Shown: one piece after another, positions 1 through 39,594 of the stretch
Layout of the letters: each line of letters opens with the position of its first letter
Numbering within the stretch: the stretch's first letter is position 1
Source: an uncultured SAR86 cluster bacterium
Lineage (GTDB): Bacteria > Pseudomonadota > Gammaproteobacteria > Magnimaribacterales > TMED112
DNA length: 39,594 nt
Reading direction: 5' to 3'
NCBI GenBank assembly: GCA_902526535.1
Contig: CABZLG010000007.1
Coordinates: 1 to 39,594 of the forward strand
The notes under the pieces: generated by a model
Told to the model about the DNA's origin: nothing
The model's input: the letters and a program-made list of their open reading frames with translations, nothing else
The model's database searches: none
Made by a program: the position numbers and the translations under genes

Positions 1-807
1 TTTTTCATTATCTAAATTTAAAAAACCGTTATGAAACCAATATTTAGCAAATGATTCTGCAGATTCATTGCTGTGATATGCACATGTTTGAGCTATTTCA
101 TTGTCATGATGAGGAAATTTCAAATCGTTGCCTCCACCATGAATATCAAATGGAACACCTAATACTATTTCTGACATAACCGAACACTCAAGATGCCATC
201 CAGGACGTCCTAGACCCCAAGGGGAGTCCCATCCTGGCTCATCATTAGTTGAGGGCTTCCAAAGTGTAAAGTCATTTGGATCTTCTTTATATGTCTCTAC
301 ATCAACACGAGAGCCTGAATCTTGTTCTTGAATGATTCTTTCTGATAAAACTCCGTAATTTTTGAAACTATTTACTCGAAATAATACATTTCCATTTGAA
401 ACATATGCAGCATCTTTGTCTATCAAGACATTTATAAAATCAATCATTTCTTTTATGAAGTCAGTAGCAAATGGCTGATTATCAGGATCATCTATCCCTA
501 AAAATTTGGTGTCTTTTTTATACTGGTCAAAATATCTTTTAGATAATTCTTTAATAGAAACTTTTTCTTTTACCGAGGCTTCAATAATTTTATCGTCTAT
601 ATCAGTAATATTTGATACAAATGTTACTTTTTTATATATCCCTTTTAAAACCTTAGCTAGCAAATCAGCACAGACAAAAGCACGAGCATTTCCAATATGA
701 ATATTGTTATAGACTGTTGGCCCACATGAGTAATACCTAACATTATTTTCATCAATTGGTATAAATGATTCTTTCTCTTTGGTTAGAGTGTTGTAAATTT
801 TTAACAT
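1..807 (-). CDS. cysS: cysteinyl-tRNA synthetase (partial, C-terminus outside window)
   Basis: Class I aminoacyl-tRNA synthetase that charges tRNA-Cys in the cytoplasm. The first 269 codons are present. The reading frame runs open to base 1, so the 3' end, including the expected KMSKS loop and anticodon-binding region, lies outside the window; this is an edge effect, not a broken gene. Visible marks are the zinc cysteine in SCGPTVYN (C28), the HIGH-type motif HIGN at residues 37-40, and the family motif GGGNDLKFPHHDNEIAQ. The ATG at 805-807 directly abuts the stop codon of the upstream pterin gene (808-810), so the two are probably cotranscribed. This is the last visible gene of a folE-maf-QueD-like-cysS minus-strand run. 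Confidence 0.96.
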   Translation of the reverse strand, partial: MLKIYNTLTKEKESFIPIDENNVRYYSCGPTVYNNIHIGNARAFVCADLLAKVLKGIYKKVTFVSNITDIDDKIIEASVKEKVSIKELSKRYFDQYKKDTKFLGIDDPDNQPFATDFIKEMIDFINVLIDKDAAYVSNGNVLFRVNSFKNYGVLSERIIQEQDSGSRVDVETYKEDPNDFTLWKPSTNDEPGWDSPWGLGRPGWHLECSVMSEIVLGVPFDIHGGGNDLKFPHHDNEIAQTCAYHSNESAESFAKYWFHNGFLNLDNEK

Positions 808-1254
808 TTAATCCCCAAAAAAACCTGCTTTATTTCCAGAGTGCTCTGATACATAAACAGATTCTATAACAACATCTATTTTATGTTTTTGAAAATGTTT
901 GAAAATGAATTTGTAGGTCATTTCAGCAAATTTTTCACAGCTTATTTCATCAAACTCTACAACATTCGCAACCTTTAAATTATCTAATTCTAAAAACTTT
1001 TCTTTAAATGGATCGTCTTTTGCAATTAACAGAGTGTGATCAAAATTATCTCTAAGCCATTTTTTTAGAAAATTAAAATTACCAAAATTAAAAACCCAGT
1101 TATTTTCGTCTAATTTTTGTGAAATTAAATTGATTTCAAAGCCTAAACTGTACCCATGAATCTTTGAGCAATTTGACTGTGCATTCCATTGTCTAAAAGC
1201 ACACGAATAACCACTATCATGTCCAAATGTCTTTGTAATTTTATAATTTGGCAT
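808..1254 (-). CDS. 6-pyruvoyl-tetrahydropterin synthase / QueD-like protein, variant metal site
   Basis: Member of the 6-pyruvoyl-tetrahydropterin / 6-carboxytetrahydropterin synthase fold. These enzymes act on dihydroneopterin triphosphate, the product of FolE, which is encoded two genes upstream. Counting from a TTG three bases further out (1257), the catalytic Cys30 sits in CSKIHGY, the Asp-His pair is D73-H74 (NFDHTLL) and the late glutamate is E138 (VSEHSG). By alignment from memory with E. coli QueD, the first zinc histidine is Cys19 (YSCAFRQW) and the second histidine of HGH is Tyr36, so the normal three-His site is not preserved. The ATG at 1254 was preferred over the adjacent TTG. 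It overlaps maf by 14 bases. Whether the product is 6-carboxytetrahydropterin (queuosine), another pterin or something else cannot be decided from sequence. Confidence 0.8.
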   Translation of the reverse strand: MPNYKITKTFGHDSGYSCAFRQWNAQSNCSKIHGYSLGFEINLISQKLDENNWVFNFGNFNFLKKWLRDNFDHTLLIAKDDPFKEKFLELDNLKVANVVEFDEISCEKFAEMTYKFIFKHFQKHKIDVVIESVYVSEHSGNKAGFFGD

Positions 1255-1819
1255 CAATCAATTCTTTTAAATCACCAAAGGGTAGGCCATTTATTGCTTC
1301 TAAACTCCCTATGACACTTTTAAATAGTTTAAATCCGTTTGCTTCAAATTTATATGCACCACATGATTCTAGAGGCTTATCTAATGCAACATATTCTTTA
1401 ATTTCATTATCAGTTAATTTTCTCATTTTCATTTCACATTCAATTTGATGTTCGATTATTATCTCATTTCCTTTAGATACACAATATGCGCCAAAAAGAT
1501 TATGAGTATTGCCTGAAAGTTCTTTTAAATTAGATATAGCTTTATCCTCGTTTAGAGGCTTACTCATTATCTTGTCATTAAATATACATATCTGATCGCA
1601 TCCTAAAATATATTTTTCAGAGAATTTATCGGCAAGACTTAGTGCTTTTGATTTAGCTAATAATTCTGCTAGCGACCTTGAGTTTAAATTAAGATTATCT
1701 TGTTTAAGTTGCTCTTCATTAATTTTGGGAGCACAAAAAATTACATCTACATCATAATTTGAAATTATTTCTCTTCTAATTTTAGATGATGAGGCTAATA
1801 CGATTTCTAATTTGGACAA
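1241..1819 (-). CDS. maf: Maf family nucleoside triphosphate pyrophosphatase
   Basis: Maf proteins hydrolyse non-canonical or modified nucleoside triphosphates to monophosphates as house-cleaning enzymes. The 192-residue length is typical. The N-terminus IVLASSSKIRREI is the usual Maf opening, with the RR pair of the substrate site. LGCDQICIFND corresponds to the conserved D-Q of the family, KPLNEDKAISNLKELSG to the K-P and L..LSG motifs, and ESCGAYKFE and GSLEAINGLPF to the C-terminal signature. The frame starts at a TTG at 1817-1819, two bases after the folE stop; no ATG fits before the conserved start of the domain. It overlaps the QueD-like gene downstream. Substrate class is not assigned. 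Confidence 0.9.
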   Translation of the reverse strand: MSKLEIVLASSSKIRREIISNYDVDVIFCAPKINEEQLKQDNLNLNSRSLAELLAKSKALSLADKFSEKYILGCDQICIFNDKIMSKPLNEDKAISNLKELSGNTHNLFGAYCVSKGNEIIIEHQIECEMKMRKLTDNEIKEYVALDKPLESCGAYKFEANGFKLFKSVIGSLEAINGLPFGDLKELIDAKL

Positions 1820-1821
1820 CT

Positions 1822-2397
1822 TTACTTTGGAAGTCTTATAAAGTTTAGAAATTCATTTCTAGTGGTTGGATTTTCTTTAAAAATCCCTCTCATTGAGCTG
1901 GTTACAGTTGATGATTCAGTTTTGTGTATTCCTCTTGTACTCATACATTGATGAGATGCATCTATGACAACTGCAACACCTTTTGGTTTCAAAACATTTT
2001 CTATTGTATTAGCAATTTGCTGTGTCATTGTTTCTTGTGTTTGAAGTCTCTTACCAAAGACATCAACTATTCTTGCGAGCTTACTTATGCCTACAACTCT
2101 GTTATTCGGGATATAAGCTACGTGTGCTTTTCCTAATATAGGTACGATATGGTGCTCACAATGAGATTCAACTGCTATATCTTTAACCAGAACCATTTCA
2201 TCATATCCTTCAACTTCTTTAAAAGTTTTTTGGAGGATTTCTTCTGGATCTTGCTCATAACCAGCAAAAAACTCCTCATAAGCTTTAATAACTCTTTTAG
2301 GAGTTTCAACTAATCCTTCTCTTTTTGGATTGTCACCAGCCCACTCTATGAGAGTAGTCACTGCTTTCATTGCTTCTTCACGTGATGGTTTTTTCAT
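1822..2397 (-). CDS. folE: GTP cyclohydrolase I
   Basis: Converts GTP to 7,8-dihydroneopterin triphosphate, the entry step to folate and, through QueD-type enzymes, to deazapurines or other pterins. The expected zinc ligands are all visible: Cys80 and His83 in SHCEHHIVP and Cys151 in ASHQCMSTRG. The family signatures VVGISKLARIVD and RLQTQETMTQQIA are also present. The ATG at 2397 gives 191 residues; a TTG eight codons further upstream is possible but adds a poorly conserved extension. The gene heads the minus-strand run folE-maf-QueD-like-cysS, with 2 bases to maf. The phosphatase gene upstream ends 40 bases away on the same strand. Confidence 0.95.
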   Translation of the reverse strand: MKKPSREEAMKAVTTLIEWAGDNPKREGLVETPKRVIKAYEEFFAGYEQDPEEILQKTFKEVEGYDEMVLVKDIAVESHCEHHIVPILGKAHVAYIPNNRVVGISKLARIVDVFGKRLQTQETMTQQIANTIENVLKPKGVAVVIDASHQCMSTRGIHKTESSTVTSSMRGIFKENPTTRNEFLNFIRLPK

Positions 2398-2437
2398 AAG
2401 TTGCTTATTATAACTATACAAATAGCTGAATCGCTAA

Positions 2438-3391
2438 TTATTTAATAGGTATTATGTAATTTTCAAGTACTGACATATTTTCGTTTTTTATACTAATTTC
2501 TAGCTTTGTTGGATAAATATCTATAATTCCATAATTATTTTCGGGATATGTTTTTCCTTTGAGCAATGTATCAGTTTCGCTTTGGGGGAAAATACCAACA
2601 TTTAATGAAGATGAAGTAAATTCATATATTTCATCCTTTTGATAAACGCCACTTCTATGTCTATCGCCACTAATAATCAATACATTTGAATCCAATCCTT
2701 TCAATAAATTTAGTAATTTCTCTCTTTCATTTGGAAAATTCGACCATTTTTCAAAACGATGCTCTGTAGCAAGGACTTGTATTGACGTAGCAATGATAAG
2801 AAGATCATGTTCAACTTCAACTTGTTTTTGAAGCCAATTCCATTGTTGTTTACCTAGAATAGTTGCTTCAGCTGACTTATTTTGAAGGTACGCACCATTT
2901 TTTTTACTTAAATTACTTCTAAAATAACGCGTATCAAGACCAATGATGAGGATCTGTAAATTATTTATGTCTCTTAGTTCGCTAAAATATATGCCTTCTC
3001 TTTTTCTTCTTGGATCATTTTGTGAAATATTCCAAAAATCGTTAAATAATTTTTGTGATTCGATTTTGTATTTGTAATCACCGCCACCATCGTTCATACC
3101 GTAATCGTGATCATCCCAAATCGTGAAAATCTCAACTTCATTAAACCATTGCGGTTTATTTTGTTTAAATGTGTCATATGCATTGATTAATCTTCTCAGC
3201 TCTCCACTAGGAATGTCACCATAAACATTATCTCCAAGGAAAAAAAAGCTATCTAAATTTTCTTTTTCTAATGATTCCCAAGCTGGTGTTTTCATATCTT
3301 GATCATGACAAGACCCTAGACCTAATCTGTAGAAATCCTCAGATGATAGTGAGAAACTAACTATTAAAAAAAAAGAAAGTATAAATTTCAA
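2438..3391 (-). CDS. secreted PhoD-like metallophosphatase
   Basis: Exported phosphodiesterase/phosphatase of the PhoD/metallophosphatase type, probably periplasmic or surface-acting. From the chosen start there is a clean signal peptide (about residues 1-17, MKFILSFFLIVSF) and then metal-binding motifs in family order: GSCHDQ near 26, LGDNVYGD near 52-58, IWDDHDYG at 91-98 and, late in the protein, SGDRHRSG. I chose the TTG at 3389-3391 because an AAGGGT ribosome binding site lies six bases upstream and the signal peptide then begins normally. The ATG at 3430 would add 13 residues and overlap the promoter of the divergent tRNA gene. Length is about 317 residues. The substrate is unknown; a role in phosphate scavenging is inferred from the family and from the phosphate genes elsewhere in the window. 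Confidence 0.88.
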   Translation of the reverse strand: MKFILSFFLIVSFSLSSEDFYRLGLGSCHDQDMKTPAWESLEKENLDSFFFLGDNVYGDIPSGELRRLINAYDTFKQNKPQWFNEVEIFTIWDDHDYGMNDGGGDYKYKIESQKLFNDFWNISQNDPRRKREGIYFSELRDINNLQILIIGLDTRYFRSNLSKKNGAYLQNKSAEATILGKQQWNWLQKQVEVEHDLLIIATSIQVLATEHRFEKWSNFPNEREKLLNLLKGLDSNVLIISGDRHRSGVYQKDEIYEFTSSSLNVGIFPQSETDTLLKGKTYPENNYGIIDIYPTKLEISIKNENMSVLENYIIPIK

Positions 3392-3397
3392 AAAATT

Positions 3398-3403
3398 ACC
3401 CTT
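3398..3403 (-). promoter_or_regulatory. ribosome binding site deciding the phosphatase start
   Basis: AAGGGT on the minus strand, six bases before the TTG at 3389-3391. It favours that codon over the ATG at 3430, which has no comparable site. Seen in the sequence; use in the cell is inferred. Confidence 0.6.
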
Positions 3404-3430
3404 GAATGCATAAGTCTTCAGAGTTAACAT
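3402..3430 (+). promoter_or_regulatory. sigma-70-like promoter of tRNA-Gly(GCC)
   Basis: A -35 TTGAAT (3402-3407), an exact 17-base spacer and a -10 TAACAT (3425-3430) lie upstream of the tRNA. Predicted transcription start is near 3437, giving a leader of about 8 bases. The -35 shares bases with the ribosome binding site of the divergent phosphatase gene. Confidence 0.6.
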
Positions 3431-3444
3431 TTTACTTCAATTAA

Positions 3445-3520
3445 GCGAGTGTAGCACAGTTGGTAGTGCGCAACCTTGCCAAGGTTGAGGTCACGGGTTC
3501 GAACCCCGTCACTCGCTCCA
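3445..3520 (+). tRNA. tRNA-Gly (anticodon GCC)
   Basis: A complete 76-base cloverleaf. The acceptor strand GCGAGTG (3445-3451) pairs with CACTCGC (3510-3516). The anticodon stem CAACC/GGTTG encloses the loop TTGCCAA with anticodon GCC, and the T arm is ACGGG-TTCGAAC-CCCGT. The discriminator is T and the CCA end is encoded. A T-rich stretch follows (3521-3550) but no hairpin terminator was seen. Confidence 0.98.
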
Positions 3521-3574
3521 TTTTTTTCTGATTTTTAATTTTTTTTAAGTTAAATTATTTATAGAGGTATACGT

Positions 3575-4039
3575 ATGAAAAAAATTATATATTTATTCTT
3601 AACTATTTCAATTTTTGTATTTTCCCATGGAGCAGAAAAAAAAGACCTTCCAGGAGCCTGGAAGTTAGTTGAATCTTCTTGGAATGGCGAATTTTTCGAT
3701 ATTAGAAATCCTTCACCTATCAAAGTCTATACAGAAGGATATGTAGATGGAAATTATCACGGTACATATTTTGTAAGTTTTTATAATCAGAAAGGTGAGC
3801 CTGGTTTCAATCAAGGCTTCTATAGGCTCGATAAAGGCACATTGGTTGAATATATAAATAATTCTAGCGATTCAAATTCGTTAAATAACAAAATTAGATT
3901 TATGCCAAATTTCATGGGAGATAAGATGTCGTTTATTCAGACTATTGAATATGCCAACGGGGATGTCTTATTTGAAAGATGGGAAAGACTGTCTTGCGAA
4001 GTGGAAAAGTGCTACAAACTTAGAAGCAGAAAAGATTAG
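3575..4039 (+). CDS. small secreted protein, lipocalin-like
   Basis: A 154-residue protein with an evident signal peptide (residues 1 to about 19, MKKIIYLFLTISIFVFSHGA). The mature part begins KDLPGAWKLVESSW, resembling the first strand of lipocalin-like domain proteins, and the rest is rich in aromatic and beta-forming residues. Two cysteines near the C-terminus (CEVEKC) could form a disulfide outside the cytoplasm. There is an AGAGG ribosome binding site about seven bases before the ATG at 3575. It follows tRNA-Gly(GCC) after a T-rich gap. Its TAG shares TTAG (4036-4039) with the TAA of the small gene on the other strand. The lipocalin assignment is weak and the ligand unknown. Confidence 0.7.
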   Translation: MKKIIYLFLTISIFVFSHGAEKKDLPGAWKLVESSWNGEFFDIRNPSPIKVYTEGYVDGNYHGTYFVSFYNQKGEPGFNQGFYRLDKGTLVEYINNSSDSNSLNNKIRFMPNFMGDKMSFIQTIEYANGDVLFERWERLSCEVEKCYKLRSRKD

Positions 4040-4155
4040 TGTCGCCACTTAATTCTATCATCTCTATTTGTTTGTTTTTTTCCTGCTCTAATATTAAAGA
4101 GCAGGTAAGAGGCTGTTAGTATTATCACTAAAAGTATTAAAAGAAAAATTTCCAT
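4036..4155 (-). CDS. small single-pass membrane protein (39 aa)
   Basis: A 39-residue reading frame with one hydrophobic segment (about residues 2-22, EIFLLILLVIILTASYLLF) and a basic C-terminal tail (RAGKKQTNRDDRIKWRH). Its ATG (4153-4155) overlaps the TAA of the Bax inhibitor-like gene as TAATG, so translation is probably coupled. Its own stop overlaps the convergent gene by four bases. A longer in-frame version starting inside the upstream gene has no support. I do not recognise a family; membrane placement follows from the hydrophobic segment and function is unknown. Confidence 0.6.
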   Translation of the reverse strand: MEIFLLILLVIILTASYLLFNIRAGKKQTNRDDRIKWRH

Positions 4156-4922
4156 TATCTGCTTCTTAGTTTTGCAAGCAATCTTAATATCTCTAAATAT
4201 AGCCAGATAAGAGTAACCATTAATGAAAATGCTCCATACCATTCGAGATATTTTGGTGCACCATTTTCAGCTCCTTGTTCTATATAATCAAAATCAAGAA
4301 CTAAATTCAAAGCAGCTATACATACAACTAATAATGAAAAACCAATACCAAATAACCCATTTGAGTGTATAAAACCGATAGAAGTACCGAAAAACATCAT
4401 TATGAAATTGACTAAATACAAGGCAAAAATAGCAAATGTCCCTGCAAAAACCATTAATAAAAAATTTCTATCCGGCTTGATAATTCCTGTTTTATAAGCG
4501 AATAAAAGACCAAACATAGTAGCAAAAGTTAGAGTTACAGCTTGTATTGTGATACCACCAAATTGAGATTCATACATAGCTGATATACCACCAAGGGCAA
4601 AACCTTTTGCTAGAGCGTATAAAGGTGCAGTTATAGGCGCCCAGGTGCGTTTGAAGATAGTAATTAGCGCAAATATAAGACCTACTACACTTCCACCAAT
4701 CATAAAACCAGTTATTGCTTGTGGTCCATATGAGAAATATTGTGACCATGTATATGATGCAGTTAGAAGAACTAGCAGTAAGCTTATTCCAACTTTATTT
4801 ACTGTTCCCTGTAATGTCATTTTAGGAATAGATACATCTATTATCTTTTCATTAAAAGTTTTGTCTGAGAACATAGGATTTCCAGATCGACCAAATGTTG
4901 ATAATGCTTGTTTTGAGTTCAT
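4155..4922 (-). CDS. Bax inhibitor-1/YccA family membrane protein
   Basis: Integral inner-membrane protein of 255 residues. After a polar N-terminus (MNSKQALSTFGRSGNPMF) there are roughly seven hydrophobic segments from about residue 43 to the end. Features typical of the bacterial BI-1/YccA group are visible: the N-terminal GRSGNPMFS, a mid-protein YALAKGFALGGISAMYESQFGGI and the late NLVLDFDYIEQGAENGAPKYLEWYGAFSL region (two pieces quoted without break in the family pattern). Some relatives act as calcium or proton leak channels, but that is family knowledge and not shown here. It starts 42 bases from the divergent dehydratase gene and is followed by a coupled 39-residue membrane protein. 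Confidence 0.9.
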   Translation of the reverse strand: MNSKQALSTFGRSGNPMFSDKTFNEKIIDVSIPKMTLQGTVNKVGISLLLVLLTASYTWSQYFSYGPQAITGFMIGGSVVGLIFALITIFKRTWAPITAPLYALAKGFALGGISAMYESQFGGITIQAVTLTFATMFGLLFAYKTGIIKPDRNFLLMVFAGTFAIFALYLVNFIMMFFGTSIGFIHSNGLFGIGFSLLVVCIAALNLVLDFDYIEQGAENGAPKYLEWYGAFSLMVTLIWLYLEILRLLAKLRSR

Positions 4923-4964
4923 AATTTAATTATAAGAATTAATTAAATATATTAAACTCTTTAT

Positions 4965-5930
4965 ATGGTATCGATTGATGATTTGAATGATGCTTATAAA
5001 AGAATTAATCCTTATATTGTAAAAACCCCTATACATACATCTGAAGCTCTAAATAAAAAATTTGATTCAAATATCTTTCTAAAAGATGAAACGAAACAAC
5101 TTACAGGGTCATTTAAAATTAGAGGAGCTTTATCAGCTTTGAGCAAACTTAAACAAAATAATATAAATGGTGTAGTTGCATTTTCTTCGGGCAATCATGC
5201 ACAAGGTGTTTCTAAAGCTGCTCAATTATTTGATATGGAAGCTACGATAGTAATGCCTGAAGATGCGCCAAAGAATAAAATTGAAAAAACTAAAAAAAAT
5301 GGTGCAAAAATTGTTTTTTACAAAAGACATATAGAAAGCAGAGAAGAGATAGCAATAAAATTAGCAAAAGAATTGAATTTCCCCTTAGTCAAACCCTTCG
5401 ATAATGAGGACATTATTGCTGGTCAGGGAAGTTTTGGGCTCGAGGTAGCAGAATTTTTTTTATCCTCAGATATAAAATTAGATATCTTATTATCCTGTAC
5501 ATCTGGGGGAGGTTTAGTAGCTGGAACTGGTATTGCTATTAAACATTTTTTTCCCGATGCTTTAATTTATCCTGTTGAGCCGTTTAATTGTAATGATACT
5601 GAAATTTCTCTTAAAAATAAGACAAGAACAAGACTAAAAAAAAGAGATAATACAATATGCGATGCCCTGGAAGTTGAAATACCCGGAGAAATTACATTTC
5701 CTATTAATATAAAGAATTGTAAAAAAGGATTATCTGTTACAGACACTGAAGTTATAGAAGCAATGAAATTTCTTCATCAAGATCTTGGCATAATATCAGA
5801 ACCCAGTGGATGTGTTAGTCTAGCCGCTGTATTATCAAAAAAAATTGATGTATCTGGAAAAAATACGCTAGTAACAATTTCTGGAGGCAATGTGGATCAG
5901 AATTATTTTAATAACTTAATGTCAGCTTAA
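4965..5930 (+). CDS. threonine/serine dehydratase-like PLP enzyme
   Basis: Cytoplasmic fold-type II PLP enzyme of the threonine dehydratase / serine racemase group, predicted to deaminate threonine or serine. The PLP lysine is K51 in GSFKIRGA. The substrate loop is SSGNHAQG, the phosphate-binding glycine loop is TSGGGLVAG, and the C-terminal SGGNVD carries the residue that contacts the pyridine ring. At 321 residues it has only the catalytic domain and no C-terminal ACT-like regulatory domain, so it resembles the catabolic form more than biosynthetic IlvA. No ribosome binding site precedes the ATG at 4965. The end overlaps the convergent small gene by nine bases. Threonine deaminase and serine racemase cannot be told apart here. 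Confidence 0.9.
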   Translation: MVSIDDLNDAYKRINPYIVKTPIHTSEALNKKFDSNIFLKDETKQLTGSFKIRGALSALSKLKQNNINGVVAFSSGNHAQGVSKAAQLFDMEATIVMPEDAPKNKIEKTKKNGAKIVFYKRHIESREEIAIKLAKELNFPLVKPFDNEDIIAGQGSFGLEVAEFFLSSDIKLDILLSCTSGGGLVAGTGIAIKHFFPDALIYPVEPFNCNDTEISLKNKTRTRLKKRDNTICDALEVEIPGEITFPINIKNCKKGLSVTDTEVIEAMKFLHQDLGIISEPSGCVSLAAVLSKKIDVSGKNTLVTISGGNVDQNYFNNLMSA

Positions 5931-6038
5931 AAATAAATATATAAGTCTAAAAAATATCAATATGCATAGGACAATAGCTATAACCATCCCAAGTGAATAG
6001 GTAAGTTGCATAGCTTTATCTTCAGGTCTTTTATCCAT
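5922..6038 (-). CDS. small single-pass membrane protein (38 aa)
   Basis: A 38-residue frame beginning MDKRPEDKAMQL and followed by one long hydrophobic segment to the C-terminus (about residues 13-38). Its ATG lies inside the end of the exonuclease gene, with an eight-base overlap ATGGATAA that contains the exonuclease TAA, suggesting translational coupling. A longer in-frame version would lie within the exonuclease and is less likely. It converges with the dehydratase gene with a nine-base overlap. No family recognised. Confidence 0.55.
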   Translation of the reverse strand: MDKRPEDKAMQLTYSLGMVIAIVLCILIFFRLIYLFLS

Positions 6039-7020
6039 TAAATAATGATAGCTGAAATGTACTATCCTCATGTTTATTTTTTGTAAAGTTGGATACTGTA
6101 ACACCTTTTTCATTCAAATACTTTCGCAGCATAGGTCCATTACCATGAATGATTATTACTTTTTTTGCTTTGGTTTGCTCTATTGTTTTTATTAAATCGT
6201 TCCAGTCAGCATGGTCAGAAATTGTAAATCCTTTATCAAAATCTCTCTTGCTATTAAGTGTCCATCCACTACAAAAGCCAGTAGAGTAGGGTATAAAATT
6301 TTTAAGTTGCTTTGAACGTCTCGCTCCAGGAGGAGCAATTATTATACCTTCAATAACGCTTTTTTTTGTATTTAATGTTTTTGTTTCAAGATCTTGAATA
6401 CCATATTTCATGTAGATTTTATTGATTGATCTTATTGATTGATGAGCATAAAAATTAATTTTGTACTTATCTTTAATTAATTTAATTATTCTTTGCGCTT
6501 TTCCTAATGAGTATGAAAATAAAACTGAGTTAATATTTTTTTGTTGATTATCTTTATGCCAATCAATTATTTTATCTACCTCAGTATCTACACATGGCCA
6601 TTTAAAATTTGGCGAAGCAAAAGTAGCCTCGGTAACAAAAGTATCACATTCATGGACCTCAAAAGCTTTACATGTTGGATCAATAGCTCTTTTATAGTCA
6701 CCGGTGATAATTGTTACCTCGCTTCCATTGTCAATTTTAATTTGTGAAGAGCCCAATACATGTCCTGCAGGTATAAATGTAATTTTTACTGAATTAATTT
6801 GTATCTCGTTATAGTATTCAACTTCTTTAATGATTAGGTCATTGCTTATTCTTAACTTCATAATTTCAGATGTCTCTGGTGTACAGATATAGTTTTTCAT
6901 GCCTGGTCGTGCATGATCAGCATGCGCATGTGTTATAACAGCATTTTTACATGGTAAAAGTGGATCAATAAAAAAATCACCTTCAGGACAGTACAGCCCT
7001 TCATCTTTTAAAACTATCAT
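6031..7020 (-). CDS. metallo-beta-lactamase/beta-CASP exonuclease (ligase-associated exonuclease family)
   Basis: Metal-dependent nuclease of the family usually annotated as ligase-associated DNA exonuclease or mRNA 3'-end-processing-factor-like. The zinc motif THAHADHARPG is at residues 30-40 (H31, H33, D35, H36). Later metal sites are AGHVLGSSQ, ITGDYKR and the C-terminal ISDHADW and IIHGNGP. The protein is 329 residues, the usual length. Its ATG overlaps the photolyase stop by four bases (ATGA), so it is coupled to a DNA repair gene; the ATP-dependent ligase and helicase that often accompany this family are not in the window. Activity on DNA rather than RNA is a family-based inference. Confidence 0.87.
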   Translation of the reverse strand: MIVLKDEGLYCPEGDFFIDPLLPCKNAVITHAHADHARPGMKNYICTPETSEIMKLRISNDLIIKEVEYYNEIQINSVKITFIPAGHVLGSSQIKIDNGSEVTIITGDYKRAIDPTCKAFEVHECDTFVTEATFASPNFKWPCVDTEVDKIIDWHKDNQQKNINSVLFSYSLGKAQRIIKLIKDKYKINFYAHQSIRSINKIYMKYGIQDLETKTLNTKKSVIEGIIIAPPGARRSKQLKNFIPYSTGFCSGWTLNSKRDFDKGFTISDHADWNDLIKTIEQTKAKKVIIIHGNGPMLRKYLNEKGVTVSNFTKNKHEDSTFQLSLFNG

Positions 7021-8498
7021 TGTGTTACTTTGTTAATAAAATTATTAGCACACTCAAAAATATGTTTTTTTCTATCAGGATTAAGCTTCTCTAGAGCTCT
7101 TATCATTAACGATAATCTTGGATTAGTAATAAAAAAATCTTTCTTTTCCTCTATAAATTTCCAATATAATCCATCAACAATATCGCACCAATCTCCTTTC
7201 TTGAAATTAGACATTCTTAGAATGTAGCTTGAGCCACAGATATATGGTTTTGTTGCAAAAATACCTCCATCTGCAAATGTGCCCATGCCATAAACGTTGG
7301 GCACCATAACCCAATCAGATGAATCTATGAACATTTCCATAAACCATTTATAAATCTCATTTGGATTGATATTGCATAAATTCATAATATTAGAAAGTAT
7401 CATTAATCTATTTATATGATGTGTATAGCCATATTTTTGTGCCCCTTTGATGGCCTCATCCAGGGGCTCTATACCTGTTGAACCATCATACCAAGCAGCT
7501 GTAAGTTTATTTTTATGACTCCAATAGTTTGATTTAACCATTTGATCACCATAATTTTGATAAATGCCTCTTATAAATTCTCTCCATCCAATAATTTGTC
7601 TTATAAATCCTTCAAGACTATTGAGAGGAATGTCATTTTTTTCTGCATAATCGATAGATTTATCAATTACTTCTTTAGGCGTAATCAGGCCTAAATTTAA
7701 TGAGCTACTTAATACAGAGTGATTAATAAAGTGTTCATTTTTATCAATAGCATCCTCATAATGCCCAAATTCATTAAATCTCTCTTTAAAAAATATTTCC
7801 AGCCACTCTACAATTTGTTCATATGAATGCGGCATCCAGGAATGTAATTCACCTGGATGATTTGAAAAATTAATATTTATTACATTACTTATTTCAGAAA
7901 ATTCTTTGTAAGGTTTAATAATCGGAAGTTTTGGTATTTCATATCCAGAAGGGAGCTTTTTTCTATTATCTTCGTCAAAGCTCCATTTACCTCCAATCGG
8001 TTTATCATTCTCTAAAAGTAGATTCATTTTTTTTCTCATTTGTTTGTAATAATTAGCTTGTAAATGAAATTTCTTATCACCTAAAAAATTTTTAAATGAA
8101 CCTCTTGAATCAATAAACATAGGACTTGGAAGAAAAGTTATTTCTATATTATTTGCTTTACAAAACTCTAAAAAATCTTTTTCAAATGGTTTGTCTTCAA
8201 TTTCGTAAATTTCAATTTTTTCAATTTTATTACTCTTCACTATATTCAACAGTTTGTCGAAATAAGATGTTAAGAAATTATTATTTGCGTCGTAATAAAT
8301 TACTTTGTAGCCATTATTATTAAGCTGATCTCTATAAGATCGCATTGCTGAAAAAAATAGAGCTATTTTTGATTTATGATGTTTTATATATGAGCACAAG
8401 CCATTGTCTTCAGCCATAAAAACCGGCACATCTTTAGATAAATTAATTTGGTAAATAGGAAACAGCTGATTCCCTAATATTGCTCTTAGAATTTTCAA
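7017..8498 (-). CDS. cryptochrome/photolyase family protein (prokaryotic 6-4 photolyase-like)
   Basis: Flavoprotein of the photolyase-related group that contains bacterial 6-4 photolyases (PhrB/FeS-BCP lineage), expected to repair UV lesions with blue light. Supporting motifs are the N-terminal ILRAILGNQLF, FIRQIIGWREFIRG near 298-311, THHINRLM at 359-366, DWVMVPNVYGMG near 395-406, FADGGIFATKPYICGS near 408-423, DGLYWKF and NPRLSLM. The four-cysteine iron-sulphur pattern of that lineage is not recognisable: cysteines here are C35, C113, C375, C421, C438 and C482, and the CxxC followed by CPF is absent. The TTG start overlaps the amidohydrolase stop as TTGA, and the exonuclease follows through ATGA. 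It could act as a signalling cryptochrome instead. Confidence 0.88.
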   Translation of the reverse strand: MKILRAILGNQLFPIYQINLSKDVPVFMAEDNGLCSYIKHHKSKIALFFSAMRSYRDQLNNNGYKVIYYDANNNFLTSYFDKLLNIVKSNKIEKIEIYEIEDKPFEKDFLEFCKANNIEITFLPSPMFIDSRGSFKNFLGDKKFHLQANYYKQMRKKMNLLLENDKPIGGKWSFDEDNRKKLPSGYEIPKLPIIKPYKEFSEISNVININFSNHPGELHSWMPHSYEQIVEWLEIFFKERFNEFGHYEDAIDKNEHFINHSVLSSSLNLGLITPKEVIDKSIDYAEKNDIPLNSLEGFIRQIIGWREFIRGIYQNYGDQMVKSNYWSHKNKLTAAWYDGSTGIEPLDEAIKGAQKYGYTHHINRLMILSNIMNLCNINPNEIYKWFMEMFIDSSDWVMVPNVYGMGTFADGGIFATKPYICGSSYILRMSNFKKGDWCDIVDGLYWKFIEEKKDFFITNPRLSLMIRALEKLNPDRKKHIFECANNFINKVTQ

Positions 8499-9766
8499 TT
8501 ATTTTTGTATACTTTGCCTTCTTTCATTACAAAGACAACATTTTCCATAGACGTAATATCTTTTATTGGATCACCAGAGACAGCAATAATGTCAGCAATT
8601 TTACCCACTTCAATAGAACCTAATTCATCCTCTACTCTAAGTAATTTTGCAGCTTCAATAGTCGCAGATATAATTGTCTTCATCTCAGGCATTCCATATT
8701 GCTTCATATATACGAATTCCTTCCAATTTGTTCCATGTGCTTGCACACCTACATCTGTTCCGAAAGCAATTTTTACACCTCTTCTGTACGCTTTACCAAA
8801 AGTTCCACCTATTTGTGGTCCTACTGCTGCCGCCTTTGGTCTAATTATGTCAGGAAAGAAACCATCAACTTTGGATTTATCTGCTACAAATTCACCAGCA
8901 GAAATTGTAGGCACAAGATATGTGCCATTTTCAATCATAAGATCCATTGCTTCATCATCCATATAAGTTCCATGTTCAATTGAATCAACTCCTGCTCTAA
9001 TAGCTCTTTTCATACCCTCGGCTCCATGCGCGTGTACCGCAACCCAAAATCCATAATCCTTGGCCGCCTGTACCACTGCGTTAGCCTCCTCTTGAGTAAA
9101 TTGTGGATTATCGCCAGATTTTGCTAAGCTCAAAACTCCACCCGTAACTGTAATTTTTATTCCATCGGCTCCATCTTTATATCTCTGTCTAACCCCAGCA
9201 AAAACTTCATATGGTCCATTTACGACACCACTTTCAGGGTCAGGGTAGACGTAATCACCAAAAGCTCTTCCATTAGTATGATCAGCATGACCTCCAGTTG
9301 TGGCTAAACTTTTTCCAGATGTATATATTCTTGGACCAATTGCATCACCTTTAGCAATAGCATCTCTTAAAGATATTGCTATAAAACCACTATCACCAAC
9401 CTGACGAACTGTTGTAAAACCACCATCTAATGTTAGTTTTGCATGTTTTACAGCAGCTATAGCGCTATATTCTTTTTCCACCTTGACTGGTGCATCAGCT
9501 TTAGAAAGGTACTCTTGACCAAAATGAACATGCATATCCATGAGGCCAGGCATTGCTGTTTTATCTTTAAGGTCATAATATTCATAACCTCTAGAGTTTA
9601 TATATCCAGAAGATATCTCTTTTATAACTCCATTTTGATCAATAACAATTGATGACTTACTAATGACTTTACCGTTTATAACATCGATATATTTACCAGC
9701 ATGAATTAATGTGTCAGAGCAAAGCAGGCTAGAGACCAGTAGAAGTAATGTTGTAAAAAATTTCAT
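8495..9766 (-). CDS. exported amidohydrolase family protein
   Basis: Metal-dependent hydrolase of the amidohydrolase superfamily (imidazolonepropionase/Xaa-Pro dipeptidase-like subgroup), 423 residues. It has a signal peptide (about residues 1-17), so it probably works in the periplasm; LLC is not a good lipobox because leucine precedes the cysteine. Metal ligands can be followed: HVH at 79-81 after PGLMD, a lysine in GIKITVTGG that is probably carboxylated, VHAHG, SIEHGT and the late FGTDVG. A clear AAGGA ribosome binding site precedes the ATG. It opens the amidohydrolase-photolyase-exonuclease run, where functional linkage is not obvious. Natural substrate, perhaps a blocked or cyclic dipeptide, is not determinable. 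Confidence 0.88.
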   Translation of the reverse strand: MKFFTTLLLLVSSLLCSDTLIHAGKYIDVINGKVISKSSIVIDQNGVIKEISSGYINSRGYEYYDLKDKTAMPGLMDMHVHFGQEYLSKADAPVKVEKEYSAIAAVKHAKLTLDGGFTTVRQVGDSGFIAISLRDAIAKGDAIGPRIYTSGKSLATTGGHADHTNGRAFGDYVYPDPESGVVNGPYEVFAGVRQRYKDGADGIKITVTGGVLSLAKSGDNPQFTQEEANAVVQAAKDYGFWVAVHAHGAEGMKRAIRAGVDSIEHGTYMDDEAMDLMIENGTYLVPTISAGEFVADKSKVDGFFPDIIRPKAAAVGPQIGGTFGKAYRRGVKIAFGTDVGVQAHGTNWKEFVYMKQYGMPEMKTIISATIEAAKLLRVEDELGSIEVGKIADIIAVSGDPIKDITSMENVVFVMKEGKVYKNN

Positions 9767-9868
9767 ACATATCCTTAATATTTAAATTTTAATACTTTTA
9801 ATAGATATATGTGAACTAAAGGGATCAATTGTTAGTTCTAAAGTTCTTTATAATGGAACTTATATAAC

Positions 9869-9874
9869 TATAAT
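9869..9874 (+). promoter_or_regulatory. -10 element of tRNA-Gly(TCC)
   Basis: A perfect TATAAT ten bases before the mature tRNA 5' end. No good -35 sits 17 bases upstream. A second TATAAT at 9849-9854 is an alternative, with TTGTTA at 9829-9834 but a short spacer. The 118 bases between the amidohydrolase start and the tRNA hold nothing else I can identify. Confidence 0.45.
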
Positions 9875-9884
9875 AAAGCTCTAT

Positions 9885-9960
9885 GCGACTGTGGTGTTAA
9901 TGGCTAGCACAAAAGCCTTCCAAGCTTTTGGTACGGGTTCGAATCCCGTCAGTCGCTCCA
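9885..9960 (+). tRNA. tRNA-Gly (anticodon TCC)
   Basis: A 76-base cloverleaf. The acceptor strand GCGACTG pairs with CAGTCGC, the anticodon loop CTTCCAA carries TCC, the T arm is ACGGG-TTCGAAT-CCCGT, the discriminator is T and CCA is encoded at 9958-9960. It is the second glycine isoacceptor in the window, about 6.4 kb from the GCC one. Confidence 0.98.
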
Positions 9961-9966
9961 ATTTGA

Positions 9967-9972
9967 TATAAT
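9967..9972 (+). promoter_or_regulatory. candidate -10 element before the Coq4-like gene
   Basis: TATAAT lies six bases before the ATG at 9979, the distance expected if transcription began at the A of the start codon (a leaderless message). The matching -35 position falls inside the tRNA T arm and is not consensus-like. Confidence 0.3.
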
Positions 9973-9978
9973 AATCCC

Positions 9979-10494
9979 ATGTACAACTTTCAAAAACAAG
10001 AATCAATGCAAACACTAGAGGAAGGTCTTAAGGAGTTTTATTCAATAAATAAAGAATTTAAAGCACTAGCTGAAAAAAAAGACAATCCTAACTCTAAGGT
10101 TTTCAAAGAACATGACTACACTCATGTTTTATTTGGCTTAGGTACATCAATTGAGGAAGAAAGTCTTCTAGATAGCTATACACTATGGGGAACGCATTGG
10201 AGCTGGTCAAACATATGGGGCTTTTATAAAGATCCTGAATATAAGAGTGTTATAAACGATATCATTAGTAAATATGGTGGATGGTGGTCAATAATGAAGA
10301 TCTACTTATCACTAGCACCTGTAAAATTTAAAGTAATTAAAAGATGTCGTCAGATGACAAAAAAGTGGAATTATCATGATATTCCAAACGAAGTATTAAA
10401 TACTCCACTCAAACATTTAAGAGAAGAGTACAATATAGAATTACTTTCACTAGATGAGATACCAATAAATAGGTACCTTAAATCACAGCATTAA
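9979..10494 (+). CDS. Coq4-like ubiquinone biosynthesis family protein
   Basis: A 171-residue protein with the Coq4 family metal motif HDxxH-(11)-E: H45, D46 and H49 in KEHDYTHVLFG, then E61. Eukaryotic Coq4 is needed for coenzyme Q synthesis at the membrane. Bacterial relatives are sporadic and their role is inferred from the family. The remainder is rich in tryptophan and aromatic residues (GTHWSWSNIWGFY, GGWWSIM) with no signal peptide. The ATG at 9979 has no ribosome binding site; an internal ATG at 10006 (residue 10) is a reasonable alternative. It begins 18 bases after tRNA-Gly(TCC), and its TAA shares TTAA with the stop of the convergent MscS gene. Confidence 0.75.
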   Translation: MYNFQKQESMQTLEEGLKEFYSINKEFKALAEKKDNPNSKVFKEHDYTHVLFGLGTSIEEESLLDSYTLWGTHWSWSNIWGFYKDPEYKSVINDIISKYGGWWSIMKIYLSLAPVKFKVIKRCRQMTKKWNYHDIPNEVLNTPLKHLREEYNIELLSLDEIPINRYLKSQH

Positions 10495-11513
10495 TCTTTT
10501 TCTAAATGTATTGTTTGTGTTGGATATGCAAAGTCTGAACCATTTCTTTTAACTATTTCAATAATCTCTAATAGCAATTCTTCTCTTGCAATACAGAAGT
10601 CATGCCATTGCGTTGATTTAGTAAAGCAGTTCACCAACATATCAATGCTTGAATCATTAAAATTCGTAACTCTAATAGTCGATGGTTGATCTTTTGCATC
10701 AACTAAATTTTTATTTTTTTCAATATATTCTTCAATATCCTTTCTGATAGCTAGGATTTTTTCAGGCGTTGTTTGATAAATTAATCCTACGTGAAATCTT
10801 ATTCTTCTAAAGGGCATCTCTGAAAAATTTATAATTTCTGAGTCACTTAAAACTGAATTTGCAACATAAATTGGAGCTTTATCAAATCTTCTGATAAGAG
10901 TTGTTCTAAAATCAATCCTTTCAACTGAGCCCTCTGCAACACCTTCAACATTTATCCAGTCACCTTGTTTGAATCGTTTTTCGCCAATTATAAGAAGTCC
11001 ACCAATCAAATTTTTAAAGAAGTTCTGTGCTCCAAGTGCTAATGCCACTGAGAAAAGTCCTAAACCTGCGATAACTGAAGCTGCATCAATGCCCCAAAGT
11101 TCAAGCACACTAACTATTCCTAATAGATATATAACAAATTTAAGAGCCCTAAAGACCCAATTTCTTAATGTATTAGAAAGAAAATTATATTTTTCTCCAA
11201 CATAATCTTTTATCGGATCAACAATTGGCGCAATTGATAGGAAAATAACGATATAAAAAAACGTTTGGATTGTAATTGTTGTATAAGCTGTTATAGATTC
11301 TGGCAAGTTCAAAGAATCATTTAGCAAATATAAACCGATTCCAATTGGAATTAATGTAAGAGGGCGTTTAAGTTTTTCAGCTATTCGATCATCATGCTTG
11401 GATTTTGTTTTGGAAGTTAATTTTACAAAAGCATTAAAAATAATAACCCTGAATACAATAAGCAACACGAACATTGCTGCCAGAGGTAATAAAAAAGTTG
11501 TATTAATTTCCAT
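10491..11513 (-). CDS. MscS family mechanosensitive ion channel
   Basis: Inner-membrane small-conductance mechanosensitive channel, which releases solutes on osmotic downshock. It has 340 residues with four or more hydrophobic segments (about 8-30, 50-68, 80-97 and 122-142) and then the pore helix region rich in Gly and Ala, AGLGLFSVALALGAQNFFKN. The conserved cytoplasmic beta-domain start IGEKRFKQGDWINVEG follows, with VERIDFRTTLIRRFD after it. The topology is larger than E. coli MscS (three segments), as in several marine relatives. It begins two bases after the gamma-glutamyltransferase stop and so is likely cotranscribed with it. Confidence 0.92.
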   Translation of the reverse strand: MEINTTFLLPLAAMFVLLIVFRVIIFNAFVKLTSKTKSKHDDRIAEKLKRPLTLIPIGIGLYLLNDSLNLPESITAYTTITIQTFFYIVIFLSIAPIVDPIKDYVGEKYNFLSNTLRNWVFRALKFVIYLLGIVSVLELWGIDAASVIAGLGLFSVALALGAQNFFKNLIGGLLIIGEKRFKQGDWINVEGVAEGSVERIDFRTTLIRRFDKAPIYVANSVLSDSEIINFSEMPFRRIRFHVGLIYQTTPEKILAIRKDIEEYIEKNKNLVDAKDQPSTIRVTNFNDSSIDMLVNCFTKSTQWHDFCIAREELLLEIIEIVKRNGSDFAYPTQTIHLEKD

Positions 11514-11515
11514 TT

Positions 11516-13237
11516 TTAATCTGCGGATGAACCAGCTGAACTGTAATCATCTAATCTTGGATCACTTATACCTATGATCTTTTCTCCTTCAATGATTATA
11601 GTAGATGTAATGCCATTACTGTAATAGTCTTCAAGCTCTCTTTTTTCTAATTCAAAACCAAGTTTTTTCAATTCACGTAATGTTTTATCATCAAAATTTT
11701 CATAGTAGAGCCTCTCAGGAAACCATTGATGGTGATATCTATTTGTCGAAACAGAGAGTTCAGGGCTTAGTTTGTATTCAAAATAATTTATGATGATTTG
11801 CAGTACAGCTGTAATTATTCTTCCACCGCCTTGAGCTCCCGTAATTAATCTTACTTCATCATCTTCAAAAACTATTGTTGGCGTCATAGAGCTTAAAGGT
11901 CTTTTTTTAGGCTCAATTTTATTAGCCTCACTACCAAGCAAACTAAAGTAGTTTTCTACACCAGGAGCAGATGAAAAATCGTCCATTTCATTATTCATAA
12001 GAATACCTGTATCTTTAATAACTATCCCAGAACCAAATCCGGTATTTAAGGTTGTTGTATTACTTACAGCATTTCCGTATTTATCAATAATCGAAAAGTG
12101 CGTTGTATTTTCTTTAAAAATTATATTCGTATTATTTATTTCACTATTCTTGCTAGTTCTCTTGGTATTTACATTTTTACTAAGTTCTGTAGCAATATCT
12201 TCTGAGAGAAAATTTTCAATTGGAACTGGATAAAAATCCTCATCACCAATATATTTTGCACGCAAAGAAAATGCTATTTGCATTATTTCAGAAATAACCA
12301 GGATATTTTTTACATCATTAGGGTCATCAGACAGATCAAAATTCTCAAGCATATTCAACATTAGACCTAACAATAATCCTCCAGAGGAGGGAGGAGGCAT
12401 GGAAGCAATTTTTAAGTTTTTATAATTAAAAATTATTGGATCTCTTAACTTAGAATGATATTCACTTAAATCTTCTTCTGTTATCAGGCCTCCATTTTTG
12501 CTCATATCTAACGCAATTTTTTTTGCTGTTTCACCTTTATAAAATCCATGGCTTCCGTGAATTGCAATTAATTTTAAAGTGTTAGCTAAATCAGTTTGTA
12601 TTAGCAAGTCATCTTTTTTTAGAGGTTCTCCATTTTTAAAAAAAATCTTCTTTGTATTAGTAGATTTTCCTAATTTAACTTTTTCACTTTTTAATGCTTC
12701 TGCTAATTCATTAGTAACCTTAAAACCCCCTGATGCTAATGTTATAGATGGTTGAATAAGTTCTTCCCAAGTAAGTTTTCCAAATTGTTTATGAATTTCA
12801 TACATGCCGTGCACTGTACCCGGTGTACCAGAGCTTAAATACGATTCAAGTGCTAATTCTCTGCTTCTTTTTCCTTCAATCATGAACATATCTTCGGTAG
12901 CATTAAGAGGTGCCATTTCCCTATAATCAAGTGAATAAATATTGTTATTTTCTTTGTCATAGAAAATCATAAATCCTCCGCCACCTATATTTCCTGCTTG
13001 AGGTAAAACTACAGCCAGTGCAAATGAAACTGCCACTGCTGCATCGATTGCATTTCCACCTTTTGTCAATACTTGATTTCCTACTTCTGAAGCTAAATAG
13101 TGTCTTGTAACAACCATAGTTTGATCTGCAACTACGGTTTTACCGGTTAAATTTTCGGTTTGAAGATTAAGAGAAAAAAGAAGAATTAAAAATTTTTTTA
13201 ACCAAATATACCTGTTTTTTCTGAGTCCTGATTCCAT
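11516..13237 (-). CDS. ggt: gamma-glutamyltransferase
   Basis: Periplasmic N-terminal-nucleophile enzyme that cleaves glutathione and other gamma-glutamyl compounds and transfers the glutamyl group; it is made as a precursor that cuts itself. The new N-terminal threonine is predicted near T378 in ENTTHFSIIDKYGNAVS. Also visible are GGNAIDAAVA, GNIGGGGFM, PPPSSGG, NNEMDDFS and KRPLSSMTPTIV, all classic for the family. A hydrophobic signal segment lies at about residues 12-24. Total length is 573 residues, as expected. The ATG at 13237 lies inside the glycosyltransferase gene (40-base overlap). No later start keeps the signal peptide. Confidence 0.95.
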   Translation of the reverse strand: MESGLRKNRYIWLKKFLILLFSLNLQTENLTGKTVVADQTMVVTRHYLASEVGNQVLTKGGNAIDAAVAVSFALAVVLPQAGNIGGGGFMIFYDKENNNIYSLDYREMAPLNATEDMFMIEGKRSRELALESYLSSGTPGTVHGMYEIHKQFGKLTWEELIQPSITLASGGFKVTNELAEALKSEKVKLGKSTNTKKIFFKNGEPLKKDDLLIQTDLANTLKLIAIHGSHGFYKGETAKKIALDMSKNGGLITEEDLSEYHSKLRDPIIFNYKNLKIASMPPPSSGGLLLGLMLNMLENFDLSDDPNDVKNILVISEIMQIAFSLRAKYIGDEDFYPVPIENFLSEDIATELSKNVNTKRTSKNSEINNTNIIFKENTTHFSIIDKYGNAVSNTTTLNTGFGSGIVIKDTGILMNNEMDDFSSAPGVENYFSLLGSEANKIEPKKRPLSSMTPTIVFEDDEVRLITGAQGGGRIITAVLQIIINYFEYKLSPELSVSTNRYHHQWFPERLYYENFDDKTLRELKKLGFELEKRELEDYYSNGITSTIIIEGEKIIGISDPRLDDYSSAGSSAD

Positions 13238-14199
13238 TTTAAATCCTTAAATTTATTAAAATTAAATACATTATCTGGATCTAGTACTTGTTTATTTTTT
13301 ATATCTAGACCTGAAAAAAGAGAATAATCATCAAGGTTCTTTACTTTCCCTAATGCATAAACGCCTTCTAACTTATTTTCTACTATTGCGTTTAATCTTT
13401 TTCTTCCTCTTTGTTTAAGATCATGCCAATTTGTATCCCTTTTAGTTTCCTCTGTTTGATCCCAATGAAAAGGCCTAGTTACTAAATTTGATGGATCTAC
13501 ATAATAATGAAAAATAGGAGTATTTGGAGTGTGAAAAATATTGTATCCATTTGTAAAAATTCTCCATGCCATAGAATCTTCCTCGCCATCAAAATATAAA
13601 TATGGATCGTAGGGGATATCCTCTATTATTGAACCACCAGAAAATAAACATCCTCCAGCAATTAGAAATCCTTTTTTAATTTCGTTATCTCCTATAGACA
13701 ATCCCTTTTTCATTGAAAAATAGCCCTCTTTAAAAACATTTTCTTCATCAATTACCATTACATGCGTATTATTATCATCTTCCTGATGACGTTTAATTTT
13801 CATAGTTTCAATATCTTCAATTTCAAAATTTCTTGGATAAGAACTAATGACTGGTCTGTAAAATTTTTTAGATAATTTCTTGTAAAAGGAAATGAAATAT
13901 TCATCCCAATCCTGCTCAAAAATAGTATGAGAGTCTACTTGTAAGAAATAGTCCTCTCCCATATAGAGACTTTGAGCTAAAGATCTAGCCCATGCACAAC
14001 CTCTCGCAAATTCTGCTGGAAGGAAGTGATATCTTAATTGTGGAAAAAAATCAAAGTTGTCTAGTTCTAATTTTTGATCATTTTGGTCAACAACAGCAAA
14101 AATAATAGAATCCTTATTTTTTGCTTTTTCATAAGCCGATTGAAGTGTATTGATCAACAACGGATCTTTATAGGATGATATCGATAAAAATATAGTCAT
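13198..14199 (-). CDS. GlcNAc-transferase (GT60/Skp1 type)-like glycosyltransferase
   Basis: A 333-residue GT-A-fold glycosyltransferase. It opens MTIFLSISSYKDPLL and contains EFARGCAWARSLAQSLY followed by a metal-binding DxH motif (D89-S90-H91 in QVDSHTIF). GFLIAGGCLFSGG and the acidic FDGEEDSMAWRIF with a late IFHYY complete the pattern. These match the family of hydroxyproline GlcNAc-transferases known from Dictyostelium Skp1, which also has bacterial members. There is no signal peptide or membrane segment, so it is probably cytoplasmic. It begins immediately after the AlgH-like stop and overlaps ggt. Sugar donor and acceptor are unknown; the family link comes from memory. Confidence 0.75.
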   Translation of the reverse strand: MTIFLSISSYKDPLLINTLQSAYEKAKNKDSIIFAVVDQNDQKLELDNFDFFPQLRYHFLPAEFARGCAWARSLAQSLYMGEDYFLQVDSHTIFEQDWDEYFISFYKKLSKKFYRPVISSYPRNFEIEDIETMKIKRHQEDDNNTHVMVIDEENVFKEGYFSMKKGLSIGDNEIKKGFLIAGGCLFSGGSIIEDIPYDPYLYFDGEEDSMAWRIFTNGYNIFHTPNTPIFHYYVDPSNLVTRPFHWDQTEETKRDTNWHDLKQRGRKRLNAIVENKLEGVYALGKVKNLDDYSLFSGLDIKNKQVLDPDNVFNFNKFKDLKWNQDSEKTGIFG

Positions 14200-14200
14200 A

Positions 14201-14761
14201 TCAATGTTTAGTTGTGTCTTTACTGTTAAGTATTTGCCTTAAATCATATCCTAATTCTTTTGATAAATAAGGAATTATTTCCTCTGTATTTAATTCAAAA
14301 ACGAAATTTGGTTCATGCTCTATGACAAACCAGGAATTATTTGCAATCTCTTCATCTAACTGACCAGAGCCCCATCCACAATACCCGATAGCAAGTTTAT
14401 ACTTGCCTTTAAATTTGCCTGATGCAATGTTTTTAACAACATCCATGCTTGAAGTAAGATTTAAACCATTTTTAACACACAGGGACTCTTTGTCTTCTCC
14501 ATTATGAATTATAAAAAGTTTATCGATATCGACAGGACCACCATTTAAAAGATTTTTTCGCGATTTATTTTTTAAGGATTCAATGCTTAGTGAACTAAAA
14601 ATTTTGTCTTCACGAATATCTATAATTTTATTGATTATGATACCCAATGCGCCATTTTTATCATGCTCAAATATGTATATCAATGAGTCATGAAAGAAGT
14701 CTTCTGTATTTTTATCAAGAAAGTATAAAAATTTATTTACAAAGAAATTTTGATTCGACAT
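14201..14761 (-). CDS. YqgE/AlgH (UPF0301) family protein
   Basis: A cytoplasmic protein of 186 residues from the ATG at 14759-14761. Family marks are a short N-terminal segment ending in FFHDSLIYIFEHDKNGALG, then GIIINK, NGGPVDIDKLFIIH and the strongly conserved IGYCGWGSGQLDEEI. In Pseudomonas, AlgH was linked to alginate regulation, but the biochemical role of the family is unresolved. An in-frame ATG at 14824 would overlap the divergent acyl-CoA synthetase start and lengthen the protein by 21 poorly fitting residues, so the inner start was chosen. The divergent start codons are only 33 bases apart. Confidence 0.9.
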   Translation of the reverse strand: MSNQNFFVNKFLYFLDKNTEDFFHDSLIYIFEHDKNGALGIIINKIIDIREDKIFSSLSIESLKNKSRKNLLNGGPVDIDKLFIIHNGEDKESLCVKNGLNLTSSMDVVKNIASGKFKGKYKLAIGYCGWGSGQLDEEIANNSWFVIEHEPNFVFELNTEEIIPYLSKELGYDLRQILNSKDTTKH

Positions 14762-14794
14762 AAATCTTAGTTTAAAGTTTGATTTTAACAAATT

Positions 14795-16462
14795 ATGAGC
14801 CAAACATTTCCAACTACAAAACAAAATTTAAAAGCTGCTTTTGAACAATTAAGAAAAAATCTTCCATTACTTGAATTAGGTGAAAGAGAAATAAATGGAT
14901 GCAAAATGAATCATTTTGTAAATGCGCCTAAAAGCTCAAGAGAAATGTATGATTTAGTTCAAATGCTTCATGGTGACTTTCCATTTGTTCACGAAGCTGG
15001 GAAAGAATTATATTTAAGTGAAGTACTTTCAAAAGCTAAATCTCTAGCAAATACATTACATAAAAAAGGCATTAAAGCGAATGACTCTATTGGAATAAGC
15101 ATGCAAAACTGCACTGAATGGATAATCGCTTATTTAGGTATAACTGGTTTAGGGGCAACATGTGTACCTTTTAATTCGTGGTGGAAAGAAAACGAGTTAA
15201 ATTATGGAATTGATCACAGCGAATGTAAATTAATATTTGTAGACAAAAAAAGACATGAATACGTCAAAAATCTTAGAGTTCAAATTGTTGTTAATGGTTC
15301 AGAGAATATTGAGGGCACGGAAAATTTTAGTGATTATTTAGCTGAATCTTCAGAAAAATGGCCTGATACTAAATCCAAGGATGAGGATTTAGCAGTACTT
15401 CTCTATACATCAGGCAGCACTGGGCTACCAAAAGGCGTCATGTTAACTCACTTGGCTATCATTAATGGTCTTTTAGGCTTTTATACTTTTGGTGCCTTAA
15501 GAGCTCAAATACATGATGAGCAGCTACTTAATGTAGATAATGGCTCCATTATTATTAATGTTCCACTTTTTCACGTAACAGGATTAATAAGTATGTTTCT
15601 TCTTTCATTATTGGGTAAAAGAAAACTAATTCTTATGTATAAATGGGATGCAGACGAAGCAATTAAATTAATAAAAGATCACAAGGTAACAAATATTTCA
15701 GGTGTCCCAACACAATCGTGGGATCTAATTAATCATCCTGATGTCAATAAGGATGATTTAAGTTCACTTGTAGACATTGGTGCTGGTGGAGCTGCAAGAC
15801 CTGAGGATCAAGTAAAAGAATTAGATGATAAATTTAAAATTCCTCTTACTTTTGCCTGGGGAATGACGGAAACTACTGCACTTGGTACCATAAATAGAGG
15901 ACAAGATTATCTCGATAGACCTAATAGTTCTGGTTTATCAATACCAGACTTAACGGAGATCGCAATTATTGATGATGACTGGAAGTTCCTACCAACAGGA
16001 GAAATTGGAGAAATAATTTTTAAGTCACCATCGAACACAAAAGGATATCTCAAGAACAAAGAAGAAACAAAAAAGACAATTCAAAATGGATGGCTTAAAA
16101 CTGGTGATCTAGGTTACCTAGATGAAGATGGATATCTTTATATTATCGATAGAAAGAAGGCATTAATAATAAGAGGTGGAGAGAATATATCTTGTCTAGA
16201 AGTTGAAAATGCCCTTGATAAGCATTCTAAAATTATTGAATCTTGTGTTTGTGGGATAGAAGATCAAAAGTTCGGTGAAATTGTAGGTGCCTATATTTTT
16301 TGCTCCTCCAAAGTAAATAAAGATGAAGTGAAAGCATTTCTCAAAGGAAAAATTGCAGATTATAAAATTCCTGAAATAATTGTATTTAGTGATTCTGCTC
16401 TACCTAGAATTGCATCTCAAAAATTAGATAGGGTTGGTGTAAAGAACCTTCTTTCATCCTAA
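14795..16462 (+). CDS. AMP-dependent acyl-CoA synthetase/ligase
   Basis: A 555-residue adenylate-forming enzyme that activates a carboxylic acid with ATP and transfers it to CoA. The phosphate-binding loop YTSGSTGLPKG is at residues 204-214. FHVTGL, the adenine-binding FAWGMTET, KTGDLGYLDEDGYLYI and the hinge DRKKALIIRGGENIS complete the ANL superfamily motifs. The C-terminal catalytic lysine region is present near ASQKLDR. The fatty or other acid substrate is not readable from sequence. It has no ribosome binding site and ends 24 bases before the PhoB-like gene, so read-through transcription into phoBR is possible. Confidence 0.92.
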   Translation: MSQTFPTTKQNLKAAFEQLRKNLPLLELGEREINGCKMNHFVNAPKSSREMYDLVQMLHGDFPFVHEAGKELYLSEVLSKAKSLANTLHKKGIKANDSIGISMQNCTEWIIAYLGITGLGATCVPFNSWWKENELNYGIDHSECKLIFVDKKRHEYVKNLRVQIVVNGSENIEGTENFSDYLAESSEKWPDTKSKDEDLAVLLYTSGSTGLPKGVMLTHLAIINGLLGFYTFGALRAQIHDEQLLNVDNGSIIINVPLFHVTGLISMFLLSLLGKRKLILMYKWDADEAIKLIKDHKVTNISGVPTQSWDLINHPDVNKDDLSSLVDIGAGGAARPEDQVKELDDKFKIPLTFAWGMTETTALGTINRGQDYLDRPNSSGLSIPDLTEIAIIDDDWKFLPTGEIGEIIFKSPSNTKGYLKNKEETKKTIQNGWLKTGDLGYLDEDGYLYIIDRKKALIIRGGENISCLEVENALDKHSKIIESCVCGIEDQKFGEIVGAYIFCSSKVNKDEVKAFLKGKIADYKIPEIIVFSDSALPRIASQKLDRVGVKNLLSS

Positions 16463-16486
16463 TTATTTTTAAGTTAAATTAGCAAA

Positions 16487-17173
16487 GTGAGCCAAAAGAT
16501 TTATATAGTCGAAGATGAACCCGATATTCGAGAAACATTAATATATAATTTTTCAAATGAGGGCTTCAAGGTTTTTACAGCTCCAAATGGTGAGGAAGCT
16601 CTCTCAAATATAAAGAAAATTTTACCTGACGTTTTGATACTAGACATAATGTTACCAGGTGTATCAGGGCTTGATGTTTGTAAGTCTATCAGAGCAGATG
16701 AAGATATTAAAGATATCTCAATTATTATGCTTACTGCGAAAGGTGAAGAAATTGATAGGGTTATTGGTTTTGAGCTTGGTGCAGATGACTATGTTACGAA
16801 ACCATTTAGTGTCAGAGAACTTATTCTTAGAGTTAAAGTTTTACTTAAAAAACAAAACGAATCTTTAGCTGCAAATAAATTAGTAACATTCGGTCCAATT
16901 CGCATAGATTTAGATGCTCATGAACTTAAAATAAATGATAAAGAAATCGTTTTAACTGCACTGGAATTTAAATTATTACAACATCTTGTTAAAAGAAAGG
17001 GCAGAGTTCAGACAAGAGAACAATTACTAGGTGATGTATGGGGATACAGCGCAGAAGTCACAACAAGAACTGTTGATACACATATAAAAAGATTAAGAGA
17101 AAAATTAGGCACTACATCAGACTATATTCAAACGATTAGAGGTGTGGGATATAGATTTACTAATGTTGATTAA
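16487..17173 (+). CDS. phoB: OmpR/PhoB family response regulator
   Basis: A 228-residue two-domain regulator. The receiver domain has acidic E9-D10-E11, the phosphoacceptor D53 in LILDIMLPG, T/S in IIMLTAKGEE and K in DYVTKPFS. A winged-helix DNA-binding domain follows, ending in TVDTHIKRLREKLG and TIRGVGYRF. Receiver wording (TAKGEEIDRVIGFELGADDYVTKPF) is closer to PhoB than to other OmpR paralogues I remember, and the paired kinase and nearby phosphate genes agree. The start is GTG at 16487 with no clear ribosome binding site. The stop overlaps the kinase start as TAATG. Assignment to phosphate control is strong but inferred. Confidence 0.85.
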   Translation: MSQKIYIVEDEPDIRETLIYNFSNEGFKVFTAPNGEEALSNIKKILPDVLILDIMLPGVSGLDVCKSIRADEDIKDISIIMLTAKGEEIDRVIGFELGADDYVTKPFSVRELILRVKVLLKKQNESLAANKLVTFGPIRIDLDAHELKINDKEIVLTALEFKLLQHLVKRKGRVQTREQLLGDVWGYSAEVTTRTVDTHIKRLREKLGTTSDYIQTIRGVGYRFTNVD

Positions 17174-18945
17174 TGCTTAACATTTTACAAAAAATAAAAA
17201 TATCAAGAATTTTTCTTCTTTCCTTATCTTTTTTAATATTTATCATTTTTATTGTTTCGACAATTTTTTCTTCATTTATATATAACAACTCAAGAGCTCA
17301 ATTAGTAGAATCACTTTACATGCAAGCTAAATCAATTGATCAGCTTCTACCAAGTTTTAAGCAGGACTTTGAATATAGTTATGACCTTATTGCAGATAAT
17401 CTGTCTGTTTCAGATACAAAGCAAAATGAACTTAGAGTGACGATTATTGACGGAAATTGGGATGTAATTGGTGACTCTGAAGTTTCAGCTGATGAACTAG
17501 TTAATGTAGAAAAACATTCACCAGAAAATAGAATTGAAATAAAAAATGCTCTGACTAATAAATTTGGTACTGCAACAAGAACTAGTGAAACTACAGGACA
17601 AGATCTAATCTACCTTGCTATATTAAGAAACAGCGACGATCTGACTGAGGGTGTTATAAGAGTTGCAATGCCTTTCAACATTTATACATCCTTTTTTAAT
17701 TTTTTTATTTATCCATTTATTTTATTGTTTGTATTAGCAATCGTATCCTCAAGCATCATGACATACAGTGTGGAAAGTAATATTAGACGGGATTTAACAA
17801 AACTTCTTAAAAATACAGAAAGGGCAATTAAAGGCAAACCAATTAAAACTTCTTTAACATCTGATACACAAATTGAAGGACTTTCTAAAGCAGTAGGTGA
17901 TATTTCCATTCGATTAAGTTCAGAAATTGATCAGGCTATGGATCAAAGAACTCAATTTGGTACAGTTTTAGATAGCATTAATCAGGGAGTAATTATATTT
18001 AGTAAAAACTTTAAAGTTAGATTCACGAATGATATAGCTTTAGAAATGTTTGGTAAACATCAATTTTTTTTAGGAGAAAAGATAAAATCAAAAAAATTAT
18101 CAGTAATAAATAAAATTTTGAAAGATGCAAAGAAGAATCTTTCATCTGAAGATAATCTTGATATTAAAGTAAAAGGAGAAGATAGAAACTATTTATTGAC
18201 TGCTACCAAAATGGAAACAACAAACGAATTGATTCTTGTTATAAATGATATTTCATCAATGAGAAAGTTAGAAGATCTTAGAAAACAGTTTGTTACAGAC
18301 GTATCCCATGAAATAAAAACTCCTATATCTGTTATTAGAGCAGGCTCTGAAACACTTTATTCAGGAGCAATTAATGATGAGAGGGTTTCAAATAAGTTTT
18401 TAAAATCAATTTTAGACAACTCTGAACGATTGAGTGAAATGGTTGATGATCTAATGGAGTTGGAAAAGATTGAGTTTGGTGGTTTAGTTTTAAATAAGGA
18501 AAAATTTAATGTTAATAATGAAATCCAACTTATTTTTGATGCCCAGCAAGCATTATTAGTAGACAAAAAGTTATCATTTAATAACTATATTGGTAAAGAT
18601 ATTTTTCTTAATACTGATAAAGAATCCTTCAGAACAGTCTTCTCAAATCTTATTAATAACAGTATTAAATATTCAAAACCTGGAGGTTTTATAAATTTAA
18701 CGGCTCTTAATAACAGTGAAGAAATAACAATTAAAATTGAAGATAATGGTCATGGTATTGAGAAACAACATTTAGATAAAATTTTTAATAGATTTTATAG
18801 GACTTCAAAAGCCAGAGCACATACAAAAGGAACAGGACTAGGTTTATCTCTAGTGAAACAATTAATTTCAAGAATGTATGGTGAAGTAAGAGTTGAATCA
18901 AAAGTATCTAAAGGAACATCTTTCTTTGTAAGCATTCCACATTAA
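17173..18945 (+). CDS. phoR: PhoR-like sensor histidine kinase
   Basis: A 590-residue membrane kinase that should phosphorylate the upstream regulator. Transmembrane segments at about 11-36 and 172-199 enclose an extracytoplasmic sensor region of roughly 130 residues. A HAMP-like linker and a PAS-like segment (about 255-360, starting TVLDSINQGVIIF) follow. The phosphoacceptor is H379 in FVTDVSHEIKTPISV. ATP-binding boxes are NLINNSIKYS, IEDNGHGI, FNRFYRT and KGTGLGLSLVKQL. E. coli PhoR lacks a large outside domain, whereas this layout resembles Bacillus-type PhoR, so the sensed signal may differ. It is followed after 16 bases by gspC on the same strand. Confidence 0.83.
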   Translation: MLNILQKIKISRIFLLSLSFLIFIIFIVSTIFSSFIYNNSRAQLVESLYMQAKSIDQLLPSFKQDFEYSYDLIADNLSVSDTKQNELRVTIIDGNWDVIGDSEVSADELVNVEKHSPENRIEIKNALTNKFGTATRTSETTGQDLIYLAILRNSDDLTEGVIRVAMPFNIYTSFFNFFIYPFILLFVLAIVSSSIMTYSVESNIRRDLTKLLKNTERAIKGKPIKTSLTSDTQIEGLSKAVGDISIRLSSEIDQAMDQRTQFGTVLDSINQGVIIFSKNFKVRFTNDIALEMFGKHQFFLGEKIKSKKLSVINKILKDAKKNLSSEDNLDIKVKGEDRNYLLTATKMETTNELILVINDISSMRKLEDLRKQFVTDVSHEIKTPISVIRAGSETLYSGAINDERVSNKFLKSILDNSERLSEMVDDLMELEKIEFGGLVLNKEKFNVNNEIQLIFDAQQALLVDKKLSFNNYIGKDIFLNTDKESFRTVFSNLINNSIKYSKPGGFINLTALNNSEEITIKIEDNGHGIEKQHLDKIFNRFYRTSKARAHTKGTGLGLSLVKQLISRMYGEVRVESKVSKGTSFFVSIPH

Positions 18946-18961
18946 TTGTAAAATTTACCAA

Positions 18962-19387
18962 ATGAATAAATGGGATCTGCTAAGGGTATTTTTAATGTCC
19001 TTACTCTTACTACTGTTATTGTCTTTTTACTATGTCCAGGGTTTTTTTAATTTTAATTATGCAGATATTAATGAAGAATTGCCTAAACCAATAATTTCAG
19101 ACAAATCTTTTGAGGAGTTTAAACCAAGTGAGGTTGATGTTAGTACAGCAAACAAATCTAATTTAGGTTTTGAACTTGTGGGTATTAGAGGAAATAATCC
19201 AGAAAGTACGATAATTATTCTTGAAAGAGATAATTATCGATTAGTTGAACAAGGACAAAATATAAGCTCAAGCATAATTTTTTCTCATATTGATGGTTCA
19301 AGAGCTTATTTTTTTGATGGACAAACCTATACATTTTTAGACATAATTGGAACAGAGACCTCTTTTAATAAAAACAGGATTAACTAA
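18962..19387 (+). CDS. gspC: type II secretion protein GspC (short form)
   Basis: A 141-residue inner-membrane clamp protein that links the secretin to the inner-membrane platform. It has a single hydrophobic segment at about residues 9-27 and a homology-region-like domain near 67-130 (FELVGIRGNNPESTIIILERDNYRLVEQG in broken form: GIRGNN, AIIIL-type strand, LVEQGQNI). It ends without a PDZ or coiled-coil module, so it is shorter than E. coli or Vibrio GspC. It stands 16 bases after phoR and three bases before gspD, which secures the assignment more than its sequence does. Confidence 0.82.
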   Translation: MNKWDLLRVFLMSLLLLLLLSFYYVQGFFNFNYADINEELPKPIISDKSFEEFKPSEVDVSTANKSNLGFELVGIRGNNPESTIIILERDNYRLVEQGQNISSSIIFSHIDGSRAYFFDGQTYTFLDIIGTETSFNKNRIN

Positions 19388-19390
19388 ACA

Positions 19391-21208
19391 ATGAAAAAAA
19401 TATTTTATATATTGTCTCTATCTTTATTTTTAATAAGCCAAGAGCAAAATATTTTTTATAAGGATGCTGATGTAAAAACATTTGCCCAAGATATTGCATT
19501 GCTAACTGATAAAACAGTTATTTTAGACCCAAGAGTTAAAGGCACTATCTCAGTTTATTCAGAATCCTCTCTGAATAAAGAATCTATATGGGAGGTATTT
19601 GTTTCGACTATGGAAGTTCAAGGCTATAGTGTATTAAAAGATGGTGACATTTTTAAAATAATTCCAGCTCAAGAAGGCATTAAAAATTTTAATGAAAACA
19701 ATGAACTTCCTGGTTCAATTGATACTCAAATAGTGACAGTAAATTATTCAAGTGCAAAAGATATAGTCAATGCAGTTAAACCGTTAGTAGGTGTCCGTTC
19801 TTATATCGTAGCTTTAAATAATGATAGAGAAATTTTAGTGTCTGATGATCTTGAGAATGTAATCAGAGTTGTAGAAATAATTAAAAACTTAGACAGTGAA
19901 TTAGACACTATGATTTCTGATCTTAAACTTGAAAATTTATCCTCTATAGAAGCATTAAGAATAATAAATTCTTTAAAATCTGATCCGAATAATAAACTTG
20001 ACAAATTGGGTGTTGCTACATTTCAAGGTTCAAATAAATTAATCTTTAGTGGTCCGAGTAATATTATCAATAGAGTAATTGAAATGTTACAAAAGATTGA
20101 TATTGATAATAGGCTTGAGGAGAATACAAAAGTTATTTATCTAAACTACTCAAAAGCAGAGGATATACTTAAGATTTTAAATGATGTATCAGGATCTTTT
20201 AATCAAGAGCAAAATTTTGATTACAAGACAGTAATAACTTCACATAATGAAACAAACTCGATAATTATTAGATCAAGTCCGCAATCCATAAAAACACTAA
20301 CCTCTATTGTTTCTCAGCTTGATATAAGAAGACCACAAGTTCTTGTTGAGGCAATTATAGTCGAAATATCTGAATCAATAGCAAGGTCTCTTGGAGTTGA
20401 CACAATCTACTCTGGTAGTAGTGAAGGCGATAAACCAATAGCTTTAACAAGATTTCCAAATAGCAATAGTCCCGATTTGTTGTCTTTATTAGGGGCCGCT
20501 GATTCAGATTCAGATTCTGTAACAAACTTTAATGCTACTTCTTCATTATTAGGTACCGCAGGTTTAGTGGCAGGACTAGGAAATACATTAAATGGCGAGG
20601 ATAATTTTGCTGTTTTACTCTCACTGTTAAGAGAAGATCAGGATTCAAATATTCTTTCTACTCCCTCAGTTGTAGCTCTTGATAATGAGGAAGCGTCACT
20701 ATTAGTAGGACAAGAAATACCTATTACTACAGGTGAATCATTAGGTTCAAATAACCTTACACCATTTAGAACTACGTCTAGAGAAGAAATTGGAGTTAAG
20801 CTTGAAATAAAGCCTCAGATAAATGAATCTGACTCAGTAGCATTATTTATCAGACAGGAAGTCTCAAGTATAGCTGGATCACAACTACCCAACTCAACAG
20901 ATTTAATAACTAATAAAAGAGAAATAGAAAGCACAATTCTTGCAGATGACAGGGAAATTATAGTCTTAGGTGGTCTGATTAATGAAGATGTTCAAGAATC
21001 AGTTAATAAAGTCCCTTTACTAGGTGATATTCCTATTGTTGGAGGACTATTTAGATCTTCAGCAAAATCTGTACAAAAAAGAAATCTTATGGTGTTCTTA
21101 AGGCCAACAATCCTTAGAGATTCTGTTACAACTAAAGATCTTTCGCAAGAGAAATTTAACTTGATTAGGGCTAAGCAAATATTTCAAGAATCCTTATTAG
21201 AAAATTAA
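19391..21208 (+). CDS. gspD: type II secretion secretin GspD
   Basis: Outer-membrane secretin of 605 residues forming the exit channel of the type II system. A signal peptide (about 1-16) precedes an N0 domain (about 20-95, FYKDADVKTFAQDIA) and N1-N3 repeats with the pattern VIYLNYSKAEDILKIL. The C-terminal secretin domain is marked by VEAIIVEIS, a Gly/Ser-rich hairpin segment and LLVGQEIPITTG. VLGGLINEDVQESVNKVPLLGDIPIVGGLF and MVFLRPTI follow (quoted in parts: VPLLGDIPIVGGLF). A small Asp-Ser repeat from three GATTCA-like hexamers sits near base 20504. Only one base separates it from gspE. Confidence 0.96.
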   Translation: MKKIFYILSLSLFLISQEQNIFYKDADVKTFAQDIALLTDKTVILDPRVKGTISVYSESSLNKESIWEVFVSTMEVQGYSVLKDGDIFKIIPAQEGIKNFNENNELPGSIDTQIVTVNYSSAKDIVNAVKPLVGVRSYIVALNNDREILVSDDLENVIRVVEIIKNLDSELDTMISDLKLENLSSIEALRIINSLKSDPNNKLDKLGVATFQGSNKLIFSGPSNIINRVIEMLQKIDIDNRLEENTKVIYLNYSKAEDILKILNDVSGSFNQEQNFDYKTVITSHNETNSIIIRSSPQSIKTLTSIVSQLDIRRPQVLVEAIIVEISESIARSLGVDTIYSGSSEGDKPIALTRFPNSNSPDLLSLLGAADSDSDSVTNFNATSSLLGTAGLVAGLGNTLNGEDNFAVLLSLLREDQDSNILSTPSVVALDNEEASLLVGQEIPITTGESLGSNNLTPFRTTSREEIGVKLEIKPQINESDSVALFIRQEVSSIAGSQLPNSTDLITNKREIESTILADDREIIVLGGLINEDVQESVNKVPLLGDIPIVGGLFRSSAKSVQKRNLMVFLRPTILRDSVTTKDLSQEKFNLIRAKQIFQESLLEN

Positions 21209-21209
21209 A

Positions 21210-22658
21210 ATGGAACTAGTTCTTCCTTATGCATTTTGCAAATTACATGGAATTGCTTTAGTAAATAATAAAAAAGTGTCTACTCTTCATTATTCTGGTG
21301 AGCTTAACCCAAAAATAATTTCAAATATTCAGCACTTATTCAACGAAAAGATAGAAACTAAAAATCATCAAATTAATGATTTTGAATCTTTTTTAACTGA
21401 AATTTACTCAGATAAATCATCTGATTATAACTTAGATAATTTAGATCAATTAAATTTAGAAAATCTTGCTAACTCAATCCAACCGTCTGATGACCTTTTG
21501 GATGATAAAAATAAAGGTCCAATAATTAAACTTATTAATGCAACGATAACAAGAGCTATCAAAGCTAGAGCTTCTGATATACATTTAGAGCCATTTGAAA
21601 ATAACTTAACCATAAGATTTCGTGTTGATGGTGTTTTGAAAGAGGTCCTTAAGTATCAAAAGAACATAACCCAAATGATAATTTCAAGAATAAAGATCAT
21701 GTCTAATCTTGACATTTCAGAACGTCGTTTACCTCAAGATGGAAGAATTTCAATAAATATTGGGAAAAAAGAAGTTGATTTAAGAGTTTCAACATTACCT
21801 TCTTCATTTGGTGAGAGGGTAGTTTTAAGAATACTAGAAAAGGATAAATCTCATGTAGAACTTGGAAATTTGGGATTTTCTAATGATATTCAAACAAAAT
21901 TTAAAAATGCATTATCAAAAAATGAGGGGATCATTTTAGTTACTGGACCAACAGGTTCTGGAAAAACCACCACTCTTTATTCAGGTCTTAAAAATATTTC
22001 TGATAGATCTCAAAATATTTTAACTATTGAAGACCCAGTTGAATATGCTCTCAATGGAATTGGTCAAACACAAGTAAATAGCAAAACCGGTTTGACGTTC
22101 GCTAAAGGTCTTAGAGCTATTTTAAGACAAGATCCTGACGTAGTAATGGTAGGAGAAATAAGAGATAAAGAAACAGCTGATATCGCTATTCAAGCAAGCT
22201 TAACAGGGCATCTAGTACTTTCAACAGTACACACAAATAGTGCTGTAAATGCAATTACTAGATTAAGAGATATGGGAATTGAACCATACTTACTATCTTC
22301 AAGTCTGTTATTTGTCTTATCACAGAGATTGGTTAGAAGATTATGTGTAAAGTGTAAAAAACCTGATAATGACCAAAAATCAATAAAATTAATGAAAAGC
22401 AATAATATTAAAGGTGAAATCTTTAAGCCGGTTGGTTGTAAGCATTGTGATGATACAGGATATAGTGGACGTCTAAGTATTGGTGAGTGCATCGTTGTAG
22501 ATGAAAAAATAAATGAACTTATCTACAAACAAGCATCAGAGGCAGAAATCACTGACTATGTTTTTAAAAATAATAAAAAAATCTTTTTAAATGGTCTTGA
22601 AGCTGTAATAGCAGGTGAGACATCAATAACAGAAATACTTAGGGTTTCACAAGAATAA
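21210..22658 (+). CDS. gspE: type II secretion ATPase GspE
   Basis: A 482-residue cytoplasmic secretion ATPase that powers pseudopilus assembly. Walker A GPTGSGKT is at 246-253. The Asp box and Walker B are in TIEDPVEY and VVMVGEIRDKETADIA, with the His box LSTVHTN. The four-cysteine zinc motif has C379 and C382 (CVKC) and C410 and C413 (CKHC). ASDIHLEP near 121-128 is the family N2 motif. The TAA overlaps the gspF ATG as TAATG, so translation is coupled. Confidence 0.97.
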   Translation: MELVLPYAFCKLHGIALVNNKKVSTLHYSGELNPKIISNIQHLFNEKIETKNHQINDFESFLTEIYSDKSSDYNLDNLDQLNLENLANSIQPSDDLLDDKNKGPIIKLINATITRAIKARASDIHLEPFENNLTIRFRVDGVLKEVLKYQKNITQMIISRIKIMSNLDISERRLPQDGRISINIGKKEVDLRVSTLPSSFGERVVLRILEKDKSHVELGNLGFSNDIQTKFKNALSKNEGIILVTGPTGSGKTTTLYSGLKNISDRSQNILTIEDPVEYALNGIGQTQVNSKTGLTFAKGLRAILRQDPDVVMVGEIRDKETADIAIQASLTGHLVLSTVHTNSAVNAITRLRDMGIEPYLLSSSLLFVLSQRLVRRLCVKCKKPDNDQKSIKLMKSNNIKGEIFKPVGCKHCDDTGYSGRLSIGECIVVDEKINELIYKQASEAEITDYVFKNNKKIFLNGLEAVIAGETSITEILRVSQE

Positions 22659-23854
22659 TGGCAACCTATAGATATCAAGCATTTGATAAAAATGAGAATA
22701 AAGTTAAAGGATTTATAACAGCTGATAGTAAATCGGATGCAATTAACCAGCTTCAACTTAAAGAATTAAATCCCTCAACAATAAATGAAGCTGCAAAAGA
22801 AAAATCAAACCTAAAAATATCTAAAAAAGATTTATCTATTTTTACTAAACAAGTTTCAGCATTATTAAGCTCTGGAACACCAATTGAAAAAACTTTAGAA
22901 ATAGTTAGCAATCAAACTATTAAAGATAAATTTTCACAAATACTTCATGCTATCAATGAAGAATTAAAGCAAGGAAAATGTTTGAGTGATTGTATGAAAG
23001 GCTATCCAAGAGTATTTGATTCTGTATATTGCTCCACAGTATTTGCTGGTGAAACATCCGCATCACTCTCCACAGTTTTTAAAGACTTATCAGATTATTT
23101 AGATAAAGAAATAAAGATTAGATCTCAAGTAATTGGAGCACTTACATATCCAGCTATTATTTTCTCAGTCTCTATAGTTGTTATTTATGCATTACTAAGC
23201 TTTGTACTTCCTCAAGTGGTAGATCAGTTTATTTCATCGAATGTATCCTTACCTGCATTAACAACTGCTTTACTATATTTATCTGATATATTTCCGGCAA
23301 TACTTATTTTAGTGTTATTAATTTTTTTAGGACCTATTTATCTTGTAAATTCAAATTGGCTAAGCCTTAAGAGAAAACTAGATATATCAAAGATTTTTTT
23401 GAATATTCCTTTCTTTGGCAAAATAATTTTATTCGATCAAACTGCTAGGTTTTGTTCATCAATGCATCTCATGACAAAGGCTGGTTTAAATACTATTGAA
23501 AGTTTAAATATAGCTAAGGAATCATTTAATAATCTTTATCTACGTTTAGAGCTTGATGTAATTGAAAATAGAGTCATTTCCGGTAGTTCATTAAGTCAAT
23601 CTTTTTCGGAATCTAAAGTCTTTCCTAGAGTTTTTGTTCAGTTACTAATTTCAGGTGATATGGGCGGGAAAGTTAGTGAAATGTTTGAAAAAATTAAGAA
23701 CTATTTAGACCAAGAAGTTGAGAGCGTAAGAAACATAATGTTAACTTTTTTACAGCCTTCAATTATTTTAGTAATGGGTGTGTTTGTTTTATTAATTGTT
23801 CTGTCCATAATGTTACCATTACTTCAAATGAATAATTTAATTTTTAATTTATGA
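22658..23854 (+). CDS. gspF: type II secretion inner-membrane protein GspF
   Basis: A 398-residue polytopic platform protein. It opens with the standard YRYQAFDKNENKVKGFI. Two repeated GspF domains follow (about 60-190 and 265-390), marked by FTKQVSALLSSGTPIEKTL and FCSSMHLMTKAGLNTIESL. Hydrophobic segments lie near 162-188, 212-230 and 365-390. Nearly full family length. It overlaps gspG by four bases (ATGA). Confidence 0.96.
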   Translation: MATYRYQAFDKNENKVKGFITADSKSDAINQLQLKELNPSTINEAAKEKSNLKISKKDLSIFTKQVSALLSSGTPIEKTLEIVSNQTIKDKFSQILHAINEELKQGKCLSDCMKGYPRVFDSVYCSTVFAGETSASLSTVFKDLSDYLDKEIKIRSQVIGALTYPAIIFSVSIVVIYALLSFVLPQVVDQFISSNVSLPALTTALLYLSDIFPAILILVLLIFLGPIYLVNSNWLSLKRKLDISKIFLNIPFFGKIILFDQTARFCSSMHLMTKAGLNTIESLNIAKESFNNLYLRLELDVIENRVISGSSLSQSFSESKVFPRVFVQLLISGDMGGKVSEMFEKIKNYLDQEVESVRNIMLTFLQPSIILVMGVFVLLIVLSIMLPLLQMNNLIFNL

Positions 23855-24240
23855 AAAAAATTCTCAAATCTGGTTTTACTTTATTGGAACTATTGATAGT
23901 CATTGTAATATTAGGTCTTCTAGTTTCTTTAGTATCAATTAATGTTTTGCCAACCTTAAGCAAGGCTTATTCTGAAACCGCCAAGGTAGATATATCAAGG
24001 ATAGAACAGGCACTAGTAATGTATAAGATAAATGAGGGTAATTATCCATCTGAAGATGAGGGTATTTCAAAATTAGTGGAAGGTGGATATCTTAATAAAA
24101 TTCCAAAAGATCCATGGGGTAATGAGTACTTTTATAAACCTCCACAAAATGCATCTAGCTATGAAGTTTACTCTCTTGGAGCCGATGCTAAAGAGGGTGG
24201 TGATGGTGAAAATGCAGATATTAGTAGCATCACTAAATAA
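23851..24240 (+). CDS. gspG: major pseudopilin GspG
   Basis: A 129-residue pseudopilin. The prepilin peptide ends at G8, the mature protein starts with F9, and E13 is the +5 glutamate (GFTLLELLIV). The C-terminal part has the typical DPWGNEYFYKPP and SLGADAKEGGDGENADI, the calcium-binding end of major pseudopilins. No prepilin peptidase gene (gspO/pilD) is in the window, so processing depends on one encoded elsewhere. It overlaps gspF by 4 bases and gspH by 29. Confidence 0.97.
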   Translation: MKKILKSGFTLLELLIVIVILGLLVSLVSINVLPTLSKAYSETAKVDISRIEQALVMYKINEGNYPSEDEGISKLVEGGYLNKIPKDPWGNEYFYKPPQNASSYEVYSLGADAKEGGDGENADISSITK

Positions 24241-24607
24241 AGGTTTCTCATTTATTGAAATCATTGTTACTTTGTTAATTATTTCTTTAGTCGGCAGTAG
24301 CTTTTATATATTTTTTCAAAACTCTAATATTCCAGTTTCTTTAAATGCAGAAATAAAAAACTTTCAAGACTTTGCTAACTATACTGGTAGCCAAGTAAAT
24401 ATATATGAAAATAGGTACGTTATCGTTTATCAGAATAATTCTGAAGTAGCAAAAGAGGTTAATTATCCAACAATAAAGGCAGTAATAGACATAAATAATA
24501 AATACATAACCATCGAAGATGGTGAGCCTTTTATATCGATTTATCCAGGTTGGGAATCAAATATAAAGGAAATTATTCTTTCAAATGATGAAATTATTGA
24601 AGTTTAA
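24212..24607 (+). CDS. gspH: minor pseudopilin GspH
   Basis: A 131-residue pseudopilin when started at the ATG at 24212, giving the leader MQILVASLNKG and cleavage before F12, with E16 at +5 (GFSFIEIIV). Longer in-frame starts lie deep inside gspG and would spoil the leader. Beyond the hydrophobic helix the protein is beta-rich without further recognisable motifs. The position between gspG and gspI supports the call. It overlaps gspI by 23 bases. Confidence 0.87.
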   Translation: MQILVASLNKGFSFIEIIVTLLIISLVGSSFYIFFQNSNIPVSLNAEIKNFQDFANYTGSQVNIYENRYVIVYQNNSEVAKEVNYPTIKAVIDINNKYITIEDGEPFISIYPGWESNIKEIILSNDEIIEV

Positions 24608-24932
24608 AAAACTAACAAAAGGTTTTTCACTCATCGAGGTGGTTGTATCCCTTTTAATTCTATCAATTACATTTACAGCCTTTTCATTGCTATTAGATCA
24701 AAATCTCAAAGCACAGCTTCAAAAGGAAAAATATGTCTATAAAACTACAAAAGAAATAAATCTACTTACTCTATATTCCAATAAATCTTCAACCGATGAT
24801 GTTTCCCTTAAAAAATTTTTAGGGGTAAAAAAAGAAAGGGAGAAAATACTATCTTCATTTGGAATAAGAAGAGAAATTGAGATTATTTTTGTTGATGGTG
24901 ATAAAGAAATAAAAATAAAAATTATCAGATAA
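24585..24932 (+). CDS. gspI: minor pseudopilin GspI
   Basis: A 115-residue pseudopilin with leader MMKLLKFKKLTKG, cleavage before F14 and E18 at +5 (GFSLIEVVVSLLIL). The start is either of two adjacent ATGs (24585 or 24588). The rest is short and lysine-rich. One base separates it from gspJ. Confidence 0.87.
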   Translation: MMKLLKFKKLTKGFSLIEVVVSLLILSITFTAFSLLLDQNLKAQLQKEKYVYKTTKEINLLTLYSNKSSTDDVSLKKFLGVKKEREKILSSFGIRREIEIIFVDGDKEIKIKIIR

Positions 24933-24933
24933 A

Positions 24934-25527
24934 ATGAGAAGCGGTTTCACAATCATCGAAGTTCTAGTTGCTCTTTTAGCTGCGTCCCTAATTGCTTTAA
25001 TGTCGTTCGAATACTTATCTAATGTTGTAAATTTAGAGACAAAAGTAAAAATTAAGATTTCAAAGGATAGAGATGAATTAAATACTGGAAATATAATAAG
25101 GTTAGATCTATTACAATCTATTCCTTTCTTATTTAAAGATGAAGCAGGAAGAAAGGTTTCAACACCATTTTTTGGAAATCAAAATAATACTTTGATGTCA
25201 TTTGTTTCTTTATCTACATCAGATAATGCAAAAGATAAATCTAAACTCAGGAGAGTAAACTACTATATTGAAAATGATAATTTAGTTAGACAAACTTCGC
25301 TTCCAAATAATAAAGCCGTTGTTTTATCAAAAAGAATACTTCTTAAAGATATTAAGAATTATCAAATTTTGTTTGGCGAAGATTTAAGTTTACTAGATGA
25401 AAAATGGCCCAATAATCAAATATCTGATTCAAATGTTAAACAAAATAAAAGTTATCCCAAATTAATTGTATTTTCTTATTCAATTGAACAAGAGGAGAGG
25501 GTGCTAATTTTGAGCACTTATAAATGA
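24934..25527 (+). CDS. gspJ: minor pseudopilin GspJ
   Basis: A 197-residue pseudopilin with a very short leader (MRSG), mature start F5 and E9 at +5 (GFTIIEVLVALL). The globular part has the GspJ-like LRRVNYYIENDNLVRQTS. It forms the tip with GspI and GspK in known systems. Its stop overlaps the gspK ATG as ATGA. Confidence 0.9.
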   Translation: MRSGFTIIEVLVALLAASLIALMSFEYLSNVVNLETKVKIKISKDRDELNTGNIIRLDLLQSIPFLFKDEAGRKVSTPFFGNQNNTLMSFVSLSTSDNAKDKSKLRRVNYYIENDNLVRQTSLPNNKAVVLSKRILLKDIKNYQILFGEDLSLLDEKWPNNQISDSNVKQNKSYPKLIVFSYSIEQEERVLILSTYK

Positions 25528-26480
25528 AAAAAGGATTTATCTTAATAAGCACATTATCACTTGTAACGATACTTAGTTTTTTGACTATTTTGATTAGTAA
25601 ACAAATTTTTAATGACTCTGTATCAACAAATATTTACCAAGAATCTATTAAAAAAAGAATAGAGCTAATTAATTATGAAAAATTTATAACTGAAAATTTA
25701 CTTAATAATTCAAATTTATTAAGAAATTTAAATATTGCTGAAAAGGAATTTAATTTCATAGCTAAAAGATCTTTTTCAAATTTAACTATTGAACTAGAGG
25801 ATATGAATTCATGTTTTAATTTAAATGCCTTAGTTAAGAGTAAAAATGGTATAACAGAAAAAAATGATGAAAATGTATTAAATTTTCTTGTGTTTTTAAG
25901 CAAATCATTCGTAAACAAAAATTCTCATATTGAGCTTTTGCATAGAATAGTTGATTCGATTGATACAAATAATTTCCCAGAAACTTACGGGGCAGAGGAT
26001 TTGTATTATATTTCTAATGAGAGATTAAATTTAGCATCAGATCAAAATTTTTATCACAAAAGTCAGATAAAAGACCTTAATTTAAATTTCCTAACTGATG
26101 CTGACTTTCAAAAAATTTATGGAAATATATGTGCTTTACCTTCTAATGAAATTAAATTAAATATCAATAATATTAATTTTAATAATCAAAAGGTTTTTCA
26201 CTCTATATTTTCGGATTTAACGGTAAAAGATATAGAAAAAATTATTTTAAATAAGCCAGTAACAGGATATTTAAATTATAAAGATTTAGTTGACCGTACC
26301 TCAATAAACCAAATTAAACTTAAAAATAAATATATTGTCTTTAAGCCTATTTTTATAAAAATTAAATATACTCTTCAAATTGAAGATTACATGTTTAAAT
26401 TAATTAGTTTTATAGATTTATCTAATAGAGAAAATAACATAATCTACAGAACCATAAGTAATGAAAATATTTATTTTTAA
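25524..26480 (+). CDS. gspK: minor pseudopilin GspK
   Basis: A 318-residue tip pseudopilin. The leader MKKG is followed by F5, and position +5 is Ser9 rather than Glu, as is normal for GspK, which caps the filament. MNSCFNLNALV is the family segment after the N-terminal helix, and the body is an alpha-helical SAM-like domain. It overlaps gspL by 20 bases. Confidence 0.92.
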   Translation: MKKGFILISTLSLVTILSFLTILISKQIFNDSVSTNIYQESIKKRIELINYEKFITENLLNNSNLLRNLNIAEKEFNFIAKRSFSNLTIELEDMNSCFNLNALVKSKNGITEKNDENVLNFLVFLSKSFVNKNSHIELLHRIVDSIDTNNFPETYGAEDLYYISNERLNLASDQNFYHKSQIKDLNLNFLTDADFQKIYGNICALPSNEIKLNINNINFNNQKVFHSIFSDLTVKDIEKIILNKPVTGYLNYKDLVDRTSINQIKLKNKYIVFKPIFIKIKYTLQIEDYMFKLISFIDLSNRENNIIYRTISNENIYF

Positions 26481-27483
26481 TGATCTAGAAACAGGCAGTT
26501 ATTTTGATTATAAAAATGTTTCTACGTGTAAATACTCAACCTTAGAAAACGAAAAAGATGTGTTATTTGTATTTCCAGATCAAATGCTGACGCACGTAAA
26601 TGAAACTGAGAAATACAAAAAAAGAGCAAATTTAGAAGCTAAGCTAATCAATGATTCATTAACGTCTTCACTAAATATTGATACTAATTTAAATGTCCTT
26701 AAATGTTCTCTTGAAAAAGGTAATTATTTTCTGATAAATGATAATAATCTTAAAAAAATAAAAAACCTTTTTCAAAACTTTGAAAACGATGTACTAATTA
26801 CTTCAGATGTGTTGTTTTTTAGTGAAATTTTTAAAGAAAATATCAATTACTTAGATGACTATTATCTCAATACTAACTCGCAGTATTTAAAATTTTCAAA
26901 AAATGCTTTAAAAGTCCTCAAATACAAAGGTTCTGAATTTAAAAAAATTGTTGATGATGATCTAATTAAAAATGTTAATTCTCAGTTTGATAGCTATAAA
27001 CTTAACACCTTTAATATTGGAAATTTAATTAACTTTGAAAAAAATAAAAAATATGTCTTTGGATTAATTTCAGCTGTTGTTTTAATTAACTTAGTAGGGA
27101 TAGGCAATCTTATTAATCAAACTTTTAAATTAAATTCATTTGATAACATTATTCTAGAGCTCTACGAAGATATTTATCCCCTTGAAAAGCCATCAAATGT
27201 AGAACAAGCAATTAATAAAAAAATTGAGAACCTTAATTTACAAGAATCAAAAGTTTTGAAGTTAATCTACAAAATCTCATCTTCAAGGCTTAAAAATGGA
27301 CGATTAGTAGATCTCTATTACTCAAAAGAGTTGGATAAGTTTGAATTTGAAATTCTATTTAATAATTCATCAGAGGAGATTATCTTCTTAAATGAACAAG
27401 CCTTTGAAGGAAACAGTTTTAAAAAAGTTAGCTCAAGAACAGATAAAGGGTTAGTAGTTACAAAATTTATATATGAAATTTAA
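26461..27483 (+). CDS. gspL: type II secretion protein GspL
   Basis: A 340-residue bitopic inner-membrane protein that recruits the GspE ATPase. A cytoplasmic domain (about 1-195) begins MKIFIFNDLETG and contains the GspL-like VLFVFPDQMLTHV. One transmembrane segment (about 198-220, YVFGLISAVVLINLVGIG) and a periplasmic ferredoxin-like part (about 255-340) follow. Sequence similarity to the family is weak; the architecture and place in the operon decide the call. It overlaps gspM by 11 bases. Confidence 0.82.
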   Translation: MKIFIFNDLETGSYFDYKNVSTCKYSTLENEKDVLFVFPDQMLTHVNETEKYKKRANLEAKLINDSLTSSLNIDTNLNVLKCSLEKGNYFLINDNNLKKIKNLFQNFENDVLITSDVLFFSEIFKENINYLDDYYLNTNSQYLKFSKNALKVLKYKGSEFKKIVDDDLIKNVNSQFDSYKLNTFNIGNLINFEKNKKYVFGLISAVVLINLVGIGNLINQTFKLNSFDNIILELYEDIYPLEKPSNVEQAINKKIENLNLQESKVLKLIYKISSSRLKNGRLVDLYYSKELDKFEFEILFNNSSEEIIFLNEQAFEGNSFKKVSSRTDKGLVVTKFIYEI

Positions 27484-27889
27484 ATTATTAAAGAATAATA
27501 AAAAATTATTTTCAATTATTGGGTTCTCACTCCTTTTTTTAATTTTTATATTTTTAGAAAATATTCTGATAGATAATCTATTTGAGATGAGGGCTAAATA
27601 CGACCAGAAAAATCAAGTTTTCAATGATCAAAAACAAAAAATTTCTCAATTAAAAATGTATGAAAACAATAAAAATACCAAGAATTTAGTTGAAAATCTT
27701 GAGCTTTTCCTCAAAGACAAAAAGATTTCTTACTCCATAGATGGCGCTTTATTTTTATTTGATAATCTAGCACCGGGCAAATTAATTGAAATTCTTAATT
27801 ACGTACAATTAAATAATATTGAGCCAAATGTAATAAAAATTTCAGGAAATGAATCAACTTTGAATTTAACAATTGAAGTTACTGCTTAA
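27473..27889 (+). CDS. gspM: type II secretion protein GspM
   Basis: A 138-residue inner-membrane protein with a basic start (MKFKLLKNNKK), one hydrophobic segment (about 12-34), a coiled-coil-like stretch (about 36-75, rich in Gln, Lys and Asn) and a small C-terminal ferredoxin-like domain. In known systems it stabilises GspL. Its sequence is not distinctive. The call rests on size, topology and position between gspL and gspN. Confidence 0.8.
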   Translation: MKFKLLKNNKKLFSIIGFSLLFLIFIFLENILIDNLFEMRAKYDQKNQVFNDQKQKISQLKMYENNKNTKNLVENLELFLKDKKISYSIDGALFLFDNLAPGKLIEILNYVQLNNIEPNVIKISGNESTLNLTIEVTA

Positions 27890-28535
27890 AATTCTTTTTT
27901 CAATATTTGCACTATTAGTAATTTTCCTAGTAGTCATATTTTTTACACCAATAAATTTAATTGTCAAAGCACCTTTGCAGTCTTATGGTATTTCTTATGA
28001 AAATGCAGAAGGAAATATATTTTCTGGAGATTTTAGGAACGTTGAATTAGCAAATCTTTCAATTAACAATATTAATTACAGGAACTCTTATTCTCATATA
28101 GGTTTAAAAACAAATATCACGGATGGCTTTTACTTTACGTCAACTATTATAACTAGTTTTGATTTAAGAAAAATTACGGTTGGTAACACAAAGTATAACC
28201 GCGATTTTAAGCTTTCATTTATTCCTGTTATAAATATAGAAACCGAACTAGAAGAGTTGATTCTTGAAGACTTTAAATGCAAAGGAATAAATGGTGATGC
28301 TTACATAAAAAGCAGAATTTTTAAGGAACGTTTAATTGGTGAACTTAGTTGCACAGATGACTCATACAAAATAATACTATTCGACAGGAAATATAATCAG
28401 TTAGGTTTAATAACAACAGACTTTAATTATATTTATCTCAACATTAAAGACAGTGCTCTTAATGAAAATTTATCTATCTTAAATATCAATGGTGGAATAA
28501 GTCTAAAGATTCCTGTTAAGGATTTGCTTGAATAA
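27873..28535 (+). CDS. gspN: type II secretion protein GspN
   Basis: A 220-residue bitopic protein starting from a TTG at 27873. It has one hydrophobic segment (about 6-27) and a periplasmic beta-rich part with ENAEGNIFSGDFRNV, which corresponds to the GTLW.G-type opening of GspN. GspN is an accessory component not found in all type II systems. It overlaps gspM by 17 bases and the convergent ppx gene by 33 bases, so it closes the operon. Confidence 0.8.
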   Translation: MKLLLKILFSIFALLVIFLVVIFFTPINLIVKAPLQSYGISYENAEGNIFSGDFRNVELANLSINNINYRNSYSHIGLKTNITDGFYFTSTIITSFDLRKITVGNTKYNRDFKLSFIPVINIETELEELILEDFKCKGINGDAYIKSRIFKERLIGELSCTDDSYKIILFDRKYNQLGLITTDFNYIYLNIKDSALNENLSILNINGGISLKIPVKDLLE

Positions 28536-29330
28536 TCCATCAGATATACTCCAAAATGAATTCTCAATTACATTACAATTTAAACTTGCTAATGAAAGTT
28601 CATAAATTTCTGCTGCTAATGGAATGATATCTATCCTATCTTCAGGTATGCTAAATTTTTCAATTAAATCTTTCTTTGAGACACTATTATATTCTTTTAC
28701 AAATTCAGTAAATTCTTTTGAGCTTAAAGGGCCTGAATGATTATTAGCCTCAAATATTGCTCTTAAATTTCCACCTAGGCCGTATAACTTTTTAACTGGT
28801 CCATAGTGTTTTAACCAATTTCCAAAGTTGTTCATTTCGTTTTCTTTATAGTTTTTACCTTTATTAAGCAATCTAACAGCCCCTAGCTGGAATGATCTTG
28901 CATATGTTCGAGAGCCAACACTTATAAAAGCCTCTACACTGCCTCCACCTATATCCAAAATCGCGTAAGAATCTACATTAGCTTTAAACTCTTTAAGAAG
29001 ACCAGCCTCTGTATCTCCAGATATAATCTTCAGATCTATGTTTTGTTTTTTTAATAAAGAGAGTATCTCATCTTTATTTGTACAATCTCTAATCGCAGAT
29101 GTTGCCATATAGAACTGTTTTTCAATATTCTTTTCTAGGAACACTTTTTTAAATCTATCGAGAACAATAGCTAGTTGCTTTAAGGTTATTTCTGAAAGAA
29201 AGCCTTGAGTAAAAGCATCTTTTCCAAGTCTTAAAGGCTCTCTATAGTATTCAACTAAACTATTATCTTTAGTATTAAATATTTTATATTTAATAGCATT
29301 TGATCCAATATCGACAATTCCTAATAACAT
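28503..29330 (-). CDS. exopolyphosphatase of the Ppx/GppA family
   Basis: A 275-residue ASKHA-fold phosphatase that removes phosphate from polyphosphate or pppGpp. The first phosphate motif is IVDIGSNAIKYKIF (residues 5-18). ATSAIRD and IISGDTEAG follow, and the second phosphate motif is ILDIGGGSVEAF around D126, where Val replaces the usual Thr of GGGSTE. Only the two N-terminal domains are present, as in short Ppx forms, without the HD-like C-terminus of E. coli Ppx. It follows ppk2 by one base, so the two form a polyphosphate operon. Polyphosphate as substrate is inferred from that neighbour. Confidence 0.88.
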   Translation of the reverse strand: MLLGIVDIGSNAIKYKIFNTKDNSLVEYYREPLRLGKDAFTQGFLSEITLKQLAIVLDRFKKVFLEKNIEKQFYMATSAIRDCTNKDEILSLLKKQNIDLKIISGDTEAGLLKEFKANVDSYAILDIGGGSVEAFISVGSRTYARSFQLGAVRLLNKGKNYKENEMNNFGNWLKHYGPVKKLYGLGGNLRAIFEANNHSGPLSSKEFTEFVKEYNSVSKKDLIEKFSIPEDRIDIIPLAAEIYELSLASLNCNVIENSFWSISDGLFKQILNRNL

Positions 29331-29331
29331 C

Positions 29332-30165
29332 TCAATCAGAAAATGGAGCTAATATTTTAAATTGCTCATAAGTAAGGTTTTCAAATAAAACCCCTTCGAT
29401 ATGCAATGAATAGTTTCCTAAATCTTCTCCCCATTTTGGGGGTTTAAGAGAGAGTTTTTCGTCGTAAGTAAGATTATTAAGAATGTACCTAAGTGCACTC
29501 AATCTAGCAATCATTTTATTGTTAGCATTAATTACAACCCATGGAGCATAATTCGTAGACGTTAAGTCAAACATTTGATTTTTATAGAGTGTAAAAACAT
29601 CCCATTTATTAACCATCAATTTATCTGATTCAGATAATTTCCAATATTTCAACTTACTATTTTTTCTTGCGTTAATACGTCTTTTCTGTTGGTCTTTATC
29701 TATTGAAAAATAAAATTTAACTAGTTCAGTTCCTTTTTTAACAAGAGATTTTTCCCATTTATTTACCTTAATCATAAATTCTTCATATTGTTTCTTTGAA
29801 CAATAACCAAGGGTTGGTTCGGTTAATGCACGTGTATACCAAGATCTATCAAATAAAACAATTTGGCCTTTATTTGGCAAATATGTTTCATATCTTTCAA
29901 ACCAATTTTTTCTCTCTTTTTTTGTTGGAATTCCAAGATGCACATAGTTAAAATTCGATGGAATTAAATGTTCAGAAAAAAAGTTAATTGTTGAAGATTT
30001 TCCTGCAGTATCTCTACCTTCAAAACAAATAGCAATCTTCCTTTTTTTCTGTATTACATCTTCCTGCAATTTCAATAATTCAACCTGGAGATTATATTTT
30101 TCTTTTCTATATAAATCAGGTGAAAGTGATTTATATTGCTCAAAATTGTATTCAAAAACGCTCAT
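29332..30165 (-). CDS. ppk2: polyphosphate kinase 2 family protein
   Basis: A 277-residue PPK2 enzyme that moves phosphate between polyphosphate and nucleotides. The Walker A-type loop FEGRDTAGKSS is at 48-58 (the usual form has GKGG), Walker B-like LFDRSWYTRALTEP is near 104-117, and the lid is INARKNSKLKYWKLSESD. It is a one-domain form. Whether it phosphorylates NDPs or NMPs is not decided here. It diverges from the phosphate transporter with a 51-base gap and is followed at once by the Ppx gene. Confidence 0.92.
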   Translation of the reverse strand: MSVFEYNFEQYKSLSPDLYRKEKYNLQVELLKLQEDVIQKKRKIAICFEGRDTAGKSSTINFFSEHLIPSNFNYVHLGIPTKKERKNWFERYETYLPNKGQIVLFDRSWYTRALTEPTLGYCSKKQYEEFMIKVNKWEKSLVKKGTELVKFYFSIDKDQQKRRINARKNSKLKYWKLSESDKLMVNKWDVFTLYKNQMFDLTSTNYAPWVVINANNKMIARLSALRYILNNLTYDEKLSLKPPKWGEDLGNYSLHIEGVLFENLTYEQFKILAPFSD

Positions 30166-30216
30166 GTAAAAGTATTAAAAAGAGGGTATAGTATAACGAA
30201 ATTATCTCTCTGATGA

Positions 30217-31476
30217 ATGGCACTAGTTGAATTAACAATTTTTGGAGTACCTCTTATTCTTTTTTCTGCTGCAATGCTTGGCTTTTTTACAGCATATGGT
30301 GTTGGAGCTAATGATGTAGCTAATGCAATGGGTACCTCAGTTGGTAGCAAGGTGTTAACTATTTCTCAGGCTGTACTCATAGCTGCGATTTTTGAATTTC
30401 TAGGTGCGTTTTTTGCTGGTGGAGGGGTTACCCAAACAATAAGAAAAGGGGTAATAGATCCTGAGTTGTTCATTGGTCAGCAGGAGATTCTTATCTATGG
30501 CATGATTTCATCACTATTTGCAGCCGGTGTTTGGCTTTTAGTAGCAAGTATTAGAGGCTGGCCTGTATCTACAACACATACTATAGTTGGTGCAATTGTA
30601 GGTTTTGGCATATATGCGTTAGGCTCAGATAAGATTAACTGGTCTGTAGTAGGCAACATTTCATTATCTTGGTTAACTTCGCCGATATCATCTGGTCTTC
30701 TAGCCGCTTTAATTTACTGGATATGTAAAGAATTTATTATTACGAAACAAAGTAAATTTCAGTTTTTAATAATTAATTTTTATATTTTCCTTGCGGGCTT
30801 TGCCATCTCACTTATCACAATAACAAAAGGTTTAAAAAATATTCTTAAGGATAGCGAAGTAGTTTTAACATTTTCTGATAGTGTTTTATATTCAGTAATT
30901 TCAGCTATTGTTTTTACTTTTTTATTCTATTCCTTTTCAAGATCAAGACTGTCAAAAAATCAATCAAGCGAATCTCAATTTGCTTATTTGATGATCTTTA
31001 CATCTTGTGCAGTAGCGTTTGCTCACGGATCGAATGATGTGGCGAATGCAATAGGCCCATTAGCAGCAGTGTACCAAGCTTCATATGAGTTATTAGATCA
31101 GCCATATAATTCCGAAACACCGCTATGGATTTTATTATTAGGTGCAGTGGGAATAGTTATAGGTCTAGCAACTTTGGGGTATAGAGTTATGAAAACTATA
31201 GGAGAGAGGATAGTAACCTTAACACCAAGCAAAGGATTTTCAGCACAATTGTCAGCAGCTTTAACAGTCGTTTTGGCCAGTCAATTAAATATGCCTGTTT
31301 CAACAACTCATACTCTTGTGGGAGCTGTTATTGGGATAGGCTTAGTAGAAGGAATCAAGTCTGTAAATCTGGCTTCAGTTAGAACAATATTTATCTCATG
31401 GGTTGTCACACTTCCTATCGGTGCAGCACTTTCAATAATTTTTCTAGAATTATTTATGAATTTATTTACATATTAA
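30217..31476 (+). CDS. PiT family inorganic phosphate transporter
   Basis: A 419-residue inner-membrane phosphate permease of the Pho4/PiT family. It carries the family's duplicated signature: GANDVANAMGT at 30-40 and GSNDVANAIGP at 271-281. Each half also has the PVSTTHTIVGAIVG / PVSTTHTLVGAVIG segment. About ten or more hydrophobic segments are visible. These carriers cotransport phosphate or metal-phosphate with cations. Its stop lies 8 bases before the Pho-box-like site of the next operon. The divergent 51 bases shared with ppk2 contain an A+T-rich stretch with TATAGTATAA but no clear Pho box. Confidence 0.95.
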   Translation: MALVELTIFGVPLILFSAAMLGFFTAYGVGANDVANAMGTSVGSKVLTISQAVLIAAIFEFLGAFFAGGGVTQTIRKGVIDPELFIGQQEILIYGMISSLFAAGVWLLVASIRGWPVSTTHTIVGAIVGFGIYALGSDKINWSVVGNISLSWLTSPISSGLLAALIYWICKEFIITKQSKFQFLIINFYIFLAGFAISLITITKGLKNILKDSEVVLTFSDSVLYSVISAIVFTFLFYSFSRSRLSKNQSSESQFAYLMIFTSCAVAFAHGSNDVANAIGPLAAVYQASYELLDQPYNSETPLWILLLGAVGIVIGLATLGYRVMKTIGERIVTLTPSKGFSAQLSAALTVVLASQLNMPVSTTHTLVGAVIGIGLVEGIKSVNLASVRTIFISWVVTLPIGAALSIIFLELFMNLFTY

Positions 31477-31484
31477 ATACATAC

Positions 31485-31502
31485 TTGTCACAAATCTGAC
31501 AT
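31485..31502 (+). promoter_or_regulatory. Pho box-like PhoB binding site before the receptor-phytase operon
   Basis: TTGTCAC (31485-31491), a four-base spacer AAAT and CTGACAT (31496-31502). Against the E. coli half-site CTGTCAT these match at 5 and 6 of 7 positions, with the right 11-base repeat and A+T spacer; TTGTCAC is itself a half-site used in E. coli. A+T-rich -10 candidates lie at about 31509-31518, and the ribosome binding site GAGGA at 31529-31533 precedes the ATG at 31539. Binding is inferred. Confidence 0.65.
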
Positions 31503-31538
31503 CACTCATATTTAAATTATTAATCACTGAGGATTAAA

Positions 31539-34076
31539 ATGAAAAAGTTTATAACTTTAATAATTTTGAGTTCGTTATATTTAGTATCCCAAGAAGATGC
31601 TAACGAAGATATTGAAGAAATTGTTGCGGTTGGAACAAAAGCAAGCCTTAAATCTGCACTTGATAAGCAGAAAGATTCAAATCAAGTGGTTTCAATTGTT
31701 GACTCTGATGCAATAGGCGAATTTCCTGATGAAACAGCTGCTGAAGCAGTGAGAAGACTTTCTGGTGTCTCAGTTGAGAACGACCAAGGTGAAGGTAGAT
31801 ACATAACTTTAAGAGGTATGTCAGGAGATCTAAATGGAGTAACACTTAATGGAGCAACGGTACCAGCTCCAGAGGGCGGTAGAAAAGTTCTACTCGATGG
31901 TCTTCCAACTGAACTGCTGGACTCTATTGAAGTTTATAAAACACTAATCCCTTCACAAGACCTCGAAGGCATAGGTGGAAGAATTGAATTTAAAACAAAA
32001 AAAGCTACTGAATTAGATAAGAGATTAGTAAAGATAAAATACGATCAATCATATAATGATTTTTCTGGTGAAGCAGATAGCCCAAAGTACTCTTTGACAT
32101 ATGGCGAGAAGTTTAGCGATGCATTTGGTGCTATTTTAGGGTACACATTTCAAAGTAAACACATAATCTCTAATAACAATGAAACAGGTTATGAGCCATG
32201 GGGGATTGCTGATAATGGAAACAAATACCTTGCTAGAGACTGGGAAATGAGGTTTTATGACTTGACTAGAGAAAGGCAAGGTTTTACAGCAGATTTTGAC
32301 TTGGCTTTAAATGATGACACATCACTTTTTTATAATTTCTTATTTAATAAATATGAAGATGATGAGATTAGATTTAAAGATGAATATCGCGCAAGAAATT
32401 TAGTAGAGTCCTCTGTTACACCTACTTCTGCATCTTATCAAAGAATTACCGCAGATAAAGAAACAAGAAAAAGAATAGAAGTAAGAACAATTGAAACCAA
32501 AATATTTGGGGGTGAGAGCAGACTAGGCATGTATAACACCAAATTTCAATTTAGTGAATCATTTGCAGAAGAGGATGATACCAATAATGTTGATGCTAAA
32601 TTTCGAGCTCAGTGTCGTATTAGAAGTGGTGATGATATTTGTGGCACCTACAGCTGGGCAAATCCAAAATTTATAAGCTTATCTTTAGCGCCTCGAGGAC
32701 AGATGCTTACTGATCCATCAGAGTATGACTGGGACGAGCTCGAAATAGATTATGGTTTAATTCAAGATCGTGAGGATGCTTTTAAAATTGATTTTGAAAG
32801 TGATCCATTCGATTTTAATGGGAATGTCATGTCAATTGAATTTGGCGCTAAATCAAGTGAAAGAATTAAATCAAATAGAAAGGGCAATGTAGATGGTTCA
32901 GGTGATGTAGCACAAGGTATGTTAACTTACTCACCCTCAGCACCAAATAACTTGTGGTATTTTCCAGACGCACTATCTTTTTTTGCTAATCCCTCATTAG
33001 TCTTTCCTTTGCAAAATCAATTTAGGCCTCTGGATTTGGATCTTGCAGCTTTCTGGAGCACTAAAGAAGAAATATTTGCACTATATTTCATGACTACTAT
33101 AGAAACAGATAATGCTGTAGTTGTGGCTGGCTTTAGAAACGAAGATACATCATTTGAAACTTATGGTTTCAACGATGGTGATGAGCAAGATAGATTAGAA
33201 TTTGAAAATGACCATAGCTTTTTAGCACCAAGTATTAATGTAAAATATTTCTTGAATGATAAAGTGCAATTAAGAGCTGCAGCTTATCGTTCGCTTTCTA
33301 GACCAGGATTCGAACAAACTGCACCCGTTCCCGATATTGGAGATGGAAATGGTGATGGTGAGTGGTCTGGTTCAATGGGTAACCCAGATCTTAAACCATA
33401 TGAAGCAAATAATTATGATTTAGGATTTGAATACTATGGAGATGAATCTTTCTTTTCAGCAGGTCTTTATTACAAAGGTATATCTAACACTATTTATCCA
33501 AGAGTGCTCGGCAATCAAGTAGTTGGGGGAATTTTCTTTTCAGATTTAGAGACCTTTGCTAATGCAGGAGATTCATCAATCCTAGGATATGAACTAAATT
33601 ACTTTACAGAGCTTGATGAATATTTACCTCTAGAAGGATTTTTTGTGTCAGCTAATGTTACATATAACGACGGAGAAAGTGATTTTGCTCCAGGTGGAGA
33701 TAATACTGAAACATTTACTATTCCTTTTAGAAAGCTTTCAGAAGAAGCAGCTAATTTTTCTCTTGGATATGATAAAGGAAAATTTGATATTAGATTTTCT
33801 GTAAATTATAGATCCAGTTATCTTGATTACCTTGGTGACGAAGGTGAAGAACTATTCAATGATGATTTTGGTTATGGTTATATGAGATTTACTGATGATT
33901 ATTATTCTTATGATCTTGTTGCAAAATATAAATACACAGAAAATTTATCATTAAGATTTGAAGGGAAAAATTTAGATAATAGACCAGAGTTCTATTATTG
34001 GAATTCTCCTGATAGACTATCCCAGTATGATGAATATGGTTACTGGATGTCATTCGGCTTTAGATACAATTTCTAA
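31539..34076 (+). CDS. TonB-dependent outer-membrane receptor, probable organophosphate/phytate uptake
   Basis: An 845-residue outer-membrane receptor. Signal peptide (about 1-17), then a TonB-box-like EEIVAVG near 26-32. The plug domain carries SDAIGEFPDETAAEAVRRLSGV (given here as family landmarks DAIGEFPDET and AVRRLSGV), GEGRYITLRGM and TLNGATVPAPEGG. The beta barrel ends in an aromatic FGFRYNF, with the terminal Phe needed for outer-membrane assembly. It resembles the Caulobacter/Xanthomonas type of receptor. The ligand is inferred: a Pho-box-like site lies upstream and a phytase is encoded immediately downstream with overlap, so inositol phosphates or their products are the best guess. 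Confidence 0.9.
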   Translation: MKKFITLIILSSLYLVSQEDANEDIEEIVAVGTKASLKSALDKQKDSNQVVSIVDSDAIGEFPDETAAEAVRRLSGVSVENDQGEGRYITLRGMSGDLNGVTLNGATVPAPEGGRKVLLDGLPTELLDSIEVYKTLIPSQDLEGIGGRIEFKTKKATELDKRLVKIKYDQSYNDFSGEADSPKYSLTYGEKFSDAFGAILGYTFQSKHIISNNNETGYEPWGIADNGNKYLARDWEMRFYDLTRERQGFTADFDLALNDDTSLFYNFLFNKYEDDEIRFKDEYRARNLVESSVTPTSASYQRITADKETRKRIEVRTIETKIFGGESRLGMYNTKFQFSESFAEEDDTNNVDAKFRAQCRIRSGDDICGTYSWANPKFISLSLAPRGQMLTDPSEYDWDELEIDYGLIQDREDAFKIDFESDPFDFNGNVMSIEFGAKSSERIKSNRKGNVDGSGDVAQGMLTYSPSAPNNLWYFPDALSFFANPSLVFPLQNQFRPLDLDLAAFWSTKEEIFALYFMTTIETDNAVVVAGFRNEDTSFETYGFNDGDEQDRLEFENDHSFLAPSINVKYFLNDKVQLRAAAYRSLSRPGFEQTAPVPDIGDGNGDGEWSGSMGNPDLKPYEANNYDLGFEYYGDESFFSAGLYYKGISNTIYPRVLGNQVVGGIFFSDLETFANAGDSSILGYELNYFTELDEYLPLEGFFVSANVTYNDGESDFAPGGDNTETFTIPFRKLSEEAANFSLGYDKGKFDIRFSVNYRSSYLDYLGDEGEELFNDDFGYGYMRFTDDYYSYDLVAKYKYTENLSLRFEGKNLDNRPEFYYWNSPDRLSQYDEYGYWMSFGFRYNF

Positions 34077-35061
34077 AATTTTTAATAAAACCCTTAAAGC
34101 GATAATTTTGATTATTGCTTTTATTCTTCTTTCTGCTTGCGGTGGTGAGAAAGAAACTTTTGTAGTTGAGTATGACTATGAAACACCTCCAATAGCTTCA
34201 GAAGGAGATGCTGCAGACGATCCTGCAATATTTCTAACTGAAGGAGATCCACTTATCCTAGGTACTGATAAAACCGCTGGAATGTATATATATAGTTTTA
34301 CGGGCGAAGAACTTGCTTATTATGATAACGGAAAGCCAAATAATGTAGACGTAAGAGATTCATGGTTTGCTTATACAGATAGGTCAGATAATTCTGTCCA
34401 GTATGCAAAATTATTTGAAAATATTTCTTTAGCTGTATATCCAGAAATAAATATTTATGGCATTTGCATAGGTATAGTCGATTCAGAGTTAAGAGCAATA
34501 GTGACTGAAGAAGAGGGTGTAAATATTCAGTATTGGAATTTAGAAAAACAAAAATTAATCAAAACCATTGACATTACAGCAGATGAAGAAAATGTTCCTG
34601 CTGCTGGCAATGAAGCAGAAGGGTGTGTATTTGACGAGGACAATGGCCATATATTTATTTCAAGAGAAGGAGCAAAAGGTATTTTAAAAGTTTTTGATAC
34701 AGAAAACCTTGAGCTGATTAAACAAATAGATTCTAGAGATGGCAATATTGGCGGCGATCCTGAGGGAATTGCTGTCTATAAAACAAGTGCTAAAGACGGC
34801 TTTATAATCTTGTCATCACAAGGGGATAATAAATTTAACATGTATAACAGACAATATCCCTTTGATTATCAAGGTTCTTTTCGAATTAAAGATGTGGAGC
34901 ATACTGATGGTTTAGATGTAACATCGGTTTCTTTTGAAAGATTTCCAAAAGGTTTCTTAATTGTTCATGACGGAGAAAATCTTCCAGATAATCAAAATTT
35001 TAAAATTGTTGATATGGAAAGAATTCTAAAAAAAAAAGTAGCTCCTGGCTGGATGTACTAA
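34027..35061 (+). CDS. beta-propeller phytase, lipoprotein
   Basis: A 3-phytase of the six-bladed, calcium-dependent type that strips phosphate from inositol hexakisphosphate. Landmarks in order: DDPAIFL, LGTDKTAGMYIYSFTGEE, NNVDVR, AYTDRSDNS, EAEGCVFDEDNGHIFISRE, DPEGIAVYK, ILSSQGDNKFNMYNR and EHTDGLDVTS. The signal peptide ends in a lipobox LLSAC with Cys38, so the enzyme is anchored to a membrane and probably outer-surface or periplasm-facing. The start is unclear: ATGs at 34027, 34030 and 34036 lie inside the receptor gene and give a long n-region. A start just after the receptor stop would need a non-standard codon. It ends just after an A10 tract. Confidence 0.87.
   Translation: MMNMVTGCHSALDTISKIFNKTLKAIILIIAFILLSACGGEKETFVVEYDYETPPIASEGDAADDPAIFLTEGDPLILGTDKTAGMYIYSFTGEELAYYDNGKPNNVDVRDSWFAYTDRSDNSVQYAKLFENISLAVYPEINIYGICIGIVDSELRAIVTEEEGVNIQYWNLEKQKLIKTIDITADEENVPAAGNEAEGCVFDEDNGHIFISREGAKGILKVFDTENLELIKQIDSRDGNIGGDPEGIAVYKTSAKDGFIILSSQGDNKFNMYNRQYPFDYQGSFRIKDVEHTDGLDVTSVSFERFPKGFLIVHDGENLPDNQNFKIVDMERILKKKVAPGWMY
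35028..35037 (+). repeat. A10 homopolymer near the phytase 3' end
   Basis: Ten consecutive A residues, read as Lys codons in the phytase frame. A -1 slip here moves the reading frame directly into the DedA frame, which otherwise has no normal start codon. The tract could also simply be a place of sequencing or replication length errors. Confidence 0.9.
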
Positions 35062-35555
35062 AAAGTTTTAGCAGGGAAAATCCGTACTTAGCTCCTCTTT
35101 TATTAACCTTCTTAGGTTTTTTCGAATCTTTTGTAATTACTGGCGTAGTTTTTCCAAGTCTCTTTTTATATTTACTAGCTGTTTTTCTTTATCTTGAGGG
35201 AATATCAAATATTTTTTTAATCACAATTTTTGCATATGCTGGATCATTTATAGGAGACCAATCAAGCTATTTGATGGGAAGAGTGTTTGGCACAAAGATC
35301 TTCGAATGGAATTTTTTTAAGAAGAGAAAGAAAAGAGTTGAAAAAACAAAAAATTGGTTTGAAAAATATGAATTTGGGGCGATACTTCTTGGAAGAATGA
35401 CACCTAGCATCAGACCTTTTGCACCGTTTTTTGTTGGTTCATTTAAGCTTGATTACAAGAAATTTTTATTTTTTGATTTATTAGCTTGTGCTATATGGGG
35501 TTTGGGTTTAGTTCTTTTGGTTGTACTATGGGAGTATATAGCTAATTTATTCTAA
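35049..35555 (+). CDS. DedA family membrane protein, start codon uncertain
   Basis: An inner-membrane DedA/SNARE-associated family protein; relatives act in undecaprenyl-phosphate and phospholipid flipping. The frame, read back before its first ATG at 35271, shows family features: ENPYLAPLLLTFLGFFESF, then AYAGSFIGDQSSYLMGR, LLGRMTPSIRPFAPFFVG and a last hydrophobic segment. The region between the in-frame stop at 35010-35012 and these motifs contains no ATG, GTG or TTG; the only near-cognate start is CTG at 35049, giving about 168 residues and a 13-base overlap with the phytase. Starting at 35271 would delete the first half. Initiation at CTG or a frameshift from the phytase is possible. Confidence 0.72.
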   Translation: MDVLKSFSRENPYLAPLLLTFLGFFESFVITGVVFPSLFLYLLAVFLYLEGISNIFLITIFAYAGSFIGDQSSYLMGRVFGTKIFEWNFFKKRKKRVEKTKNWFEKYEFGAILLGRMTPSIRPFAPFFVGSFKLDYKKFLFFDLLACAIWGLGLVLLVVLWEYIANLF

Positions 35556-35731
35556 TGTTATATTTTGTTGGCTTAATCTCCGTTATTTTATTATCAATCT
35601 TGTTGCTTAACTATTTTTTTAAAGAAGGCTCTAAAAATATGTTTAAAAGCTTATTAGTGAGATTTATGGCAATAGTTTTAACAATCATTAGTGTCATTAT
35701 ATTAATAAGGCTTATAAGGACATTTTTATGA
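35555..35731 (+). CDS. small two-pass membrane protein (58 aa)
   Basis: A 58-residue frame with two hydrophobic segments (about 2-22 and 38-56) joined by a short basic loop (KEGSKNMFKS). Its ATG overlaps the DedA stop as TAATG, and its TGA overlaps the HIT ATG as ATGA, so it sits exactly between the two genes with no free base. That double coupling is the main evidence that it is translated. No family recognised. Confidence 0.7.
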   Translation: MLYFVGLISVILLSILLLNYFFKEGSKNMFKSLLVRFMAIVLTIISVIILIRLIRTFL

Positions 35732-36072
35732 GTCAAAATTCAATTTTTTTAAAGATTAAATCAGGAGAAATACCTGGAAAAATTATTTTCGAGGACGATC
35801 AATGTTTTGCTATTGAGGACATTAACCCACAAGCACCCGTACACGTACTTATTATTCCAAACAAGGAAATACCGAAAGTATCTGATTCAGAACAAAGTGA
35901 TAAAGAGCTTCTTGGACACCTCTTGCTAGTATCAAAAAAAATTGCAGAGAAATATAATCTTAATGATAATTACAGGCTAGTAATAAATAATGGTGCAGAT
36001 GCTGGGCAAAGTGTTTTCCATATACATGTCCACCTTTTAGGTGGACGAGACCTTATGTGGCCTCCTGGTTAA
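35728..36072 (+). CDS. HIT family (HinT-like) nucleotide-binding protein
   Basis: A 114-residue cytoplasmic nucleotide phosphoramidase-like protein. The histidine triad is HIHVH with H98, H100 and H102 (VFHIHVHLLGG), followed by the Hint-type end GRDLMWPPG. The N-terminal IFLKIKSGEIPGKIIFEDD is standard. It is coupled to the small upstream membrane gene by ATGA. Its TAA shares TTAA (36069-36072) with a small frame on the other strand. Confidence 0.94.
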   Translation: MSQNSIFLKIKSGEIPGKIIFEDDQCFAIEDINPQAPVHVLIIPNKEIPKVSDSEQSDKELLGHLLLVSKKIAEKYNLNDNYRLVINNGADAGQSVFHIHVHLLGGRDLMWPPG

Positions 36073-36164
36073 TATAGATAGGCACCAATCATTAGAATGA
36101 TTATTACAACCCCAATTATTCCAAAAAAAATTACAATATTTCTTAATACAGTTTTATCATCCAT
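36069..36164 (-). CDS. possible small membrane protein (31 aa)
   Basis: A 31-residue frame that fills the otherwise empty gap between the HIT gene and the acyltransferase. It starts MDDKTVLRN and continues as a single hydrophobic segment (IVIFFGIIGVVIIILMIGAY). Its stop shares TTAA with the HIT stop, the same arrangement as three other convergent pairs here. The start lies 20 bases from the divergent acyltransferase ATG. There is no ribosome binding site and no family. It may be chance, but the overlap and sequence character favour a gene. Confidence 0.45.
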   Translation of the reverse strand: MDDKTVLRNIVIFFGIIGVVIIILMIGAYLY

Positions 36165-36184
36165 GGGTAAATTATAAATTCATT

Positions 36185-37273
36185 ATGATTAGAATCGAAC
36201 CTTACAAAGACGAAGAAGTTAATGATATTTTAAAAAAACTTCTAACTAATAAAGAATTTTTATCCTTTATTGAAAAAAATTTGAATAATAAAGAGTCTAA
36301 ATTTCTATCTCTTCCAGGTTCAAAATTTTTAGCAATGCAACTTTTCAAAGGCAAAATAAGAAATATACACACCGTTGATGATTTTCAAAATCAAATGAAA
36401 AAAATTCTATCTTCTGTAATAGATAAAACAATCGAAAAATTCACTTATAGTGGTGTTGAAGGACTTGATGAGACAAAACCATATCTATTTATTGGAAACC
36501 ACAGAGATATTACCCTTGATTCTGCTTTATGTAACAACGCAATAACTGAAAATGGTCATGAAACTACTTTTAATGCAATAGGAGATAATCTAGCTGACGT
36601 AATTTGGATGGGTGATCTTTTGAGATTAAATAAATGTTTCATCATCCCAAGAAGTGGTGCATCTAAAAAAGAAATATATTCAAATTTAATGAGGTCTTCA
36701 TCCTTTATTAAGGACACCCTAGAAAGTGGTAAGCATGTTTGGATTGCACAAAAACAAGGTCGCAGTAAAGATGGAAAAGATTATACCGATTCTGCAGTCC
36801 TAAAAATGTTATATATGTCATTACGCAAAGAAATTTCATTTGAAGAAATTACAGAAAAATACAATATAGTTACGTGTTCTATATCATATGAAATAGATCC
36901 ATTGGCTAAAGAAAAAATATCCTTTCATTCTGAGGAGAAAAAAAAATACGGTGAAGATATAAGTCATATATTTAAAGGGATTATGAGTAAAAAAGGATTA
37001 GTACATCTTTCAATTGGAGAGCAAATTAAAGGTAAATTTAATGTTGAGGAGCTTACAAAAAAAATTGATTCCGAAATAATTAAGAACTATAAGCTCTGGG
37101 AAACAAACGAGTATGCATATAAATTCCTTAAAGATAATTTGCATGGTAGTGATCTTAAAAGAGCAAACAACTATTTTGATGAGCTTCTAGCTACTGTGAC
37201 TAAAGATGAACTTAACGATATAATGTCCCAGTACGCTAATCCAGTTTTAGCAAAGGAAAGATTAAACCTATGA
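36185..37273 (+). CDS. PlsC-like glycerolipid acyltransferase
   Basis: A 362-residue phospholipid acyltransferase-related protein. The catalytic block is GNHRDITLD (N105-D112), where His106 and an acidic residue correspond to the HX4D motif in a shifted NHRDxxLD form. The third block is WIAQKQGRSKDG, in place of the usual FPEGTRS. From memory this combination is also seen in Bacteroidetes proteins annotated as 1-acyl-glycerol-3-phosphate acyltransferase. No clear membrane segment was found. Its TGA overlaps the next small gene as ATGA, with an SDR after that. The exact acceptor is unknown. Confidence 0.82.
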   Translation: MIRIEPYKDEEVNDILKKLLTNKEFLSFIEKNLNNKESKFLSLPGSKFLAMQLFKGKIRNIHTVDDFQNQMKKILSSVIDKTIEKFTYSGVEGLDETKPYLFIGNHRDITLDSALCNNAITENGHETTFNAIGDNLADVIWMGDLLRLNKCFIIPRSGASKKEIYSNLMRSSSFIKDTLESGKHVWIAQKQGRSKDGKDYTDSAVLKMLYMSLRKEISFEEITEKYNIVTCSISYEIDPLAKEKISFHSEEKKKYGEDISHIFKGIMSKKGLVHLSIGEQIKGKFNVEELTKKIDSEIIKNYKLWETNEYAYKFLKDNLHGSDLKRANNYFDELLATVTKDELNDIMSQYANPVLAKERLNL

Positions 37274-37391
37274 GTGATGATCAGTTTTACGATAACGATG
37301 AAGAAAAAGAAAATTCTTCAATAGATTCTATTGTTGCATTAATAATTATTTTGGTGGGTGTTGCCGCTGCAACAATTTATGTAAGTTCATT

Positions 37392-37395
<4 letters not shown>
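37270..37395 (+). CDS. small single-pass membrane protein (41 aa)
   Basis: A 41-residue frame with an acidic N-terminus (MSDDQFYDNDEEKENSS) and one hydrophobic segment (about residues 19-38, DSIVALIIILVGVAAATIY). Both ends overlap neighbours: ATGA with the acyltransferase stop and ATGA with the SDR start. This leaves no untranslated base in the three-gene run, strong evidence that it is made in fixed proportion with them. No family recognised; a membrane tether or regulator for the acyltransferase is speculation. Confidence 0.72.
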
Positions 37396-39121
<1,726 letters not shown>

Positions 39122-39166
39122 TTAAAAAAAGAGTACATTAGGTTTTTTTAGTTACAATATCTTAGC

Positions 39167-39594
39167 ATGTCAATAGATAGAATTTATAGGGAGTTTTTCG
39201 GATTTTCTTTAATCATTTTCTCTTTATTTCTTTTTGGTAGTCTAATAACCTTTTCTTACCTAGATACAACTGTAGACTTATTAATCGTAGAGAAAGAATT
39301 TAAAAATAACTTTGGTTTTCTTGGAGTACTGTTTTCTACGAATTTATTTTTCAATTTTGGTTTAGTTTCATTTTATTTAGTATTTATTTTATTTTATTTC
39401 GGATTGCTTTTTTTCTTCAGTTACTCTGAAAAGAATGCATATTTGACTGTCTTAGACAATGTGAATAAATTTCTTTTGGGTTTATTCTCAGTTCTACTCG
39501 CATGTATTTCAACGTCATCTTTTATTAACGCTGATTATTTTAACTTTAATTATTTGGATATAAATAATGGAGGAAAAGCTGGTGTAAATCTAAT
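39167..39594 (+). CDS. ftsK: DNA translocase FtsK (partial, N-terminal membrane domain)
   Basis: The start of an FtsK-type cell division translocase, cut by the window end after 142 codons. Four hydrophobic segments (about 14-31, 48-66, 69-88 and 103-118) follow the polar start MSIDRIYREFFG. NNGGKAGVNL near the end corresponds to the GG.xG turn at the end of the FtsK membrane domain. The motor domain is outside the window. Location divergent from trxB supports the call. TACAAT at 39153-39158 may be a -10 element, but no -35 is clear. Confidence 0.83.
   Translation, partial: MSIDRIYREFFGFSLIIFSLFLFGSLITFSYLDTTVDLLIVEKEFKNNFGFLGVLFSTNLFFNFGLVSFYLVFILFYFGLLFFFSYSEKNAYLTVLDNVNKFLLGLFSVLLACISTSSFINADYFNFNYLDINNGGKAGVNL

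Follow-up and report, generated by a model that had tools for sequence, protein, structure and literature searches.

A conserved PHO-box-like element and probable promoter ahead of a TonB-dependent receptor and phytase gene pair in SAR86 bacteria

SAR86 is an abundant ocean lineage which has hardly been cultivated. The DNA analysed here, called the window throughout, is a stretch of 39,594 nucleotides which represents contig C7 of a 771-kb SAR86 assembly (71% complete). Within this window, a gene for a PiT-type phosphate transporter is followed by genes for a TonB-dependent receptor and a beta-propeller phytase-like protein, and ppx and ppk2, which are read leftward, are also neighbours (Table 1). 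The phytase reading frame overlaps the end of the receptor by 50 bp (34027-34076); its true start may be located further in, ahead of a lipoprotein-like signal ending in LLSAC. The divergent ppk2 and PiT genes have a conserved gap of their own (30166-30216) which contains no box. A GGGTATAGTATAA-like stretch in this gap is strongly conserved in relatives and probably represents facing -10 elements. Further upstream, phoB and phoR lead into gspC, after a gap of 17 bp, and a run of type II secretion genes (window 16487-28535). The order phoB-phoR-gspC-gspD is kept in two related genomes (G017 and G006).

Table 1. Features of the locus, with coordinates in the window
Feature	Position	Strand	Basis
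PhoB-like response regulator, likely the binding protein	16487..17173	+	TIGR02154, DNA-contact residues
PhoR-like histidine kinase, Cache-like outer domain	17173..18945	+	profiles, structure model
PiT-type phosphate transporter, upstream neighbour of the element	30217..31476	+	PF01384
PHO-box-like direct repeat TTGTCACAAATCTGACAT, TTGTCAC AAAT CTGACAT	31485..31502	+	consensus, matrix, conservation
First (upstream) half-site TTGTCAC	31485..31491	+	alignment of genus loci
Second (downstream) half-site CTGACAT	31496..31502	+	11 bp in phase with first half-site
-10-like hexamer TAAATT	31513..31518	+	exactly 10 bp past box
Shine-Dalgarno-like GAGGA ahead of receptor ATG	31529..31533	+	sequence reading
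TonB-dependent receptor, first gene past the element	31539..34076	+	PF00593, PF07715, TIGR01782
Beta-propeller phytase-like protein	34027..35061	+	PF02333; profile match to Bacillus phytase 3amr, E 1.8e-47

An earlier note on this DNA had described a Pho-box-like element between PiT and the receptor. On re-reading, its coordinates (31485-31502), its sequence and its 7+4+7 layout proved exact, as did the distances of 8 bases from the PiT stop and 36 bases to the receptor ATG. The agreement with the E. coli PHO-box consensus at 11 of 14 half-site positions was also reproduced. The element takes the form of a PHO box, with two direct repeats close to CTGTCAT and 11 bp apart. Likewise, the E. coli boxes of phoA, pstS, ugpB and phoB consist of two 7-bp TGTMAY repeats 11 bp apart, and the ugpB box (TTGTCATCTTTCTGACAC) agrees with the element at 12 of 14 half-site positions. 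The strongest feature of the region was overlooked in the earlier note: a -10-like TAnnnT hexamer starts exactly 10 bp past the box.

How strong is such a match in comparison with chance? Consensus matches with at most three mismatches amount to 38 in the 771-kb genome versus 31 for the reversed pattern, and to two in the window versus 3.2 expected. By this measure, a nominally better site with two mismatches is located within gspD (20946, minus strand). Since these counts equal the control, consensus counting was dropped as evidence for the element. A PhoB matrix was built from 12 boxes of E. coli MG1655 regarded as PHO boxes; psiE was dropped as it offered no usable site. With 17.3 bits, the element is the top site of the window (runner-up 13.5 bits) and falls inside the range of the E. 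coli boxes (9.4-23.1 bits). In its own 62-bp gap, none of 2000 shuffles scored as high (p 0.0005, which is the floor of the procedure). Against the genomic background, which the earlier note had proposed for judging the site, the outcome is borderline: the element is the best of the window, but chance alone should give about 0.05 scores at least as high in the window and about 1.0 in the 771-kb genome. These background counts, like those of the consensus, are what a chance match would produce, and the matrix score by itself proves nothing about the element. It is conservation which makes the element convincing. The earlier observation that no equally good site precedes the other candidate genes stands, with best scores of -0.9, 2.8, -2.9 and 0.4 bits in the 200 bp upstream of ppk2, PiT, the PhoD-like gene and phoB, respectively.

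Conservation was examined within the genus, where phytase matches occur in 16 of 21 genomes, its own included. Loci of 13 relatives were compared, excluding G006 and G007, where the locus is available as contig-edge fragments only. The gene order ppx-ppk2 / PiT-receptor-phytase-HIT-LPLAT is retained in the compared relatives. A full-length receptor is present in 11 of them which, together with the window, gives 12 loci for alignment. The earlier note had named conservation in relatives with the same operon as a check, and a TGTMAY half-site was found within the PiT-receptor gap in all 12 loci, window included. The distance from box to ATG is 33-40 bp in most of them while the remainder of the gap diverges. 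In the first half-site, TGT is invariant (12/12) and is followed by C (10) or A (2), an invariant A (12/12), and C (11) or T (1). The second half-site is looser, with T in 9, G in 10 and A in 10 of the 12 loci. In the two relatives with a truncated receptor (G018 and G011, loci L040 and L041), only the last 64 and 44 receptor codons are matched and the element is lost too. The phytase directly follows PiT in both loci; this loss of receptor and box may be an assembly error. In another relative (L032, G013), an inverted repeat with T residues behind it carries the first half-site in its loop, so that the box may share DNA with a PiT terminator.

Individually, the genus loci differ in strength. 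Shuffling gave p values of about 0.01 or below in 8 of 12 loci. The non-significant ones are L033, L034 and L035 (p 0.07-0.23), in which the second half-site is degenerate, and L042 (p 0.053). Seven representatives were taken so that shared ancestry weighs less. Their summed score, comprising the matrix and the -10 letters, reached a z of 9.6, and none of 3000 shuffle sets was as high.

The -10-like hexamer is fixed in its position relative to the box. Ten of the 12 genus loci have TAnnnT at spacing 10, and any other spacing from 3 to 19 is seen in at most three. In these loci, the matrix alone chose the same register in 11 of 12 and was off by one repeat in L042. As the register anchors had been placed by eye, the test was repeated blind with the E. 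coli matrix on a wider set of phytase loci, described below. The spacing also bears on whether PhoB is needed at all: an ordinary sigma-70 promoter could have a -35 that happens to be TTGTCA, and TTGTCA, 16 bp and CATATT (31485-31512) indeed agree with such a promoter at 9 of 12 positions. However, in this register TAnnnT should appear at box spacings 4, 5 and 6 (16-18 bp past the first hexamer), where it is present in 3, 0 and 0 of the 12 loci. The conserved spacing, in contrast, places the hexamer 22 bp from TTGTCA, which is too long for sigma-70 alone. A sigma-70 promoter also leaves unexplained the second repeat and the signal that the E. coli matrix detects outside the genus, and we regard it as improbable.

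This signal was obtained from 80 phytase loci of the genome_contigs collection. A long ORF lies just upstream of the phytase in 37 of these, 34 of which are outside the genus. The 34 loci have a median score of 10.9 bits versus 1.8 bits at 1595 control ORF starts (p 2e-13), and 21 of them reach at least 10 bits, compared with 4.3% of the controls. Among outside-genus sites of at least 9 bits, TAnnnT occurs at spacing 10 in 18 of 24 versus 7 of 97 controls, and at another spacing (5-16) in just one of the 24. For these sites of at least 9 bits the homology of the upstream ORF was checked: 23 of 24 are homologous to the window receptor, with 28-49% identity, while the upstream ORF of L130, counted among the outside-genus loci, showed no homology to it. 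With receptors clustered at 60% identity, the spacing of 10 was found in 10 of 15 clusters. One example belongs to an uncultured member of the Pseudomonadales (L123, 19.3 bits, TAGAGT). The layout also occurs in Oleibacter (L138), Oxalobacteraceae (L153), Pseudomonas saliphila (L172) and Alcanivorax (L129 and L140). Three SAR86 loci (L110, L111 and L115) possess receptor and phytase and have no good site (0.6-5.9 bits). Directly upstream of the phytase itself, the median is 2.2 bits with a close upstream gene (46 loci) and 4.6 bits without one (34 loci), against 1.8 bits in controls. This places the signal at the head of the operon. A layout in which the PHO box replaces the -35 element and the -10 follows about 10 bp on is thus found both within the genus and outside it. 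The element recurs at one position in all 12 loci, and diverse genera share it with a fixed promoter spacing; this refutes a chance match, which we consider very improbable.

In the genome of the window, the element is the sole exact match to the composite pattern (box, 10 bp, TAnnnT). When up to one mismatch is allowed, 87 sites fit it over 21 genomes versus 46 for the reversed pattern, and four of eight exact matches are the element's locus; these counts are descriptive and not a test because the pattern was written after the sites were known.

A candidate for the binding protein is encoded in the same window. TIGR02154 is its top NCBIfam match, with 258.6 bits. As this remains under the cut-off of 296.2 bits, we call the protein PhoB-like. 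Its identity to E. coli PhoB is 40%, and the two proteins share the recognition helix RTVDxHIxRLR and the wing QTxRGxGYRF. Four PhoB residues which contact the polymerase are named in the accessible part of PMC3348028: W184, G185, V190 and D192. The first three are retained in the window protein and D192 is replaced by T. The sequence and position of the element, its conservation, its promoter geometry and the presence of a PhoB whose DNA-contact surface matches are direct results. Together, the conservation in 12 of 12 loci and the -10 at spacing 10 support the reading of the earlier note, a putative PhoB site for the receptor-phytase operon. We consider it highly probable that the element is the operator (PHO box) of a promoter which PhoB activates and from which the genes for the TonB-dependent receptor and the phytase are transcribed.

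The PhoB of the locus is matched at E 1e-60 in 15 of 21 genomes. Counting phoB and phytase together, 14 genomes have both, two phytase only, one phoB only and four neither (Fisher 0.011), with the G006 phytase in this count being a contig-edge fragment. We do not use this co-occurrence as evidence because the two genes are linked; the G017 contig ends inside gspD.

Could another regulator of the OmpR/PhoB family read these TGTCAC direct repeats? This question is raised by two relatives, G010 and G012, in which tandem TTGTCAC-type repeats lie ahead of a PhoD phosphatase and a 126-aa protein (L206 and L208). A PhoB model was searched in 7 of 21 genomes, picked for having no match or no partner gene. 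In G010 (97% complete), the model detected no PhoB despite the PHO-like tandem boxes ahead of phoD; the matches in both genomes are receiver-only or long hybrid proteins. Yet completeness is just 74% for G012, G010 lacks 3%, the PhoB of the locus is present in 15 of 21 genomes, and the genes downstream of the element are phosphorus genes, which fits PhoB. A different family member at the element is therefore unlikely in our judgement, and PhoB remains the preferred regulator.

Other boxes in the genus were also inspected. A small protein similar to the 126-aa one is found beside like repeats in L211, and in G005 and G010 boxes precede TonB-dependent receptors that carry a CarboxypepD_reg domain (L218 and L220). 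A HAD acid phosphatase of the window's own genome (L209, G000:C4:13191) was considered as a second regulon gene, with a box of 11.0 bits and TATATT at spacing 10. Among 20 orthologous loci, this box is present in its own locus and G009 only, and none of the other 18 exceeds 4.5 bits, leaving a weak lead only. The pst genes of G006 were tried as a positive control and rejected, as no box above 12 bits was found bar one within the pstS reading frame. Upstream of phoB, 13 of 15 loci lack a site of at least 12 bits (L051 and L054 have one match each), and a second PiT paralogue lacks such a site in 10 of 10 loci.

The sensory side of the system is less conventional. The outer domain of PhoR comprises 140 residues, and its sequence-profile matches are all under the cut-offs. 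A predicted model (pLDDT 78) resembles the Cache domains of WalK (9a5d, E 9.6e-6; 5is1, E 5.1e-4). PstS and PstC models match, the latter above its cut-off, in one of 21 genomes each, G006 in both cases, and neither matches in the window's own assembly (71% complete). The pst genes of G006 are grouped with a porin and a phoU-like gene. The genus, G006 excepted, seems to run PhoBR without PstSCAB. It is conceivable, though we hold this only tentatively, that this Pho regulon without PstSCAB employs the Cache-type PhoR, encoded in the type II secretion run, to read directly either phosphate or a phosphate ester and, via PhoB, to induce an outer-membrane operon for organic-phosphorus uptake and hydrolysis.

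For the promoter itself, we infer PhoB binding, activation, a low-phosphate response, the start site and the substrate as follows. Under low phosphate, phosphorylated PhoB would occupy both direct repeats as a head-to-tail dimer, replacing the -35 element, and would hold RNA polymerase on the weak -10 located 10 bp downstream. The transcript would begin about 7 bp past TAAATT, with a leader of roughly 14 nt which includes the GAGGA ribosome site. The receptor would then import an organic phosphorus compound, phytate-like judging by its neighbour, the phytase would free phosphate and PiT would take it in. Such a promoter would be internal to the PiT-receptor-phytase run and, for this reason, receptor and phytase could rise without PiT.

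These features can be related to known systems. PhoB sites overlapping the -35 are described in the accessible part of PMC3348028. The E. coli phoA promoter shares the geometry of the element (box, 10 bp, TATAGT); among seven E. coli promoters, TAnnnT at spacing 10 occurs in phoA only, and phoE and ugpB have TA there. In contrast to E. coli, the element is a single box in an AT-rich genome, its first half ends in CAC rather than CAT, its second half is loose in relatives and no box lies ahead of the SAR86 phoB. In Caulobacter crescentus, the PhoB regulon includes a phytase and several TonB-dependent receptors according to the accessible part of PMC11208175, so the regulatory link proposed here is of a known kind; Caulobacter uses PstSCAB, whereas the SAR86 genus is mostly without it. 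As far as their accessible parts go, further papers report a beta-propeller phytase in a photic-zone SAR86 clade (PMC7367891), predict Pho boxes in marine plcP clusters (PMC4796936) and describe transcription of Pho genes and pit by SAR86 under low phosphate (PMC12981677); in those parts, none of the three mentions a PHO box ahead of the receptor-phytase operon. Titles and abstract openings of the literature on SAR86 phytase and PhoB, and on Pho box, phytase and TonB receptor, likewise contained no account of the promoter. The element is a well-supported new example of a familiar type of switch.

The conserved candidate promoter ties the SAR86 receptor-phytase pair to phosphate stress and offers a marker of phosphorus limitation in metatranscriptomes. 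It also suggests phosphorus compounds as the substrate of the receptor. The retention of PhoBR in the absence of PstSCAB makes one ask how these bacteria sense phosphate. Lastly, the layout is shared ahead of receptor-phytase pairs in Alcanivorax, Oleibacter, Pseudomonas, Oxalobacteraceae and others, suggesting that this regulatory unit is old.
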